Origin: Bacteroidota bacterium
GTDB lineage: Bacteria > Bacteroidota > Bacteroidia > Palsa-948
Assembly (NCBI GenBank): GCA_016195025.1
Contig: JACQAL010000036.1
Span: 83,411-147,410 of the forward strand
Direction of reading: 5' to 3'
Length of the DNA stretch: 64,000 nt
The notes beneath the pieces were generated by a model. It did not search any database, was not told the DNA's origin, and saw only the letters and a program-made list of their open reading frames with translations. Shown in pieces: positions 1 to 64,000 of the stretch. Position 1 is the first letter of the stretch, and each line of letters begins with the position of its first letter. The position numbers and the translations under genes were made by a program.

Positions 1-2
1 TT

Positions 3-1124
3 GTTTTTCCGAAGGAAGCGGTGGAAAAATACGGAGATGAATCTGCGGTTGGAACCGGACCGTTCATTCTGAAAAATAAAGACGATGAAAAATTATTTCT
101 CGTCCGCAACCCAAATTATTTCCGCACCGATTCGCTCGGCAATCAACTTCCTTTTCTCGATACCATTCAGGTAAATTTCATTTCTGACAAAGCACGGGAA
201 ATGGAAGCGTTCAAAAAAGAAGAAACGCATATTATTTTCGGATTGCCTTCCTCTGCGGTGAGCGAAATGGTGGAGCAGAGTTTGGAAGATTTCAGGAGCA
301 AAAATCCAAAATATCTTCTGGTGCGGAATCCGGAAATGACTTCCGAGTATTACGAATTTAATATTTCGAAACCGCCTTTTAATAATCTCAAAGTGCGCCA
401 GGCGTTTTCGTATGCCATGAACCGCGATAAAATTATTTCCGATGCGCTGAACACCGAAGCGTTTGGCCCGGGCATTTGCGGAATCACTCCGCCAGGAATT
501 CCCGATTATGACATCACCGATATTCACGGCTATAATTTCAATCCTGAAAAAGCAAAAAAACTTTTTGCAGAAGCCGGCTATTCCGATGGAAAAAAATTTC
601 CGCGCATCACCATTGAACTTAACAGCGGAGGAGGAAAAAATGTGGAAGTAGTGGAAGAAATAAAAAAGCAGCTGAAAGAGGTATTGAATGTAGAAGTGGA
701 CTATATCGTAGTTCCCTTCGCCCGGAAAATTGAGGATATGAAATTCAGCAAGGCAGAAATTTTCCGTTCCGCGTGGGTTGCCGATTATCCCAATCCTGAA
801 AATTTTCTCCGCACATTTTACGGAGGATATGTTCCGGATAGTTTGAGCAAGCCCTCGTATCCGAACACCGTGCGCTATAAAAATATTGCCTACGATAGTT
901 TGGTGGAAAAAGGTTTTGAAGCAAAAAATCCTGAGGACGGTTTTAGCTATTACAAAAATGCCGAACAAATTCTGATGAACGATGCGCCCATTATGATTCT
1001 CTGGTATGGCGAAAACATGAAAGTGATTCATTCCTTCGTGAAAAATTTTTATTTCAACCCGATGAACTACAAAGATTTTTCGGAAACATATATTCAGAAA
1101 AATTCTCCCGCTGAAAAACCCTGA
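3..1124 (+). CDS. Peptide ABC transporter substrate-binding protein (SBP_bac_5), truncated at window edge
   Basis: Solute receptor of an oligopeptide/dipeptide ABC importer (DppA/OppA type), acting outside the inner membrane and delivering peptide to a permease pair. The frame is open from the left edge (it reads VFPKEAVEKYG before the first GTG), so the true start and any signal peptide lie outside; about 374 residues remain of the usual 500-600. Visible family signatures are GTGPF about 20 residues in, the segment FNNLKVRQAFSYAMNRDK, and PENFLRTFYGG in the C-terminal lobe. It is followed after 10 bases by the DUF167 gene. A DppC-type permease lies near 55.5 kb and might belong to the same importer, but the two are unlinked. 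Family call is firm; substrate is not known. Confidence 0.88.
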   Translation, partial: VFPKEAVEKYGDESAVGTGPFILKNKDDEKLFLVRNPNYFRTDSLGNQLPFLDTIQVNFISDKAREMEAFKKEETHIIFGLPSSAVSEMVEQSLEDFRSKNPKYLLVRNPEMTSEYYEFNISKPPFNNLKVRQAFSYAMNRDKIISDALNTEAFGPGICGITPPGIPDYDITDIHGYNFNPEKAKKLFAEAGYSDGKKFPRITIELNSGGGKNVEVVEEIKKQLKEVLNVEVDYIVVPFARKIEDMKFSKAEIFRSAWVADYPNPENFLRTFYGGYVPDSLSKPSYPNTVRYKNIAYDSLVEKGFEAKNPEDGFSYYKNAEQILMNDAPIMILWYGENMKVIHSFVKNFYFNPMNYKDFSETYIQKNSPAEKP

Positions 1125-1134
1125 CTGATTTCCC

Positions 1135-1404
1135 ATGCAGATTCACTGCATCGTAAAACCGCAAAGCAAAATTGATTCAGTCACGGTAAATCCCGATAAC
1201 TCGCTTCGCATAAAAATAAAAGCGCCACCGGTTAACGGAAAAGCGAATGAATACTTAATAGAATTTCTTTCAGAAATTTTTAATTTGCCGAAGAAAAACA
1301 TTCAAATCGTTTCCGGCCTCACAAACTCGCATAAAAGAATTAACATTGCAGCCGAAGATTCAGACATTCAAAAAATAATTTCCAATCTAAAAAAATCAAA
1401 ATGA
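1135..1404 (+). CDS. DUF167 (YggU/UPF0235) family protein
   Basis: Small 89-residue protein of the YggU/DUF167 family, whose biochemical role is not established. The fold signature is clear: the VKPQSK start segment, then IKIKAPPVNGKANEYLIEFL and a late IVSGLTNSHKRI strand-loop. Length is typical (about 90-100 residues). It sits 10 bases after the peptide-binding protein, and its stop overlaps the start of the aminopeptidase P gene as ATGA, so the two are probably translationally coupled. Function cannot be deduced from the neighbours. Confidence 0.85.
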   Translation: MQIHCIVKPQSKIDSVTVNPDNSLRIKIKAPPVNGKANEYLIEFLSEIFNLPKKNIQIVSGLTNSHKRINIAAEDSDIQKIISNLKKSK

Positions 1405-2690
1405 AATACTCTCCCATTCCCAATTCACTTTTCATCAACAACCGAAAGCGTGTTGTAAAAGAACTGAAACCGGGTTCGCTTGCTTTGTTCAACAGCAACG
1501 ATATTATGCCCACGAATGCGGACGGTTCCATGCCTTTCATTCAGAGCACGGATATTTTCTGGCTCAGCGGAGTTGACCAGGAAGAAAGCATCTTACTGGT
1601 TTTTCCCGATTCAAAACTTCCCGAGCATAAAGAAATTTTATTCGTGAAAGAAACCAGCGAGCAGATTGCAATCTGGGAAGGAGAAAAACTCACGAAGAAA
1701 AAAACTGCTGAAGTTTCGGGAATACAAACGGTGTATTGGCTTTCGCAGTTCAAAACAATTTTTCACCAACTCATGTGCGAGTGCCGGCATGTATATTTAA
1801 ATACGAATGAACATTTACGAGCGGCAGTGGAAGTTGAAACACGCGATGCCCGTTTTGTAAAATGGTGCAAGGAACAATATCCGCTTCACAATTATATTCG
1901 TGTGCAGCCCATCATGCATTCTCTCCGCGCCATAAAATCAAAAGAAGAAATTGATTTGATTCAAACCGCATGCAACATTACCGAAAAAGGTTTGCGCAGA
2001 ATTCTTCCGTTCATCAAGCCGAATGTTTGGGAGTATGAAATTGAAGCGGAACTTTCGCATGAGTTCATTCGCAATCGCTCGCGCGGATTTGCTTACACTC
2101 CCATTATTGCTTCGGGTTTCAATGCGTGCGTGCTTCATTATATAGATACCAACAAGCAGTGCAAAACGGGTGATGTGATTCTGCTCGATGTGGCGGCTGA
2201 GTATGCGAATTATGCTTCTGACTTAACACGCTGCATTCCGGTTTCCGGAAAATTTTCCAAGCGCCAGAAAAATGTTTACAACGCGGTGCTTCGCGTGATA
2301 CGCGGTGCAATTGACATGCTGAAAGCCGGAAATAATATTTTAGATTATCACGAAGCCGTTGGAAAAATGATGGAAGAAGAATTAATTAAACTTCGCCTTC
2401 TTCGGGAATCGGCTGTGAAAAAACAAGACCCGAAAAATCCTCTCTACAAAAAATATTTCATGCACGGCACTTCGCATTATCTCGGATTAGATGTGCACGA
2501 TTACGGTGACAAGTACAGAAAATTTGAAGCGGGAATGGTTTTCACCTGCGAGCCGGGAATTTATATCCGCGAAGAAAACCTGGGCATTCGTTTGGAAAAT
2601 GATATTCTCATTACGAAAAACGGAAATGTGGATTTGATGAAAAACATTCCTATTGAAGCGGAAGAGATTGAATCACTAATGAATTCTTAA
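1401..2690 (+). CDS. pepP: Xaa-Pro aminopeptidase (aminopeptidase P, M24B)
   Basis: Cytoplasmic metallopeptidase that removes an N-terminal residue preceding proline. 429 residues, the usual length. Residues 1-130 form the AMP_N domain (WLSGVDQEES); the C-terminal pita-bread domain carries the dinuclear metal ligands in order: Asp in LLDVAAEY, Asp in SDLTRCIP, His in HGTSHYLGLDVHD, Glu in TCEPGIYI and Glu in IRLENDI. All five are present, so the enzyme should be active. The ATG overlaps the stop of the DUF167 gene. A palindromic repeat follows the gene and may end the transcript. Confidence 0.95.
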   Translation: MKYSPIPNSLFINNRKRVVKELKPGSLALFNSNDIMPTNADGSMPFIQSTDIFWLSGVDQEESILLVFPDSKLPEHKEILFVKETSEQIAIWEGEKLTKKKTAEVSGIQTVYWLSQFKTIFHQLMCECRHVYLNTNEHLRAAVEVETRDARFVKWCKEQYPLHNYIRVQPIMHSLRAIKSKEEIDLIQTACNITEKGLRRILPFIKPNVWEYEIEAELSHEFIRNRSRGFAYTPIIASGFNACVLHYIDTNKQCKTGDVILLDVAAEYANYASDLTRCIPVSGKFSKRQKNVYNAVLRVIRGAIDMLKAGNNILDYHEAVGKMMEEELIKLRLLRESAVKKQDPKNPLYKKYFMHGTSHYLGLDVHDYGDKYRKFEAGMVFTCEPGIYIREENLGIRLENDILITKNGNVDLMKNIPIEAEEIESLMNS

Positions 2691-2706
2691 GCAACTTTTA
2701 ATTTTA

Positions 2707-2789
2707 CTGGTAACGAAGTAGCGAATCCTATAACGAATTTTACGAATGATTCGTTGTATTCGTAACTTAATTAGTTACTTCGTTACCAG
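2707..2789. repeat. ACGAAT-rich inverted repeat, copy 1
   Basis: An 83-base intergenic element with perfect 14-base arms, CTGGTAACGAAGTA and TACTTCGTTACCAG. Its interior is made of the words AACGAAT, TACGAAT and ATTCGT. The same words recur between genes near 28.95 kb and 49.54 kb. It fills almost the whole gap between pepP and the hydrolase gene and could form a hairpin in either transcript. Confidence 0.75.
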
Positions 2790-2799
2790 AAATTGAAGA

Positions 2800-3597
2800 A
2801 TGATTAAATACACAGATTTCCGAAAAATAAAAGTCCGCTATTCCGACAAAGGAAAAGGAAGAGTAATTGTTTTGCTTCACGGATTTTTAGAATCGCAGGA
2901 AATCTTCGATGAACTCTCCACCAAACTTTCAAAAAGTTTTCGTGTCATTGCAATTGATTTGCCCGGACATGGAGAAACTCCTGCAATCGGCTACGTACAT
3001 TCGATGGAACTCATGGCTGAATGCGCAAAATCGGTTTTGGATTCTTTGGGAATCAGAAAATATGTAGTGGTTGGACATTCAATGGGTGGATATGTTGCGC
3101 TTGCGTTTGCGGAAATGTTTCCACAAAATGTTTCAGGGCTCTGCCTTTTTCATTCCTCCGCCATGCCTGATTCGGATGAAAAGAAAAAAGACCGTGACCG
3201 TGTTGCAGAGATTGTTATGAAAGACCACACGCAATTTGTTTCCGATTTAATTCCGAAACTTTTTGCGAAAGAAAATATTTCTATACTCCAAGATGAAGTT
3301 ACCAAAGCAAAACAAATTGCGTTGCAAACTCCCAAAGAAGGAATAGTTGCCGCGCTGAAAGGAATGAAAGAGCGCCCGTCACGCGAAATGGTTTTGAAGA
3401 ATGCAAAGTTTCCGGTTCTGTTTATCATAGGGAAACAGGATGTGATTCTCGCCTGGGAAAATCTTTTGCTGCTTGCCGGCTTGCCTAGAAAAAGTTTCCA
3501 GTTAGTGCTCGAACATACAGGACACATGGGTTTTTACGAAGCGCCAGAAGAAACTTTTAAAGCATTGAGAAAGTTTTCTGCAATGTGTTTCAGATAA
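2800..3597 (+). CDS. Alpha/beta-fold hydrolase
   Basis: 265-residue cytoplasmic hydrolase of the alpha/beta superfamily (AB hydrolase_1). It shows the oxyanion segment VLLHGFLES near residue 25, the nucleophile elbow VVGHSMGGYVAL near residue 90 (catalytic Ser), an Asp in IGKQDVI near residue 207 and the His in HTGHMGFYEAP near residue 242, so the triad looks complete. There is no signal peptide. It stands alone after a palindromic element, so its substrate cannot be inferred; esterase, lactonase or C-C hydrolase activities are all possible in this superfamily. Confidence 0.88.
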   Translation: MIKYTDFRKIKVRYSDKGKGRVIVLLHGFLESQEIFDELSTKLSKSFRVIAIDLPGHGETPAIGYVHSMELMAECAKSVLDSLGIRKYVVVGHSMGGYVALAFAEMFPQNVSGLCLFHSSAMPDSDEKKKDRDRVAEIVMKDHTQFVSDLIPKLFAKENISILQDEVTKAKQIALQTPKEGIVAALKGMKERPSREMVLKNAKFPVLFIIGKQDVILAWENLLLLAGLPRKSFQLVLEHTGHMGFYEAPEETFKALRKFSAMCFR

Positions 3598-3642
3598 ACT
3601 ACTATATTAATTTTGAAAAAGAATCGTATTAAAGCAGAATAA

Positions 3643-4086
3643 ATGAAAACATTTATGTTATCCGTTATTTTTTTTCTTCAAACATTTAATTTCTGTTATT
3701 CACAACTAATGGGGGGAGGAATACTGCCTTTATTTTCAGTATCAACAAAAGCAGATAATATTTTAGAAGCAACAATGTTCTCTGTCCCCAGTACTACAAT
3801 TAGTGTTATAAATGGTATAAATATATACCATCGCAAACCCGCAAGTGATAATGCCCCTTTTGGAATTATTCTTGGTGCTTTTCAGATATATGCAACCGCA
3901 CAATTCTCATCCAATTCTACTGTGAGAACTATAAATTATGTTTCAGGGTCATGTCTTATTCTAACAAGTGTTTTAAGGATGTATGATTTTGAAAAAGATT
4001 CTAAAACAGCATTTAATTTTAATATTATGCCAATGAATAACGGATCACTTTTAGTCGGATTTAATTTTTCTCATCAATTTAATTAA
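3643..4086 (+). CDS. Hypothetical exported protein
   Basis: 147 residues, not recognised. It begins with a clear Sec signal peptide (hydrophobic stretch to FCYSQL, cleavage near residue 20) and then a hydrophobic, glycine-poor sequence with possible beta-strands or short membrane segments. An in-frame TAATTTTG word resembling the -7 promoter box lies about 30 bases before the ATG. It converges with the repeat lipoprotein gene; their stop codons overlap by four bases. Probably an envelope protein, with no further basis for a role. Confidence 0.55.
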   Translation: MKTFMLSVIFFLQTFNFCYSQLMGGGILPLFSVSTKADNILEATMFSVPSTTISVINGINIYHRKPASDNAPFGIILGAFQIYATAQFSSNSTVRTINYVSGSCLILTSVLRMYDFEKDSKTAFNFNIMPMNNGSLLVGFNFSHQFN

Positions 4087-5330
4087 TGCTGTGGAATTCC
4101 CAATCCCAATTCTTTTTTCTTTTTTTGTTTTTTCATTTCTCTTTTCATTTCGCGTGTTGTGCTGAAACTTGCACTTTCTTTCACACTTTGCTTTTCCATT
4201 TGCCGCTCTTCTCTTGATTTGAAATGGAAACGGAAGAGATGAAATATTTTTTTCTTTTTGCCGGTTCCCACATTTTTATTTTTATTCTTTCCTTTCCGCA
4301 AATTGGAAGGAGAATTTTTATTTAATTCAGTTTTCGAAGCGAATGCGTCTGTTCCTTTAGTATTGTCCTCCAGTTTTCTTTTTCTGAATTTAATTTTTCT
4401 TCCGCTGGCTTTTTCCCCGTAATCCATTGAATGATTATTGTTCGCAGTAAAATTTCCTGCGCTCACATCGCCTCCTTTGATTTTATTTCTTCTGAACTTC
4501 ACTCTTTTGCCTGAAGATTTCTCTCCGTAGTCCTTTGAAGATTTATTTGTGGCGAATGCATCACCCAATGAACTTTCTTTTTCAGATTTACGTTTAAAGC
4601 GAACTCGTTTGCCGGAAGATTTTTTTCCGTAATCCTTTGAAGATTTGTTGGTGGCAAACGCGTCACCAAGCGCACTTCCTTTTTCAGATTTACGTTTGAA
4701 GCGAACTCGTTTGCCGGAAGATTTTTCTCCATAATCCTTTGAAGATTTGTTGGTGGCGAACGCGTCACCAAGCGCACTTCCTTTTTCTGATTTACGTTTG
4801 AAGCGAACTCGTTTGCCGGAAGATTTTTCTCCGTAATCCTTTGAAGATTTGTTGGTGGCGAACGCATCACCGAGTGAACTTCCCTTTTCAGATTTTCTTT
4901 TGAAGCGAACTCGCTTACCGGAAGATTTTTCTCCATAGTCCTTTGAAGATTTGTTGGTGGCGAATGCATCACCAACCGAAGTTCCTTTTGCTTTATCTCT
5001 TCTGAAAATTTTTATTCTCTTTCCATTTGCTTTTTCGCCATAGTTTTTAGTTTGCTTGCTTGCAGTGAAACCATCTCCGGTTTTATTTTTTGATTTTCTG
5101 CGCGATGATTTGAAACTGTCATTTTGTTTCGGAGATTTGGCTTTTGATTTTTTCGAGAGAAAAGATTCTTTCGGCTCTTTTGTTTTTTGTTTTTTATCGC
5201 GCTTGCCGAAGAAATGCCGCTCGGGAAATGTTTTCTGCTTTTCTCCTGAATCTTTGGAAGGCATGTTGCTTGCTGTTTTGCATGCGCTCAGAAGAATTAA
5301 AAAGATGGCGGAAGAGTAAAAAAACTTCAT
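4083..5330 (-). CDS. Lipoprotein made of tandem 34-residue basic repeats
   Basis: 415-residue predicted lipoprotein, not recognised. The signal ends in a lipobox, LLSACK, with the lipidated Cys near residue 17. After a Lys/Ser-rich linker come seven repeats of about 34 residues, with consensus GDAFATNKSSKDYGEKSSG followed by KRVRFKRKSEKGSSL; the middle four are nearly identical, the outer ones degenerate, and an eighth is partial. The C-terminal tail is again Lys/Arg-rich. The whole protein is strongly basic and has no evident enzymatic domain. It could bind a polyanion such as nucleic acid, LPS or acidic polysaccharide at the envelope; that is inference. It belongs in style with the small basic lipoprotein near 28.7 kb. 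Confidence 0.75.
   Translation of the reverse strand: MKFFYSSAIFLILLSACKTASNMPSKDSGEKQKTFPERHFFGKRDKKQKTKEPKESFLSKKSKAKSPKQNDSFKSSRRKSKNKTGDGFTASKQTKNYGEKANGKRIKIFRRDKAKGTSVGDAFATNKSSKDYGEKSSGKRVRFKRKSEKGSSLGDAFATNKSSKDYGEKSSGKRVRFKRKSEKGSALGDAFATNKSSKDYGEKSSGKRVRFKRKSEKGSALGDAFATNKSSKDYGKKSSGKRVRFKRKSEKESSLGDAFATNKSSKDYGEKSSGKRVKFRRNKIKGGDVSAGNFTANNNHSMDYGEKASGRKIKFRKRKLEDNTKGTDAFASKTELNKNSPSNLRKGKNKNKNVGTGKKKKIFHLFRFHFKSREERQMEKQSVKESASFSTTREMKREMKKQKKKKELGLGIPQH
4338..5078 (-). repeat. 102-bp tandem repeat array coding the 34-residue units
   Basis: About seven head-to-tail copies of a 102-base unit inside the lipoprotein gene. Central copies differ at only a few bases; several shared words (such as GAAGATTTGTTGGTGGCGAA) recur at exactly 102-base spacing. 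The near-identity of the middle copies suggests recent duplication or gene conversion, so the copy number may vary between strains and may be miscounted in short-read assemblies. Confidence 0.9.
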
Positions 5331-5389
5331 CTATGGAGTAAAGATAATTCTATTTCTCCTGTTTCCACTGTTGCCTCAAAGGGATTTCT

Positions 5390-5794
5390 TCACTTCAGCC
5401 ACATAAAAACTTTAGGATTGTTTTCAAGCATTCTGAACTTTTCTTTGCTCGAAGAAATGATTGCAATGAAATCAATCAGCGGAAGAATTCCAGCGCAGCC
5501 GCCAAGTGTGCCCACGTATACAAAAGGCATGTAAGGTTTTGTGCCGAGATAAATCCGGTGCAGTCCTAAGATTCCGAAGGGAAAAGGAAAAGATAATATG
5601 GACGCAATGAGCCGGTGTTTTTTTGCGGGAGAAGAATGCAAAGAAAGAGTATCGGAGGAAAAAAATTCTTGCCGGGGAAATTCATTATTAACAGAAGGAT
5701 TAGCATTCAATACTATTATCATAGTAGAATCGCTTTCTTTTGCTTTTAAAAGAATACTAGGAAGAAGAAAAAAAAGCAAAAAGTATTTTTTCAT
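5390..5794 (-). CDS. TM2 domain-containing membrane protein
   Basis: 134 residues. It starts with a signal-like hydrophobic segment (KKYFLLFFLLPSILL), has a polar stretch to about residue 60, and ends in a TM2 domain: two membrane helices with the hallmark GLHRIYLGTK turn and a polar LIDFIAII second helix. The ATG at MKKYFLL is preferred over an upstream start because the longer frame would run through the promoter and start of the divergent barrel gene. TM2 proteins are small membrane proteins of uncertain role; no partner is evident. Confidence 0.75.
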   Translation of the reverse strand: MKKYFLLFFLLPSILLKAKESDSTMIIVLNANPSVNNEFPRQEFFSSDTLSLHSSPAKKHRLIASILSFPFPFGILGLHRIYLGTKPYMPFVYVGTLGGCAGILPLIDFIAIISSSKEKFRMLENNPKVFMWLK

Positions 5795-5830
5795 AAAGCA
5801 AATATCGGAAGTATAAGGCAACTCTATTAA

Positions 5831-5857
5831 TTGATTGTAAAAAAAAACATACCTTTG
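5831..5857 (+). promoter_or_regulatory. Candidate Bacteroidota promoter for the barrel protein
   Basis: TTG followed after 16 bases by TACCTTTG, matching the TAnnTTTG -7 box, with the spacer slightly shorter than usual. It lies 37 bases before the ATG of the outer-membrane protein gene, in a divergent intergenic region. Confidence 0.45.
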
Positions 5858-5894
5858 TTGCCGCTCAAACAACATTAACCAATTTATTATTAAA

Positions 5895-6635
5895 ATGAAA
5901 AAACTTTTTACTTTCACAATCGCTCTCTTTTCTTTTGCAGGTTTTCTTTTTGCAGGTTCAACAATACCCGGTATTCCAAACGGAGAATTAGTTGCAAAAA
6001 ATAATTTGCATCCGTATTCTTTATCACTGAATCTACCCGAACAAAATCTTTTTGCCAAAAAGCATGGCGGGCAAGCAAAAAATGCTTTTGGAGAAGGAAC
6101 AATTGTTATTTCTGCCGGCTATGGTTTTGGAAACTTTACGCAGGCACTTTTTAGTTTCGCGAACTCTTTTGGCGGATACTCTTACAGCAGCATCGGCCCA
6201 ATACACGGCAAATTTGAATATGGTTTGTCAGATAACATCGGAGTGGGACTCAGCATGAATTATATAGGAGCAAAAGCAAAATGGAATGATACCTATGACG
6301 TGTATAATTCAACAACGGGTAACTATGACACGTATCCCTGCACGAATGAGTGGGATTTTTCTTCCTTAAGTATTCTCGCACGATTTAATGTTCATTTTGC
6401 CACTACTGAAAAATTAGACCCTTATTGGGGAATTGGAGCCGGATACAGAAGTGGAAGTTGGAGTCAATCTTCTACTTGCCAAGGCGGAACAACTAGGGCA
6501 TATCCCTCCTATCAACCTTTCGGCTTTGAAACCACCTTCGGGCTGCGCTATTATTTTACAGATAATATTGGTTTATATTCCGAAATAGGTTGGGCAAAAG
6601 CCGTCATTCAATTCGGTGTTGCGGTCAAACTCTGA
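5895..6635 (+). CDS. Outer-membrane beta-barrel protein
   Basis: 246 residues with a Sec signal peptide (cleavage near GFLFAG, residue 21). The mature part alternates aromatic and polar residues in strands typical of an eight-stranded barrel (IVISAGYGFGNF, VGLSMNYIGAKAKW, YWGIGAGYRSG, GLRYYFTDNIGLYSEIGWA) and ends in a hydrophobic strand with a terminal KL. It resembles the small OmpW/Omp_b-brl families, though the exact family is uncertain. A TAnnTTTG promoter lies just upstream. Probably a structural or minor pore protein of the outer membrane. Confidence 0.7.
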   Translation: MKKLFTFTIALFSFAGFLFAGSTIPGIPNGELVAKNNLHPYSLSLNLPEQNLFAKKHGGQAKNAFGEGTIVISAGYGFGNFTQALFSFANSFGGYSYSSIGPIHGKFEYGLSDNIGVGLSMNYIGAKAKWNDTYDVYNSTTGNYDTYPCTNEWDFSSLSILARFNVHFATTEKLDPYWGIGAGYRSGSWSQSSTCQGGTTRAYPSYQPFGFETTFGLRYYFTDNIGLYSEIGWAKAVIQFGVAVKL

Positions 6636-6657
6636 AAAAAATTTCTGCCAGGAGGAT

Positions 6658-7173
6658 TTAAGGCAGGTTCTTAAATCCTCTTATTATTTCATCCATATCC
6701 TCCTCATAGGTTGACTTCATATTCTCTGAAACCCCAATGATGATTTTGTAAAAAGAATTCTTTGCCCTGATGGCTGCCACTTTGTAAAACACTCCTGTTT
6801 CGCCCACGCTTCCGCGAATGTTTCCGAGCAAGGCATCGGCTCCGTTTATTTTTTCAGGATAATAATTAATGAGAACTCCATGCTCAAGTTTGGAAGCGAA
6901 ACCTTCCGAAAATTTCTTGAAGAAGTTTTCAAGTGAAGATGAATCGTGCTTTTCATACACCAGAAGAAACAATTGTTCTTTCTCATTTTTATACTGAAGC
7001 AAAGCAGAAGAATCAATATTATCTGTTTTGGAAAGATAATCGGGAATGGAAATGCTGAATTTATCCGGAACGATTGTGGTAGTAAATTTCTGCGGCTCCG
7101 ATTGCGAAAAAAATACAAGAAGTAAAACCGAAATGAAAATAAAAATTAAAAAGTATGGAAAATATTTTTTCAA
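6658..7173 (-). CDS. Hypothetical membrane-anchored protein, coupled to infB
   Basis: 171 residues, not recognised. An N-terminal hydrophobic anchor (residues 5-24) without a lipobox precedes a soluble alpha/beta domain of about 140 residues ([30 protein letters not shown]) that recalls PsbP/DUF1795-like folds, only by overall look. The start is a TTG that overlaps the infB stop (TTGA), so translation is probably coupled to infB, making it the last gene of the nusA-infB operon. No link of function to translation is implied by the sequence. Confidence 0.6.
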
Positions 7174-9794
7174 AGCTTGGCTTTCACTTCCACCTGCTCG
7201 TAGCCCTCAATGATATCGCCCACCTGTATGTCATCGTAGCCCTCCACGCTCAGCCCGCATTCCTGCCCTGCTAAAACTTCTTTCACATCGTCCTTGAAAC
7301 GTTTGAGCGAAGAGAGAGCGCCCGTGTGAATCACCACACCGTTTCGGATAACGCGAATTTTTGTGCTGCGGTTTATTTTTCCATCGAGCATTCTGCAACC
7401 TGCCACCGCGCCCACTTTTGTAATATGAAAAACTTCTTTCACTTCAATGTTGCACATAATTTTTTCTTCAAACTCAGGCGCAAGCATTCCTTCCATCGCG
7501 TCTTTCACTTCGTTGATGGCGTTGTAAATAATCGAGTAGAAGCGAATGTCAATCTGCTCCTGCTCTGCTAATTTTTTCGCGGAAGCAGAAGGACGAACAT
7601 TGAAGCAGACAATAATCGCGTTGGAAGCGGAAGCGAGCAGCACATCCGAATCGGAAATCTGCCCGATGCCTTTGTGAATAATGTTGACGTGAATTTTAGG
7701 AGTGGAAAGTTTCAGCAGCGAATCTGAAAGCGCTTCCACCGAGCCGTCCACATCTCCTTTCACAATAATATTTAATTCCTGGAAATCTCCTATGGCAATA
7801 CGCCTTCCGATTTCATCGAGCGTAATATGTTTCTTCGTGCGCAAAGATTGTTCGCGCTGCAACTGCATTCGCTTCGTTGCAATTTCTTTTGCCTGCCTTT
7901 CGTCATCCAGCGCGTTGAATTTATCTCCCGCCTGCGGTGCGCCATCCAATCCAAGAATTTGCGCGGGCATAGAAGGACCGGCTTCTTCCATTGCAGTTCC
8001 ACGCTCGTTGAACAATGCTTTTATTTTTCCGCTGAAAGGTCCTGCTACAATCACATCGCCCACGCGAAGCGTTCCTGCTTTCACCAGAAGGGTTGCCACA
8101 TATCCTCTTCCTTTGTCGAGTGAAGATTCCACAATGGTTCCAATCGCGTGCTTGTTAGGATTCGCTTTTAATTCTTTTACTTCCGCTTCGAGCAAAACTT
8201 TTTCCAAAAGAAGTTCCACATTCGTTCCTGCTTTTGCTGAAATTCCCTGGCACTGATATTTTCCTCCCCAATCTTCCACTAATAAATTCATCTGAGATAA
8301 TTGCTCTTTCACTTTTTCAGGATTCGCTGCGGGCTTATCAATTTTTGTAATCGCGAACACAAGAGGAACGCCAGCGGCCTGCGCGTGATTAATCGCCTCC
8401 ACCGTTTGCGGTTTCACTCCGTCATCTGCAGCAATTACAATGATGGCAACGTCTGTTACCTGCGCACCGCGCGCACGCATGGCGGTGAACGCTTCGTGGC
8501 CGGGCGTATCGAGGAACGTAATCTTTTTTCCGTTTTCGAGAACCACTCCGTAAGCGCCAATGTGCTGCGTGATTCCGCCTGCTTCGCCTGCAATCACGTT
8601 TGCTTTGCGCACGTAATCAAGCAAAGAAGTTTTTCCGTGGTCAACGTGTCCCATCACCGTTACAATTGGCGGGCGCGGCAGTAGATCTTCGGGCGTGTCG
8701 GTTTCTTCCGTAATATCTTCAAGCGCTTCGGCACTGATGAACTGAACCTGATAGCCGAATTCTTCCGCAATGAGTTTAATAGTTTCTGCATCCAATCGCT
8801 GATTAATGGAAACAAAAATTCCCAAGCTCATGCAGAAGGAAATAATATCGGTTGGCTGCAAATCCATCATCGTTGCCAGCTGGCTCACTGAAATAAATTC
8901 CGTCACTTTCAGAATTTGTGATTCTGCTTCTGCCTGCTGTGCTTCCTGTTCTAATTTTTCTCCGAGCGCTTCGCGTTTTAATTTTCTGTATTTGGCAGCG
9001 CGCGATTTTCCTGCCGTTCCGCTGAGGCGGGAAAGAGTTGCCTTAATTTGTGAATCTACTTCCTGCGAAGAAACTTCCGGGCGGATTTCACGTCTGCGTT
9101 TATCTTTTTTCCGCTGGAAGTGCAGGGGCTTTGACTCGTCTGCTTTTTTTCCTGCATCACTTGCGAAACGTGCATATTCGCCTTGCTGAACTTTTTGCTT
9201 CTTGATTCTTTTCTTTTTCTTTTTCTTATCAGCACCATCCTGTTCAACTTCTTTTTCTACCGGCAAATCAATTTTCCCGATTACAGTCGGGCCCTCAAGT
9301 TTCGAGAAAGTAGTTTTATACATCTCCGGTTCGGGAACGGGAATATGTTTTTCTTCTTTCCGCTCTGAAGATTTTTCTTTTTGCGCGTCTTCTTTTTTCT
9401 TTTTCGAAAAAGAATCCAAATCAATTTTCCCGACTTCTTTAATCTGGAACTCCTGCGGTTTGGGCGCACGAATCACATCTTCACTTGCGTTGCGGATGAC
9501 GAGTTCATCTTCTTCGCGCTTGCGCATGGTACGCTCGGAAATGGAAGAAGTATCTTCCACCGTCAGCGTTTTTCTTTTTTCTTTTTCCTCGTGAATGCGT
9601 TTGGATTCTTCTTTATCTTTTTTATCGGAAACAAAACCTTCCAGCACGAGTTCGTACAACTCGGCAGAAAGTTTTGCGTTCGGATTCACTTCGATTGCCT
9701 GCCCTTTGCTTTTCAAATAATCGGCAATGGTGGCAACGCTCACGTTGAGTTCCTTCGCAACTTTGCTTAATCTATGTACTACTGCGTCTGACAT
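7170..9794 (-). CDS. infB: Translation initiation factor IF-2
   Basis: GTPase that places initiator tRNA on the 30S subunit and promotes 50S joining. 874 residues. The N-terminal IF2_N helical domain ([14 protein letters not shown]) is followed by a long Lys/Glu-rich linker to about residue 290, a second IF2_N segment, then the G domain with [16 protein letters not shown] and TKID near residues 380-490, and domains II-IV to the C-terminus. All nucleotide-binding motifs are intact. It follows nusA after an 81-base gap that holds an octamer inverted repeat, and overlaps a hypothetical gene downstream. nusA-infB is the usual bacterial order. Confidence 0.97.
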
Positions 9795-9802
9795 GTTTTT
9801 GA

Positions 9803-9870
9803 TTGGAAGGTCGGAATGTTGGAAGGATGGATTTAACAGCCATCCAATCTTCCATCATTCCATTCTTCCT
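9803..9870. repeat. Octamer tandem array folded as an inverted repeat (nusA-infB gap)
   Basis: The left arm is built from octamers of the type TGGAAGGT, CGGAATGT, TGGAAGGA; the right arm from CCAATCTT, CCATCATT, CCATTCTT, its approximate reverse complement. They could form a long imperfect hairpin between the two cistrons and so act on processing or relative expression. A second element of the same design lies near 56.85 kb. Confidence 0.6.
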
Positions 9871-9875
9871 TGTAT

Positions 9876-11150
9876 TTATTCAAATTCTGCTCTTAAAATT
9901 TTCTTCACTTCATTTACGGTTTCTTCTTCGAGTTCGGTGCGCTTAACCAAATCCTCATTGCTAAGTTCGAGAACTGATTTCGCAGTATCGCATCCGATTT
10001 TTTTCAACTCGTCAATAATCCATTCTTCAATGTCCTCTGCGAATTCATCGAGTTCCACATCTTCAATTTCTTCTTCCACATCGCGGTAAACATCAATTTC
10101 ATAACCGGTAAGTTTTCCCGCAAGGCGAATGTTGTGTCCGCCTTTTCCGATGGCGAGAGAAATCTGGTCGGGCTTGAGATAAACTTCCGCGCGTTTCTTT
10201 TCATCGTCTAATTTTACAGATGTGATTTTCGCAGGGCTCAGCGCACGCTGAATGAAAAGTTGCGAGTTGGTTGTGTAATTAATAACGTCAATGTTTTCAT
10301 TTTTCAGTTCGCGGACAATTCCGTGAATGCGCGAACCTTTCATTCCCACGCAGGCGCCAACGGGGTCAATGCGGTCATCGTAACTTTCAACGGCAACTTT
10401 TGCGCGCTCGCCCGGCTCGCGGACAATTCTTTTGATTGTAATGAGTCCGTCAAAAATTTCCGGCACTTCGAGTTCAAATAATCTTTCCAGGAAAGACGGA
10501 GAAGTTCTTGAAAGGACGATGAGCGGGCTGTTGTTTTTCATTTCCACGCGTGCAATCACAGCGCGGATGGTATCGCCTTTTTTGAAAAAGTCGCTGGGGA
10601 TTTGTTCCATCTTCGGCATGATGAGTTCGTTTCCTTCGTCATCGAGCACGAGCATTTCGCGTTTCCAGATTTGATAAACTTCACCCGTAATGATTTCCCC
10701 GATTCTGTCTTTGTACTTATTATATACTGCGTCTTTTTCCAAATCCAAAACTCTTCCAATTAAATTCTGGCGAATGGTGAGAATCGCTCTGCGACCAAAG
10801 TCATCAAGTTTTACTTCCTGCGCAACGTCTTCATCTAGATTAAAATCTTTGTCAATCTTGCGCGCGTCAGTGAGTGAAATATGTTTGTTCGGGTCATAAT
10901 CGAAACTGTCTTCGGCAAATTCATCGTCCACAATTTTCCGGTTATGCCAGATTTCGGGCTTGCCCTTGTCGTTCACAATCACGTCAAAGTTTTCGTCAGA
11001 GCCGTATTTCTTTTTGATGATTCCTCTGAACACATCTTCGAGAATGCTGATGAGCGTTACGCGGTCAATGTTTTTTACTTCCTTGAAATCCGAAAACGAC
11101 TCTATCAGGTTTGCGATGTCTGCTTTTTTTTCTGCTGTTTTAGTAGCCAT
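9876..11150 (-). CDS. nusA: Transcription termination/antitermination factor NusA
   Basis: RNA-polymerase-associated elongation factor. 424 residues. The N-terminal polymerase-binding domain runs to about residue 140, followed by an S1 domain (RIGEIITGEVYQIWKREMLV), two KH domains (VGACVGMKGSRI and LAIGKGGHNIRLA are the RNA-binding loops), and an acidic C-terminal segment ending in a short helix-hairpin-helix-like stretch (CDTAKSVLELSNEDLVKRT). Full length for Bacteroidota, which lack the double AR repeats of the E. coli protein. It heads the operon with infB. No rimP gene precedes it here; the upstream neighbour is divergent. Confidence 0.96.
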   Translation of the reverse strand: MATKTAEKKADIANLIESFSDFKEVKNIDRVTLISILEDVFRGIIKKKYGSDENFDVIVNDKGKPEIWHNRKIVDDEFAEDSFDYDPNKHISLTDARKIDKDFNLDEDVAQEVKLDDFGRRAILTIRQNLIGRVLDLEKDAVYNKYKDRIGEIITGEVYQIWKREMLVLDDEGNELIMPKMEQIPSDFFKKGDTIRAVIARVEMKNNSPLIVLSRTSPSFLERLFELEVPEIFDGLITIKRIVREPGERAKVAVESYDDRIDPVGACVGMKGSRIHGIVRELKNENIDVINYTTNSQLFIQRALSPAKITSVKLDDEKKRAEVYLKPDQISLAIGKGGHNIRLAGKLTGYEIDVYRDVEEEIEDVELDEFAEDIEEWIIDELKKIGCDTAKSVLELSNEDLVKRTELEEETVNEVKKILRAEFE

Positions 11151-11182
11151 TGTTTGTGTATTTAAGTTGTGCGATTAGAAAA

Positions 11183-11213
11183 GAAAAGGGGGACTTTGTC
11201 AATCCCCCTTTTC
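11183..11213 (-). promoter_or_regulatory. Hairpin in the nusA 5-prime leader
   Basis: Perfect 10-base arms, GAAAAGGGGG and CCCCCTTTTC, around an 11-base loop. On the minus strand it would start about 10 bases into the transcript made from the nusA promoter described beside it. It is not placed as a terminator for any upstream gene, because the neighbour is divergent. A role in mRNA stability or autoregulation of nusA is inference. Confidence 0.65.
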
Positions 11214-11229
11214 AAATTCATATCTGACG

Positions 11230-11257
11230 CAAATATAAATATAAATTCAATACGCAA
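11230..11257 (-). promoter_or_regulatory. Promoter of nusA-infB operon
   Basis: Reading the minus strand: TTG at the end of a T-run, a 17-base spacer, then TATATTTG, an exact match to the Bacteroidota TTG-N17-20-TAnnTTTG promoter. The predicted start of transcription is about 75 bases before the nusA ATG, leaving a leader that holds the GC-rich hairpin. Confidence 0.6.
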
Positions 11258-11302
11258 AAAAAAAAATTCATAGGGAAGATATGGCTTTTGTTATTTTTAC
11301 GC

Positions 11303-12139
11303 ATGATTTTTCGGAAAATTTCCTTCCTTATTATACTACTATTTTCCGCAAAGTGTTATTCGCAAATTCAAACCACTTCCGATACTTCAAAAATGGATAC
11401 TATTTTCTTTTTGAACGGTGAAGTGAAGGCGGTTAAGGTGGTGGATACCGTTTATCACCTGATTAGATTTCTTCCTGAAAAAAGAAGAAAGAAACCTCAC
11501 GTGATGGACGTGGAAAAAGATCGGGTTTTTTCCCTGAAGTTTTCTGATGGAGCGGAACGCATTATGTATTTTCATGATTCGGCAATTGGAAATGTATTTT
11601 CCGTTCTTGAAGCGAAAATGTTCATGCTTGGAGAACGCGAAGCAGATGTGCATTACCGGAATAAATGGCCGTTCGTGATTGGGTTTGCCATGGGCGCAGT
11701 GTCTCCTATTTCAATTCCCAATGCTGTTGCTCTTTCACCCATTTTGCCTGCAGTAACGCCCTTGCATACAAAACTTCCCACGATAAAAATAAATACAGAT
11801 AAAATTGAGAATAAAAATTACCTGCAGTACGATACTTACCTTATGGGTTATGAAAAAGTAGCACGGAAGAGAAATTTTATGAATTCTGTTTTGGGAGCGG
11901 GCATTGGGCTTGCAATAGGTTTTGGCACATGGGCTGTATCTGACGAAACTTGGAATTCATTAGGCATTGAAACAAATATTCCTTCTCTTCCTAAAACGTC
12001 TCCGCTGGGAGATAAGTTAAAAACTTTTGCTAAGAAAAATTTCATTTATGGAATTTGGCTGGGAGAAGTCGGATGTTCAATTGGGATTAGCACATTGCAT
12101 TACAAACATCGAACTAAAAAATTGAAAAGTGAAAATTAG
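11303..12139 (+). CDS. Hypothetical exported protein
   Basis: About 278 residues, not recognised. The start at MIFRKISFL is preferred to one five codons earlier because it gives a compact signal peptide ending near CYSQ. After a short beta-rich region (FFLNGEVKAVKVVDTVYHLI) come two hydrophobic glycine-rich segments (WPFVIGFAMGAVSP and VLGAGIGLAIGFGTWAV) that look like membrane helices or barrel-inserted glycine zippers. The 3-prime end contains a heptamer array and overlaps the UbiA-like gene by 11 bases, so the two are likely co-transcribed. Confidence 0.5.
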   Translation: MIFRKISFLIILLFSAKCYSQIQTTSDTSKMDTIFFLNGEVKAVKVVDTVYHLIRFLPEKRRKKPHVMDVEKDRVFSLKFSDGAERIMYFHDSAIGNVFSVLEAKMFMLGEREADVHYRNKWPFVIGFAMGAVSPISIPNAVALSPILPAVTPLHTKLPTIKINTDKIENKNYLQYDTYLMGYEKVARKRNFMNSVLGAGIGLAIGFGTWAVSDETWNSLGIETNIPSLPKTSPLGDKLKTFAKKNFIYGIWLGEVGCSIGISTLHYKHRTKKLKSEN

Positions 12140-12141
12140 AA
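12121..12141. repeat. Heptamer array at a gene junction
   Basis: Three heptamers, ATTGAAA, AGTGAAA, ATTAGAA; on the other strand TTCTAAT, TTTCACT, TTTCAAT. It forms the end of one gene and includes the GTG used as start of the next. Confidence 0.45.
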
Positions 12142-12971
12142 CATGGATCGATTTTTTTCTTTATTCCAATTTATTTATTTCGCTCTGCGCTGCTGCGATA
12201 ACTATAGAAACTTATTTGCTGATTTATTCTGAAATAAATTGGATGTATGTTTCGTTTACTTTTTTTTCCACGCTCGTGTTTTATGATTTTCCTAGTTTGT
12301 TTTTTGCGAAGGAAGCATTTTCATCGGAAGAATCGGAGCGGCACAGCTGGATCAATGAAAATAAAAAAGTTCTTGGAATTTTTTTAGCGCTCGGGCTGAT
12401 TGGAGTTGCTTCAACTATTTTCTTTTTTCCTTTTAAATTTATATTGAGTTTTATTCCAACGGCAACAGTTGCCTTCGCTTATTTTTTTCCCCAAACTCAT
12501 TTGCGCAGTATTGCCGGATTGAAAGCGGGAGTGATTGCTTTTGTATGGACTGCGGTTACTTGCATTTATCCTCTGTTGCTTCACGCTTTGCCGCGCCACG
12601 ATTTGGATATTTTATTTTACGGCTATCACGGCTTGCTGATGGCGCAGCGGTTTTTTTTCATCCTGCCGCTTTGCATCATCTTTAATGTGCGCGATATGGA
12701 GGCGGATAAAACCGCTGGTGTTCGTACGCTTCCGCTGGCTTACGGAATAAAAGCAACAAAAATTATTTGCCTGGTTTCACTTTTTTTATTTACTGCATTT
12801 CTTCGTTTCCTTTTTGGGAAAATTGAAATCGCTTTGATTATTTCCGCAATTGTTGCTGCAATTTTTATTTTACGAACTTCTAAATCCAGCTCGGAATATT
12901 TTTATTCTCTTTGGATTGACGGAATGATTTTGTTGCAGGCGGGGTTAGTGGAGGTAGCGGTGAGATTATAG
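12129..12971 (+). CDS. UbiA prenyltransferase family-like membrane protein
   Basis: 280-residue polytopic membrane protein with about eight or nine helices. A loop with NVRDMEADKTAGVRTLPLAYG (read as NVRDMEAD then AGVRTLPLAYG, near residues 183-203) matches the second conserved region of UbiA-type prenyltransferases. The first Asp-rich motif expected near residue 50 is not evident; that region reads VFYDFPSLFFAKEAF. Members of this kind are usually annotated by family only, and catalytic activity is doubtful without the first metal site. Start is a GTG inside the overlap with the previous gene. It converges with hemL, the ends overlapping by six bases. Confidence 0.6.
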   Translation: MKIRTWIDFFLYSNLFISLCAAAITIETYLLIYSEINWMYVSFTFFSTLVFYDFPSLFFAKEAFSSEESERHSWINENKKVLGIFLALGLIGVASTIFFFPFKFILSFIPTATVAFAYFFPQTHLRSIAGLKAGVIAFVWTAVTCIYPLLLHALPRHDLDILFYGYHGLLMAQRFFFILPLCIIFNVRDMEADKTAGVRTLPLAYGIKATKIICLVSLFLFTAFLRFLFGKIEIALIISAIVAAIFILRTSKSSSEYFYSLWIDGMILLQAGLVEVAVRL

Positions 12972-14240
12972 TTTATTTAACTCTTCCGAAATTATTTTCC
13001 CTACTCTCCTCAAATCATTTTCGCTATGCGCCTCGCTTACAAAACCAACTTCATATCCTGAAGGCCCAAGATAAATTCCTCGTTCTAAAAGTTCGTGGTA
13101 AAGTTTTCTGAAATGTTGCATGGAGTTAGCGTCAATTTCTTCTGCGTTTTGAATTTTTTGTTTATCGGTAAAGGCAAACCAGAATATTGAACCGATAGAA
13201 AAAAGTTTGACGTTAGATGTTAGAGGTTGGATGTTGGAAATAAATTGTTTTGTTTTCTTTTCCAATCTTTCGTAAAAATCTTTTTTCAAACACTCTTTCA
13301 ACTGCGCAATTCCTGCTGCCATCGCAACAGGATTTCCGCTAAGTGTTCCTGCCTGATACACATCTCCATCAGGAGAAATCTTGCTCATGATTTCCGTGCT
13401 CGCACCATATGCGCCCACTGGTAAGCCGCCACCGATAATTTTTCCATAAGTGATGATATCGGGTTTAATATTGTAATATCCTGCAGCACCAGTAAATCCG
13501 ATTCTGAATCCAGAAATCACTTCGTCAAAAATTAAAAGCGATTTATTTTCTGTGCAGATATCTCTGAGGAATTGCAAATAAGATTTATCCTGCAGGAGCA
13601 AACCATTGTTTGCCGGAATCGGTTCAATGATAATGCAGGCAATTTCGTTTTTAAATTTTATGAATGCTTCCTTCACCGCTTTTTTATTATTCAGCGGACA
13701 GACGATGGTTTCATTCACAAATGCTTCAGGAACTCCATCTGAGGAAGTATTTCCGAAAGTCACGAGACCTGAACCTGCTTTCACCAGCAATGAATCCGCA
13801 TGTCCGTGATAACATCCTTCGAACTTCAGAATTTTATTTCTCGTTGTAAATCCTCTCGCCAAACGTATCGCGCTCATCACCGCTTCTGTTCCTGAACTTA
13901 CGAACCGAATTTTCTCTATAAACGGAATATTTTTCAGAATAAGTTCCGCCAATTTATTTTCCAGTTCCGTTGGCGCACCGAATGAACTTCCTTTCTTTGT
14001 AGTTTCAATAATTGCTTTCACCACTTTGGGATTTGCGTGTCCAAGAATCAGCGGTCCCCACGAACAGCAGAAGTCAATGTATTTATTTCCGTCCGCATCC
14101 CAGACGTATGCGCCTTTTCCGCGCTCGATAAATAATGGAGTTCCTCCCACCGAGCGGAATGCGCGTACGGGAGAGTTGACTCCTCCCGGAAAAAAAGTTT
14201 TCGCTTTCTCAAAAAGTTTTTCGGATTTCTTTTTCTTCAT
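12966..14240 (-). CDS. hemL: Glutamate-1-semialdehyde 2,1-aminomutase
   Basis: PLP enzyme that converts glutamate-1-semialdehyde to 5-aminolevulinate, the last step of the C5 route into heme. 424 residues from the ATG at MKKKKSEKLF, the family length; an ATG 11 codons upstream exists but gives an atypical N-terminus. Signatures: FFPGGVNSPVRAF, SSGTEAVMSAIRLARG, FDEVISGFRIG, the PLP lysine in ITYGKIIGGGLPVGAYG, and YQAGTLSGNPVAMAAG. A stretch reading SNIQPLTSNVK comes from a heptamer array and looks like a tolerated insertion or local rewrite. It diverges from kynU across a palindromic promoter-like site. The other C5 genes lie 31 kb away. Confidence 0.96.
   Translation of the reverse strand: MKKKKSEKLFEKAKTFFPGGVNSPVRAFRSVGGTPLFIERGKGAYVWDADGNKYIDFCCSWGPLILGHANPKVVKAIIETTKKGSSFGAPTELENKLAELILKNIPFIEKIRFVSSGTEAVMSAIRLARGFTTRNKILKFEGCYHGHADSLLVKAGSGLVTFGNTSSDGVPEAFVNETIVCPLNNKKAVKEAFIKFKNEIACIIIEPIPANNGLLLQDKSYLQFLRDICTENKSLLIFDEVISGFRIGFTGAAGYYNIKPDIITYGKIIGGGLPVGAYGASTEIMSKISPDGDVYQAGTLSGNPVAMAAGIAQLKECLKKDFYERLEKKTKQFISNIQPLTSNVKLFSIGSIFWFAFTDKQKIQNAEEIDANSMQHFRKLYHELLERGIYLGPSGYEVGFVSEAHSENDLRRVGKIISEELNKL
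13213..13240. repeat. Heptamer array inside hemL
   Basis: Four heptamers, TTAGATG, TTAGAGG, TTGGATG, TTGGAAA; the coding strand shows ATCCAAC, CTCTAAC, ATCTAAC. It is translated as SNIQPLTSNVK in the small domain of the aminomutase. Confidence 0.6.
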
Positions 14241-14249
14241 AGGTGAGTG

Positions 14250-14265
14250 CAAAGATATATCTTTG
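14250..14265. promoter_or_regulatory. 16-bp perfect palindrome containing two divergent -7-like boxes
   Basis: CAAAGATATATCTTTG: each half is TATCTTTG, a match to TAnnTTTG, one facing hemL and the other facing kynU. For hemL the implied transcript start is within a few bases of the ATG. No TTG at proper spacing is present on either side, so this could instead be an operator palindrome or chance. Confidence 0.35.
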
Positions 14266-14267
14266 GT

Positions 14268-14358
14268 CGTCATTGCGAGGGAGGAACGACCGAAGCAATC
14301 TCCCAGAGATTTCTATGAGATTGCTTCCAACTTCGCTATGCTCGTTGTCGCAATGACG
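14268..14358. repeat. REP-like palindromic element between hemL and kynU
   Basis: Outer arms CGTCATTGCGA and TCGCAATGACG and inner arms GAAGCAATCTC and GAGATTGCTTC are both perfect, giving a nested 91-base palindrome with a short A/T loop. Such CGTCATTGCGA elements are dispersed repeats in many environmental genomes. It occupies the leader upstream of kynU. Confidence 0.75.
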
Positions 14359-14367
14359 GGGCAAAAT

Positions 14368-15630
14368 ATGAAATACGAAAACACACTCCGGTTTGCCAAA
14401 GTGCTGGATAAAAAAGACCCGCTGAAAAAATTCCGGATGAAGTTTTTATTTCCGAAACACAAGGGGAAAGAGGTAATTTATTTCACAGGCAATTCTCTCG
14501 GACTTCAGCCAAAGACAACTTCGAAATATATTCAGCAGGAATTAAACGACTGGCAGAAGTTTGGCGTAGAGGGACATTTCAAGGCGAAGAACCCCTGGTT
14601 TTCTTATCATGAAATATTAGCAGAACCGCTTTCGAAAATCGTTGGCACAAAACCAAGCGAAGTTGTTGCGATGAATCAACTCACAAGCAATATTCATTTT
14701 TTGTTTGTTTCATTTTATCGTCCGACAAAAGAGCGTTATAAAATTATATGCGAAGCAAAAGCATTTCCATCCGACCAGTATGCGCTCGAATCACAAGTGA
14801 AGTTTCACGGATATAATCCTGAAAATGCAATCATCGAAGTTTCCCCAAGAGCAGGCGAGCATTGCATCCGCCACGAAGATATTTTATCCGCTATTGAAAA
14901 AAATAAAAATGAACTCGCTCTTGTTTTCATAGGAGGAGTGAATTATTATTCGGGACAAGTGTTCGGTATGAAATCAATTACGGATGCCGGGCACAATGCA
15001 GGTGTAATGGTTGGTTTTGATCTGGCACACGCTGCAGGAAATATTAAATTAAATCTTCACGATTGGAAAATTGATTTCGCTTGCTGGTGTTCCTATAAAT
15101 ATCTGAACTCATTTGCAGGAAGTGTTGGCGGGGTTTTCATTCACGAAAAACACCACGATAAAAATTTACCGATGTTCTCGGGCTGGTGGGGATATAATAA
15201 AGAAAGACGATTCAAAATGGAAAAAACTTTTGTGCCGATTCCCACAGCCGAAGCATGGCAGGTGAGCAACGCGCCCATTTTGTCTATGGCTGCGCACAAA
15301 GCATCGCTCGATATTTTTTCAGAAGCGGGAATGGAAAAATTAATTTCGAAAAGTGAAAAGCTGACGGAATATTTAGCATTTATTATCCATGCAGTTAATG
15401 AAAACATTCCACAGCATTCTGCTTTGGAAATAATTACTCCCGAAGAAAGAGGATGTCAATTATCTATCATCGCGCATGGAAGAGGGAAAGAATTACACAA
15501 CAAGTTGATGAATGCCGGTGTCATTTCAGACTGGCGCGAACCGAATGTTATTCGTATTGCACCTGTTCCGTTGTATAATTCGTTTGAAGATGTTTTCAGG
15601 TTTGGAGAAATATTAAAAAAGTCGCTGTGA
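14368..15630 (+). CDS. kynU: Kynureninase
   Basis: PLP enzyme that cleaves kynurenine or 3-hydroxykynurenine to (hydroxy)anthranilate and alanine, in tryptophan catabolism or de novo NAD synthesis. 420 residues from the ATG at MKYENTLRFAK; the frame stays open another 114 codons upstream, but that part is antisense to hemL and crosses the palindromic element. Signatures: TGNSLGLQPK, ASQ-like segment AFPSDQYALESQ, GFDLAHAAGN, the PLP lysine in WCSYKYLNSFAGSVGG, and WWGYNKERRFKM. The stop overlaps the next gene (GTGA). No other kynurenine-pathway gene is in the window. Confidence 0.94.
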   Translation: MKYENTLRFAKVLDKKDPLKKFRMKFLFPKHKGKEVIYFTGNSLGLQPKTTSKYIQQELNDWQKFGVEGHFKAKNPWFSYHEILAEPLSKIVGTKPSEVVAMNQLTSNIHFLFVSFYRPTKERYKIICEAKAFPSDQYALESQVKFHGYNPENAIIEVSPRAGEHCIRHEDILSAIEKNKNELALVFIGGVNYYSGQVFGMKSITDAGHNAGVMVGFDLAHAAGNIKLNLHDWKIDFACWCSYKYLNSFAGSVGGVFIHEKHHDKNLPMFSGWWGYNKERRFKMEKTFVPIPTAEAWQVSNAPILSMAAHKASLDIFSEAGMEKLISKSEKLTEYLAFIIHAVNENIPQHSALEIITPEERGCQLSIIAHGRGKELHNKLMNAGVISDWREPNVIRIAPVPLYNSFEDVFRFGEILKKSL

Positions 15631-16157
15631 AAAAATTAAAAAAGTTCTTGAAATATTTTTTCATTACAATTCTTCTTTTGGCTGTAATTTTTTTCTCGCT
15701 CGGAATTATTTTTTCAACTATCACCTATGAAAGTAAAGTCAACGTAAACAAACCCGTTGAAACTTCTTTCGGAGTTTTTACAAATGCAATGAAACTTTCC
15801 GACTGGGTGATTGGCTTGAAAGGAATCGGATGGATTAGCGGTGGGCAGAATGAAATCGGCAGCAAATGGATTTTTATTGTCACACAGCACGGCTCGGATT
15901 ATAAACTCACGCAAACACTGAAAGAATTTAAGAAGAACGAATTGTTTGTGACGAATGCCGACAACGAATTATTTACCGATGATGTGGAAGTAAAATTTAT
16001 TCCGAATGGAACTTCTACCGACATTGTTGCGACCTCTCATCTCAGCGGAAAAAATATTTTCTGGAAATCTGCTTTCGTTTGTGCTCAATCTCTTCTTAGA
16101 AAACAAGATCAGGAAATGTATAACAAACTGAAGGAAGTAATCGAAAAAGAAAATTAA
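15627..16157 (+). CDS. SRPBCC (START-like) family membrane-anchored protein
   Basis: 176 residues: one N-terminal membrane helix (residues 9-30) followed by a SRPBCC/polyketide-cyclase-like domain (VNVNKPVETSFGVFTNAMKLSDWV at its start, then strands WIFIVTQHGSDYKLTQTL and VEVKFIPNGTSTDIVATS in pieces). Such domains bind hydrophobic ligands in a deep cavity. Start GTG overlaps the kynU stop, suggesting coupling, but no functional link with kynurenine is known. Moderately sure of the fold, unsure of the role. Confidence 0.65.
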   Translation: MKKLKKFLKYFFITILLLAVIFFSLGIIFSTITYESKVNVNKPVETSFGVFTNAMKLSDWVIGLKGIGWISGGQNEIGSKWIFIVTQHGSDYKLTQTLKEFKKNELFVTNADNELFTDDVEVKFIPNGTSTDIVATSHLSGKNIFWKSAFVCAQSLLRKQDQEMYNKLKEVIEKEN

Positions 16158-16282
16158 ATTTTCTCGTTCGCAGGACAATTTGCACAACCCGAAGATTTTT
16201 TTCGGAAGAAAGTAAGATAAGCGCGGTATCCGAGATAGAAGATCGCAGATGCAAGGATGAGATATACGATTGCCTGTTGCAT
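16154..16282 (-). CDS. Small Cys-rich membrane protein, FeoB-associated type
   Basis: 42-residue ORF: a single N-terminal membrane helix (QQAIVYLILASAIFYLGY), a short basic segment (FFRKKSS) and a Cys pair in GCANCPANEK. This layout (helix, Lys/Arg patch, GC.NC near the end) is that of the FeoB-associated Cys-rich membrane proteins found widely in Bacteroidota beside feoAB. No feo gene is visible here. The ATG is followed by an uninterrupted frame that ends within the stop region of the convergent SRPBCC gene. Too short for certainty, but composition and layout are convincing. Confidence 0.55.
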   Translation of the reverse strand: MQQAIVYLILASAIFYLGYRAYLTFFRKKSSGCANCPANEKI

Positions 16283-16339
16283 ATTTCAAATCTACTAACT
16301 TTACGCGAAATAATTTCTACCCTTTATTAGGTATTTGCG

Positions 16340-18346
16340 ATGATTACTGTTGAAACTCCCATAAAATTTGACAGAAAAAATTATTCAGATGAAATTCTTC
16401 TTTCGCTCTATAGGGAATTACTCAAGCCGAGAATGATTGAAGAAAAAATGCTAGTGCTTCTGCGGCAGGGAAAAATTACAAAATGGTTTTCCGGAATAGG
16501 ACAGGAGGCAAGTTCGGTGGGCGCTGCGATGGCGCTTGCGCGCGATGAATATATTTTACCGATGCACCGCAATCTTGGAACATTTACCGTGAGAGGAATT
16601 CCATTCGAAAAATTATTCGCTCAGTTCCAGGGAAAAAAATCAGGATTCACGAAAGGGCGCGATAGAAGTTTTCATTTCGGCACACAGGAATATAAAATCG
16701 TGGGAATGATTTCTCATCTCGGCCCGCAGATGGGAGTTGCCGATGGAATTGCGCTCGGACATTTACTGAAGAAGGAGAAAAAAGTTACGCTCGTTTACAC
16801 AGGCGATGGCGGAACTTCCGAAGGAGATTTTCACGAGAGCATTAATGTTGCCGCTGTTTGGGACTTGCCGGTGATTTTCGCTATAGAAAATAACGGCTAT
16901 GGACTTTCAACTCCTTCGTCAGAACAATTCAAGTGCAAACAATTTATTGATAAAGCCATTGGCTACGGAATCGAAGCGGTGCAGGTGGATGGAAATAATA
17001 TTATGGAAGTTTATGATACGGTAAAAAATATTTCTGAATCCATCCGAAAAAATCCACGACCAATTTTGCTGGAGTGCATTACGTTTAGAATGCGCGGCCA
17101 CGAAGAAGCATCCGGCACAAAATATATTGACCCGAAACTTTTTGAAGAGTGGGGAAGAAAAGATCCAATTTCGAATTATGAAAATTATTTGCTCGAAGAA
17201 AAAATCCTGGATGAAGAAAAAATTTCTGAATACAAAAAAGAAATCAAAAAAGAAATTGAAGAAGGAATTGAAATTGCATTCGGAGAAAAAAATATTGAAC
17301 CTGATACGGAAGAAGAAGTAAGAGATTTGTTTGCTGTTTCTCCTGTTCAAGAAATATCAGCGAATGAAAACTCGGAACCGAAATCAGAAAAACGTTTGAT
17401 AGATGCCATCTCCGATGGACTTCGTTTAGCTATGAGAAAACATTCCAATCTTGTTTTGATGGGACAAGACATTGCAGAATATGGAGGAGTTTTCAAAATC
17501 ACGGATGGCTTTGTAAAAGAATTCGGGAAAGAAAGAGTGCGCAACACTCCGCTATGCGAAAGCGCGATTCTCGGTGCTGCGCTCGGACTTTCCATCAACG
17601 GAATGAAAGCAATGGTGGAAATGCAATTTGCAGATTTTGTTTCGGAAGGAATGACACAAATCTGTAACAACCTCGCGAAAGCACATTGGCGATGGGGACA
17701 AAGGGCGGATGTTGTTGTAAGAATGCCAACTGGAGCCGGTGTTGCTGCAGGTCCATTTCATTCTCAATCGAACGAAGCGTGGTTCTTTCATATTCCCGGA
17801 TTGAAAATAGTTTATCCCGCTTTTCCCGCTGACGCGAAAGGGCTTTTGCTTTCTGCATTTGAAGATGCAAATCCGGTAATGTTTTTCGAACACAAAGCCC
17901 TGTATAGAAGCATTACCGGAAATGTTCCGGAAGATTATTATACAATTCCAATCGGCAAAGCAAAAATCCTGAAAGAGGGAAGTGCGGCAACAATTATCAC
18001 CTACGGAATGGGAGTTCATTGGGCTTTGGAAATTATCGAAAAAAATAATTTACAGGATGTTGAACTCATTGACCTGCGCTCACTCGCACCGTTGGATACA
18101 GAAACTATTTTTACAAGCGTAAAAAAAACCGGAAGAGCAATCATTCTTCACGAAGACACGCTCACCGGAGGAATTGGTGGAGAAATTTCTGCACTTATCA
18201 CCGAAAACTGTTTTGAATATTTGGACGCGCCTGTTATGCGCTGCGGTTCGCTGGATACGCCTGTTCCTTTTACAGAGACGTTGGAGAAAAACTTTTTGCC
18301 GAAAGAAAGGTTTGAAAAAAAAATTTTGGAGTTGCTGCAGTATTAA
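16340..18346 (+). CDS. 2-oxoacid dehydrogenase E1, alpha and beta subunits fused
   Basis: Thiamine-diphosphate decarboxylase component of a pyruvate or branched-chain 2-oxoacid dehydrogenase complex. 668 residues. Residues 1-330 are the E1 alpha part, with RQGKITKWFSGIGQEA, MHRNLGT and the ThDP motif GDGGTSEGDFHE...ENNGYGLS; a charged linker (about residues 285-345, rich in Glu/Lys) leads to the E1 beta part with GQDIAEYGGVFKITDG, TPLCESAILGAALG and VRMPTGAGVAAGPFHSQS. Bacteroidota often encode this fused form. E2 and E3 are not in the window, so the substrate is open; similarity is closest to the branched-chain type by eye. Confidence 0.93.
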   Translation: MITVETPIKFDRKNYSDEILLSLYRELLKPRMIEEKMLVLLRQGKITKWFSGIGQEASSVGAAMALARDEYILPMHRNLGTFTVRGIPFEKLFAQFQGKKSGFTKGRDRSFHFGTQEYKIVGMISHLGPQMGVADGIALGHLLKKEKKVTLVYTGDGGTSEGDFHESINVAAVWDLPVIFAIENNGYGLSTPSSEQFKCKQFIDKAIGYGIEAVQVDGNNIMEVYDTVKNISESIRKNPRPILLECITFRMRGHEEASGTKYIDPKLFEEWGRKDPISNYENYLLEEKILDEEKISEYKKEIKKEIEEGIEIAFGEKNIEPDTEEEVRDLFAVSPVQEISANENSEPKSEKRLIDAISDGLRLAMRKHSNLVLMGQDIAEYGGVFKITDGFVKEFGKERVRNTPLCESAILGAALGLSINGMKAMVEMQFADFVSEGMTQICNNLAKAHWRWGQRADVVVRMPTGAGVAAGPFHSQSNEAWFFHIPGLKIVYPAFPADAKGLLLSAFEDANPVMFFEHKALYRSITGNVPEDYYTIPIGKAKILKEGSAATIITYGMGVHWALEIIEKNNLQDVELIDLRSLAPLDTETIFTSVKKTGRAIILHEDTLTGGIGGEISALITENCFEYLDAPVMRCGSLDTPVPFTETLEKNFLPKERFEKKILELLQY

Positions 18347-18349
18347 TTC

Positions 18350-20041
18350 TTATCTCAGAATTTTCCGTACGAAAGCAACTGTGAAATACGACATCATCAC
18401 TACACCCATCCAACCTTCTATGGGAGCCAGCCAGTGAATAACGCCAACCGGAAGGCAATCTCCATAGCCAATGGTAAGAAAAGTAATGGCGCTGTAATAA
18501 AATGATTGGAGAAAATAAGAGAGCGATGCGTTATCGGCTCCGCTGCAGGAAATCCCCGCATACATAATTTGCGGAAGAACGCAATACAATGTGCTGAAGC
18601 CAACATAAACGAAAATCATACTTACGAGAACGCGCACAGGGTCGGTTGCGTAGCGCCCCATTTTATCGAACACAAGCCATTTGAAAAAATAAATCGGGTA
18701 TGCCCATGCAGCGTTCATTTTATTTTTTTTCACTTCCGCCTGCAGCAGCGATTTTTGTTCGCAGCGCATGTATTCCACGTACGATTTATCTTCATCGAGG
18801 TATTGCCCCACCGCATGAAATTCTTCTTTCAGAATACGGAACTGTTCCCCTTTCTGCAGAAGGGAAGTGTCGGTTTGATTATAAATGGTGCGCTTTACAT
18901 GATTTTTTTTCCAGTCAATATTAATTCGTCCGAGATTTTTTATTCCTGAAAAATTAAACTGCTGAATGGGAGTGGAATCATCCCCTGGAATTAAATCAAC
19001 GATGTCGCGCAAAACAGAATCGTGAAGGTTAAGCGAAGCACATTGGTTAAACCGAAAATCGAAATGCGAATTCATCCGGCAGGACTGAAGATTTATGCCA
19101 GCCGATTTGGCTCTGTAAAAATTTACTTTGTCGGCATAAAAATCACAGTTCTCAAAGGAGATTTCATTCGAACCGAAATCGGCTTCCTCAAAACTGATGT
19201 CGCCTTTTCCAAAAACAGATGAACGAAAACTTGTTTTGGAATTATTGAACTCCGCTCCTTCAAATGAAACATCGCCATCGCCCCACTGCACGCGCTTGAA
19301 ATCCACGCGGTCACCCAGGAATTCCACCGCTTTGAAATCAATTTTGCCCGCACCGAAAACAGATTTCTCGAAGGATACATTGCCGGAAAATTTCGCATAG
19401 CGGAAATCGGAAACACCTTCGCCCCATGTGACGGATTGAAAATCGGCATCGCCCCCGAATTTTGTGTTTACAAAAAGCACATCGCCCGCGCCAAAATGTG
19501 TGAAGCGAAACCCGGAATTGCCCGCTCCAAACTCCGCGAAACGAAAATCCACTGTTCCTTCTCCGAAGCGCGAGCGCCTGAAACTCACCGCGCCTTCTCC
19601 GAGTTTCGCATGGCTGAAATTAATAGTACCGTTTCCGAAAACAGATTCTTCGAAAAATATTTTTGAGTTTTCAAAAACAGCGTGCGAGAAATCCACTTCC
19701 ACATCGCAGTCGAAGAAAGAATTTTTTGCAGAAAAAATTTTCAGGTGCACAGGATGCATTTCGGAAAGCGCCCGCTGTTTGCGGAATTCTCCCAGGGAAA
19801 AATTCTGCACATAACATTCGTTCAGATTAACCGGCTGTCCGTTCTCCATTTTTTCATACAACTCTCCGGCAGAAACAAAGCCGAATTCTTTTGTTTCTTT
19901 TTTTCTTCCTTTGGCATCAAAAAAATCTATCTGCGCGGTTTTGGAAAATTCTGTTCCGCTTGAAGAAATAAATTTTTTTTCAAGAAGTGTTACCTTGAAA
20001 TCATTCAGTTCCGGCTCGGGCTTGTGGAGAAGGATTTCCAT
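18350..20041 (-). CDS. Potassium channel with an N-terminal 12-residue (pentapeptide-like) repeat domain
   Basis: 563 residues. Residues 1-110 are an unassigned cytoplasmic lead. Residues 115-315 hold about 16 copies of a 12-residue unit, consensus xxxFxxxxFGxG (for example AVSFRRSRFGEG, TVDFRFAEFGAG, DISFEEADFGSN), likely a right-handed beta-helix related to pentapeptide repeats. After a linker the C-terminus is a two-helix pore: helix near 466-488, pore loop with the potassium filter TIGYGD near 523, and a last helix to the end (FTVAFVRKILR); an extra helix may precede (AYPIYFFKWLVF). Likely an inner-membrane potassium channel gated or scaffolded by the repeat domain. It ends just beside the E1 gene, converging with it. 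Confidence 0.8.
   Translation of the reverse strand: MEILLHKPEPELNDFKVTLLEKKFISSSGTEFSKTAQIDFFDAKGRKKETKEFGFVSAGELYEKMENGQPVNLNECYVQNFSLGEFRKQRALSEMHPVHLKIFSAKNSFFDCDVEVDFSHAVFENSKIFFEESVFGNGTINFSHAKLGEGAVSFRRSRFGEGTVDFRFAEFGAGNSGFRFTHFGAGDVLFVNTKFGGDADFQSVTWGEGVSDFRYAKFSGNVSFEKSVFGAGKIDFKAVEFLGDRVDFKRVQWGDGDVSFEGAEFNNSKTSFRSSVFGKGDISFEEADFGSNEISFENCDFYADKVNFYRAKSAGINLQSCRMNSHFDFRFNQCASLNLHDSVLRDIVDLIPGDDSTPIQQFNFSGIKNLGRINIDWKKNHVKRTIYNQTDTSLLQKGEQFRILKEEFHAVGQYLDEDKSYVEYMRCEQKSLLQAEVKKNKMNAAWAYPIYFFKWLVFDKMGRYATDPVRVLVSMIFVYVGFSTLYCVLPQIMYAGISCSGADNASLSYFLQSFYYSAITFLTIGYGDCLPVGVIHWLAPIEGWMGVVMMSYFTVAFVRKILR
19097..19699 (-). repeat. 36-bp periodic coding region for 12-residue repeats
   Basis: The coding sequence repeats with a period of 36 bases (a few units 33), each unit carrying a Phe, a second Phe or Trp five residues on, and GxG. 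Units are diverged at the DNA level, so this is an old repeat kept by selection on the protein, not a recent expansion. Confidence 0.75.
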
Positions 20042-20104
20042 GAGGGGAAAATAATCAGAGCGAAATTAATTAAAATGCAAGATAAAATTTGCAAAGAAAA
20101 AATA

Positions 20105-21085
20105 TTACTGCCCTGTTTTCGGAGCGGTGGGCGGAGGAGTGGATTTGAAACGCAAACCAATCATCAACTCGTGCGTGCCGTTGCTGTATTTTTTCAGAGC
20201 AGTAGTGGTAATGTCATACGAATAGCCGAAAGAAAGATTTTCTTTATACATATAACCCACCATCATGCTCATGGCATCTTTTGTGCGGTAGGTGCCACCT
20301 ACCCAGATTTTATTTTTATAAAAGAAGCGCGCGCCCAAATCAATTTGCACGGGAGCGGGGCTTACAAACTTTACAAGGAAAGATGGCTCGGCAGAAAATT
20401 CATCGGTGAGAAATAATTTATAGCCGCCCATGATATAAAAATGCGTAGCCAGCGTTCCGGTGGGAGTTGGCGTTTCAAATAATTTGAGTTTCGCCTGGAA
20501 GAGTTGCGGCACATAACCGCCCAGCCACCAGTTGCCGGTGCCGTTATCTTTCGGCAAACCGTATAAATAAAATGATGCGCCCAAATCGGGAACCACTTTG
20601 GATAAATATCCGTTTGCAAATACATAATCATTCGGATTATCGAGCGTAAGTTTGGTTGCATCGGTTGCCCACTGAAGCACTCCTGCAGAAAGAGAAAGAG
20701 AAATTTTTATTTTCTCGGTAAGTTTAATGTGATAAGAATACGAGCCGCTTGCTCCGATTCTTCGGGTGGGACCTGCAATATCGGTAAACAGGTAACCGCC
20801 CACACCCATGTTTTTTGCTTTGATGGGACCGTTCGCGCTCAGTGCATACGTGCGCGGGGCATCGGTGATTCCCAGCCATTGCAAACGGTTTGCCGACACC
20901 ACATCAAAGTACGGGCGGCTTCCTGCTATGGCAGGGTTTTCAAAATAATCATTGAACATGTATTGAGTAAAAAGAGGCAACTGCTGGGCAGAACAAGGCA
21001 AAAGGAAAAAGGTAAAAGTCAAAAGTAAAATACCGGCAAAGGGTGCTACCTTTTGAATTGTGAATTGTGAATTGTGAATTTTCAT
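20105..21085 (-). CDS. PorP/SprF family type IX secretion system membrane protein
   Basis: 326 residues. Outer-membrane protein of the PorP/SprF family, whose members partner with type IX secretion and with particular large surface adhesins. Signature N-terminus of the mature part: QQLPLFTQYMFNDYFENPAI, then NRLQWLGITDAPRTYALSANG, and repeated barrel strands to GTHELMIGLRF. It starts one base after the SprB-like adhesin on the same strand, the classic adhesin-SprF arrangement. The first 25 residues are odd: HNSQFTIQ and LLTFTFFLLP are both encoded by heptamer arrays, so the signal peptide is largely repeat-derived. A gain or loss of one heptamer would shift frame. Confidence 0.9.
   Translation of the reverse strand: MKIHNSQFTIQKVAPFAGILLLTFTFFLLPCSAQQLPLFTQYMFNDYFENPAIAGSRPYFDVVSANRLQWLGITDAPRTYALSANGPIKAKNMGVGGYLFTDIAGPTRRIGASGSYSYHIKLTEKIKISLSLSAGVLQWATDATKLTLDNPNDYVFANGYLSKVVPDLGASFYLYGLPKDNGTGNWWLGGYVPQLFQAKLKLFETPTPTGTLATHFYIMGGYKLFLTDEFSAEPSFLVKFVSPAPVQIDLGARFFYKNKIWVGGTYRTKDAMSMMVGYMYKENLSFGYSYDITTTALKKYSNGTHELMIGLRFKSTPPPTAPKTGQ
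21007..21082. repeat. Two heptamer arrays in the signal-peptide region of the PorP/SprF gene
   Basis: The array next to the ATG is GAATTGT three times then GAATTTT; the second, 21 bases on, is AAAAGGT, AAAAGTC, AAAAGTA, AAATACC. On the coding strand they read AATTCAC-type and TTTTGAC/TTTTACC-type heptamers. Confidence 0.7.
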
Positions 21086-21086
21086 T

Positions 21087-24000
21087 TTATCTGAGTATTG
21101 TTATCGGTCCGGTTACAGGGTCAGGATATAAATCGCTGTTCAGATTAATCACATAATAATACGTTCCCACAGGCAAATCTTTACCATTGTATTTTGCATC
21201 CCACGGAATTTTATATCCCACGGAACTGAACAGCAATTCTCCCCAGCGGTTATAAACTTCCACCACCGCTTCGGGGAATTGCTCAATGCCGGGAATTATC
21301 CACACATCATTTATTCCATCACCGTTCGGAGACAAACCATCATTCGGCACAACGCTTAATACAACATTCACTCTTACCGTATCAGTAGAAGTGCAGCCGT
21401 TCGCATCCGTAACCGTCAGCGTGTAGGTTGTGCTGGTTGTTGGATTTGCGGTGGGATTAATGCACGTGGTGCAACTCAATCCGGAAGAAGGAGACCATGA
21501 ATAAGTTCCGGTTCCGGTTCCGTTCAGTACAGCGCTTTGCGAAGTGAGGATGGTAACATCGGTTCCCGCATCAATCACCGGCAGAGCGAATACGGTAACG
21601 CTCACCGTATCGGTATCACTGCAAATTCCGTTGGAAGCAATAAGCCCGAAATCATTTATTCCCACCGGAGGAGAAACCGCAATGCAGGTATCGCTTTTAA
21701 TAATTGTCCATGCAGGAAGTTGATACCATGAATAATTAGCAGTGTTCAAACTGCTGCTGCAAAGCATGGCATTTCCGCCAAAGCAGAACGCAGTATCATT
21801 TCCGGCAAGTGCAACCGGCATGGCAAGAACAGTTACGCAAACAGTGTCGGAATCAACACACATTCCTCCGTTCGTGCCGATGATTCCATAGCAGGTTGTT
21901 CCGGTGGAAGGAGAAACAGTATAGCAGATTCCTGTGGAAACAGGAGTCCATGCGGGAAGCGTGAACCATTGATAAGTTGTTGCCCCCGATGCGCAGAGAG
22001 AAACCGAATCGCCCTGGCAAATAGTGGTGTCATTCGTTGAAAGAAGAAGCGGAACAGGAATCACGGTTACATTTACTGTATCCGTATCGGCACAAATCCC
22101 GTTCATGGCAATGAGCGCAAAATTATTTACACTGGCAGGAGGAGAAACGTTCACGCAGTTGGTAGTTCCTACTAAAGTCCATGCAGGAAGTTGATACCAT
22201 GCTTGACTTGTTGCATTCACGCTTCCGCTACAAAGAGAAATGGAATCGCCTTCGCATATTGTTACATCAATTCCTGCGGCAGCAGTTACTGTTGTTGTAA
22301 CTCCAATGTTCATCGTATCGGTGATAGAGCAGTTGTTGGCATCGGTAATAATTACAGAATCCAATCCTGCACAAAGCCCCGTGCACGAAGCGGAAGTGCA
22401 TCCCGCAGGGAACCATTGATATGTATAGGGCGGAGTCCCTCCGGCAGGAGTAATAGTAATGATTCCATCGCAGGTGTTCGGGCAACTGGCGTTGGTGACT
22501 GTATGCGTTGAAGCCAAAACAGGAGGGTCGGTGAGAGTTACTGTAGAAGTTGAAGAACATAAATTCGTATCGGTAAGCGTGAGCGTATAAGTTCCCGCGC
22601 ATAAGCCGGTGCAGGCAGAGACAGTGCAGCCGGTTGACCATACATAAGTATAAGGCGGAGTTCCTCCGGTAGGAGAAGAAGAAATAGTTCCATTGCACGA
22701 GCCGTTGCAAAGAGGATTTGTTCCTGTTACGTTAGCAGCGAGCGGTGCGGGTTGCGTAATAATTGCTGAATCATTTTTAAAACATCCCAGCGCATCGGTT
22801 ACTGTTACCGTGCAGATTCCGGCACATAATCCGGTTACTGCACTGGTGGTTTGCGCATTGCACCAAAGATATGTATAAGGCGAAGTTCCACCGCTGATAG
22901 TTACCATAGCGGTTCCGTTGCACGATGCATTGCACGAATCATTGGTGGATGTTACCGAAGAAGTCAAAACTGCATTTTGTCCTACGGTAAATGTTTCAAT
23001 CAGCGTGCAGTTGTTCGCATCCCGAAGCGTGTCAGTATAATTTCCTGCACAAAGCGCGGTAATGGAAGAGGTAGTTGCGGAGTTACTCCATGAATAAGTA
23101 TAAGGAGGAGTTCCTCCTGAAGGATTCAATGTAATGCTTCCGTTGCACACTCCAAAGCAAGTGGCACTTGTAATGGAAGAATTGGAAGCAAGCGGTGCAG
23201 GTTCAGTAATATTAACAGAAGAAATTGTCTGGCATCCGTTCGTATCGGTTACGGTAGCAAAATATTGATTCGGGCAAAGCCCCGTGCAGGTTTGTGTAGT
23301 GCATCCACCGGGGAACCAGGAATAACCCCACGGAGGTCCATCACCGGTTGCGCACGAAACTATAACCGTTCCATCGCAGGCGCCATTGCACGAAATATTT
23401 GTTCCTGTAACACAAATGGTGGGCCCTGATGTGTTGTTCAGAGGAATGGTGTCAATGCTGATGCATCCGTTGGCATCCATTACCGTGTCAATATAAACTC
23501 CTGCGCAAAGCCCGGTAATGGTTGCAGTGGTTGCGCCAGTGCTCCAGAAAAATGAATAAGGAGGTGTTCCTCCCGATGCAATCACAGAAATGCTTCCGTT
23601 GCAAACATTACACGTTGCGGGAGCCACTCCGTTTGACTGCGTGAGAATAGGGGGAGCGGTAACGCCTACCGCCTGCGTAATGGAACATCCGTTGGCATCC
23701 GATAAAGTGAGCGAATAAGTTCCTGCGCATAATCCGGTGGCGGTGGAAGTTGTTTGCGCATTCGACCATAAGAAAGTATAGGGCGATATTCCTCCTATGG
23801 GAGTTGAAGTCGCGGTTCCGTCACACGAACCCGAACACAAAGGAGCAGTTGTTGTAATATTCGGCTGAAGAAGAGCGGGAGATGAAATAGTAAGAAAACT
23901 GTCAATGCTGCATCCGTTGGCATCACTAATGTTAAGCGTATAGGAACCTACACATAATCCTGTCACAGAAGAAGTAGTTAATGCGGTGGGATTCCAGAGA

Positions 24001-27000
24001 TAGGTATAGGGAGCCGTTCCTCCGCTCACAGTTGCCGAAGCAGTACCGTCACATCCTGCGGAGCAACTTGCATTGGTGAATGTAACCGTTGCCGATAAAA
24101 GAGCGGGCTCTGTTATTGCCACGCTTTGAGAAGAAGCACAGCCATCTGCATCGGTAACAGTTACCACATAATTTCCAGGGCATAAGCCAGTGCAGGCAGA
24201 AGTACTGCAGCCGCTGTTCCAACTATATGTATAAGGAGTTGTTCCTCCGGAAGCATTTATGGTAGCAGTTCCATCACAATTTCCATTGCAGGAAACATTC
24301 GTGGAAGAAATAGTGGTGGTGAGAACCGCGGGTTCAGTGATAGATACCGTTGCGGTGGCGGTGCAGCCATTCCCATCTGTTACAGTAACTGTATAAACTC
24401 CCGGACATAAACCCACTATCGGAGCAATAGGAGCGCCCGTGCTCCATAAATAACTATATAACGGAGTTCCTCCGCTTGCGCTTGCGGTTGCAGTTCCATC
24501 ACAGTTTCCATTACAAGTAACATTCGTAGAAGAAATAGTTACAGTCAAAACAGATGGTTCAGTAACAGGAATGAAAGTAGAATCGCTGCAACCTTTCGAA
24601 TCGGCAAGCACAACGGTGTCGATTCCTGCTGTCAATCCCGAAACGCACGAAGTAGTGGAACCAATCGGCAGCCAGATATAAGTATACGGTGCAGTTCCGC
24701 CCGAAGGAGAAAGGCAAATGTTTCCGTTATTTCCTCCGTTGCACGAAACATTCGTGATGGTAGGATTCGCAGCCAATGCCGGAGGATTATTCAATGTATC
24801 ATACGCAAATGAAACGCAGGAAATATTATCAGTAACTGTTACAATGTAATTTCCCGCGCATAATCCCGAGCACGCAGAAGCAGTGCAGCCGCTCGGAGCC
24901 CACGAGTAGGTGAACGGAGGATTGGTACCGGCAACACTCACGGAAGCACTTCCATCACAACTGCCGTTGCAGGTTGGGTCAACGGAAGAAGTTACTGTAA
25001 CTGTTGGTCCGCTTATGTTTCCAACGGCAATGGCGAAAGTATCTTTACATCCAGCCGCATCTGAAATCATTACCGTATCAATTCCCGCAGCCAATCCGGT
25101 AATGCAGGCAGTGGTGGCTCCTCCGGGAGACCAAACATACGTATACGCAGGAGTTCCTCCGGAAGGAGAAATACATATTGCTCCATCGCTCGCTCCGCAA
25201 GTTGCAAGTGTGACAGAAGGATTATCGCTGATGTTGGGAATGTTTCCAATGGAAACTGTGTTCGTGAGTGTGCAGTTGTTGGTATCGGCAACAGTTACCG
25301 TATAATTTCCCGCGCATAATCCGGTGGCAGTTGCAGTTGTTTGAGCCGGAAATCCCGGAGACCATGTATAAGTATAACCGCCTGTTCCGCCTGAAGGAGA
25401 AGCAGTAGCGGTTCCATTACAGATTCCGCACGATGCAGTGGTGCTGCTCATTGTAATAGTAAGTGCAGGAGGATTTGTAAAAGTTACTGTGTTGGTTGCA
25501 ATGCAGCCATTCGAATCAGAAACATTCACAGTATAATTTCCTGCGCAAAGCCCGGTGGCTGATTGTGTAGTTTGAACCGGAATTGTTGGAGACCATGCAT
25601 ACGTGTAAGGCGAACCTCCGCCAAACGGAGTTGCGGTTGCAATTCCATCGCAGGCGCCAAAGCAACTCACGCTGTTTCCTGAAACAGTAACCGAAAGCGT
25701 GACAACAGGTTTTATTATAGCAGGAAGTGTATTCTTACAACCATTGGCATCCGTCACAGTCACCGTACAGGTTCCGGGGCATAATCCAACTGCGGTGGAA
25801 GTGGTTTGTCCGTTGCACCATAAAAATGTATAAGGCATCGTTCCGCCCGATGTAGAAACAGTCGCAGTTCCGTTGCATAAAGTACAACTGGATGTGGTGG
25901 AAGAAATGGAAGAAGAAAGAATAAGCGGCTGAGTAATGGTAATGATTCCAATATCGGAACATCCTTTCGAATCTGTAACCGTAACGCTAAAAGTTCCGGC
26001 ACATAAACCGGTGGCGGTGCTGGTGGTTTGTCCGCCCGTCCATAAATAAGTATACGGAGCGGTTCCGCCTGTCGGGCTTGAAGTGGCTGAACCGTTGCAC
26101 TGCCCCGAACAAAGAACATTATTTACCACCGAAGCATTTGCCGCAAGAGCCGGAGGGTCGGTAAGTGTTATAGTTTGTGTGTTAGTGCAGCCCTTACTAT
26201 CTGTAACAATCAACGTATAAGTTCCCGCGCATTGACCGGCAATGCTGGAAGTAGTTTGCCCGCCCGGATTCCAATTAAAAGTATATGCGGGAGTGCCTCC
26301 GCCCACCACTGCTGAAATGGAGCCACTGCAATCACCGTTGCATTTAGGATTAGAAGAAGTAATGGTAACTGTCAGGGTAGTTGGCTGCAGAAATGTAACC
26401 GAAGCGGAAGCCATACATCCGTTTGCGTCTGTGACCTGCAATGTATACACCCCGGCACACAGCCCGGTGATGGATGGAGTGGTTGCAGTTGTTGACCATA
26501 AATAAGTATAGGGCGCAGTTCCTCCGCTTACAGATGACACTGCGGTTCCGTTGCAATCGCCATTGCAGTTTAACGGATTAGGCGTAGCGGAAGAAATGGA
26601 AGCAGTAAATGCGCTGGGTTGAGTAACGGCAATAGTTGCAGATGCAGGGCATCCGTTTGCATCGGTTAGTGTGAGCGTATAAGTCCCTGCGCATAAGCCC
26701 GAGCAGGAAGAAGAAGTGCATCCGCCCGGCATCCATGAATATGTATAAGGAGATGTTCCTCCCGTTGGAGAAGAAGAAACACTTCCATTGCATTGACCAA
26801 AACATAAAACGCCCGTGCTCGAAAGATTCGGTACAAGTGCAGCAGGAGAATTAACCGTTATGGAAGAAGCGGCAGTGCATCCTTTCGAATCAGTAACCGT
26901 TATCGAATACGTTCCGGCACATAATCCCGTACAAGTTGAAGCAGTGCATCCGTTCGACCATGAATATGTATAGGCAGGAGTTCCACCCGATGCAGTAGCC

Positions 27001-28445
27001 GTAACGCTTCCATTGCAGAGACCATTGCACGTTACATCAGTTTCAGTGGGAGTAACTGTGAGTTGTGTGGGTTGTGTAATGGTAATCGTTCCTGTTTTTG
27101 TGCAGCCGTTGTTATCCGTAACTGTTACGGTGTAACTTCCCGCGCAAAGCCCGGTGCAGGAAGATGCTGTGCATCCGCTCGTCCATGAATAAGTATAAGG
27201 CGCTATTCCACCCGAAGCATTTGCATTCGCTGTTCCGGTGCATAACCCAAAGCAGTTAACATTTGTTCCGGTTGGTGAAACAGAAAGTGCCGTTGGTTGA
27301 GTAATCGCTACGGTTGCAGTTTTTGTACAGCCGTTTGCATCGGTTAACGTTAACGTATAATTATTGGCGCATAACCCGGTGCAGGCAGAAGTAGTGCATC
27401 CTCCGGGCGACCAGGAATACGTGTAGGGAGGCACTCCTCCTGATACAGTTGCCGTTACAGAACCCGTGCATACTGCGTTGCACAAAAGATTTGTTCCGCT
27501 TACTGTTATGGTAAGTGCAGGCGGTTGAGTGATGGCAGCAACATAAGAGGTAACACACGTATGGCTGTCGGTAATGGTGCAGGTATAATTTCCCGCACAA
27601 AGATTAGAAATGGCAGAAGTAGTTGAGCCGCCCGGCATCCATGAATAAGTATAAGGCGAAGTTCCTCCGGAAGGATTCACAGAAGCGGTGCCGTTGCATT
27701 GACCAAAACAAGTAATAGGAGTGGAAGAGCCATTCGGATTCAAAGGAAAAGGTTGCGTTAGCGTAACTGTTTTCACTTTTGTGCATAGGTTTGCATCCGT
27801 TACTGTTACCGAATAAGTTCCGTTGCATAATCCTGTTGCTTGGGCAGTTGTCTGGGCAAAAGGGTCACTCCATAAATAGGTATAAGGCGGAGTTCCTCCA
27901 GTAGGGCTTGCTGTAGCAGAACCATCACAGAAACTAAAGCAGGAAGGATTTTGTGCAGGAGGATTTATGCTAACAAATAATGCCTGCGGTTCACAAAGGT
28001 CAATAGAGATGATGCAGGAACTTATTCCGGTGTTGTCCCAAACTTCCACACTTTTGGTTCCAGCACAAAATCCTGTTGCAGTGGGAGTGGTTTGATTAGA
28101 AGGTGTCCACTGATATGTATAAGGAAGAACACCTCCGCTTACAGAAACAGTTGCCGTTCCGCTGCAATCGCCATTGCATTTTAGATTAGTTCCTGTGATA
28201 ATAAGCGTTAAAGTATTAACGCCAATGGTGCAGATAAGTGTATCGGGAGTTGCAGTGGGTGGACAAGATACGCTTGAGATAGTAGGAAGAGAAGCAAAAT
28301 GTTTTGCCGTATCGCTCGCTGCTGCGGACGGCCAATGAAAATTACTGGCGGAACTAACAGAAACAATGCAGGAAAAAAGGATGTAAAAAAATATTCTCAA
28401 ACTAATATAGGTTTTGTAAATATGACTATTACGATAATAAAACAA
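21087..28445 (-). CDS. Giant SprB-repeat surface adhesin with T9SS type B sorting domain
   Basis: 2452-residue secreted surface protein. A hydrophobic N-terminal segment (RIFFYILFSCIVSVSSA) serves as signal peptide. From about residue 84 there are 26 tandem SprB-type repeats of about 76 residues, each with CNGxCxGTA, SGGTxPYTYxW, a TGLCAGTY segment and VTVTDxNGC. Three Ig-like Cys-containing domains (ICEGDSISLC type), one PKD-like domain (YSWSPSSGLSC), and a C-terminal gliding-motility domain (LSPNGDGINDVW, VEVYNRWGELLF, LPVGTYYYVI) follow. The last is the type B T9SS export signal. It precedes PorP/SprF by one base. Start: the frame opens with TTG; a second TTG 15 codons in gives a neater signal peptide. 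Probably a cell-surface adhesin or gliding adhesin. Confidence 0.93.
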   Translation of the reverse strand: MFYYRNSHIYKTYISLRIFFYILFSCIVSVSSASNFHWPSAAASDTAKHFASLPTISSVSCPPTATPDTLICTIGVNTLTLIITGTNLKCNGDCSGTATVSVSGGVLPYTYQWTPSNQTTPTATGFCAGTKSVEVWDNTGISSCIISIDLCEPQALFVSINPPAQNPSCFSFCDGSATASPTGGTPPYTYLWSDPFAQTTAQATGLCNGTYSVTVTDANLCTKVKTVTLTQPFPLNPNGSSTPITCFGQCNGTASVNPSGGTSPYTYSWMPGGSTTSAISNLCAGNYTCTITDSHTCVTSYVAAITQPPALTITVSGTNLLCNAVCTGSVTATVSGGVPPYTYSWSPGGCTTSACTGLCANNYTLTLTDANGCTKTATVAITQPTALSVSPTGTNVNCFGLCTGTANANASGGIAPYTYSWTSGCTASSCTGLCAGSYTVTVTDNNGCTKTGTITITQPTQLTVTPTETDVTCNGLCNGSVTATASGGTPAYTYSWSNGCTASTCTGLCAGTYSITVTDSKGCTAASSITVNSPAALVPNLSSTGVLCFGQCNGSVSSSPTGGTSPYTYSWMPGGCTSSSCSGLCAGTYTLTLTDANGCPASATIAVTQPSAFTASISSATPNPLNCNGDCNGTAVSSVSGGTAPYTYLWSTTATTPSITGLCAGVYTLQVTDANGCMASASVTFLQPTTLTVTITSSNPKCNGDCSGSISAVVGGGTPAYTFNWNPGGQTTSSIAGQCAGTYTLIVTDSKGCTNTQTITLTDPPALAANASVVNNVLCSGQCNGSATSSPTGGTAPYTYLWTGGQTTSTATGLCAGTFSVTVTDSKGCSDIGIITITQPLILSSSISSTTSSCTLCNGTATVSTSGGTMPYTFLWCNGQTTSTAVGLCPGTCTVTVTDANGCKNTLPAIIKPVVTLSVTVSGNSVSCFGACDGIATATPFGGGSPYTYAWSPTIPVQTTQSATGLCAGNYTVNVSDSNGCIATNTVTFTNPPALTITMSSTTASCGICNGTATASPSGGTGGYTYTWSPGFPAQTTATATGLCAGNYTVTVADTNNCTLTNTVSIGNIPNISDNPSVTLATCGASDGAICISPSGGTPAYTYVWSPGGATTACITGLAAGIDTVMISDAAGCKDTFAIAVGNISGPTVTVTSSVDPTCNGSCDGSASVSVAGTNPPFTYSWAPSGCTASACSGLCAGNYIVTVTDNISCVSFAYDTLNNPPALAANPTITNVSCNGGNNGNICLSPSGGTAPYTYIWLPIGSTTSCVSGLTAGIDTVVLADSKGCSDSTFIPVTEPSVLTVTISSTNVTCNGNCDGTATASASGGTPLYSYLWSTGAPIAPIVGLCPGVYTVTVTDGNGCTATATVSITEPAVLTTTISSTNVSCNGNCDGTATINASGGTTPYTYSWNSGCSTSACTGLCPGNYVVTVTDADGCASSQSVAITEPALLSATVTFTNASCSAGCDGTASATVSGGTAPYTYLWNPTALTTSSVTGLCVGSYTLNISDANGCSIDSFLTISSPALLQPNITTTAPLCSGSCDGTATSTPIGGISPYTFLWSNAQTTSTATGLCAGTYSLTLSDANGCSITQAVGVTAPPILTQSNGVAPATCNVCNGSISVIASGGTPPYSFFWSTGATTATITGLCAGVYIDTVMDANGCISIDTIPLNNTSGPTICVTGTNISCNGACDGTVIVSCATGDGPPWGYSWFPGGCTTQTCTGLCPNQYFATVTDTNGCQTISSVNITEPAPLASNSSITSATCFGVCNGSITLNPSGGTPPYTYSWSNSATTSSITALCAGNYTDTLRDANNCTLIETFTVGQNAVLTSSVTSTNDSCNASCNGTAMVTISGGTSPYTYLWCNAQTTSAVTGLCAGICTVTVTDALGCFKNDSAIITQPAPLAANVTGTNPLCNGSCNGTISSSPTGGTPPYTYVWSTGCTVSACTGLCAGTYTLTLTDTNLCSSTSTVTLTDPPVLASTHTVTNASCPNTCDGIITITPAGGTPPYTYQWFPAGCTSASCTGLCAGLDSVIITDANNCSITDTMNIGVTTTVTAAAGIDVTICEGDSISLCSGSVNATSQAWYQLPAWTLVGTTNCVNVSPPASVNNFALIAMNGICADTDTVNVTVIPVPLLLSTNDTTICQGDSVSLCASGATTYQWFTLPAWTPVSTGICYTVSPSTGTTCYGIIGTNGGMCVDSDTVCVTVLAMPVALAGNDTAFCFGGNAMLCSSSLNTANYSWYQLPAWTIIKSDTCIAVSPPVGINDFGLIASNGICSDTDTVSVTVFALPVIDAGTDVTILTSQSAVLNGTGTGTYSWSPSSGLSCTTCINPTANPTTSTTYTLTVTDANGCTSTDTVRVNVVLSVVPNDGLSPNGDGINDVWIIPGIEQFPEAVVEVYNRWGELLFSSVGYKIPWDAKYNGKDLPVGTYYYVINLNSDLYPDPVTGPITILR
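22279..28196 (-). repeat. 26 tandem SprB-type repeats (about 228 bp each)
   Basis: Counted from the recurrent PYTY.W and TDxNGC segments of the translation. Units are moderately diverged. Two (units 14 and 16) have lost the GLC cysteine and share the variant ITGLAAGIDTV/VSGLTAGIDTV, implying duplication of a two-unit block. Confidence 0.85.
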
Positions 28446-28534
28446 ATATGTTACAAAATTAACAGAAAGAGTTTTCCTAAATGAGATTTTTTAAACTATT
28501 TATTGTTGGAAATCAATAAGCAAAAAATAAATCT

Positions 28535-28876
28535 TTATTTTATCTCTATTTCTTTGGGAGCGCTCTTCTTGTCATCTTTGGGTTTTTTCTCACGAACTTT
28601 TTTTGTTTTTGTTTTCAGAATAAGATTTTTCAATTTCTTTTTGTTTCTTTTTTTGATTTCCCTGTCTGTTCTCCGCAACTGCTTCTTATATGCTTTCTTT
28701 TGTTTTTTCCCGAGCGAAGCATAATCTTTGGCAATGGCGGTTGGCGATTGATGCTGGTTCACATCATCCTTGTAAAAATTTTCCTGCGCATATTCACTCT
28801 TTTTTCTTTTCAGAAAGCAGGATGAAAAAACAAAAAGCAAAACAAGCAGAAAAAAATATTTTGCCGTTGAACTCAT
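28535..28876 (-). CDS. Small basic lipoprotein
   Basis: 113 residues, not recognised. The start at MSSTAKYFF is chosen because it gives a lipoprotein signal with the lipobox FSSC (Cys near residue 20); the longer frame upstream would run through a palindromic repeat. The mature part is short and extremely Lys/Arg-rich, particularly the last 60 residues (KKRNKKKLKNL), like the tails of the 34-residue-repeat lipoprotein near 4-5 kb. It lies upstream of the adhesin gene on the same strand, separated by 89 bases. Function unknown; binding of an acidic polymer is a guess. Confidence 0.6.
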   Translation of the reverse strand: MSSTAKYFFLLVLLFVFSSCFLKRKKSEYAQENFYKDDVNQHQSPTAIAKDYASLGKKQKKAYKKQLRRTDREIKKRNKKKLKNLILKTKTKKVREKKPKDDKKSAPKEIEIK

Positions 28877-28910
28877 AAAACAGTAAACGAAAAAGATGCT
28901 TGAATATTTT

Positions 28911-28990
28911 GGATAACGAAGTAACGAATTTTTATAACGAATATTACGAATTATATTTTTCGTATTGATTCGTAAAATTCCTTCGTTACC
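28911..28990. repeat. ACGAAT-rich inverted repeat, copy 2
   Basis: Arms TAACGAAG and CTTCGTTA flank an interior of AACGAATTTTTATAACGAAT and TTTCGTATTGATTCGT-type words. It shares AACGAAT, TACGAAT and CTTCGTTACCAG with the element after pepP. It ends four bases from the stop of the deoxyhypusine synthase homologue. Confidence 0.65.
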
Positions 28991-28994
28991 AGAT

Positions 28995-30026
28995 TTACCA
29001 GCCAAGAATGTAAGCGAACATCAGCGGAGCCACAATGCTTGCATCCGATTCAATCACGAAGCGCGGAGTATCGGTGTGGAGTTTTCCCCAGGTAATTTTT
29101 TCATTCGGCACAGCGCCTGAGTAAGAGCCGTAACTTGTAGTGGAATCCGAAATCTGGCAGAAGTAAGACCAGAACGGAGTATCCTTTAATTTCATATCCT
29201 GGATTAGCATAGGCACAACGCAAATTGGAAAATCGCCTGCAATTCCTCCGCCAATCTGGTAAAAGCCCACTCCCCTGCCCTTGCAATTTTTCTGATACCA
29301 TTTCGCGAGCATCATCATGTATTCAATTCCAGAGCGAATAGTGGTTGGTTTTAGTTCTCCGTTCAAACAATAAGAAGCAAAAACATTTCCAAGCGTGGAA
29401 TCTTCCCAGCCGGGACAAATAATCGGAAGATTTTTTTCCGCAGCGGCAAGCAGCCACGAATCTTTCGCGTCAATCTGATAATATTGTTCGAGTTCTCCGC
29501 TGAGTAAAAGTTTGTAAAAAAATTCGTGCGGCAAATATCTTTCTCCGCTTTTGTCAGCGTCTTTCCAGAGTTTGATGATATGGCGTTCAATTCTGCGCAT
29601 GGCTTCTTCTTCGGGAATACAAGTGTCTGTTACGCGGTTGAAACCATTTTCAAAAAGTTTCCATTCGTCTTTCGGAGATAAATCACGGTAGCCGGGAATT
29701 CTTTTATAATGGTCGTGCGCCACCAGATTAAAAACATCTTCTTCCAGGTTTGCGCCAGTGCAGGAAATAATCTGAACTTTTCCGTTGCGAATCATTTCAG
29801 CAAGCGAAACTCCAAGCTCGGCAGTGCTCATAGCGCCCGCCAGCGTAATCATCATTTTTCCTCCGCCTTCAATATGCTCTTTGTATGCTTTGGAAGCATC
29901 CACCACAGTTGCCGCATTGAAGTGCCTGTAATGCTTTTCAATGAAAATGGAAATAGAATTTTTTGTCTTGCTTGGTTTTGCAAGCAGCGTTTCAAGAGAA
30001 GAATTTGTAGTTGTGCGCATAGTCAA
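28995..30026 (-). CDS. Deoxyhypusine synthase family protein
   Basis: 343-residue NAD-dependent enzyme of the deoxyhypusine synthase/homospermidine synthase family, which transfers the aminobutyl group of spermidine to a lysine or to another polyamine. Signatures: GGKMMITLAGAMSTAELG, IISCTGANLEEDVF, CPGWEDSTLGN, GGGIAGDFPICVVP and, near the end, NEKITWGKLHTDTPRFVIES, whose WGK lysine corresponds to the enzyme-intermediate lysine of the eukaryotic enzyme, followed by DASIVAPLMFAYIL. Bacteria lack eIF5A, so a polyamine product such as homospermidine is more likely than protein modification; this is inference. A well-formed promoter lies just upstream; it is probably monocistronic. Confidence 0.92.
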   Translation of the reverse strand: MTMRTTTNSSLETLLAKPSKTKNSISIFIEKHYRHFNAATVVDASKAYKEHIEGGGKMMITLAGAMSTAELGVSLAEMIRNGKVQIISCTGANLEEDVFNLVAHDHYKRIPGYRDLSPKDEWKLFENGFNRVTDTCIPEEEAMRRIERHIIKLWKDADKSGERYLPHEFFYKLLLSGELEQYYQIDAKDSWLLAAAEKNLPIICPGWEDSTLGNVFASYCLNGELKPTTIRSGIEYMMMLAKWYQKNCKGRGVGFYQIGGGIAGDFPICVVPMLIQDMKLKDTPFWSYFCQISDSTTSYGSYSGAVPNEKITWGKLHTDTPRFVIESDASIVAPLMFAYILGW

Positions 30027-30051
30027 ATGGTTTGATGAAAAAAATTGTGTA

Positions 30052-30083
30052 CAAAAATATTTATTCTTTGATACACAAACAAA
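30052..30083 (-). promoter_or_regulatory. Promoter of the deoxyhypusine synthase homologue
   Basis: On the minus strand TTTG, a 20-base spacer, then TATTTTTG (TAnnTTTG), 26 bases before the ATG. Confidence 0.5.
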
Positions 30084-30160
30084 AAAATTGAAAAAAGTTT
30101 TTGAAATCTTTTCAAGACATAATCAACAGAAAAAAAATTTGCTGAGGATTTTTTTTTGTG

Positions 30161-30186
30161 AGTTCTCGACTTCGCTCGAACTGACA
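30161..30186. repeat. Short dispersed repeat (GTTCTCGACTTCGCTCGAAC type)
   Basis: A small palindrome with TCGA on both sides of CTTCGC, flanked by A/T-rich sequence. The sequence type (TGTCAGTTCGAGCGAAGTCG on the other strand) resembles dispersed palindromes common in Bacteroidota draft genomes. Confidence 0.5.
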
Positions 30187-30195
30187 AGAAAAAAA

Positions 30196-31713
30196 TTATT
30201 GTGAGGAAAGAATTTTTAATTTCTGCCCGGGAATAATTTTCCCTTCGGGAATATTGTTCCACTGCTTGAGTTGTTCCAGTGTTACTCCGTTTTCCTGCGC
30301 AATGTTCCAGAGCGAATCTCCTTTGCGCACAGTCACGATTCTGAATTTTTGATTTGCGGAAGCAGCAACAGAAGTTGTATCGGCAGAAGTTTTTGTTTCA
30401 ACTTTTTTTGCAGCGGAAGAATTTTCCGCAGAAGTTGTTTTCACAGATGCAACCGATGAATTTCCTTTCACGGGAATATAAATCGTCAGCGCTTGCCCGC
30501 TGTGAAGTTTCGGATAACGCAAATGATTCCACGCCTGAATATCTTCGGGCGTGCATCCGAATTTTCTCGCCACTCGGCTCATGGTTTCTCCTTTTCTCAC
30601 CACATAGGTTTTTACGATTTGCTGAATGGCGAGCGTTTGCATGAGCGAATCTTTTTTTGCGTATTCATAAATTTTATCTTCGTTCGCTATGAACATTCCG
30701 ATTTTTGTAATCGGCAAACAAAGTGAATAACATTCTCCCTCGGAAGAAGGAACCGTGCAGCGTTTGTAGCACGGATTCAGGTACTGAATATCTTCCACAG
30801 GAATGTCAAGGATTCTTGAAATCTGCTGGAAGGAAAGTTCTTGTTTAATATTTAATGTGTCAACATCTGCAGCGGTGAGGCGCGGCATTGCCGGATATAA
30901 ATTATGTTCTTCTGCATGCGTCATCACATAATTAACCGCGATGAAAGCGGGAACATATCCCTGTGTTTCGCGCGGAAGATACGGGCGGATTTCCCAGTAA
31001 GTTGTTTTTCCTCCCGAGCGCCTGATGGCTTTGCTCACATTTCCCGGACCGCTGTTGTAGGCAGCCAAAACCATTTGCCAGTCGCCAAACATATCGTATA
31101 AAAATTGCAAGTACTCGCAGGCGGCTTCGGTAGATTTATACGGGTCGCATCGTTCATCCATATAGGAAGAAATTTTTAATCCCTGAATTTTTCCGGTGCC
31201 GTACATAAATTGCCAGAGCCCCATGGCTCCGCAGCGCGAACGTGCGGAAGGATTCAAAGCAGATTCCACAATGGCAAGATATTTTAACTCGAGCGGCATT
31301 TTATGTTTGTCGAGAATTTCTTCTATCATCGGAAAATAAAGTTGCGACATTCCGAGCACGCGTTCCACCAAACCGCGCTTTCGCACTGCGTACAATTCAA
31401 TGTAACTGCGCACCGCGTTGTTGTAAATTAAATAGAACGGAGATTCAGCATCTAATTTTGCGAGGCGCATTGCATAAACGGAATCAGAATAATTGGGAAC
31501 GGAATCGAGCGGGAAATGATATTTATTCGGATGAATTTGTAAAGCGGTCTTCTCAAAAATTTTCAGATGAGATAAACTATCGAGCATGGAAGCAATAGGG
31601 TCGTCAGAAAAAATAATTCCGGAAGAATCTTTCAGTTCAGTTTGTGAAAACGCCAGATGCTGAAACGAGTTCAACATGACAAGAGGTAAAAAAAATTTGA
31701 GAGTAAATTTCAT
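30196..31713 (-). CDS. Lytic transglycosylase (SLT/GH23) with two LysM domains
   Basis: 505-residue murein hydrolase of the MltD type, cutting the glycan strands of peptidoglycan in the periplasm. Signal peptide to about FSQ (residue 24), of which VMLNSFQHLAF is encoded by a dispersed palindromic element. The SLT domain spans about residues 125-270, with the catalytic Glu in AIVESALNPSARS, GAMGLWQFM, AAYNSGPGNV and YVPAFIA. LysM 1 (VVRKGETMSRVARKFG) and LysM 2 (TVRKGDSLWNIAQENG) lie near residues 368-412 and 458-503, joined by a Ser/Ala/Thr-rich linker. No lipobox, so probably periplasmic or loosely membrane-bound. Confidence 0.93.
   Translation of the reverse strand: MKFTLKFFLPLVMLNSFQHLAFSQTELKDSSGIIFSDDPIASMLDSLSHLKIFEKTALQIHPNKYHFPLDSVPNYSDSVYAMRLAKLDAESPFYLIYNNAVRSYIELYAVRKRGLVERVLGMSQLYFPMIEEILDKHKMPLELKYLAIVESALNPSARSRCGAMGLWQFMYGTGKIQGLKISSYMDERCDPYKSTEAACEYLQFLYDMFGDWQMVLAAYNSGPGNVSKAIRRSGGKTTYWEIRPYLPRETQGYVPAFIAVNYVMTHAEEHNLYPAMPRLTAADVDTLNIKQELSFQQISRILDIPVEDIQYLNPCYKRCTVPSSEGECYSLCLPITKIGMFIANEDKIYEYAKKDSLMQTLAIQQIVKTYVVRKGETMSRVARKFGCTPEDIQAWNHLRYPKLHSGQALTIYIPVKGNSSVASVKTTSAENSSAAKKVETKTSADTTSVAASANQKFRIVTVRKGDSLWNIAQENGVTLEQLKQWNNIPEGKIIPGQKLKILSSQ
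31655..31680. repeat. Dispersed palindrome read as signal peptide
   Basis: AGATGCTGAAACGAGTTCAA followed by CATGAC. The same element with three changes lies near 58.96 kb. Here it is inside the coding region and supplies VMLNSFQHL. Confidence 0.65.
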
Positions 31714-31882
31714 AAATAGTTGAACGATGATTATATGAAAATGTTTTATCTATTTTACAACTTCCGCAATGTTAGGCGAAAAAAATTTGCAATTCGTCTA
31801 AATTCATAGTGTCTTATTAACGCAGCAATGTGAAAAAAGAAAAACTGATAAACTAATTTTCTATAGGAAAGATACAAAAAAT

Positions 31883-32341
31883 TTACTTCCAGTTGAAGCA
31901 AATTTCATAGGAAGTTTTCGCTCTGTATTTGCGGGCAAACATCTTTTTCATCTTCAAACTGGTATTGTATGAAAATTTCTCACACCATTTTTTGAATCCG
32001 GAAGTTTTTCTGTGATGAGTTCCCGATGCTGATGAAGCATGCGCTGCTGCAAGCGCTTTGTGAACCGCATCGCAATCCTTGCAGTATGATTTTGGGGTTT
32101 CATTATTTTCCTCCGAGCCAAAAATGCTTCCTGAAGATTTTTGCTGCTGCACTTGCGCGGGAGGATTTGCTTGTTGAGAAAAGTTTCCAAGATTTGTTTG
32201 AATCGCATCATTATTATTTATGTCTATCTGGTCATAGTAATTTACATTTTGCATTTGAATCTGCTGATTTCCGTTTCCATTACTTTGCGCAAAAATTCCA
32301 ATCGGAAGAACGAGTATTGAAATGAGGAAAAGATTTTTCAT
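31883..32341 (-). CDS. Hypothetical exported protein
   Basis: 152 residues, not recognised. Starting at MKNLFLISIL gives a clean signal peptide cut near IFAQS; a start 12 codons earlier would precede it with a charged segment and run into a palindrome. The mature part is Asn/Gln-rich (GNGNQQIQMQNVNYYDQIDI), then holds a CKDCDAVHKAL segment with a CxxC pair and His, and a basic C-terminal region with KKWCEKFSYNT. The four cysteines could bind metal or form disulfides. It follows alpha-2-macroglobulin on the same strand across a long palindrome. Confidence 0.5.
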   Translation of the reverse strand: MKNLFLISILVLPIGIFAQSNGNGNQQIQMQNVNYYDQIDINNNDAIQTNLGNFSQQANPPAQVQQQKSSGSIFGSEENNETPKSYCKDCDAVHKALAAAHASSASGTHHRKTSGFKKWCEKFSYNTSLKMKKMFARKYRAKTSYEICFNWK

Positions 32342-32356
32342 TTTATTTTTTTTATA

Positions 32357-32392
32357 AAGACCTGCAAGGTTTTTCAAAACCTTGCAGGTCTT
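32357..32392. repeat. Perfect 17-bp-arm palindrome
   Basis: Arms AAGACCTGCAAGGTTTT and AAAACCTTGCAGGTCTT with a two-base spacer. Lying directly after the alpha-2-macroglobulin stop it might work as a terminator, but it lacks a following T-run on that strand; the sequence resembles dispersed palindromes seen in related genomes. Confidence 0.8.
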
Positions 32393-32400
32393 AAAGTTTT

Positions 32401-35400
32401 TTATGCTTGCTTTTTAACAACTACCTTGCCACCGGCATCCCATGTTTTGTATTCATTGGTATAATATAAGTATGCCGATGACGCGGGCGCTTCGTATTCA
32501 CCGGGAATATCTGCTTTCAAATCAAGGTTGATCACCTTTTCTTCTTTCGGGCCCATTCCGCGGTAGTAGAGAACAAGGTTGCTTCCAATTATTTCATAGT
32601 AATCGAAAACTTTTTTCTCCTGCATTTCTTTTAATTGCCATGGTTGCAAAGAAAGTCCGGCAGGAATTCCAATGATTGCAATCGGGCTGGGCAATCCATC
32701 CTCAGTTTTATTTTTAATTGTTGCCGTGAGACGAATTGTTTCCCCCTGGTTTGCTGATTTGCTTGCCAATTTAGTTTGCAGATCCACTTTGCATTCTTCA
32801 TCACTGTTCGGAAGCGAGGTGCTCCAGCTTACAGCAACAGAATGTGGCAATGGATTTTTTGCGTTCGCATATTTCACTTTCAAAGTGTGCTTTCCTTCCT
32901 TTATATACTGCTCCAGACCATCAATCACGATTGCATCTTTCTCGCCTGCTTTGTAATTTTTCTCTGCGACTTGTTTTCCATCGACAAAAAATTCAACAGT
33001 GCCATCTTCAGGAGTGGATTTATTTGCTTTCGCGAATTCAGTTAATGCTTTCAGCGCGAGAACGGTTCCCTGTGTATTTCCGAATGAACCGTAACCATTA
33101 CGATTCTTCACGAGATATTCAACTGCTTTATTTATTTCTGAGTGATACGCATTTTTATTTTTCAGCATCGCAAGAATTGCCAGCGAAGTGGTTTCGATTT
33201 TCAAAGATTGTCCGGTGGAAAAAGTAATTGAATGAGTTGTGCCGTCAAAACTTCCGTCTTTATTTTGTTTTAATAAAAGTTCACTCATCACTTTCTCAGA
33301 ATTTTTGTCGTTCAATTTGTAAAGAGCGTTCGCACTCATCGCTAATTGATACGGGTCTTTATTTTTCATAGAAGTTTCATAGGAAGATTGCGCTTCCAAT
33401 TTTAATTTGTCTCCGTATCCTGCCTCTGCAAGTGCGTACACAATGTATCCGTTCATTACATCTTCAGAAATTTGCCCGAAGTTGTGAAGCGCATACGTGT
33501 TGCGTTTGAATCCGCCTTTGCCGTCTTTCTGCGAGAGAATCCATTCAGCAGTGCGGTCAATCATTTTCTGGTCAACGCCATCATAAACTTTTTTCAAATC
33601 GTTGAACTGCATCAGACCATACGCAGTTAATCCCTGGTGTCCTGGCGCCTGACCAAACCACTCGTAACCTTTTTGTGAAGTTTCAAAGGTGAGGAGGCGT
33701 TTGTAACCTCTGTCCAACATTCCTCCGGCATACGCAAGAAGTTTTTCATCTTTTGTGTCAGATGTTTTCAAATAATCCATCACCATCGCATTCGGATAAC
33801 TGCTCATAGAAGTTTGTTCGAAACATCCTCCCGGCTCGCGAAGAATTCCATCCACGCCTGTGAGCAAATCGCTCACCACAGAGGGGAACGCGGTCAGTTT
33901 TACTTTGACGGAACCTTTCACCACATTTTTCAAATCCACTTCATATTCTGATTCGCCTTTGTCTCCGGAGAAAGAAGCGGTGATTGGAAATCCTTTGGGA
34001 ACCACTTTCAGGTTTTGCGCGAACGCGTCTTTCATTCCGCAGGCTTTGAAAGCGATTTCAAAATTTCCCTCGGAGATTTCTTCTTTCACTCTGTATTCGA
34101 GATAAATTGTTTTTGCTTTTCCGGCTGCAAGCGTTTGCAATGCCGGAATTGTTCCGATAGCTTCCAATCCGTTTGGAGCTTTGATGTCAAGCAGCCCGCT
34201 CACAGAAGCAGAAGTGTTATTTTTCAGCGTGAGAGGAATTGAAACTATATCCTGAGTAACAACTTCTGCAGGAATTTTTGTAGTGAGAGAAAAAGGCATT
34301 TGTGTGAAGAAAGTTTTTTCCACTCTTCCGATGCTTCCGTCATTTCCGATTCCTTCAGCCGTTGCTTTGAAAGAAGTGATGTCATCTGAATTGTAGAACG
34401 ATACTTCCGCTTTTCCTGAATTGTCCACTTTCACTTCGGGGTTCCAGTAAATCGTAGAACGGAAATCGGTTCTCTGCTCAGGAAATTCTCCCTGCTTGTA
34501 AATGGGCGCAGCGAATTGTTTAGCGCGATAATACACTGCGACATTCTGCTGAATATTTTTTTGGTTCTCCTCTAAATTTCCCGCGCGGAATTTTCTGTCG
34601 CGCGCATCATCCATAGAAAATTTTCCGTGCTTCTCTCCTTCTGCATTTTGCTTTTTACCTTCTTCATCCTTCGGCTTTGAATTGTCGTCAACTTTTTTTG
34701 AATTCTCTTTTTTGAATTCTGCTTTCCCCATTGGGGCTTTTTCAAATTCAACTTTATCCATCGCCATTTCATTTGCGGGAACATCTTCCATCGGAACTTC
34801 GGCAACTTTTCCCCATCCGCCTGCGCCAGCAGTTTTCGGAGCGCCACCGCGCCAACCACCGCTTTTCGTGGTTGACATGGGATAGTTATAATAATTATTG
34901 TACTGCGGATAGAGAAAGTAAGTCAGGTTCTGTCGGTAATCATACACGGGAGAATTTTGCTGGTTGTAATTTCCCGCGCTCATCAGCAAACTTGTCGCAG
35001 CGCTCAAATCAATTTTGCTGAGAGAAAATTTTCCGTTCTCATCCGTTTCAATGTTTTGTTGTGACGCAGCGTCTGTCGTTACTACTTTCAATTTTGCATT
35101 TGCGATGGGTTTTCCTGTGTAAGCATCAATAACAGTTCCTGAGAGAATTGCTTTTTCTCCTGCGTAAGTGACTGCGGGCAATTCATCCGCCATAATTTTT
35201 TCCCAGGTAAATCTTCTCCAACCGCTGGTCATCATCACATAGTCAAGCGCTTTGTCTGACTTGGGTTCTTTCGTATCAAAATAAAAATTAGGCTCTTCAA
35301 TTTTATCTTTTATGTCGTACTCCAATAACATTTTTGAAAGAATATTTCCTGCTTTATCGTCCGCGAAAGAAAGCAACTGGTCATTCGCCACACTGAGAGA

Positions 35401-36837
35401 TAGATTCGCAGGCATAGGCATTCCCCGTTCGTCTTTCACCATGATGGTCATATTCACTTTTTCTCTTGGAAGATATTTTTCTTTATCAGTCGTAATAGAA
35501 ACACTCATCTGATTATTTTTATTGACGAACGCCAAACGTTCAGCGCGCTCAATTCCTTTTGAATCAAACAGCGTGAACTGCGCAACTCCCATAGGGAAAA
35601 CGCTGGCTGGAATTAAAATTTCATTTTGTCCTGCTTTTGCGTTAATGGCGGTCGCGTAGCAAATTTTTCCGCGAACCTGTCCCACGAGAGAAAGTTCTTC
35701 TGTTTCGGTGGTGCTGATGTTCAAGAGCATTTCATTTGCGTTTGCGCTTTCAACGCCAAGCACATAACCTCTGCTCAATGGTTCGGGTAATTCATATTGT
35801 TCTGTAATTCCAACTGGACTTGTAATCTTCGCAACATATTTTTCTCCGAGTGCGGGAGTAATTTCAAACGCACCCATTCCGTTATGAAAACTGGAGAAGT
35901 CCGCCACTTTTTTTCCTTTGCTATTCACCACGATTCCTTCCACATCCGCTGGTTTCCCGAATTCGTTCAAGGCGCGGAACGCGACCTTGCTTTCGATCCC
36001 GCGGACTAAATCCCCACCTTCGGGGAAGAGCGAGAAATCTATTTTGCCAAGCACAATAGGAATGGAACGTGAAATGGATTCGGTCTGACCTTGATAGTCA
36101 ATCATGATATTCAGCAAGCCATCGTTGGTTTTTAATTTTGCAGGAAGCGTGAACTTCACATGCTTTTCCCCTATGTAATCAGTAATGGTGGCTTCTTCCA
36201 CAATTTTTTCACCGCCAATCTGTGCCACATATTTTATTTTATAAGACGAGAGCGGTTTGTTCTCGTTTGTTTCAATTTTAATTTTTGCCGATACTTCATC
36301 GCCAGCGCCAAATGCTTTGCGGTCGAAATCCAGTTTCATTTTCAGGGCAGGAAGAACCACATCCTGGACAGTCAACTCTTTTTCAAAAGATGATGAATCA
36401 TTCTTCATCCAATTCGTGTATGCCTTTACTTTATATAAACCACCTGCACATTCTTCATCGAGCATAAAATCCCCGCTCGCTTTTCCGTTTTTAGCAATCA
36501 GGCGGATGGTTTTTTCTACGCTTCCTTTCGGATTAATGAACTCTACATTTAATATGTCGCTCTGAGAACTCGGCTTAAGATTTTGTCCGTTCCTTAAATA
36601 TGCCGAGAACCAAATCGTTTCTCCCGGATTATAAAACGGTTTGTCGAACTGCAGGTACACGCGTTCTTCGGGATGAGTTGCGTTTGCCTCGCTGGTTCTT
36701 TTTTTCATAAAGCGAATGAAATCATTTTCCACCGTTGGAAGATAAGATGTCGGTGCCATCCACGCCATCAGCGAAATCATCAGCGATGAAATTCCGATAG
36801 CAGTAAAGATTTTTGCGGAAGTGTTTTTGTTTTTCAT
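32401..36837 (-). CDS. Alpha-2-macroglobulin family protein with thioester motif
   Basis: 1478-residue protease trap of the bacterial alpha-2-macroglobulin family, expected in the periplasm. An N-terminal hydrophobic segment (residues 9-28) is signal or anchor; no lipobox. Early MG domains (ERVYLQFDKPFYNPGETIWF), a carboxypeptidase-regulatory-like insert (SGTVIDAYTGKPIANAKLKV near residue 570) and a Lys/Glu-rich low-complexity stretch (about 690-760) precede the A2M core and the thioester domain, whose CFEQ motif in GGCFEQTS sits near residue 1005. The intact Cys-x-Glu-Gln suggests covalent capture of proteases. Unlike the enterobacterial type it has no pbpC neighbour. It diverges from the ECF sigma gene. 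Confidence 0.9.
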   Translation of the reverse strand: MKNKNTSAKIFTAIGISSLMISLMAWMAPTSYLPTVENDFIRFMKKRTSEANATHPEERVYLQFDKPFYNPGETIWFSAYLRNGQNLKPSSQSDILNVEFINPKGSVEKTIRLIAKNGKASGDFMLDEECAGGLYKVKAYTNWMKNDSSSFEKELTVQDVVLPALKMKLDFDRKAFGAGDEVSAKIKIETNENKPLSSYKIKYVAQIGGEKIVEEATITDYIGEKHVKFTLPAKLKTNDGLLNIMIDYQGQTESISRSIPIVLGKIDFSLFPEGGDLVRGIESKVAFRALNEFGKPADVEGIVVNSKGKKVADFSSFHNGMGAFEITPALGEKYVAKITSPVGITEQYELPEPLSRGYVLGVESANANEMLLNISTTETEELSLVGQVRGKICYATAINAKAGQNEILIPASVFPMGVAQFTLFDSKGIERAERLAFVNKNNQMSVSITTDKEKYLPREKVNMTIMVKDERGMPMPANLSLSVANDQLLSFADDKAGNILSKMLLEYDIKDKIEEPNFYFDTKEPKSDKALDYVMMTSGWRRFTWEKIMADELPAVTYAGEKAILSGTVIDAYTGKPIANAKLKVVTTDAASQQNIETDENGKFSLSKIDLSAATSLLMSAGNYNQQNSPVYDYRQNLTYFLYPQYNNYYNYPMSTTKSGGWRGGAPKTAGAGGWGKVAEVPMEDVPANEMAMDKVEFEKAPMGKAEFKKENSKKVDDNSKPKDEEGKKQNAEGEKHGKFSMDDARDRKFRAGNLEENQKNIQQNVAVYYRAKQFAAPIYKQGEFPEQRTDFRSTIYWNPEVKVDNSGKAEVSFYNSDDITSFKATAEGIGNDGSIGRVEKTFFTQMPFSLTTKIPAEVVTQDIVSIPLTLKNNTSASVSGLLDIKAPNGLEAIGTIPALQTLAAGKAKTIYLEYRVKEEISEGNFEIAFKACGMKDAFAQNLKVVPKGFPITASFSGDKGESEYEVDLKNVVKGSVKVKLTAFPSVVSDLLTGVDGILREPGGCFEQTSMSSYPNAMVMDYLKTSDTKDEKLLAYAGGMLDRGYKRLLTFETSQKGYEWFGQAPGHQGLTAYGLMQFNDLKKVYDGVDQKMIDRTAEWILSQKDGKGGFKRNTYALHNFGQISEDVMNGYIVYALAEAGYGDKLKLEAQSSYETSMKNKDPYQLAMSANALYKLNDKNSEKVMSELLLKQNKDGSFDGTTHSITFSTGQSLKIETTSLAILAMLKNKNAYHSEINKAVEYLVKNRNGYGSFGNTQGTVLALKALTEFAKANKSTPEDGTVEFFVDGKQVAEKNYKAGEKDAIVIDGLEQYIKEGKHTLKVKYANAKNPLPHSVAVSWSTSLPNSDEECKVDLQTKLASKSANQGETIRLTATIKNKTEDGLPSPIAIIGIPAGLSLQPWQLKEMQEKKVFDYYEIIGSNLVLYYRGMGPKEEKVINLDLKADIPGEYEAPASSAYLYYTNEYKTWDAGGKVVVKKQA

Positions 36838-36949
36838 TGTTAAGAATTTAATTGTTTCGGTTTAATGTTTGTTAGGAAGATGCGGGCTGGAATAACATTC
36901 CATAAACAAGAGAGAAATTTTTTGGATATTTACAGAAGAATCACACGAC

Positions 36950-37588
36950 TTGAGTTCTACATATAATATAAAGGACTGTTCTGACAGCGAACTAATTCAA
37001 AAGTTCAAGAAAACTTCGAACAATGAAATTATTGGCGAATTGTTTCAGCGCTACACGCATTTGGTTTTTGGCGTGTGCATGAAATATTTAAAAGATGAAG
37101 ATGAAGCGAAGGATGGCGTGATGCAAATCTTTGAAAAGATTCTGACGGATTTGCACAGACATAACGTAGATAATTTCAAGGGCTGGCTTTACATGGTGGC
37201 GAAGAATCATTGCCTCATGTATTTCCGCAGTAAAAAAATTCATGTTGAATTACCGCGCCATTTGACAGGAGATTTTGGCGATGATAATCATTCGGATGAA
37301 AACACATTTCAACCAGAACATGACGGCATGCCTGTGGAATTGGTATCGAATTTGCATCTTAATGGAGAAGACAAAGAAAAACAATTGACTTTGATGGAAG
37401 AAGCAATTAAAGAATTAAAAGAAGGACAAAAGATATGCATAGAACTCTTTTATTTGCAGGAGAAATCATACGAAGAGGTTGCGAAGATGACCGGATACAC
37501 TATGAAAGAAGTGAAGAGTTATATTCAGAATGGAAAACGGAATTTGAAAATTATAATGACAACTAAACGACCAGAAGTCAGAAGTTAG
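36950..37588 (+). CDS. ECF RNA polymerase sigma factor
   Basis: 212-residue sigma-70 factor of the extracytoplasmic-function type. Region 2 runs from ELFQRYTHLVFGVCMKYLKD to the -10 recognition helix (NFKGWLYMVAKNHCLMYFRS), and region 4 contains CIELFYLQEKSYEEVAKMTG with the DNA-binding helix YTMKEVKSYIQNGKRNLK. The start is a TTG; no ATG or GTG precedes region 2 in frame. The last five residues (PEVRS) are encoded by a heptamer array. The anti-sigma gene follows after eight bases, so this is a two-gene regulatory operon. Target genes cannot be deduced, though the divergent alpha-2-macroglobulin is an obvious candidate. Confidence 0.93.
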   Translation: MSSTYNIKDCSDSELIQKFKKTSNNEIIGELFQRYTHLVFGVCMKYLKDEDEAKDGVMQIFEKILTDLHRHNVDNFKGWLYMVAKNHCLMYFRSKKIHVELPRHLTGDFGDDNHSDENTFQPEHDGMPVELVSNLHLNGEDKEKQLTLMEEAIKELKEGQKICIELFYLQEKSYEEVAKMTGYTMKEVKSYIQNGKRNLKIIMTTKRPEVRS

Positions 37589-37598
37589 AATTCAGAAT
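37571..37598. repeat. Heptamer array bridging sigma stop and anti-sigma start
   Basis: CCAGAAG, TCAGAAG, TTAGAAT, TCAGAAT: four heptamers that contain the sigma stop codon and the first two bases of the anti-sigma ATG. On the other strand they read TTCTGAC and TTCTAAC. Confidence 0.65.
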
Positions 37599-39177
37599 GA
37601 AGAAGTATAAAGACATATTTGCTAATACAGATTGCGTATCGGAAGATATGCTGACGAAGTATATTTCCGGTAAACTTTCTCCTGCTGAAAAGCATGAAGT
37701 GGAAAAACATTTGATTGATTGCGAAATGTGTTCGGATGCGGTGGAAGGGTTGAGTAATGTCAAAAATATTTCGGGAATTACTTCTGAACTCAATCACAAA
37801 ATCCAACAGAGAGTTGAAAAGAAAAAAGAAGTCAAAATAATTTTCCTCCGACAATACCGCACGCAACTCGCAGTTGCGGCCTCGATTATTCTCATCATTG
37901 GAATTGTTTGGTTCTTCAAAGTGAATATGTCTATGAAGGAACTGGATTCAACTTCAGCAGAGAAAATGTTCGCGGAAAAATTTGAACCACCTCCTGCAGA
38001 AAAAGATAAGGATGGAAAAGAAAAACCCGATGAGAACAATCCGGTGACTGCAGCAGAAGAACAAGCACCCGCAAAAATTACATTGGAAGAAAAGAAAGTT
38101 GAATCGCCTGCATTTTCATCAGCGCAAGGAGCAAAATCCGGAAAGGATGCGGCAGAAGAAAAACATTTTGGCTTGGCAGAAAAAGTTCCGGCACAAAAAT
38201 TTACCCAGGCCGATATTCCTGCTGAGGAAAAAGAAAAAAATTATCGCTCTAAAAATGCTGAGACACCGAAAGGAAATGTTTCTGATGTTTCTGCAAAATC
38301 GGAAGTTACTGTCCGTGATGAAGACGCAATGCAGGAAATTGCCGTGACAAAAGAAGTTTCAAAAAATCAAAATGAATTACAAAAAGAAAAACAAAAAGCT
38401 GATGAAACTAAAAAACCGGATGCTGTTCCTTCGATGACTTCGGCAGCAGGAGCAAGCGCGACTGGAAATAATCTGCCGGCTTCAGATAAATCGGGTACAC
38501 TTGCGCAGGACAATAAAAAATCTTCCGATGACAGAAATCGTGCAGATGAAAACAAAGTTAAGCGGGAACAAAGCGGTGAAGGCGATGTGCTTGCTTATGG
38601 CGCAGGAAAAAAGAGCGAGAAAAAATCCGAAGGGAAAAAATTGAAAAAAGAAAAAGAAGCAGCGCCTCAAAAAGTTTCAGGCGGATATTACGAAACTCAA
38701 ACTGTATCTGCTCCTGCTCCTGTTACGCAATCCCAAACAAAAACTCAAACTGTGCAGACGGAAGCAAATGTCAAAATGGATTCGGTTTCTGTTATGGATG
38801 TTTCAACTGTTGCAACAAATAATATTTCTTCGACAGACAGCGCAATGGTTAAATACGATAAACAGAATTATTCAGGAGCAGTTACAGATTTTGAAAGCGC
38901 ATTGAAACAAAATCCGAATGATGAAAAGGCGCTTTACTATTCTGCGGTTTCGTATTTGAGTTTAGGGCAAGCCGACAAAGCAATTACAAACCTGAATAAA
39001 ATTGTGCAAAATAAAAATTCAAAATACTACGATGATGCGCAGTGGTATTTATCGCTCGCTTACATAAAAAATAACGATATGAAAAATGCCCGCATGAACT
39101 TGATACCGCTTCAGAATAATTCCAAAAGCAAATACCAGAAGCAAGCGGATGAAACTTTAAAGGAAATGAAAAAGTAA
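37597..39177 (+). CDS. Zinc anti-sigma factor with C-terminal TPR domain
   Basis: 526-residue single-pass membrane protein. The cytoplasmic N-terminus has the zinc anti-sigma motif H-x3-C-x2-C (KHLIDCEMC, near residue 38-45), with an upstream Cys in TDCVSED. A membrane helix spans about residues 88-107 (AVAASIILIIGIVWFF). The periplasmic part is a long Lys/Glu/Ala/Pro-rich segment (about 110-400) ending in three or four TPR-like helical pairs (YSGAVTDFESALKQNPNDEK, ALYYSAVSYLSLGQADKAI, DDAQWYLSLAYIKNNDMKNA). It should hold the adjacent ECF sigma factor and release it on an envelope signal, perhaps sensed by protein-protein contact through the TPRs. Confidence 0.85.
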   Translation: MKKYKDIFANTDCVSEDMLTKYISGKLSPAEKHEVEKHLIDCEMCSDAVEGLSNVKNISGITSELNHKIQQRVEKKKEVKIIFLRQYRTQLAVAASIILIIGIVWFFKVNMSMKELDSTSAEKMFAEKFEPPPAEKDKDGKEKPDENNPVTAAEEQAPAKITLEEKKVESPAFSSAQGAKSGKDAAEEKHFGLAEKVPAQKFTQADIPAEEKEKNYRSKNAETPKGNVSDVSAKSEVTVRDEDAMQEIAVTKEVSKNQNELQKEKQKADETKKPDAVPSMTSAAGASATGNNLPASDKSGTLAQDNKKSSDDRNRADENKVKREQSGEGDVLAYGAGKKSEKKSEGKKLKKEKEAAPQKVSGGYYETQTVSAPAPVTQSQTKTQTVQTEANVKMDSVSVMDVSTVATNNISSTDSAMVKYDKQNYSGAVTDFESALKQNPNDEKALYYSAVSYLSLGQADKAITNLNKIVQNKNSKYYDDAQWYLSLAYIKNNDMKNARMNLIPLQNNSKSKYQKQADETLKEMKK

Positions 39178-39178
39178 A

Positions 39179-40180
39179 TCAGGGTTGTGGTTTTTGTTCT
39201 TCCCACACAACTTCGAGAACAGTTTGCCCTACCGTCTTCAAAGTATTTTTGTCAATTACATTCATATTATCGCTGTGAGCATGATGATGCGCGCCAAATT
39301 CTCCGGTGCGGGAATTCATATTAATAATATCAACGCAGGGAATATTTGCATTTATAATAACATAATAATGGTCATCGGTAATTGATTTTGCATCTTCAAA
39401 GACAAAATAATTTGAGTAGCCGAGATGCGCGGCTTTGTTCCATATTTTTTTTACCACATACGAAGCATACTCGCGCGAAACTCCCTCGCGCGGAAAAGTT
39501 GCATTCTTTGCGCCAACCATGTCGAGCAAAATTCCATACTGCGCAACGTAACCAGGCTTGTGCGGATTTTTTGTCCAGTATTGCGTGCCGAGGCACCAGG
39601 TGTTTTCTCCTTCGTCAAAATTTTTTCCATAGTCCTCTATGTCATCAAATAAAATATCAATTCCGATTTCGGGTTTTGCAATCGAAAGTTGGCGCGCGAT
39701 TTCCAAAATCACTGCCACACCGCTCGGACCATCGTCTGCGCTATCGAAAGGTTTATCGGGATTAATTGTATCGGAATCTGCAAACGGGCGTGTGTCCCAG
39801 TGAGACATCAGCAGAATCCGGTTTTGAATTTCAGGTTTGTAGGATGCGATAATATTTTTCAGATTGAATTTTTTCTTATCGTATGTTGAAACGTTTCCAT
39901 TCTGAATCTGAACTTCCCAGCCAAAAGATTTTAATTTGGAAGAAAGATATTCCGCGCATTTCACATGCGAATTTGTTCCGGGAATTCTCGGACCGAAATC
40001 AACTTGTGCTTTTACAAATGAGTAAGCAGAGTCCTCATTGAATTTCGGAGCAGGAGGAAGAGCAGTTGATGGTTGATGGGTAATGGTTGATGGTTGATGG
40101 TCGGTATTATTTGTACAAGAAGAAAAAAAGAAAGAAACAAGAAGCAAAAAGTAATAAGTAAAGCAGATGATTTTTTTCAC
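39179..40180 (-). CDS. M28 family peptidase / glutaminyl cyclase-like lipoprotein
   Basis: 333-residue zinc hydrolase of the M28 family, closest in motif to glutaminyl-peptide cyclotransferase. The GTG at MKKIICFTYYF is preferred: it sits four bases after cysS and gives a lipoprotein signal with lipobox FFSSC; an ATG ten codons earlier lies inside cysS. Zinc ligands appear in order: SHWDTRPFAD, SADDGPSG, DDIEDYG, LLDMVG and HHHAHSDN. Two heptamer arrays encode the signal peptide core and the linker TDHQPSTITHQPST just after the lipid anchor. Probably exposed to the periplasm or cell surface. Confidence 0.85.
   Translation of the reverse strand: MKKIICFTYYFLLLVSFFFSSCTNNTDHQPSTITHQPSTALPPAPKFNEDSAYSFVKAQVDFGPRIPGTNSHVKCAEYLSSKLKSFGWEVQIQNGNVSTYDKKKFNLKNIIASYKPEIQNRILLMSHWDTRPFADSDTINPDKPFDSADDGPSGVAVILEIARQLSIAKPEIGIDILFDDIEDYGKNFDEGENTWCLGTQYWTKNPHKPGYVAQYGILLDMVGAKNATFPREGVSREYASYVVKKIWNKAAHLGYSNYFVFEDAKSITDDHYYVIINANIPCVDIINMNSRTGEFGAHHHAHSDNMNVIDKNTLKTVGQTVLEVVWEEQKPQP
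40065..40165. repeat. Heptamer arrays in the signal and linker of the M28 lipoprotein
   Basis: GTTGATG, GTTGATG, GGTAATG, GTTGATG, GTTGATG (CATCAAC on the coding strand) encode the linker. A weaker array (coding strand TTTACTT, ATTACTT, TTTGCTT, CTTGTTT) about 45 bases on encodes FTYYFLLLV of the signal peptide. Confidence 0.65.
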
Positions 40181-40184
40181 AGAA

Positions 40185-41672
40185 TTATTTTTCGATTTCC
40201 CAGTTTGCACCTTCCTTGGTGTCTTTAACAGATATATGGGCTGAAGAAAGTTGTTCTCTTATTTTATCTGATGTCTGAAAATCTTTTTTCGTCTTGGCTT
40301 CTTTTCGGATTTCAAGAATAAGATTCATAAGATTATTTACAACTTCATTATTATCTGAAGAAGATTTTTCTTCTTTTAATCCCAACACATCAAAAATAAA
40401 TTCACGGAAAGTTTTTTTCAAAAGTTCCAAATCGGATTTTGTCAGAGTTTCTTTCCCATCTTTTGCAGAATTAATTATCCGAACACCTTCGAACAGATTT
40501 GCAATTACAATTGGAGTATTGAAATCATCATTCATTGCATCAAAACATTTTTGCCTCAATGATTTTATATCAACCGAAGATTTATCTGAAGGAGAAATTT
40601 TTTCAATCGTATGAAGCGCATTCATCAACCGTTCGAAAGCTTTTTCTGATGCCTGCAATGCTTCGTTGGAAAAATCAAGCGTTCCGCGATAATGTGCCTG
40701 CAACATAAAAAAACGAATCGTCATAGCAGAATAAGCGCGCGTGAGCAGAGGATGATTCCCGCTGAAAAATTCTTCAAGGTTGATGAAGTTGTTTAAGCTT
40801 CTGCCCATCTTTTGCCCGTTAATCGTAATCAGGTTGTTGTGCATCCAGTAGCGAACCGGATCTTTTTTATTTGCTCCGTTGCTTTGTGCGATTTCACATT
40901 CGTGGTGCGGGAAAAGCAAATCCATTCCGCCACCGTGAATGTCAAAAGTTTCTCCTAAATATTTTGAACTCATCGCGGAGCATTCAATATGCCACCCGGG
41001 AAATCCTTCGCCCCACGGACTTTTCCAGCGCATGATATGTTCGGGCTGGGCTTTTTTCCATAGAGCAAAATCTGCGCGATTGTGTTTTTCTTCTTGCCCT
41101 TCGAGCGTGCGCCTTTCTTCTCCTGCACCTGCAACTAATTCTTCAAGCACTCTTCCGGAAAGTTTTCCATAATTATTTGTTTGGTTGTATTTCACCACAT
41201 CAAAATAAACTGAGCCATTGCTCACATAAGCAAAACCGTTATCAATAATTTTCTGAATCATTTCAATTTGTTCGGGAATATGTCCGGAAGCACGGGGTTC
41301 AATGCTGGGTGGAAGAATATTCAATTGATGCAATTTATCGTGATATTCCTCTGTATATTGTTGAGCCACTTCCATCGGTTCCAATTTTTCCAAGCGGGCT
41401 TTTTTCAGAATGCGGTCTTCACCAGTTCCTTCAACTTCATCCAACAAATGCCCGACATCCGTGATATTTTTTACGTAGCGAACCTTGTATCCAAGAAAGC
41501 GCAGATAACGTGTTACAACATCAAATGTGATATACGGCCGCGCATGGCCAAGGTGAGTGTGGCCATAAACTGTAGGACCGCAAACATAAATTCCAACAAA
41601 GGGTGGATTCAGTGGCTTGAAAATTTCTTTCTTCCGTGTAAGGGAATTATAGATCTGAATTTCCTGATTCAT
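40185..41672 (-). CDS. cysS: Cysteinyl-tRNA synthetase
   Basis: Class I aminoacyl-tRNA synthetase charging tRNA-Cys. 495 residues, normal length. The zinc/cysteine-binding Cys in YVCGPTVYG, the HIGH-type motif THLGHARPY, the zinc-binding GWHIECSAM and [15 protein letters not shown], and the KMSKS-type motif KMGRSLNN are all present; the C-terminal helical domain is complete. The M28 lipoprotein gene follows after four bases. Upstream, a rho-independent terminator separates it from the MORN gene, so cysS starts its own transcript. Confidence 0.97.
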
Positions 41673-41699
41673 TCTTCCAAAAATGTTTGACGAAAGTAT

Positions 41700-41739
41700 A
41701 TAAAAAAATTAGTCCCGATAATTTCTTATCGGGACTAAT
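41700..41739 (-). terminator. Rho-independent terminator of the MORN-repeat gene
   Basis: Perfect 14-base arms ATTAGTCCCGATAA and TTATCGGGACTAAT with a four-base loop, followed on the minus strand by seven T residues. It lies 31 bases after the MORN gene stop. Confidence 0.85.
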
Positions 41740-41769
41740 CTGAGACGAAAGGTTAATTTAGGTCTAATT

Positions 41770-42651
41770 TTATTTATCCTTATCTTCTATCGGGGCCTCA
41801 CCGACATATTTTCCATCTTTATATACAGCAATTCTTTCGAGGATGCCGTCCGTATTATAAATATAATCTTTCCCGCTCATGAGACGGTAGTTTTTGAATT
41901 CTCCATCTTTGGAAATTCTTGCGCCTGGTAAGAAAAGTTTTGCATATCCGTTTCCATCGAAAGGTTTTTGAGCGGCATTGGTTTGCTCAACTTTGGTATC
42001 AACCACCTTAGATGTTTCTTTGGAAGTTGGCTCTTCTTTTTTGGGAGGCAATGGCGCTTTGGGTGCATATACTTCGGTATTTTCAGGATCCAAATTTCCG
42101 TTATTAAATGCTTTCTTAGCACGGATATCTCCGTTTTCATAGCGCTCTTCCCAAACTCCTGCTTCTTTTCCATCGTGCATTTCTCCCTTCATCATAATCT
42201 GACCGTTGTCATAAAAATATTGTTGCTCGCCTTCACGCTTTCCGCTGTTATTATATTTAAAGTCAAAGAAAACCTGCCCGTTATCATGATAAGATTTATA
42301 ATCGCCTACCCATCTGTTATTTTCCCACTGGCCTTCTTCCTGAAGTTTTCCGTTTTCGTAATACATTTTGGCATATCCTTTCGGGCGGTTATCAGTATAA
42401 GTAATTTCACTTTTAAGAATTCCGCTTGGATAATACATTTTCCAGATGCCGATTTTTTTGCTGTCGGCAAATCGTCCTTCTTCCACTTTTGCTTCTGCCG
42501 GATACGCAGGAAGTTTTTTGATGCTGTTATAAACAATCCAATAACCTTGTTTCAATCCGGTGGCAGCGTCTGTTTGGTTGAGTGTATCGCTGTTGGTGGA
42601 TTGGGCGTATGCTATTTTGCAAAAGAAAATTAAAAGTAGAAACTGTTTCAT
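41770..42651 (-). CDS. MORN-repeat (YwqK-like) exported protein
   Basis: 293 residues from the ATG at MKQFLLLIFF, which yields a signal peptide cut near AYAQS. Residues 30-190 contain about six MORN_2-type repeats (GYWIVYNS, GIWKMYYPSGILKSE, GYAKMYYENGKLQEEGQWENN, YKSYHDNGQVFFDFKYNNSG, GEQQYFYDNGQIMMKGEMHDG and GVWEERYENGDIRAKKAF in pieces of up to 20). A Lys/Pro/Glu-rich linker and another beta-rich unit follow. Such secreted MORN proteins are frequent in Bacteroidota; often labelled YwqK-family antitoxin by similarity only. No toxin gene is adjacent. Confidence 0.8.
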   Translation of the reverse strand: MKQFLLLIFFCKIAYAQSTNSDTLNQTDAATGLKQGYWIVYNSIKKLPAYPAEAKVEEGRFADSKKIGIWKMYYPSGILKSEITYTDNRPKGYAKMYYENGKLQEEGQWENNRWVGDYKSYHDNGQVFFDFKYNNSGKREGEQQYFYDNGQIMMKGEMHDGKEAGVWEERYENGDIRAKKAFNNGNLDPENTEVYAPKAPLPPKKEEPTSKETSKVVDTKVEQTNAAQKPFDGNGYAKLFLPGARISKDGEFKNYRLMSGKDYIYNTDGILERIAVYKDGKYVGEAPIEDKDK

Positions 42652-42774
42652 AAATCTTGGATTAACTTTCATGAGTAAAAATAGTTTGTTTTTGGCATAA
42701 TGCAATGGCTCGGCATTCGATTTTAGACGAACAGGGCTTTTTCTACGATGTAATGGTTATTTTTATCGCTTAGT

Positions 42775-43728
42775 TTAGGGTGAATTTTCATTTTTAAAGG
42801 GAATATTTTTCAACATGTCAATAGTTGTTTCGGGCAATGAAAATTTATGCTTCCACCGCCACTCTTTTTTCGCCTGAGAATCATCAATGCTTTTAGGCCA
42901 GGAATCAGCAATCTCCTGGCGGAAATCGGGTTTAAAAGAAATTTGAAACGAGGAAATATTTTTCTTTATCTCTTCCGCAATTTCCTTTGGAGAAAAACTC
43001 ATCGCACTTACATTATACGAAGAACGAACTTTCACATTTTGTGAATCTGTTTCCATTAATTCAATTGTGGCGCGAATGGCATCGGGCATATACATCATCG
43101 GCAAATAAGTATTCTCTGAAAGAAAACATTCATACCTGCCCTTGAGTGTTGCCTGGTAAAAAATATCTACAGCATAATCAGTGGTTCCTCCGCCCGGAGG
43201 AGATTTATAACTGATAAGGCCGGGATAACGAACACTTCTCACATCCACTCCGTATTTCATAAAATAATATTCGCACCAGCGCTCACCGGCAAGTTTGCTG
43301 ATTCCGTAAACGGTTGTTGGTTCTGTAACGGTAACCTGAGGAACATTTTCTTTTGGCGTAGTCGGACCAAAAACCGCAATTGAACTTGGCCAAAATATTT
43401 TTTTAATTTTTTTTTCTTTTCCCAATTCAAGAACACTTAGCAAACTATTCATATTTAATTTCCAGGCGAACTGCGGATTTTTTTCAGCGGTGGCGGAAAG
43501 AAGCGCGGCAAGAAGATACACTTGCGTAATGGAATGGTCGGAAATAACTTCGTTCAATCTTTCATTATCCAAAATATCCAACTCTTCAAAAATTCCTTTG
43601 TGATTGAACTGTTTTTTAATGTCGGAAGCAATTATATTTGCAGTTCCGTAAATTTCCTGGAGTTTTTCGGTGAGTTCAGTTCCAATTTGTCCCGATGAAC
43701 CGATTACAAGTATTTTCTCTGTGCCCAT
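42775..43728 (-). CDS. L-threonine 3-dehydrogenase-like NAD-dependent epimerase (extended SDR)
   Basis: 317-residue extended short-chain dehydrogenase. The NAD site is VIGSSGQIGTEL; the catalytic Tyr-Lys is in YGISKLAGER; SSIAVFGPTTPKENVPQ, RYPGLISYKSPPGGGTTDYA and YLPMMYMPDAI match the GalE-like threonine dehydrogenases that oxidise L-threonine to 2-amino-3-ketobutyrate. The partner ketobutyrate CoA ligase is not in the window. It diverges from trhO. Confident of the family, fairly confident of the substrate from these motifs. Confidence 0.85.
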   Translation of the reverse strand: MGTEKILVIGSSGQIGTELTEKLQEIYGTANIIASDIKKQFNHKGIFEELDILDNERLNEVISDHSITQVYLLAALLSATAEKNPQFAWKLNMNSLLSVLELGKEKKIKKIFWPSSIAVFGPTTPKENVPQVTVTEPTTVYGISKLAGERWCEYYFMKYGVDVRSVRYPGLISYKSPPGGGTTDYAVDIFYQATLKGRYECFLSENTYLPMMYMPDAIRATIELMETDSQNVKVRSSYNVSAMSFSPKEIAEEIKKNISSFQISFKPDFRQEIADSWPKSIDDSQAKKEWRWKHKFSLPETTIDMLKNIPFKNENSP

Positions 43729-43740
43729 AGCGATTAAGCG

Positions 43741-43768
43741 TTGCTAAAGTATAAAAATCTTAACTTTG
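43741..43768 (+). promoter_or_regulatory. Promoter of trhO-hisF
   Basis: TTG, a 17-base spacer, then TAACTTTG: a complete match to the Bacteroidota promoter form, 30 bases before the GTG start of trhO. Confidence 0.6.
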
Positions 43769-43798
43769 GTGAGGAACAAATATTTTTAAAAGTTACGA

Positions 43799-44836
43799 GT
43801 GAAAGAACAAAAATTTCCTTCCAGAAAAGAATTATTGAAACGTTTGCACGAAGAAACTTTCAAAAGAGTCACGTTTTCGTTTTACCGCTATGTAATTATT
43901 GACGAACCCGAAAATTTGCGCGATGAACTTTTAAAAAAATGGAGAGGGTTAAATATTTTCGGAAGAATTTATCTGGCGCACGAAGGCATTAACGCGCAGA
44001 TGAGCATTCCCGAATCCAACTTTGAAAAATTCAGGAAGGAATTATATTCGGATAAACGATTTAAAAATGTTCCGTTCAAAATTGCTGTGGAAGACAACGG
44101 AAAATCTTTTTACAAACTCACTGTCAAAGTCAGAAAAAAAATTGTGGCAGATGGCTTGAGCGATGATTCATTTGATGTAACCAACGTAGGCAAGCATTTA
44201 GCCGCTGAAGAATGGAACGAAGCAATGAAGAAAAAGGAAACTGTTGTGGTTGATATGCGCAACTTTTACGAAAGCGAAGTTGGAAAATTTGAAAACGCAA
44301 TTTGTCCCGATGCGCATAGTTTTCGCCAGGCGCTTCCTATTGCGAAAGATTTGCTGAAAGGAAAAGAAGAGAAAAAAATTCTTCTCTACTGCACAGGAGG
44401 AATCCGCTGTGAAAAAGCGAGCGCTTATCTGAAACATCACGGCTTCAACAATGTGAACCAACTTTACGGAGGAATCATTGAATATGCGCGCGAAGTGAAA
44501 GCAAAAAATCTCGAATCAAAATTCAATGGAAAGAATTTTGTTTTTGACGAACGGATGGGAGAAAGAATAACCGATGAAATTATTAGCCGATGCTATCAAT
44601 GCGGAAATCTTTGCGACACGCATTACAACTGCGCGAATGACGGTTGCCATTTGCTTTTTATTCAATGTGAATCCTGCAGAGAAAAATACGAAGCGTGCTG
44701 CTCGGAAGAATGCCGGAAAATAATTCATCTTCCCGCTGAAGAGCAGAAAAAAATCCAGCGCGAAACTGCGCGCAATGTTCCGGCAGCAGTTTTTTCCAGC
44801 CGGAAGCGTGCAAAAAAAATTTCATCTCAACCTTAA
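43799..44836 (+). CDS. trhO: tRNA uridine(34) hydroxylase (rhodanese-related, TrhO/YceA)
   Basis: 345 residues. Enzyme of wobble-uridine 5-hydroxylation in tRNA, prephenate-independent route. The N-terminal UPF0176 domain includes [20 protein letters not shown]; the rhodanese domain contains the active Cys in [17 protein letters not shown]; the C-terminal extension has a Cys-rich zinc-like segment ([28 protein letters not shown]). Start is a GTG placed 30 bases behind a good promoter. hisF begins three bases after its stop, an unusual pairing. Confidence 0.93.
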
Positions 44837-44839
44837 GTT

Positions 44840-45595
44840 GTGCTTGCCAAAAGAATTATTCCCTGCCTCGACATCAAAGACGGTCGCACTGTAAAAGGCG
44901 TGAACTTTGAAAACCTCCGCGATGCTGGCGATGCAGTCGAACTCGGAGAACTCTATGCAAAGAACGGAGCCGATGAATTAGTTTTTCTCGACATCACCGC
45001 AACAAACGAAAAAAGAAAAACACTTTCCGAACTTGTAAAAAAAATTGCGCTTCACGTAAACATTCCTTTCACGGTGGGAGGAGGAATTTCTTCTGTGGAA
45101 GATGTTTCCATTCTTTTGCATTCAGGCGCGGATAAAATTTCCATCAACACTTCCGCAGTGAAAAACCCAAACCTTATTTCTGATTTAGCAAAAAGATTCG
45201 GAAGCCAATGTGTGGTTGTTGCCATTGACGCAAAAGAAACAAATGGAGAATGGGACGTTTTTTTGAATGGAGGTAAAGTTCCTACAGAAATAAACGCATT
45301 ACAATGGGCGAAAGAAGCCGAGCAAAAAGGAGCCGGAGAAATTCTTCTCACTTCCATGAATCACGATGGAACCAAAAACGGTTTTGCAATTGAACTGACA
45401 AAAAAAATTTCTGAGTCGGTGAATATTCCTGTCATTGCTTCGGGCGGAGCGGGAACGATGGAACATTTTGCCGAAGTATTTGAAAAAGGAAAAGCCGATG
45501 CCGCGCTTGCTGCCAGCATTTTTCATTTTAAGGAAATTGCAATTTCTTCTCTTAAAAAATTTCTGAAAGAAAAAAATATTCCTGTCAGAAACTGA
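44840..45595 (+). CDS. hisF: Imidazole glycerol phosphate synthase subunit HisF
   Basis: Cyclase subunit that uses ammonia from HisH to make imidazole glycerol phosphate and AICAR in histidine synthesis. 251 residues, a full (beta/alpha)8 barrel: catalytic Asp in [13 protein letters not shown] and Asp in VVAIDAKE, phosphate-binding TVGGGISS and [13 protein letters not shown]. The start is a GTG three bases after trhO, and no hisH, hisA or other his gene is nearby, so it is detached from any histidine operon seen here. A weak hairpin (AAACTGAT / ATCAGTTT) overlaps the stop. Confidence 0.95.
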
Positions 45596-45667
45596 TTTAT
45601 ATCAGTTTTCGTTTTGACAATTCTATGACAGTTTAACATTCTTCTTTTTCGAGATTTGTACAGCTTT

Positions 45668-46903
45668 ATGAATCGCTTTAAAATCATAGCTGTCACACAC
45701 AAGAATTTCGACATTTCAGATATCGGAAAATTCCATATTGATGAAAAGGAATGGAGCGCTCGCCTTTCCGATTTAAAAACAAAAATGGGAATTAACGAGC
45801 TTATGTTTCTTTCCACCTGCAACCGTGTGGAATTTTTGCTGAACACTTCTCAAAACATTAATAAAGATTTCATAGAGAAATTTATTCTTGCGGTCTATCC
45901 CGAAATCCGAAAAGAAGATCTGGAAAAAACAATTTCTTCCGCTTTGGTTTTCGAAAACTCCGAAGCGCTCGAACATCTTTTCAATGTGGCTTCTTCACTC
46001 GATTCGCTTGTTGTGGGCGAAAGAGAAATCATAACGCAAGTTCGAAATGCCTATGAACTTTGCCACAAACTTGATTTGACCGGAGATTTGCTCCGCCTTG
46101 TAATTCAAAAAACAATTGAGTGCGCAAAAGAAGTTTATACTAAAACAAATATTGCCAACAAACCTGTTTCAATTGTTTCCCTTGCCTATAGAAAATTAAA
46201 AGAACTTCACGTAAAACCTGATGCGCGTTTTCTCATTATTGGCGCTGGAGTTACAAATTCCACGATGGGAAAATATTTGAAGAAGCACGGGCTGACAAAT
46301 TTTGTTGTGTTCAACCGAACACTTTCCAACGGGGAAAAATTGGCAAATGAACTCGGAGGGGAAGCATTTTCACTCGGTGAATTGAAAAATTATAAAAACG
46401 GTTTTGATGTAATTGTTTCCTGCACCGGTTCTTCGCAGCCAATTATCACAAAAGAAATTTATTCCTCTTTACTTGGAAATGATAAGAACAGAAAAATAAT
46501 TATTGATCTTGCTGTGCCGGGCGATTTGGATTCAGAAGTGCACAAACATTTCGATGTAAATCTCATTTCGATTGAGAATCTTAAAATTATCGCTGAACAA
46601 AATCTCCGCGAACGCGAAAAAGAAATGGACGCTTGCAAAAAAATTATTTCTCATCATATAGCAGAATTTAATCAACTGTTCAAAGAAAGAAAAGTAGAAC
46701 TCGCGATGAGCGATGTTCCGAAAAAAGTAAAAGAGATTCGTGAAACGGCAGTGAACGAAGTTTTCGCAAAAGACATTGAGAAGCTGGATGAGCAGTCGAA
46801 AGAAACGCTCGACAAAATAATTTCTTACCTCGAGAAAAAATATATCAGCGTGCCAATGAAAATGGCAAAGGAAATTCTCATCGATGAAGCTTCCACAAAG
46901 TGA
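45668..46903 (+). CDS. hemA: Glutamyl-tRNA reductase
   Basis: NADPH-dependent reductase of glutamyl-tRNA to glutamate-1-semialdehyde, first committed step of C5 heme synthesis. 411 residues from the ATG at MNRFKIIAVTHK; a TTG four codons earlier is less likely. Catalytic Cys in LMFLSTCNRVEFLL, then DSLVVGEREIITQVRNAYE and the NADPH domain with FLIIGAGVTNSTMGKYL; the helical dimerization domain is at the C-terminus. It is followed by hemCD after 34 bases that contain a dispersed repeat, forming a heme gene cluster. Confidence 0.96.
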   Translation: MNRFKIIAVTHKNFDISDIGKFHIDEKEWSARLSDLKTKMGINELMFLSTCNRVEFLLNTSQNINKDFIEKFILAVYPEIRKEDLEKTISSALVFENSEALEHLFNVASSLDSLVVGEREIITQVRNAYELCHKLDLTGDLLRLVIQKTIECAKEVYTKTNIANKPVSIVSLAYRKLKELHVKPDARFLIIGAGVTNSTMGKYLKKHGLTNFVVFNRTLSNGEKLANELGGEAFSLGELKNYKNGFDVIVSCTGSSQPIITKEIYSSLLGNDKNRKIIIDLAVPGDLDSEVHKHFDVNLISIENLKIIAEQNLREREKEMDACKKIISHHIAEFNQLFKERKVELAMSDVPKKVKEIRETAVNEVFAKDIEKLDEQSKETLDKIISYLEKKYISVPMKMAKEILIDEASTK

Positions 46904-46905
46904 TT

Positions 46906-46934
46906 TGTCATTCTGAGCGAAGCGAAGAATCTCC
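46906..46934. repeat. Dispersed repeat fragment between hemA and hemCD
   Basis: TGTCATTCTGAGCGAAGCGA then AGAATCTCC. A common dispersed half-palindrome type; it makes up almost the whole intercistronic gap and ends three bases before the hemCD ATG. Confidence 0.55.
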
Positions 46935-46937
46935 AAA

Positions 46938-48512
46938 ATGAAAAGTAAAATTATCATAGGAAGCCGTGGAAGCGACCTTGCATTGTGGCAAGCCAATTTT
47001 ATTTTGCGTGAACTGAAAAAAATAAAATTTGACGTTGAAATAAAAATTATTAAAACGCAGGGAGACATTGTTCAAAATCTTTCCTGGGATAAAATGGAAG
47101 GCAAAGGTTTTTTCACCAAAGAAATCGAAGATGCTCTGCTGAATAAGGAAATTGATTTAGCTGTACACTCACATAAAGATTTGCCTACAGAAGAAGCGAA
47201 AGGATTAATCATTGCTGCTGTTTCAGAACGCGAAGACCCGAGCGAACTTTTGCTAATAAATAAAAATGCGGTTGATGAGAAAGAAATTTTTTTTCTCAAA
47301 CAAAATGCAATAGTCGGAACTTCATCCGCCAGAAGAAAATCGCAGATGCTCGCCTGGAGAAATGATTTGCAGTTGGAAGATTTACGCGGAAATGTTCCCA
47401 CACGAATTCAAAAACTTCGCGACAAAAAATACGATGCAATATTAATTGCCAATGCTGGAGTTTCAAGATTAGAAGTTGATTTAAGCGAATTCCATTCTGA
47501 AAAATTAGACCCGAAAGAATTTATTCCCGCGCCAGCACAGGGAGTTCTTGCTTTGCAGATTCGCGAAAGCGACAAAGAACTTTTTCAAAAACTTCAGAAA
47601 ATAAATTCCAAAGAAATTCAGGAAATAATTTCTGTTGAACGTAAAGTGATGAATTTATTTCAGGGTGGTTGTCAGTTGCCGCTTGGAGTTTATTGTGAGA
47701 AAGATGAAACTGAAAACGGAAATGCTATATATAAGGTAAGAATTGCCAAAGCAGACAAGTGGAATTCTTTTCCAAAATATTTTTATTTTGAATCGAAGAT
47801 GGCAGAAGGATTTGCTAAAAAAAATGTTGAGAAAATAAAATCAGTAAAACCTTCTTCTGTTTTTATTTCAAGAGATGAAAAGAAGAATGATTTCTTTAAG
47901 CGATGTTTGGAAGCCAATGGCTACAAAGTTTTTTGTCAATCATTGATTGAAATAAAACAAATTCCTCTGAAAAAATTTCCCAAAACTGATTGGATTTTTT
48001 TCTCCAGCAAAAATGCAGTGAAATATTTCTTCAAGCAAAATCCAACTATGAACGGAGCAAAGTTTGGAGCGGTAAGCAAATCTACCGCAGAAGAAATCCG
48101 CAGATATGGAAAGCGCGCAGAGTTTATCGGAAGCGCAGACAATACAAAACTCACAGGAAAAAAATTCTCTTCGTTAATCGGAAACAAAAAAGTTTTATTT
48201 CCCCAGGCGAAAGGAAGTATGAAAACTATTCAGCAACAATTGAAGAAAGAACAGGTGATTGATGTGGCTGTCTATGAAACTATAAAGATAGATGAGTGCC
48301 AACTGCCAACTGCCGACTGCCAACTTTTTATTTTTACAAGTCCTTCAAATGTTGAAGCTTTCTTAGAAAAAAATAAAATCAGTGCTCAACAAAAAGTAAT
48401 TGCAATGGGAGACGCAACGGCAAACGCTCTGCAGAAATATAAAGTGAAAGTAAATGCAAAGCCCGCATCATTCGATGATTTAGGATTGGTGCAGGCAGTA
48501 ATGTCTTTATAA
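46938..48512 (+). CDS. hemCD: Hydroxymethylbilane synthase fused to uroporphyrinogen-III synthase
   Basis: 524-residue bifunctional protein. Residues 1-300 are hydroxymethylbilane synthase: IIGSRGSDLALWQA, HSHKDLPTE, GTSSARRKSQML, LRGNVPTRIQKL and the dipyrromethane-binding Cys in FQGGCQLPLGVY. Residues 308-524 are a uroporphyrinogen-III synthase (VFISRDEKKNDFFKRCLE, WIFFSSKNAVKYFF, FTSPSNVEAFLEK, VIAMGDATANAL). Together they take porphobilinogen to uroporphyrinogen III. Within the second half, a heptamer array inserts ECQLPTADCQL just before the last Rossmann-like unit. The gene lies between hemA and hemB. Confidence 0.95.
   Translation: MKSKIIIGSRGSDLALWQANFILRELKKIKFDVEIKIIKTQGDIVQNLSWDKMEGKGFFTKEIEDALLNKEIDLAVHSHKDLPTEEAKGLIIAAVSEREDPSELLLINKNAVDEKEIFFLKQNAIVGTSSARRKSQMLAWRNDLQLEDLRGNVPTRIQKLRDKKYDAILIANAGVSRLEVDLSEFHSEKLDPKEFIPAPAQGVLALQIRESDKELFQKLQKINSKEIQEIISVERKVMNLFQGGCQLPLGVYCEKDETENGNAIYKVRIAKADKWNSFPKYFYFESKMAEGFAKKNVEKIKSVKPSSVFISRDEKKNDFFKRCLEANGYKVFCQSLIEIKQIPLKKFPKTDWIFFSSKNAVKYFFKQNPTMNGAKFGAVSKSTAEEIRRYGKRAEFIGSADNTKLTGKKFSSLIGNKKVLFPQAKGSMKTIQQQLKKEQVIDVAVYETIKIDECQLPTADCQLFIFTSPSNVEAFLEKNKISAQQKVIAMGDATANALQKYKVKVNAKPASFDDLGLVQAVMSL
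48297..48324 (+). repeat. Heptamer array inside hemCD
   Basis: TGCCAAC, TGCCAAC, TGCCGAC, TGCCAAC: four near-perfect heptamers in frame, translated as CQLPTADCQL. Confidence 0.85.
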
Positions 48513-48521
48513 AATTATACT

Positions 48522-49490
48522 GTGATACAACGACCGAGACGGCTCAGAAAAAATTCAATCATCCGCGAACTCATAGCGGAAACACGTCTTTCAAGAGATA
48601 TGTTCATCTATCCGTATTTTATTGTTCCGGGAAAAAAAGTCATTCATAAAATTGATGCGATGCCCGGAATAAATCATTTTTCCATAGATGAATTAGTAAA
48701 GGATGTGGAGAAAGGATTGAAACTTGGAGTGAATAAAATTTTATTGTTCGGGGTTGGAGAAGAAAAAACAAAAGATGCGAGTTCATCGTTCAGCAATAAT
48801 TCAATTGTGGTGAAGGCAGTGAAAGAGTTGAAGAAAAAATTCGGAGAAGATATTTATGTTATTACTGACGTTTGCGTGTGCGCTTACACCACGCACGGGC
48901 ACTGCGGAATTCTGCACGATAATTATGTACACAATGATTCTTCGGTGGAAGTGCTGGCGAAAATGGCACTCGCTCACGCACAGGCAGGCGCGGATATGGT
49001 TGCGCCTTCGGATATGATGGACGGAAGAGTTGGCGCAATAAGAAATCTTTTGGATGAAAATAATTTTGAGAACACCGCGATTATGTCGTACGCAATAAAA
49101 TTTTCTTCCTCTTATTACGGACCCTTTCGTGAAGCAGCTGATTCTGCTCCGCAAAAAGGCGACAGAAAATCTTACCAGATGGATTTTAGAAATGGTCGTG
49201 AAGCAATTAAAGAAGCATTGCTCGATGAACAGGAAGGCGCAGATATTTTAATGGTGAAGCCCGCGCTGGCGTATATGGATGTGATTTCAAATCTCCGCGC
49301 AAATACGTTGCTTCCTGTTGCGTGCTACAATGTTTCAGGAGAATATTCAATGGTGAAAGCCGCAGCGCAAAAAAATTGGATTGACGAACAAAAAATCGTG
49401 ATGGAAAATTTTCACTCGCTCGCCCGCGCAGGAGCAGACATAATTATTTCTTACCACACGAGGGAAATGCTGAAGAAAAACTGGCTGTAA
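48522..49490 (+). CDS. hemB: Porphobilinogen synthase (delta-aminolevulinate dehydratase)
   Basis: Condenses two 5-aminolevulinate molecules to porphobilinogen. 322 residues from a GTG nine bases after hemCD. The zinc triad DVCVCAYTTHGHC is complete, so it is the Zn-dependent type; the Schiff-base lysines appear in SYAIKFSSSYYGPFREA and LMVKPALAYMD. PSDMMDGRVGAIR and YNVSGEYSMVKAA are also conserved. Last gene of the hemA-hemCD-hemB cluster; an inverted repeat follows and may end the transcript. Confidence 0.97.
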   Translation: MIQRPRRLRKNSIIRELIAETRLSRDMFIYPYFIVPGKKVIHKIDAMPGINHFSIDELVKDVEKGLKLGVNKILLFGVGEEKTKDASSSFSNNSIVVKAVKELKKKFGEDIYVITDVCVCAYTTHGHCGILHDNYVHNDSSVEVLAKMALAHAQAGADMVAPSDMMDGRVGAIRNLLDENNFENTAIMSYAIKFSSSYYGPFREAADSAPQKGDRKSYQMDFRNGREAIKEALLDEQEGADILMVKPALAYMDVISNLRANTLLPVACYNVSGEYSMVKAAAQKNWIDEQKIVMENFHSLARAGADIIISYHTREMLKKNWL

Positions 49491-49499
49491 TCAGCGAAA

Positions 49500-49584
49500 A
49501 GCGAAACTTTACGAAAAATACGAAATTAATTACGGAATTTATTTTCCTACTTTCGTATTTTTCGTACCAATTCGTTTTTCGAAG
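49500..49584. repeat. ACGAA-rich inverted repeat, copy 3
   Basis: Perfect 15-base inner arms ACGAAAAATACGAAA and TTTCGTATTTTTCGT, with weaker outer arms GCGAAAAGCGAAA / TTCGTTTTTCGAAG. It resembles the two other intergenic palindromes in composition but its words differ. Confidence 0.65.
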
Positions 49585-49589
49585 ATTCA

Positions 49590-50711
49590 ATGTTGATAGC
49601 CGTAAATACACGACTCCTTTTAAAAGACAAACTCGAAGGCATCGGCTGGTTTACCTATGAATCGCTGAAGCGGATTACAAAAAATCATCCCGAACATAAA
49701 TTTTTATTTCTCTTTGACCGCCCGTTCTCCGAAGAATTTATTTTTTCAGATAATGTTTCTCCTCTTGTAGTAGCACCGCAAGCACGACATCCGTTTTTAT
49801 GGTGGTGGTGGTTTGAGCAATCGCTGCCGAAAATTTTTCACAAGCACGAACCGGATTTGTTTCTTTCGCCCGATGGATTTCTTTCTTTGTGTTCATCTGT
49901 GAAACAAATTCCGGTGATTCACGATTTGAATTTTGAATATTATCCTGAGGATATTCCATTCATTGCAAGAAAATATTATAAAAAATATTTTCCTCAGTTT
50001 GCGAAGAAGGCAACACGCATTGCTACTGTTTCCGAATATTCCAAACAGGATATCTCCAAACTTTATAAAATCTCTCCTGAAAAAATTGATGTGGTGTATG
50101 ACGGGGCGAATGAAGCATTCAAGCCAATCTCTGAAGAAGAAAAGAAAAAAGTAAAATGGAAATACGCAAACGGTTCCGATTATTTTCTTTTCATTGGCGC
50201 GCTTCATCCAAGAAAAAATGTTGCAAGACTGCTTTTAGCTTTTGATGAATTCAAAAAAAGTTTTCCGTCAAAAACAAAATTGTTAATTGCCGGTGAAAAG
50301 ATGTGGAAAACTGGTGATATCGAAACTGCATTTTCCTCTATGAAATTTCGCGAGGATGTTATTTTCGCAGGCAGATTAGGAGCAAACGATTTGAAAGATG
50401 TAATGGCATCTGCGTTTGCACTGGTTTTCGTTCCGTACTTTGAAGGTTTTGGAATTCCGATTGTGGAAGCAATGTATTGCGCTGTGCCGGTGATTACTTC
50501 AAACGTCACATCCATGCCGGAAGTCGCAGGTAATGCAGGTTTACTTGTTGACCCCTTTTCGGTTGATTCAATAAAAGAAGGGATGTTGAAAATTTATAAA
50601 GATGAAACTTTGAGAAATAAATTAATTGAAAACGGAAAAAGACAAAGAGAAAATTTTTCATGGGATAAAACGGCTGATAAACTTTGGAAATGCATAGAAA
50701 AAACTTTTTGA
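49590..50711 (+). CDS. Glycosyltransferase family 4 protein
   Basis: 373 residues, GT-B fold retaining glycosyltransferase (GT4). The N-terminal half ends in the acceptor-side domain (IPVIHDLNFEYYPED, RIATVSEYSKQDI); the C-terminal half has IGALHPRKNVARLLLAF, LLIAGE, VIFAGRL and the nucleotide-sugar motif PYFEGFGIPIVEAMYCAVPVI split as EGFGIPIVEAM with both Glu. Probably adds a sugar to a lipid carrier or glycan at the inner membrane. Nearby flippase suggests envelope polysaccharide assembly, with rnhB and an OmpA gene between. Confidence 0.9.
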   Translation: MLIAVNTRLLLKDKLEGIGWFTYESLKRITKNHPEHKFLFLFDRPFSEEFIFSDNVSPLVVAPQARHPFLWWWWFEQSLPKIFHKHEPDLFLSPDGFLSLCSSVKQIPVIHDLNFEYYPEDIPFIARKYYKKYFPQFAKKATRIATVSEYSKQDISKLYKISPEKIDVVYDGANEAFKPISEEEKKKVKWKYANGSDYFLFIGALHPRKNVARLLLAFDEFKKSFPSKTKLLIAGEKMWKTGDIETAFSSMKFREDVIFAGRLGANDLKDVMASAFALVFVPYFEGFGIPIVEAMYCAVPVITSNVTSMPEVAGNAGLLVDPFSVDSIKEGMLKIYKDETLRNKLIENGKRQRENFSWDKTADKLWKCIEKTF

Positions 50712-50721
50712 AATAACTTTT

Positions 50722-51396
50722 CTGCTAAAACCATACTTCGATAAAACTTTACTGGAAGCCGGTTGCGATGAAGCAGGCAGAGGTTGCCTTGCCGGACCGG
50801 TGTTTGCCTCTGCAGTAATTCTTCCGCGTGCTTCCGGATTTTCTTCCGACAAAGAATTGAAAAAACATTTGAAGGCATTGCGGAAAGTAAATGACTCAAA
50901 ACAACTCACGCATGAAATAAGAATGGAACTTCGTCCGCTTATAGAGCAAACTGCAATTGCATTCGCTGTCGGAGTTTGTTCGGTGGAAGAAATTGACGAG
51001 ATAAATATTCTGAATGCTTCTTTCAAAGCCATGCACAAGGCAGTTGAAAAATTAAATATAGAACCGGAACTTCTTTTAATTGATGGAAACCGTTTCAACA
51101 AATATAATTCTGCCTCGGGAAAAAAAATTGCGCATCAGTGTATCATTGAAGGTGACGGAAAATATCTTTCCATCGCCTGCGCTTCCATTCTCGCCAAAAC
51201 GTATCGCGATGATTATATGAAAGGGCTCCACGAAAAATTTCCGCATTACGGATGGGAACAGAATAAAGGATACGCTACGCGCGGGCACCGCTATGTAATT
51301 GAGCAAAGCGGAATCTGCGAACATCATCGCAAGAGTTTCACGCTTTTCCCTTCACAACTTGAATTGGAATTTGCCGAAGGGAAAGAAAGCGAATAA
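50722..51396 (+). CDS. rnhB: Ribonuclease HII, apparent CTG start
   Basis: Endonuclease that removes ribonucleotides from DNA. About 224 residues. The catalytic DEAGRG segment (ALEAGCDEAGRGCLAGPV region, read as EAGCDEAGRGCLAGPV) is encoded upstream of the first GTG at VFASAV, so the GTG cannot be the true start. Between the in-frame TAG and that motif there is no ATG, GTG or TTG; only ATA and CTG. The CTG gives (M)LKPYFDKTLLEAGCDEAGRG, which aligns residue for residue with the usual N-terminus of this family. Other motifs: DSKQLTHE, LLIDGN, GDGKYLSIACASILAKTYRD and the late HRYVIEQSG. Confidence 0.85.
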   Translation: MLKPYFDKTLLEAGCDEAGRGCLAGPVFASAVILPRASGFSSDKELKKHLKALRKVNDSKQLTHEIRMELRPLIEQTAIAFAVGVCSVEEIDEINILNASFKAMHKAVEKLNIEPELLLIDGNRFNKYNSASGKKIAHQCIIEGDGKYLSIACASILAKTYRDDYMKGLHEKFPHYGWEQNKGYATRGHRYVIEQSGICEHHRKSFTLFPSQLELEFAEGKESE

Positions 51397-51401
51397 GTTT
51401 T

Positions 51402-51409
51402 TATATTTG
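51402..51409 (+). promoter_or_regulatory. Candidate -7 box for the OmpA-family gene
   Basis: TATATTTG, 17 bases before the GTG start. No TTG at the expected distance upstream. Confidence 0.35.
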
Positions 51410-51426
51410 TCAAACTCTTTTCTCCC

Positions 51427-53979
51427 GTGAAAAATATTCGCCTGCTGTTTTTATTTTCCATTTTTCACTTTTCAAATTTTATTTCTCATTCACAAGATTT
51501 TATCGGCTACTCCAACAGCAATTATGCGGGAGTTTCCGGAATTGATTTAAATCCTGCTTCCATTGCCGACAGCCGCTATAAATTTGATATGGCGCTGGCC
51601 GGATTTAGTTTTAATGTTTCAAATAATTATATCGGCTTGAGAAAAGAAGCCATAAAAAATAAATCAACTGCATTCAATGACCCAAACTTTCAAAAAGATT
51701 ATTTGGTGGAAAGAATAAATTCCGACCGCAAGTCGGCTTTCATCCACCAGCAACTTATTCTTCCCTCGTTCATGCTCACGCTTTCTCCCAAGCATGCCAT
51801 TGGTGTGAGCATTCGTGAGCGCACGTATGTTAACATTGATGGTTTTGAACCCGAACTTGCCAGCCAGTTATATCATTCGCTCGAAGACAGTTCTCTCTGG
51901 CAACACCATCTTACCAACAAGCAAGTGAGCATTCAGGCGATGACGTGGCTGGAATACGGAGCCACGTATGCGCGCGTGCTGCGCGATGAAGGAAATAAAT
52001 TTTTGAAAGCCGGAGTGCGAATAAAATTTCTACAGGGATTTTGGGCTTCCTATGTTTTCATAAATAATTTTGATTATAACTTTGGAAGTGATTCCACGCT
52101 TTCTGTTTACAACACAAGTGTAAATTATGGACATTCCAATTCTTTTTCGCTTGAAAAAAATATGCTCAAGTACCAGTTTGCTTCCAAACCGTCATTTGGT
52201 TTTGATTTGGGCGCGGTGTATGAATGGAGACCCGACCGTGAAAAATATTTTTATGACATGGACGGGGAAACGCATTTAGATGCGCGCTATGCAAATAAAT
52301 ATAAACTCCGCGCAGGACTTTCTGTTCTTGACATTGGAAACATTCGTTTTGAAAAAGCCACACTGGGAGATTTTTATGCCGATATAAATGACTGGCAGAT
52401 TAATCATTTGAAAATGGATACTTCGAAAGGCCCGATGGCAAATGTAGACAGCATCATCAAATCAAAATTTCAGCAGACGGAAGGGCTCGGAACTTTCAAA
52501 ATGAACCTTCCCACTGCCATCAGCACACAGGTGGATTACAACATCTGGAAAAATTACTATGCAAACTTCACGGCTTATTATGCGTTTCAGTTTACAAAGA
52601 ATAAAAACAAAGTTCATGAACTCACCACCTTCAGCATTACACCGCGCTGGGATTGGAAATGGTTTGGAGTTTTTATTCCGGTTTCTTACAACACCTACAG
52701 GAATCTGAATCTTGGATTGGATTTGCGGCTCGGTCCGCTCATCATTGGAACGCATAATCTTGCTCCGCTTATAGGTAATCAGAATATTTATGGTGCCGAA
52801 GTTCATTTTATTCTGAAACTTTTCTTCTGGCGGTTTCATCAGCCGAAAGATAGAGATGGCGACCACATATCGAATAAAAAAGATAAATGCCCCGATGTTC
52901 CCGGTACGTGGGAATTTTCCGGTTGCCCCGACCGCGATGGCGACCACATTCCCGATAATCTCGATGATTGTCCTGATGTTCCCGGCTTGCCGAAATTCAA
53001 CGGATGCCCCGATAGAGATGGAGATGGAATTATTGACAAACTTGATTCTTGTCCCGATGAACCGGGCGTTGCCGAACTGCACGGCTGTCCCGACCGCGAT
53101 AAAGATGGCATCATCGACAAAAAAGATTCTTGTCCCGATGAAGCAGGACTTGCGGAATTTCATGGCTGTCCCGACCGCGACCACGATAGGGTGATAGACA
53201 AATATGATTTATGCCCCGATGATTCGGGAAGCGTTGAGACATTCGGCTGCCCCGACCGCGATGGAGACGGAGTGATTGACAAAGAAGACCGCTGCCCCGA
53301 CAAACCCGGTCCGAAAGAAAATGACGGATGCCCGCTGGCAAAACTTCATTTGCTCGATAAGAATGGAAATATTATTGCATCGGCTACCATTGACAAGGAT
53401 GGAAAATTCCACTTCACGGAACTTCCTTCGGATGAAAACTCGCTGCTGCAACTTGAATCGTACGATGTATTAATTGTGAATGAAGTTTCGGTGGCTACCG
53501 GAAAAATTGTTCGCGTGGCGCGCAGAGGAGCCGATGGATATTTCCATTTCGAAAAACTGGAGACCGATGAAAACAAACTTGGAAAGATGGATATTCCCGA
53601 TACGCAGATTCAACTCAAGAAAGAAGAAGCGGAAAAAGTTAAGAAAGCAATGGAAACGCTGGAGTTTGATTTCGGTTCGGAAAAAATACGCGAGTCCTCC
53701 CTTGACGGATTGGATTTGGTAGCCGAGTTGCTGCAGCAAAATCCTGCGTGGCGATTGAAACTTTCCGGCCACACCGATAATGTTTCTTCCATGCAGTATA
53801 ACATGAAACTTTCTCAGAAGCGCGTGGAGTCCATTAGAAACTATTTGACAAAGAAAAAAGGAATTCCATCCGGTAGAATTGTTTTAAAATGGTATGGACC
53901 CACAAAACCCATTGCGCCAAACGATACCGAAGAAGGCAAACAGAAAAACCGCAGGGTGGAATTTCTGATTATCAAGTAA
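51427..53979 (+). CDS. OmpA-family outer membrane protein with DUF5723 barrel and TSP3 repeats
   Basis: 850 residues. Signal peptide to about HSQDF (residue 23), partly encoded by a heptamer array. Residues 25-470 form a DUF5723-type beta-barrel (NYAGVSGIDLNPASIADSRY). Residues 475-635 hold six thrombospondin type 3 calcium repeats (DRDGDHIPDNLDDCPDVPG type, about 27 residues each, ending GCP). A short beta region follows, then a C-terminal OmpA peptidoglycan-binding domain (LEFDFGSEKI, LSGHTDNVSSMQYNMKLSQK, NRRVEFLIIK). It would tie the outer membrane to the wall. Start GTG. Confidence 0.88.
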   Translation: MKNIRLLFLFSIFHFSNFISHSQDFIGYSNSNYAGVSGIDLNPASIADSRYKFDMALAGFSFNVSNNYIGLRKEAIKNKSTAFNDPNFQKDYLVERINSDRKSAFIHQQLILPSFMLTLSPKHAIGVSIRERTYVNIDGFEPELASQLYHSLEDSSLWQHHLTNKQVSIQAMTWLEYGATYARVLRDEGNKFLKAGVRIKFLQGFWASYVFINNFDYNFGSDSTLSVYNTSVNYGHSNSFSLEKNMLKYQFASKPSFGFDLGAVYEWRPDREKYFYDMDGETHLDARYANKYKLRAGLSVLDIGNIRFEKATLGDFYADINDWQINHLKMDTSKGPMANVDSIIKSKFQQTEGLGTFKMNLPTAISTQVDYNIWKNYYANFTAYYAFQFTKNKNKVHELTTFSITPRWDWKWFGVFIPVSYNTYRNLNLGLDLRLGPLIIGTHNLAPLIGNQNIYGAEVHFILKLFFWRFHQPKDRDGDHISNKKDKCPDVPGTWEFSGCPDRDGDHIPDNLDDCPDVPGLPKFNGCPDRDGDGIIDKLDSCPDEPGVAELHGCPDRDKDGIIDKKDSCPDEAGLAEFHGCPDRDHDRVIDKYDLCPDDSGSVETFGCPDRDGDGVIDKEDRCPDKPGPKENDGCPLAKLHLLDKNGNIIASATIDKDGKFHFTELPSDENSLLQLESYDVLIVNEVSVATGKIVRVARRGADGYFHFEKLETDENKLGKMDIPDTQIQLKKEEAEKVKKAMETLEFDFGSEKIRESSLDGLDLVAELLQQNPAWRLKLSGHTDNVSSMQYNMKLSQKRVESIRNYLTKKKGIPSGRIVLKWYGPTKPIAPNDTEEGKQKNRRVEFLIIK
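51454..51481. repeat. Heptamer array in the OmpA-family signal peptide
   Basis: TTTTCCA, TTTTTCA, CTTTTCA, AATTTTA: A/T-rich heptamers encoding FSIFHFSNF of the signal peptide. Less exact than other arrays. Confidence 0.4.
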
Positions 53980-54002
53980 GAAAAAATTACGGGCATTTCT
54001 TC

Positions 54003-54010
54003 TACATTTG
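54003..54010 (+). promoter_or_regulatory. Candidate -7 box immediately before the flippase ATG
   Basis: TACATTTG ends six bases before the ATG, so a transcript from it would be leaderless or nearly so. No TTG at the usual spacing was found. Confidence 0.35.
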
Positions 54011-54016
54011 CCAACC

Positions 54017-55480
54017 ATGCAGCAGCGAAAGTTTGTTTTTAATCTTGCTTTTCTTCTTTTCCTGAATCTGCTTATCAAGCCGGTGCACGTACTTTTTATT
54101 GATGTGAACTGGCAGAATACCGTTCATGCAGAAAATTTCGGATTATATTTTGCGCTGTTTAATTTTTCTTTCGTGCTGAATATCATTCTTGATTTCGGCA
54201 TTACCAATTTCAATAATAAAAATATTGCGCAGAACAGCCATCTTCTCACAAAACATTTTTCTTCGCTTATAATTCTGAAACTTTTACTCGCGCTTATTTA
54301 CATTCTCATCGCATTCATCATCGGATTAATTATCAAATACGATTTCCGCCTGATGAAACTTATGCTCCTGCTCGGCTTCAACCAATTTTTAATTTCTTTC
54401 ATTGCTTATTTGCGTTCGAACATTGCTGGGCTTCATCTTTTCTGGGTGGACAGCATTGTTTCTGTTCTCGACCGCGCGATTCTTATTACGCTCAGTTGTT
54501 TTTTACTTTTCGGAAATGTTTTGGGAAGAGACCTTGACATTATGGATTACGTATATGCGCAAACTATTTCTTATGGTGCAACTGTCATTGTTGCTTTTTT
54601 TATTGTGCTGAATAAAACGCACAGTACAAAATTTAAAATCTCACGCGCCTTCGCCATGATGATTCTGAAAAAAAGTTTTCCGTTCGCGGTGCTTGCCATG
54701 CTCATGGCTTGCTACAATCGGTTGGATACAGTAATGATTGAACGAATGCTGCCGGACGGAGCCGAGCAATCAGGAATTTATGCGCAGGGCTACCGCCTGC
54801 TCGATGCGGCAAACATGATTGCATTTCTTTTCGCAGGGCTTTTGCTTCCGATTTTTTCCCGCATGCTGAAGTTTCACGAATCGGTGGAAGCGCTGGTGAA
54901 AACTGCATTCATCCTTCTCATTGTTCCGGGAATTGTGGTGGCGGTGGGCTGCTGGTTTTACGCAGACGAATTAATGCGGATGCTTTACAGAGAACACGTG
55001 GAACAGGCAGCCGAAATATTTCCCATTCTCATGTCATGCTTTGTTGCAATTTCCACCACGTATATTTTTGGAACGCTTCTCACCGCAAACGGAAATCTCC
55101 GCGAATTGAATTTAATGGCATCGAGCGGAATATTGATAAACGTAACGATGAATTTATTTTTGATTCCAAAATTCCAGGCGGTAGGCTCGGCTGTTTCCAG
55201 TTTAACAACGCAGCTCCTCACCGCGCTCATACAGGTTCTCATAGCACAAAATGTTTTTAAGTTCAGAATTAATTACCGCCTTCTTCTCACACTGATAACT
55301 TTTTTTGCCGGAGTCATTCTCATAAATTATTTTTCCAAGAACATTCATCACAACATTCTCTCCGAAAAAAACCGCTGGATGGTGAATTTCGCCTTCATGG
55401 TAATTGCCTGCGTAATCTGGGCATTTGCCATCCGCTTGCTGAGTATAAAATCCATGATGAGAATTGTTAAGTATGGATGA
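54017..55480 (+). CDS. Oligosaccharide flippase / polysaccharide biosynthesis membrane protein (MOP superfamily)
   Basis: 487 residues from the ATG at MQQRKFVFN; a TTG three codons earlier belongs to a promoter-like box. Twelve to fourteen membrane helices in the Wzx/MurJ-like pattern, with FALFNFSFVLNIILDFGITNF near the start (shortened here) and RLDTVMIERMLPDGAEQSGIY in the middle, typical of polysaccharide exporters. It would flip lipid-linked saccharide across the inner membrane. Its stop overlaps the DppC gene as ATGA. The GT4 gene lies 3.3 kb upstream in the same direction. Confidence 0.87.
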   Translation: MQQRKFVFNLAFLLFLNLLIKPVHVLFIDVNWQNTVHAENFGLYFALFNFSFVLNIILDFGITNFNNKNIAQNSHLLTKHFSSLIILKLLLALIYILIAFIIGLIIKYDFRLMKLMLLLGFNQFLISFIAYLRSNIAGLHLFWVDSIVSVLDRAILITLSCFLLFGNVLGRDLDIMDYVYAQTISYGATVIVAFFIVLNKTHSTKFKISRAFAMMILKKSFPFAVLAMLMACYNRLDTVMIERMLPDGAEQSGIYAQGYRLLDAANMIAFLFAGLLLPIFSRMLKFHESVEALVKTAFILLIVPGIVVAVGCWFYADELMRMLYREHVEQAAEIFPILMSCFVAISTTYIFGTLLTANGNLRELNLMASSGILINVTMNLFLIPKFQAVGSAVSSLTTQLLTALIQVLIAQNVFKFRINYRLLLTLITFFAGVILINYFSKNIHHNILSEKNRWMVNFAFMVIACVIWAFAIRLLSIKSMMRIVKYG

Positions 55481-56817
55481 TGAAAATTCTTCGCTTCATA
55501 TTTAATCCCCTCTATCGTTCAGAAAAAGTTTTGAATGAGCCCGGCAATGAGAATTTTTTCTGGAAGAATCTTAAAAAACAATTTGCTCATAACCGTTTGG
55601 GAATTTATTCGCTTCGCTTTCTTTATGTTTTAATTTTCATGGCGCTCTTTGCCGATTTTCTGGCAAATGAAAAACCGCTTGCCTGCAAATACAAAGGAGA
55701 AATTTATTTTCCTGTCTTCCATTCTTATTTTGTGGATATGAGAATTTCTCAGTGGCAAAAAAATTTGCTCAATGCCGATTGGAAAAATCTCGACTATGAT
55801 TGGAAAATTTTTCCTCTCATTCCCTACTCTCCCGGAAATATGGATGGCAACAATGTACATTCTGTTTCTCCGTTTGGCGAACAGAATATTTTTTCAATGC
55901 GTTTTCGTCACTGGCTTGGAACAGATGAACTCGGCAGAGATATTTTATCGGGAATGATTCACGGAACAAGAGTCGCTTTGACTGTTGGACTTGTCTCGAT
56001 GGGAATTGCAGCGCTGTTCGGAATTTTAATCGGCTCACTTGCCGGATATTTCGGTGACGAACGTTTAAAAATTTCCCGCGCCACCGCGCTGATGAATATT
56101 TTATTTTTCATTCTCGCTTTCTTTTTCGGATTCATTGCCCGCTCCTATGAACTTTCAGATGCACTTGCGGTTTCATTTGGAAAATTTTTCCTGCAGGTTT
56201 TATTTTCTCTTCTCATTATGATTTTTGTTTTGCTCATCGGAAATATTTTTGCGATTCCGTTTAAGTTCATTCCCTTCCTCGGAAAAAAAATTTCTGTGCC
56301 GGTGGATATTCTTTTTTCCCGCTTCATAGAAATTATGGTTTCCATTCCGACTTTGTTTTTAATTATTTCCATTTCAGCAGTCATCACGCATCCTTCCATT
56401 TATATTGTGATGACGATTATCGGGCTCACTTCGTGGACAGGCATTGCGCGTTTCATCCGCGCGGAAATGCTGCGCATCCGTTCACTCGAATACATTGAAG
56501 CCGCGCACGCGCTCGGTTACTCGGAGTGGCGCGTGATTTTCCGCCATGCAATTCCGAACGCGCTTTCTCCCGTGCTCATCACCATTGCTTTCGGAATTGC
56601 CGCTGCAATTTTAATTGAGTCAACTCTTTCTTTTCTTGGCGTGGGAGTTTCTGCCGAAACAGTTACGTGGGGTTCTCTTCTTGCTCAGGCACGGCAATCT
56701 CCGTCCGCATGGTGGCTCGCGATTCTCCCCGGCTCAGCAATTTTTATTACGGTAACAATTTTTAATTTGATCGGTGAAGCGCTCACAGATGCGCTGGATC
56801 CAAAGCAAAAAAAGTGA
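55477..56817 (+). CDS. Peptide ABC transporter permease (DppC/OppC type) with insertions
   Basis: 446 residues, longer than the usual 290-320. Binding-protein-dependent permease with the EAA loop EAAHALGYSEWRVIFRHAIP contacting the ATPase, and the LGTDELGRDILSGMIHGTRV entry typical of OppC. Extra length comes from a periplasmic insert of about 80 residues after the first helix (LANEKPLACKYKG to FGEQNIFSM) and a second insert with about two helices between GYFGDERLK and the conserved FSRFIEIMVSIP. Start overlaps the flippase stop, but no other transporter subunit is adjacent; the binding protein at the left edge may be its partner. Confidence 0.9.
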   Translation: MMKILRFIFNPLYRSEKVLNEPGNENFFWKNLKKQFAHNRLGIYSLRFLYVLIFMALFADFLANEKPLACKYKGEIYFPVFHSYFVDMRISQWQKNLLNADWKNLDYDWKIFPLIPYSPGNMDGNNVHSVSPFGEQNIFSMRFRHWLGTDELGRDILSGMIHGTRVALTVGLVSMGIAALFGILIGSLAGYFGDERLKISRATALMNILFFILAFFFGFIARSYELSDALAVSFGKFFLQVLFSLLIMIFVLLIGNIFAIPFKFIPFLGKKISVPVDILFSRFIEIMVSIPTLFLIISISAVITHPSIYIVMTIIGLTSWTGIARFIRAEMLRIRSLEYIEAAHALGYSEWRVIFRHAIPNALSPVLITIAFGIAAAILIESTLSFLGVGVSAETVTWGSLLAQARQSPSAWWLAILPGSAIFITVTIFNLIGEALTDALDPKQKK

Positions 56818-56822
56818 TTGGG

Positions 56823-56881
56823 TGAGTAAGAGAATAAGTGAGTAAGTCTTATTAACTTATTTCCCTCCTCACTTATTCACT
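56823..56881. repeat. Octamer tandem array folded as an inverted repeat (dppC/MBL gap)
   Basis: Left arm TGAGTAAG, AGAATAAG, TGAGTAAG; right arm CTTATTTC, CCTCCTCA, CTTATTCA, an imperfect reverse complement. It fills the gap between convergent genes and encodes the last three residues and stop of the MBL protein; may serve as a two-way terminator. Confidence 0.6.
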
Positions 56882-57636
56882 TGTATATGCATTCTGTCAA
56901 ACGCCAGATGAATATTTTCCGGCAGTTCGTCTTCCACTTCTTCGTGTAGACCGACTTGATGGCTCATGTGAACGAAAAATGTTTTTTTGCATTTTAATTC
57001 CTGAGCGAGTTTTATTGCTTCATCAATTGTGAAATGAGAAGGGTGCGCTTCTTTTCTCAATGCGTTCAGCACTAAAACTTCTGAGCCGGTAATTTTTTTC
57101 TTTTCCTCTTCAGGAATGAAATTCGCATCCGTGATGTAAGAAAAATTTCCAACACGAAATCCTAAAACAGGAAGATGCATGTGCTTCACAAGAATGGGAA
57201 TGAACTTCACGCCTTCTATCTCGAAAGGTTTATTTTCTATCGTGCGTAGATTCACTTCAGGAATTCCGGGATATTTTTTTTCTTTGAACACATAACCGAA
57301 TTGTTCTTTGATCGCCTGCTGAACATGTTCGGTGGCGTACAAATCAATTTTCTTTTTCTGAATGTAATTGAACGCGCGTATGTCATCCATTCCCGCCACG
57401 TGATCGCGGTGCTCGTGCGTGTAAATTACTGCGGTGATACTATCAATTCTTTCCCTCAACATCTGCTGGCGAAAATCCGGACCGGTATCGATGATAAATC
57501 TTTTCTTGTTCACTTCAATCATCACCGAAGTACGAAGGCGATGGTCTTTTGGGTTTACCGACTCACACACCTTGCATTTGCACCCGATAATGGGAACGCC
57601 TTGCGAAGTGCCTGTTCCTAAAAAAATAATTTTCAT
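56869..57636 (-). CDS. MBL-fold metallo-hydrolase (PhnP-like)
   Basis: 255-residue beta-lactamase-fold hydrolase. It starts at MKIIFLGTGTSQGVPIIGC, followed by CKCKVCESVNPKDHRLRTS, a Cys-rich loop like that of PhnP phosphodiesterases, and the metal site THEHRDHVAGMDD; SYITDANFIPEEE and FVHMSHQVGLHEEVED are later ligand regions. Probably a cyclic-phosphate or phosphodiester hydrolase. The ATG overlaps the fahA stop (ATGA), so the two are co-transcribed, but no metabolic link is obvious. Confidence 0.88.
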   Translation of the reverse strand: MKIIFLGTGTSQGVPIIGCKCKVCESVNPKDHRLRTSVMIEVNKKRFIIDTGPDFRQQMLRERIDSITAVIYTHEHRDHVAGMDDIRAFNYIQKKKIDLYATEHVQQAIKEQFGYVFKEKKYPGIPEVNLRTIENKPFEIEGVKFIPILVKHMHLPVLGFRVGNFSYITDANFIPEEEKKKITGSEVLVLNALRKEAHPSHFTIDEAIKLAQELKCKKTFFVHMSHQVGLHEEVEDELPENIHLAFDRMHIQVNK

Positions 57637-58922
57637 TTCGATGGCAAAACTTTTCCTTTCACTTCTCCAAAACCAATTCGTAAGTTTTCTTTCTCGCAAT
57701 AACCGTGCATCGTAACCGTGTCGTTATCGTTTATGAATTTTCTTTCTGAGCCATCTTTCATTTTTATCGGCTTCGTTCCTTTCCACGCAAGTTCAAGCAT
57801 GCTTCCAAAAGAATGGGGAATAGTTCCGCTGATAGTTCCGCTTGCCATGAGGTCTCCGATTTTTATATTGCAGCCGTTCACTGTGTGATGCGCGAGTTGC
57901 TGCGCCATGTTCCAGTAGAGATATTTGAAATTGGATTTGGAAATAGTTTGGGGTTCGGAGTTTGGAGTTTGGAGAAGAACTTCAAGATTGATATCAAAAT
58001 GTTTGTTTCCCTCGCATTCTAAATAAGGAAGAACTTTCGGTTCTTGTTTCGGTCCGGGAATTCGAAACGGTTCAAGCGCTTCCATTGTTACCACCCATGG
58101 AGAAACAGACGAGGAGAAATTTTTTCCAAGGAATGGTCCGAGCGGAACATATTCCCATGCCTGGATGTCGCGTGCGCTCCAGTCGTTGAACAACACCATT
58201 CCGAAAATATAATCTTCTGCATTTTTTGTAGTTATACTTTCTCCGAGTTTTGTTTCTTTCCCGATGATGAAACCCATTTCCAATTCAAAGTCTAATTGTT
58301 TTGTCGGACCGAATACAATTTCATCTGTGGCTTTCATTTGTCCTTTCGGGCGGTGAAAATTTGTTCCGCTCACAACTATTGAAGATGCTCTTCCGTGATA
58401 ACCCACCGGAATATGCTTCCAGTTCGGAAGCAAAGCATTCGTAGGATCGCGGAACATGGAGCCGACATTGAACGCGTGCTGCTCGCTGGAATAAAAATCG
58501 GTGTAGTCGCCAATCTCAACCGCCAAAAGCATTTGCACATCTTTCATTTTATACAGTACTTTCTTTTTTGTTTTTTCATCATCGCGCAACTCAGGATTTC
58601 TTTCTTCCAGAAGTTTTGAAATCCGTACGCGAACTGCGGAGGTAGTTTTCTTTCCGAGAGAAATAAAATCGTTCAGAGAAGATTTTGCAAAAACATTTGT
58701 ATCAAACTTCAGTGAGTTGAACACGCCTGTTTTCTTCAGTTCAAGTAAATCAAGAACGTAATCTCCGATAGCAACTCCCACACGCGGTAAAATATCTTTT
58801 GCTTTGTCTTTTGTAGAAATTACTTCTTTCGGAGGAATGAAAATTCCAAAGGGAAGATTTTGTATAGGGAAATCGCTGTTCTTGTCAACAGGAATCCAAG
58901 ATTTTAAATTTTCTTTAGTCAT
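57633..58922 (-). CDS. fahA: Fumarylacetoacetase
   Basis: Hydrolyses fumarylacetoacetate to fumarate and acetoacetate, last step of tyrosine/homogentisate breakdown. 429 residues from the ATG at MTKENLKSW; an earlier ATG would add MLNLFQHLF from a dispersed palindrome. N-terminal SH3-like domain, then the catalytic domain: YTDFYSSEQHAFNVGSMFRD (metal Asp and catalytic His), IPVGYHGRASSIVVSGT, LDFELEMGFIIGKE, LFNDWSARDIQAWEYVPLGP, and GTISGTIPHSFGSMLEL. A heptamer array inserts QTPNSEPQTI before NFKYLYWNMAQQ. Other homogentisate genes are not in the window. Confidence 0.95.
   Translation of the reverse strand: MTKENLKSWIPVDKNSDFPIQNLPFGIFIPPKEVISTKDKAKDILPRVGVAIGDYVLDLLELKKTGVFNSLKFDTNVFAKSSLNDFISLGKKTTSAVRVRISKLLEERNPELRDDEKTKKKVLYKMKDVQMLLAVEIGDYTDFYSSEQHAFNVGSMFRDPTNALLPNWKHIPVGYHGRASSIVVSGTNFHRPKGQMKATDEIVFGPTKQLDFELEMGFIIGKETKLGESITTKNAEDYIFGMVLFNDWSARDIQAWEYVPLGPFLGKNFSSSVSPWVVTMEALEPFRIPGPKQEPKVLPYLECEGNKHFDINLEVLLQTPNSEPQTISKSNFKYLYWNMAQQLAHHTVNGCNIKIGDLMASGTISGTIPHSFGSMLELAWKGTKPIKMKDGSERKFINDNDTVTMHGYCEKENLRIGFGEVKGKVLPSK
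57946..57973. repeat. Heptamer array inside fahA
   Basis: GTTTGGG, GTTCGGA, GTTTGGA, GTTTGGA; on the coding strand TCCAAAC, TCCAAAC, TCCGAAC, CCCAAAC, translated LQTPNSEPQT. Confidence 0.8.
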
Positions 58923-58944
58923 AAGATTTACGAAAATACAAAAT

Positions 58945-58970
58945 AGATGCTGAAACAAGTTCAGCATAAC
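58945..58970. repeat. Dispersed palindrome, second copy (upstream of fahA)
   Basis: AGATGCTGAAACAAGTTCAG followed by CATAAC; the arms GCTGAA and TTCAGC pair around ACAAG. It matches the element inside the transglycosylase signal peptide with three differences. Confidence 0.65.
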
Positions 58971-58981
58971 AGCGATGAAAA

Positions 58982-60451
<1,470 letters not shown>

Positions 60452-60467
60452 TCAAAATATATGCGCG

Positions 60468-60475
60468 CAAAGATA
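60468..60475 (-). promoter_or_regulatory. Candidate -7 box of guaB
   Basis: TATCTTTG on the minus strand, 19 bases before the ATG; the region where a -33 TTG should lie is taken by the heptamer array. Confidence 0.4.
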
Positions 60476-60479
60476 GTAA

Positions 60480-60583
60480 AAGATGTAAGATGTATGATGT
60501 AAGATGGCAGATGGGAAAATAAAAAAAGGGTATCTGGAATTTACCATCTGCCCTTTGCCTTATTACTTTTTACTTTTAAACTT
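60480..60583. repeat. Paired heptamer arrays between ilvE and guaB
   Basis: One array reads AAGATGT, AAGATGT, ATGATGT, AAGATGG, CAGATGG; the other TGCCCTT, TGCCTTA, TTACTTT, TTACTTT, TAAACTT and runs into the ilvE stop. GGCAGATGG and CCATCTGCC, one in each array, form a 9-base inverted repeat with a 29-base loop. Confidence 0.65.
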
Positions 60584-61646
60584 TATACATCCATCCGTGC
60601 TTGTCGGGAGCTTTTCCTCTGCGGATGTTTTCCAGTTCTTTTTTGATTTTGCTTCCGAAAGTTTTTCCATTCACAGGCGGAAGTTCAAAATCTTTTCCAT
60701 TATATCCAAATAAACTGATAGGCGCGATGGTAGCCGCAGTTCCCACGCCAAAAATTTCCTGCAGCGTTTTTTTCTTGTGCGCATCCACTAATTCATCCAC
60801 AGAAATTTTTCTTTCTTCTACTTTTATTTTTAAATCGCGGGCAATGGTGAGCACGCTGTCACGAGTAATGCCTTTTAAAATTGTATCGTGAAGTCCGGGA
60901 GTAACAAGCGTATCGTTGATCACACACATCACATTCATTGTTCCGGATTCTTCCAGGTATTTATGCTCGTAGCCGTCTGTCCAGATTACCTGGTCGTATC
61001 CCTTTTCCTTGGCAAGTTTTGTAGGATAATGCGAACGCCCGTAGTTGCCGGCAGTTTTTGCAAAGCCAACTCCGCCCGGAACCGCGCGCGTGAATTTTGT
61101 TTCCACTAAAACTTTTAACGGCTGAGAATAATATGCGCCCACCGGTGAAGTCATCACAATAAAAGTATACGTATCGGAAATTTTTACACCGATGTGTTCT
61201 TCGGTTGCGAAGAGAAGCGGGCGAATGTAAAGCGAACATCCTTCCTCTTTCGGAACCCATTTTGAATCGAGGCGGACGAGTTGAAGCAGCGCTTCCATGA
61301 AAAGTTCTTCAGGCAAAGTTGCCATCGCCATTCTTTCCGCGGAAACATTGAAGCGCTTGAAATTATCGAGCGGGCGAAACATATAAATTTCTCCGCTGTC
61401 GAAACGGTATGCTTTCATTCCTTCGAAAATACTCTGACCGTAATGCAGCGCAGAAAGGGCGGGGCTCACTTCAAAATTTCCATAGGGAATAATGCGCGGA
61501 TGTTTCCATTCCTTGCCGTCAAAATCGGAAACAAACATATGGTCGGAAAAATATTTTCCGAAGCCGAGATTTTTCCAGTCAATTTCCTGCAAGCGCGAGC
61601 GCTTGATTTTTTTTACGTCCACTTGCATAGTATCGGTTGCAATCAT
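60576..61646 (-). CDS. ilvE: Branched-chain amino acid aminotransferase
   Basis: PLP class IV aminotransferase interconverting branched-chain amino and oxo acids. 356 residues from the ATG at MIATDTMQVDV (an ATG six codons later is possible). Signatures: ALHYGQSIFEGMKAYRFD, FRPLDNFKRFNVSAERM, GVGFAKTAGNYGRS with the PLP lysine, EESGTMNVMCV-like ESGTMNVMCVINDTLVTP, and GVGTAATIAPIS. Length and motifs match the larger eukaryote-like BCAT type common in Bacteroidota. The gene ends in a heptamer array and is followed by guaB, probably on a separate transcript. Confidence 0.95.
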   Translation of the reverse strand: MIATDTMQVDVKKIKRSRLQEIDWKNLGFGKYFSDHMFVSDFDGKEWKHPRIIPYGNFEVSPALSALHYGQSIFEGMKAYRFDSGEIYMFRPLDNFKRFNVSAERMAMATLPEELFMEALLQLVRLDSKWVPKEEGCSLYIRPLLFATEEHIGVKISDTYTFIVMTSPVGAYYSQPLKVLVETKFTRAVPGGVGFAKTAGNYGRSHYPTKLAKEKGYDQVIWTDGYEHKYLEESGTMNVMCVINDTLVTPGLHDTILKGITRDSVLTIARDLKIKVEERKISVDELVDAHKKKTLQEIFGVGTAATIAPISLFGYNGKDFELPPVNGKTFGSKIKKELENIRRGKAPDKHGWMYKV

Positions 61647-61776
61647 AAAATTGGTTTTTAAGAGCAATACAAAGGTGAAATTATTCTTGAATAAATCAAA
61701 GTTTTAGCGGAAAATATTTTTCAGCCATTTATAAAAAGAAAGTAAATTAGAGTTTTCTCCTATGAGAATAGCGTTT

Positions 61777-62181
61777 TTATTTCTTTTCTTCCACCACAAC
61801 CCTGTCCTTTCCGTCAAAGATTGGCGCTTGCACGGACAGAACTTTCACGGGAATTTTCGATGTTACTTTTAAAGAATGTACGGTTCCCTTCGGAATAAAA
61901 ACTATATCGCCTTTTTTTACTGTAATTTTTTTTTCACCAACCATCATTTCGCCTTCTCCGTCTAAAATATATACATGTTCGCTGTGCGAAACGTGCTTGT
62001 GCGCTTTCACTTCCTGCTTGATGAAAATCACAAAACTGCTCACCAGCGAATCGGAATAAAGCTTGCGCAGGTAAATGTTTTCATAATCGCCATAAGCTTT
62101 TACTGTATCGAGCGATTGATTGTTTTGAGAAGTGCAGTAGAGAGATGAGAGCAGAAAAAAGAGTGAGAAAAGTTTTTTCAT
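61777..62181 (-). CDS. Exported cupin domain protein
   Basis: 134 residues. Signal peptide to about YCTSQ (residue 19), then a single cupin_2 domain: motif 1 VKAHKHVSHSEHVYILDGEG with three histidines and Glu suited to a metal, and motif 2 GDIVFIPKGTVHSLKV. Small secreted cupins may act as sugar or metal binding proteins or as simple enzymes; no neighbour suggests which. It diverges from the next gene. Confidence 0.8.
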   Translation of the reverse strand: MKKLFSLFFLLSSLYCTSQNNQSLDTVKAYGDYENIYLRKLYSDSLVSSFVIFIKQEVKAHKHVSHSEHVYILDGEGEMMVGEKKITVKKGDIVFIPKGTVHSLKVTSKIPVKVLSVQAPIFDGKDRVVVEEKK

Positions 62182-62259
62182 GGAAATTAATTTTGGCTAA
62201 GGTAAAAATATTTCCATTTTACTTTCGTTGCATAAAAGTTTTTAATCAAGAATTATAGT

Positions 62260-62267
62260 TAAATTTG
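62260..62267 (+). promoter_or_regulatory. Candidate -7 box before the small exported protein gene
   Basis: TAAATTTG, 17 bases before the ATG; no TTG at the usual upstream distance. Confidence 0.35.
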
Positions 62268-62284
62268 TCGGTTAAATTAAACAG

Positions 62285-62635
62285 ATGAAAAGAATATTTG
62301 TTTTAATTTTTTTTCTTGCATCAGTGGCTGTATTTTCGCAGGACAGCACAAATACATTTGACTATAATTACAAGAAAGGAATGAAATATTATAACAACGG
62401 AGTAGATAGCATTAAAAAGTATGTTCCCGGATCACAGTTCCCGCAATGTTCCAAAATGCCGGAACAGGCAATGAGCCAATTCAAAAAAGCATTTCCTTAT
62501 TTAGAAAAAGCTCGCCTGCTAAATCCGAAGGATGAAACAACTCTTAAAGCATTAATGGGTACGGCTTCTGCTGTAGGAAATAATGAAAAGTACATTCAAT
62601 ATAAAAAAGAACTCGAAGCGCTGAATAAAAAATAA
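62285..62635 (+). CDS. Small exported protein, TPR-like
   Basis: 116 residues, not recognised as a named family. Signal peptide to about VFSQD (residue 19). The mature part contains a Tyr-rich start ([15 protein letters not shown]) and helices [20 protein letters not shown] and [20 protein letters not shown] that look like one and a half TPR units. Its stop is one base before dxs, so the two are co-transcribed. Role unknown. Confidence 0.6.
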
Positions 62636-62636
62636 A

Positions 62637-64000
62637 ATGCCCTACCAAGCCGGACCACTTTTAGAAAAAATAAATTATCCTTCGGACTTACGCAAGCTGA
62701 AAGAAGAAGAATTGCCTCAGCTTTGCAATGAACTGCGTCAGTTTATCATTGATGTTGTTTCAGAAAAAGGCGGGCACTTTGGCGCATCGCTCGGAGTGGT
62801 GGAACTTACGGTGGCGGTGCATTATGTTTTCAATACTCCCGATGATTTGCTTGTGTGGGATGTCGGTCACCAGGCGTACGGACATAAAATTCTTACCGGC
62901 AGAAGAAAAAAATTTCACACGAATCGAATTTACAAAGGCATCAGCGGATTTCCGAAGCGAAGCGAAAGCGAATACGATACGTTTGGCGTTGGGCATTCTT
63001 CTACTTCTGTTTCGGCAGGATTGGGAATGGCGGTTGCGAATCGCCACAAAAAAGAAAATAAAAAAGTTATTGCAGTGATTGGCGATGGAGCGATCACTGC
63101 CGGTCTTGCGTTTGAAGGACTGAACAATGCCGGAACAGAAAATGCTGACCTGCTCGTCATTCTCAACGATAACTGCATGAGCATTGACCCGAATGTGGGC
63201 GCGATGAAAGAATATTTGACCGACATCACCACTTCGCATACTTACAATAAATTCAAGGATGAAATCTGGAACCTGCTGAGCAACTTTGGAAAAAGCGCTC
63301 AGGAGATTGCTTCTAAGATTGAAAATTCTACTAAAGCATTTTTTCTCAAGCAAAGTAATTTATTCGAGGCGCTCAAGTTCCGCTACTTCGGCCCGATAGA
63401 CGGGCATGATGTGCTTCGCCTCGTAAAAATTCTCCGCGACTTAAAAGATATTCCGGGACCAAAAATTCTTCATGCACTTACTGTGAAAGGAAAAGGATAT
63501 AAATTTTCTGAAGATGGCGACCCTACCGTTTGGCACGCACCCGGATTATTTAATAAGGAAACAGGAGAGATTGTAAAATCAAAATCAACGTCTCCTCAGC
63601 CGCCAAAATACCAGGATGTGTTCGGCCACACAATGGTTGAACTCGCGGAAAAAAATCCGAAGATTGTTGGAATCACTCCGGCAATGCCTTCGGGTTCTTC
63701 TTTAAATATTATGATGAAGGCAATGCCCAACCGAGCATTTGATGTTGGAATTGCCGAGCAGCATGCAGTAACTTTTTCTGCGGGACTTGCCACGCAGGGA
63801 TTGATTCCGTTCTGCAATATTTATTCTTCGTTCATGCAGCGCGCCTACGACCAGGTGATTCACGATGTCGCAATTCAAAAACTGAAAGTTATTTTTTGTT
63901 TGGATAGAGGTGGAGTTGCTGGAGCTGACGGTCCTACACATCACGGAGCATATGACTTTGCTTATTTCCGCTGTATTCCGAATATGATTGTAAGTGCACC
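62637..64000 (+). CDS. dxs: 1-deoxy-D-xylulose-5-phosphate synthase, truncated at window edge
   Basis: First enzyme of the MEP isoprenoid pathway, joining pyruvate and glyceraldehyde-3-phosphate with thiamine diphosphate. 454 of about 640 residues are present; the frame is open through the right edge. Start ATG at [11 protein letters not shown] one base after the previous gene. Seen: [49 protein letters not shown], the ThDP motif [18 protein letters not shown], then the second domain with [12 protein letters not shown] and the catalytic Glu in [16 protein letters not shown], and [15 protein letters not shown]. Confidence 0.96.

Follow-up and report, generated by a model that had tools for sequence, protein, structure and literature searches.

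Results

The channel gene and its parts

The 64,000-nucleotide stretch of DNA analysed here (the window) carries, on its minus strand, an open reading frame for a 563-residue protein. Open-reading-frame analysis, Pfam searches, and hydropathy analysis confirm the central claim of a preliminary description of the locus: that is, that a two-helix pore with the sequence TIGYGD follows a solenoid made of 12-residue repeats. The gene and its parts are:

18350-20041, minus strand: whole gene, pentapeptide-repeat-type solenoid plus K+ channel pore, 563 aa (open reading frame, Pfam PF13576 and PF07885, full-length relatives)
19757-20041, minus strand: N-terminal domain, residues 1-95, small, beta-rich, and poorly conserved (AlphaFold2, hydropathy, mean conservation 0.44)
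19067-19744, minus strand: predicted beta-solenoid, residues ~100-325, ~18-19 units of 12 residues (periodicity, AlphaFold2, Foldseek, constant length in relatives)
18866-19066, minus strand: C-terminal cap region of the solenoid, residues 326-392 (repeat ends in sequence; mean conservation 0.60)
18638-18865, minus strand: helical linker and conserved interfacial segment, residues 393-468 (mean conservation 0.67-0.74; predicted helices)
18353-18640, minus strand: two-helix pore, residues 468-563 (Ion_trans_2; KirBac, Kir13, and Shaker pore matches; hydropathy; TxG[YF]G in aligned relatives)

The pore comprises M1 (residues 468-492), a pore helix and filter (residues 512-530), and M2 (residues 531-558), followed by a C-terminal FVRKILR. 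Hydropathy analysis reveals no hydrophobic signal sequence or other hydrophobic stretch at the N-terminus of the protein. AlphaFold2 models the N-terminal domain with pLDDT ~74-91 from residue 11 onward and predicts linker helices at residues 394-411 and 417-439 with low confidence; pLDDT is ~30-60 for the linker and pore, and residues beyond 343 are poorly modelled.

By open-reading-frame reading, the neighbours of the gene in the window are a dehydrogenase E1-like gene and a PorP-like gene. The latter, a PorP/SprF-like gene (20105-21085, minus strand), lies beside a gene (21087-28445, minus strand) whose 2452-aa repetitive product has a gliding-type segment at its C-terminus, and, judged by its sequence, the pair at 20105-28445 resembles type IX secretion-linked SprB pairs. 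The window also contains a 102-base tandem repeat at 4501-4989 (4.8 copies, 89% matches), within a minus-strand open reading frame at 4083-5330, and an 81-base repeat at 52968-53222, within an 850-aa plus-strand open reading frame, the units of which read like calcium-binding DxDxD repeats.

The pore matches K+ channels

The C-terminal part of the protein matches Ion_trans_2 (PF07885) over residues 480-561 (E = 3.3e-8; 33.7 bits vs. a cut-off of 22.5) and, with its TxG[YF]G filter, qualifies as a channel pore of this family. Among solved structures, the pore has its relatives in K+ channels, for example Kir13 (4.5e-6), KirBac3.1 (1.3e-4), and Shaker (3.3e-4). The same genome encodes one copy of the channel and one separate Ion_trans_2 protein, in a 335-aa open frame.

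The solenoid has a 12-residue unit and a predicted 24-residue coil

Comparison of residues 101-345 with themselves at a lag of 12 residues yields 60 identities, vs. a mean of 18.6 for shuffled sequences (z ~10; none of 20,000 shuffles above 37), and self-identity at a lag of 24 residues is also high. Aromatic residues (F/W) are spaced 5, 7, 5, 7 across most of the array, with GxG at one turn. The lag-12 signal bears out the 12-residue period of the preliminary description; its estimate of about 16 repeats proves too low, since ~18-19 units span residues ~100-325.

The AlphaFold2 model of the solenoid, built from four sequences, is a high-confidence prediction (mean pLDDT 94.8, pTM 0.90), and its secondary-structure strings show a strand every ~6 residues in a pattern that recurs every ~24. 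In this model, one coil is thus predicted to contain four strands in about 24 residues, corresponding to two 12-residue units. The textbook pentapeptide helix, or Rfr fold, has four five-residue repeats (20 residues) per coil (PMC8145042); the modelled solenoid has four strands per coil but ~24 residues, in line with the earlier suggestion that it differs from a helix with five-residue rungs. We set aside a coil of 12 residues, the form known from small antifreeze beta-helices, since the alternation in strand length has a period of 24 and each unit contains two core Phe residues. We also set aside the knotted solenoid fold (PMC13123833), which is triangular and has fewer Phe residues.

It had further been suggested that the solenoid may represent a distinct family; the results indicate otherwise. 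Pfam Pentapeptide_3 (PF13576) matches six stretches of the protein with 55.1 bits, above the gathering cut-off of 27, which places the solenoid in that family. A tblastn search of plasmids returned 66 records, nearly all from Streptomyces, in which the matches listed are annotated as pentapeptide repeat-containing protein; one of them, a Streptomyces protein, has the same 12-residue unit and the same 5/7 Phe spacing, with a far stronger lag-12 signal. Because Pfam PF13576 recognises the solenoid and because the Streptomyces protein shares the 5/7 Phe spacing, we assign the 12-residue unit to a known sub-type. With the solenoid model alone, Foldseek places pentapeptide-repeat proteins on top (EfsQnr, 1.6e-4; AlbG; MfpA; then QnrB1), but with low TM-scores vs. 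these solved proteins, 0.2-0.35. With the full-length model, Foldseek yields no match at E <= 0.001 in the PDB or the viral library, because the pore part is poorly modelled. Taken as modelled, the solenoid would be a wide-coil variant of the known pentapeptide fold: the same kind of fold with another coil length. A solenoid profile at 1e-6 finds no other carriers among 396 genomes of the phylum, so this sample yields no further C-terminal partners of the solenoid; such partners exist in Streptomyces.

Solenoid length, linker, and filter are conserved among relatives

The channel is present in 26 of the 395 sampled genomes of the class (its own included, one copy truncated), from about ten families. 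At the level of the order it occurs, in single copy, in five of seven genomes, and full-length relatives occur also in the same genus. Public genome contigs supply three records with full-length relatives, all of them Bacteroidetes MAGs. This full-length conservation rules out a chance open reading frame at 18350-20041.

We aligned 22 proteins, 20 of them distinct, with relatives 38-67% identical to the query. All 20 distinct proteins have a solenoid of 226-228 residues, and all 20 have a filter of the form T[IV]G[YF]G[DE]. Beside the filter, the best-conserved parts are the linker, the interfacial segment, and M2; conserved residues of the linker and interfacial segment are K397, Q400, L404, K405, G412, Y414, D416-E417-D418, and Y448-P449. 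The architecture is a direct observation, and so are the conserved filter, the conserved linker, and the constant length of the solenoid. With a length this constant at 38-67% identity, the solenoid differs from repeat arrays whose copy number drifts.

In one relative (L012, in G035:C19), just the last 62 channel residues are still in frame; they share 81% identity with the query pore, and no solenoid can be recognised upstream of them. This may be a decayed copy, a rearrangement, or an assembly error.

The genomic surroundings are not shared beyond close relatives

The neighbours of the channel gene are common only to a few close relatives, and no conserved partner gene was found beyond these. 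The neighbours of relatives that were tested are of housekeeping types (for example threonyl-tRNA synthetase, asparaginase, and aminotransferase), and none of the eight tested against Pfam is a nucleotidyltransferase. Searches of phages and viral contigs returned no relatives of the channel, and a linker-pore query returned none from plasmids; a mobile or phage origin is, accordingly, unsupported.

Discussion

A proposed role for the solenoid, and the alternatives

Pentapeptide-repeat domains are abundant, and their function is mostly not known. Two-transmembrane-helix (2TM) K+ channels have both termini in the cytosol; by analogy, and in keeping with the N-terminal hydropathy, the N-terminus of this protein is probably cytosolic. 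We infer that the protein forms a tetramer, that its pore selects K+, that its solenoid lies on the cytosolic side, and that the solenoid gates the pore. Our favoured reading, which we consider probable, is that the protein is a 2TM K+ channel in which a cytosolic crown of fixed-length, wide-coil solenoid couples a sensed signal to the gate. According to this proposal, the pore would mediate assembly of four subunits, the four solenoids would stand as a crown in the cytosol, the crown would sense a ligand, a nucleic acid, or a partner protein, and the signal would reach the M1/M2 gate by way of the helical linker and the interfacial segment, both of which are conserved. The role in gating or localisation that was suggested at the outset is plausible, and a solenoid whose length stays fixed across 20 distinct proteins is consistent with it.

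The main rival is that the solenoid is a tether: that is, a localisation or scaffolding module that binds a cytosolic complex or the nucleoid, with a pore that is not gated by the solenoid. The gene neighbours include no conserved partner that would hint at a signal, and the solenoid might only be such a tether; many pentapeptide-repeat domains, moreover, act as protein-binding surfaces (review, PMC8145042), and neither a ligand pocket nor a partner is evident here. The constant length of 226-228 residues and the conserved connection between solenoid and M1, however, suggest, without proving, mechanical coupling, and we consider a tether possible but distinctly less likely than crown gating of the pore. 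Doubtful, and somewhat less likely still, is that the protein is a bacterial K+ channel gated by a ligand or a nucleic acid, with four fixed-length solenoids of 24-residue coils arranged in a ring as the crown that controls the gate; if so, the crown would be a type of gating module that has yet to be described among K+ channels of general physiology.

A role in defence would liken the protein to Hailong HalA, reportedly an anti-phage channel effector that has a crown-like domain and an ion channel on one chain: the crown-bearing channel would be kept shut by a nucleic-acid signal and would open on phage infection. The overall plan is shared with HalA as so described, and a distant Bacteroidota protein, L021, matches the HalA model (NCBIfam NF051894) weakly, in its pentapeptide-like region only. 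The query itself, however, matches neither NF051894 (cut-off 250 bits; no match at E <= 0.1) nor PADLOC, and NF051894 finds no HalA in the same genome at 1e-10 and none above cut-off in the 395 class genomes. No HalB nucleotidyltransferase is adjacent to the channel gene in the window or among the tested neighbours of relatives, and the single-copy presence in most genomes of the order, with no relatives in phages, viral contigs, or plasmids, further argues against defence, which we regard as improbable. That the channel is a non-conducting remnant or an artefactual assembly fusion is the least probable: the 62-residue relative in G035 speaks for it, but the other relatives are intact and full-length, with intact filters, which contradicts this explanation for the family.

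A fixed-length pentapeptide domain fused to a K+ pore could make current or flux a direct read-out of what the domain senses, and the predicted 24-residue coil would be a form of the pentapeptide fold for which this analysis found no close solved structure.

Comparison with known systems

In its pore, the protein is like KirBac3.1, KcsA, and eukaryotic Kir13, with pore helix, TxGYG filter, and M2. It differs from them in having no C-terminal cytosolic Kir domain (the chain stops just past M2) and in having its presumed cytosolic mass N-terminal to the pore instead. In its solenoid, the protein is like EfsQnr (2w7z), MfpA (2bm4), QnrB1 (2xtw), and AlbG (2xt2), the best Foldseek matches, in its predicted four-sided stacked coil; these are free soluble proteins with 20 residues per coil, vs. 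~24. The Streptomyces plasmid pentapeptide-repeat protein WP_329583145.1 has the 12-residue unit with GxG-like turns and matches PF13576 above cut-off; unlike the channel, it has no channel match, and its hydrophobic part precedes the repeats.

The pairing of a pentapeptide-type solenoid with a channel is conserved and little described, and our literature search, which covered few subscription papers, turned up no publication on a K+ channel with pentapeptide repeats. In four other Bacteroidota proteins (L021, with both regions above cut-off, and L023, L044, and L050, with weaker matches), a pentapeptide-like region is followed by a linker and then an Ion_trans_2 pore. L021 lacks the 12-residue period and, as a query, finds no relatives in plasmids. 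L021, L039, L044, and L050 share a pentapeptide-like N-terminus, a YGT linker motif, an M1-like helix, ~110 residues, and a TLG[YF]G pore segment; the ~110 residues that separate the M1-like helix from the pore in L021, L044, and L050 set them apart from the query, and the channel layout of all four is seemingly different. Given that pentapeptide-like regions and Ion_trans_2 pores are also combined in other proteins of Bacteroidota, we regard fusions of a solenoid to a channel as a class, and the query as a distinct member of it with a 12-residue period.
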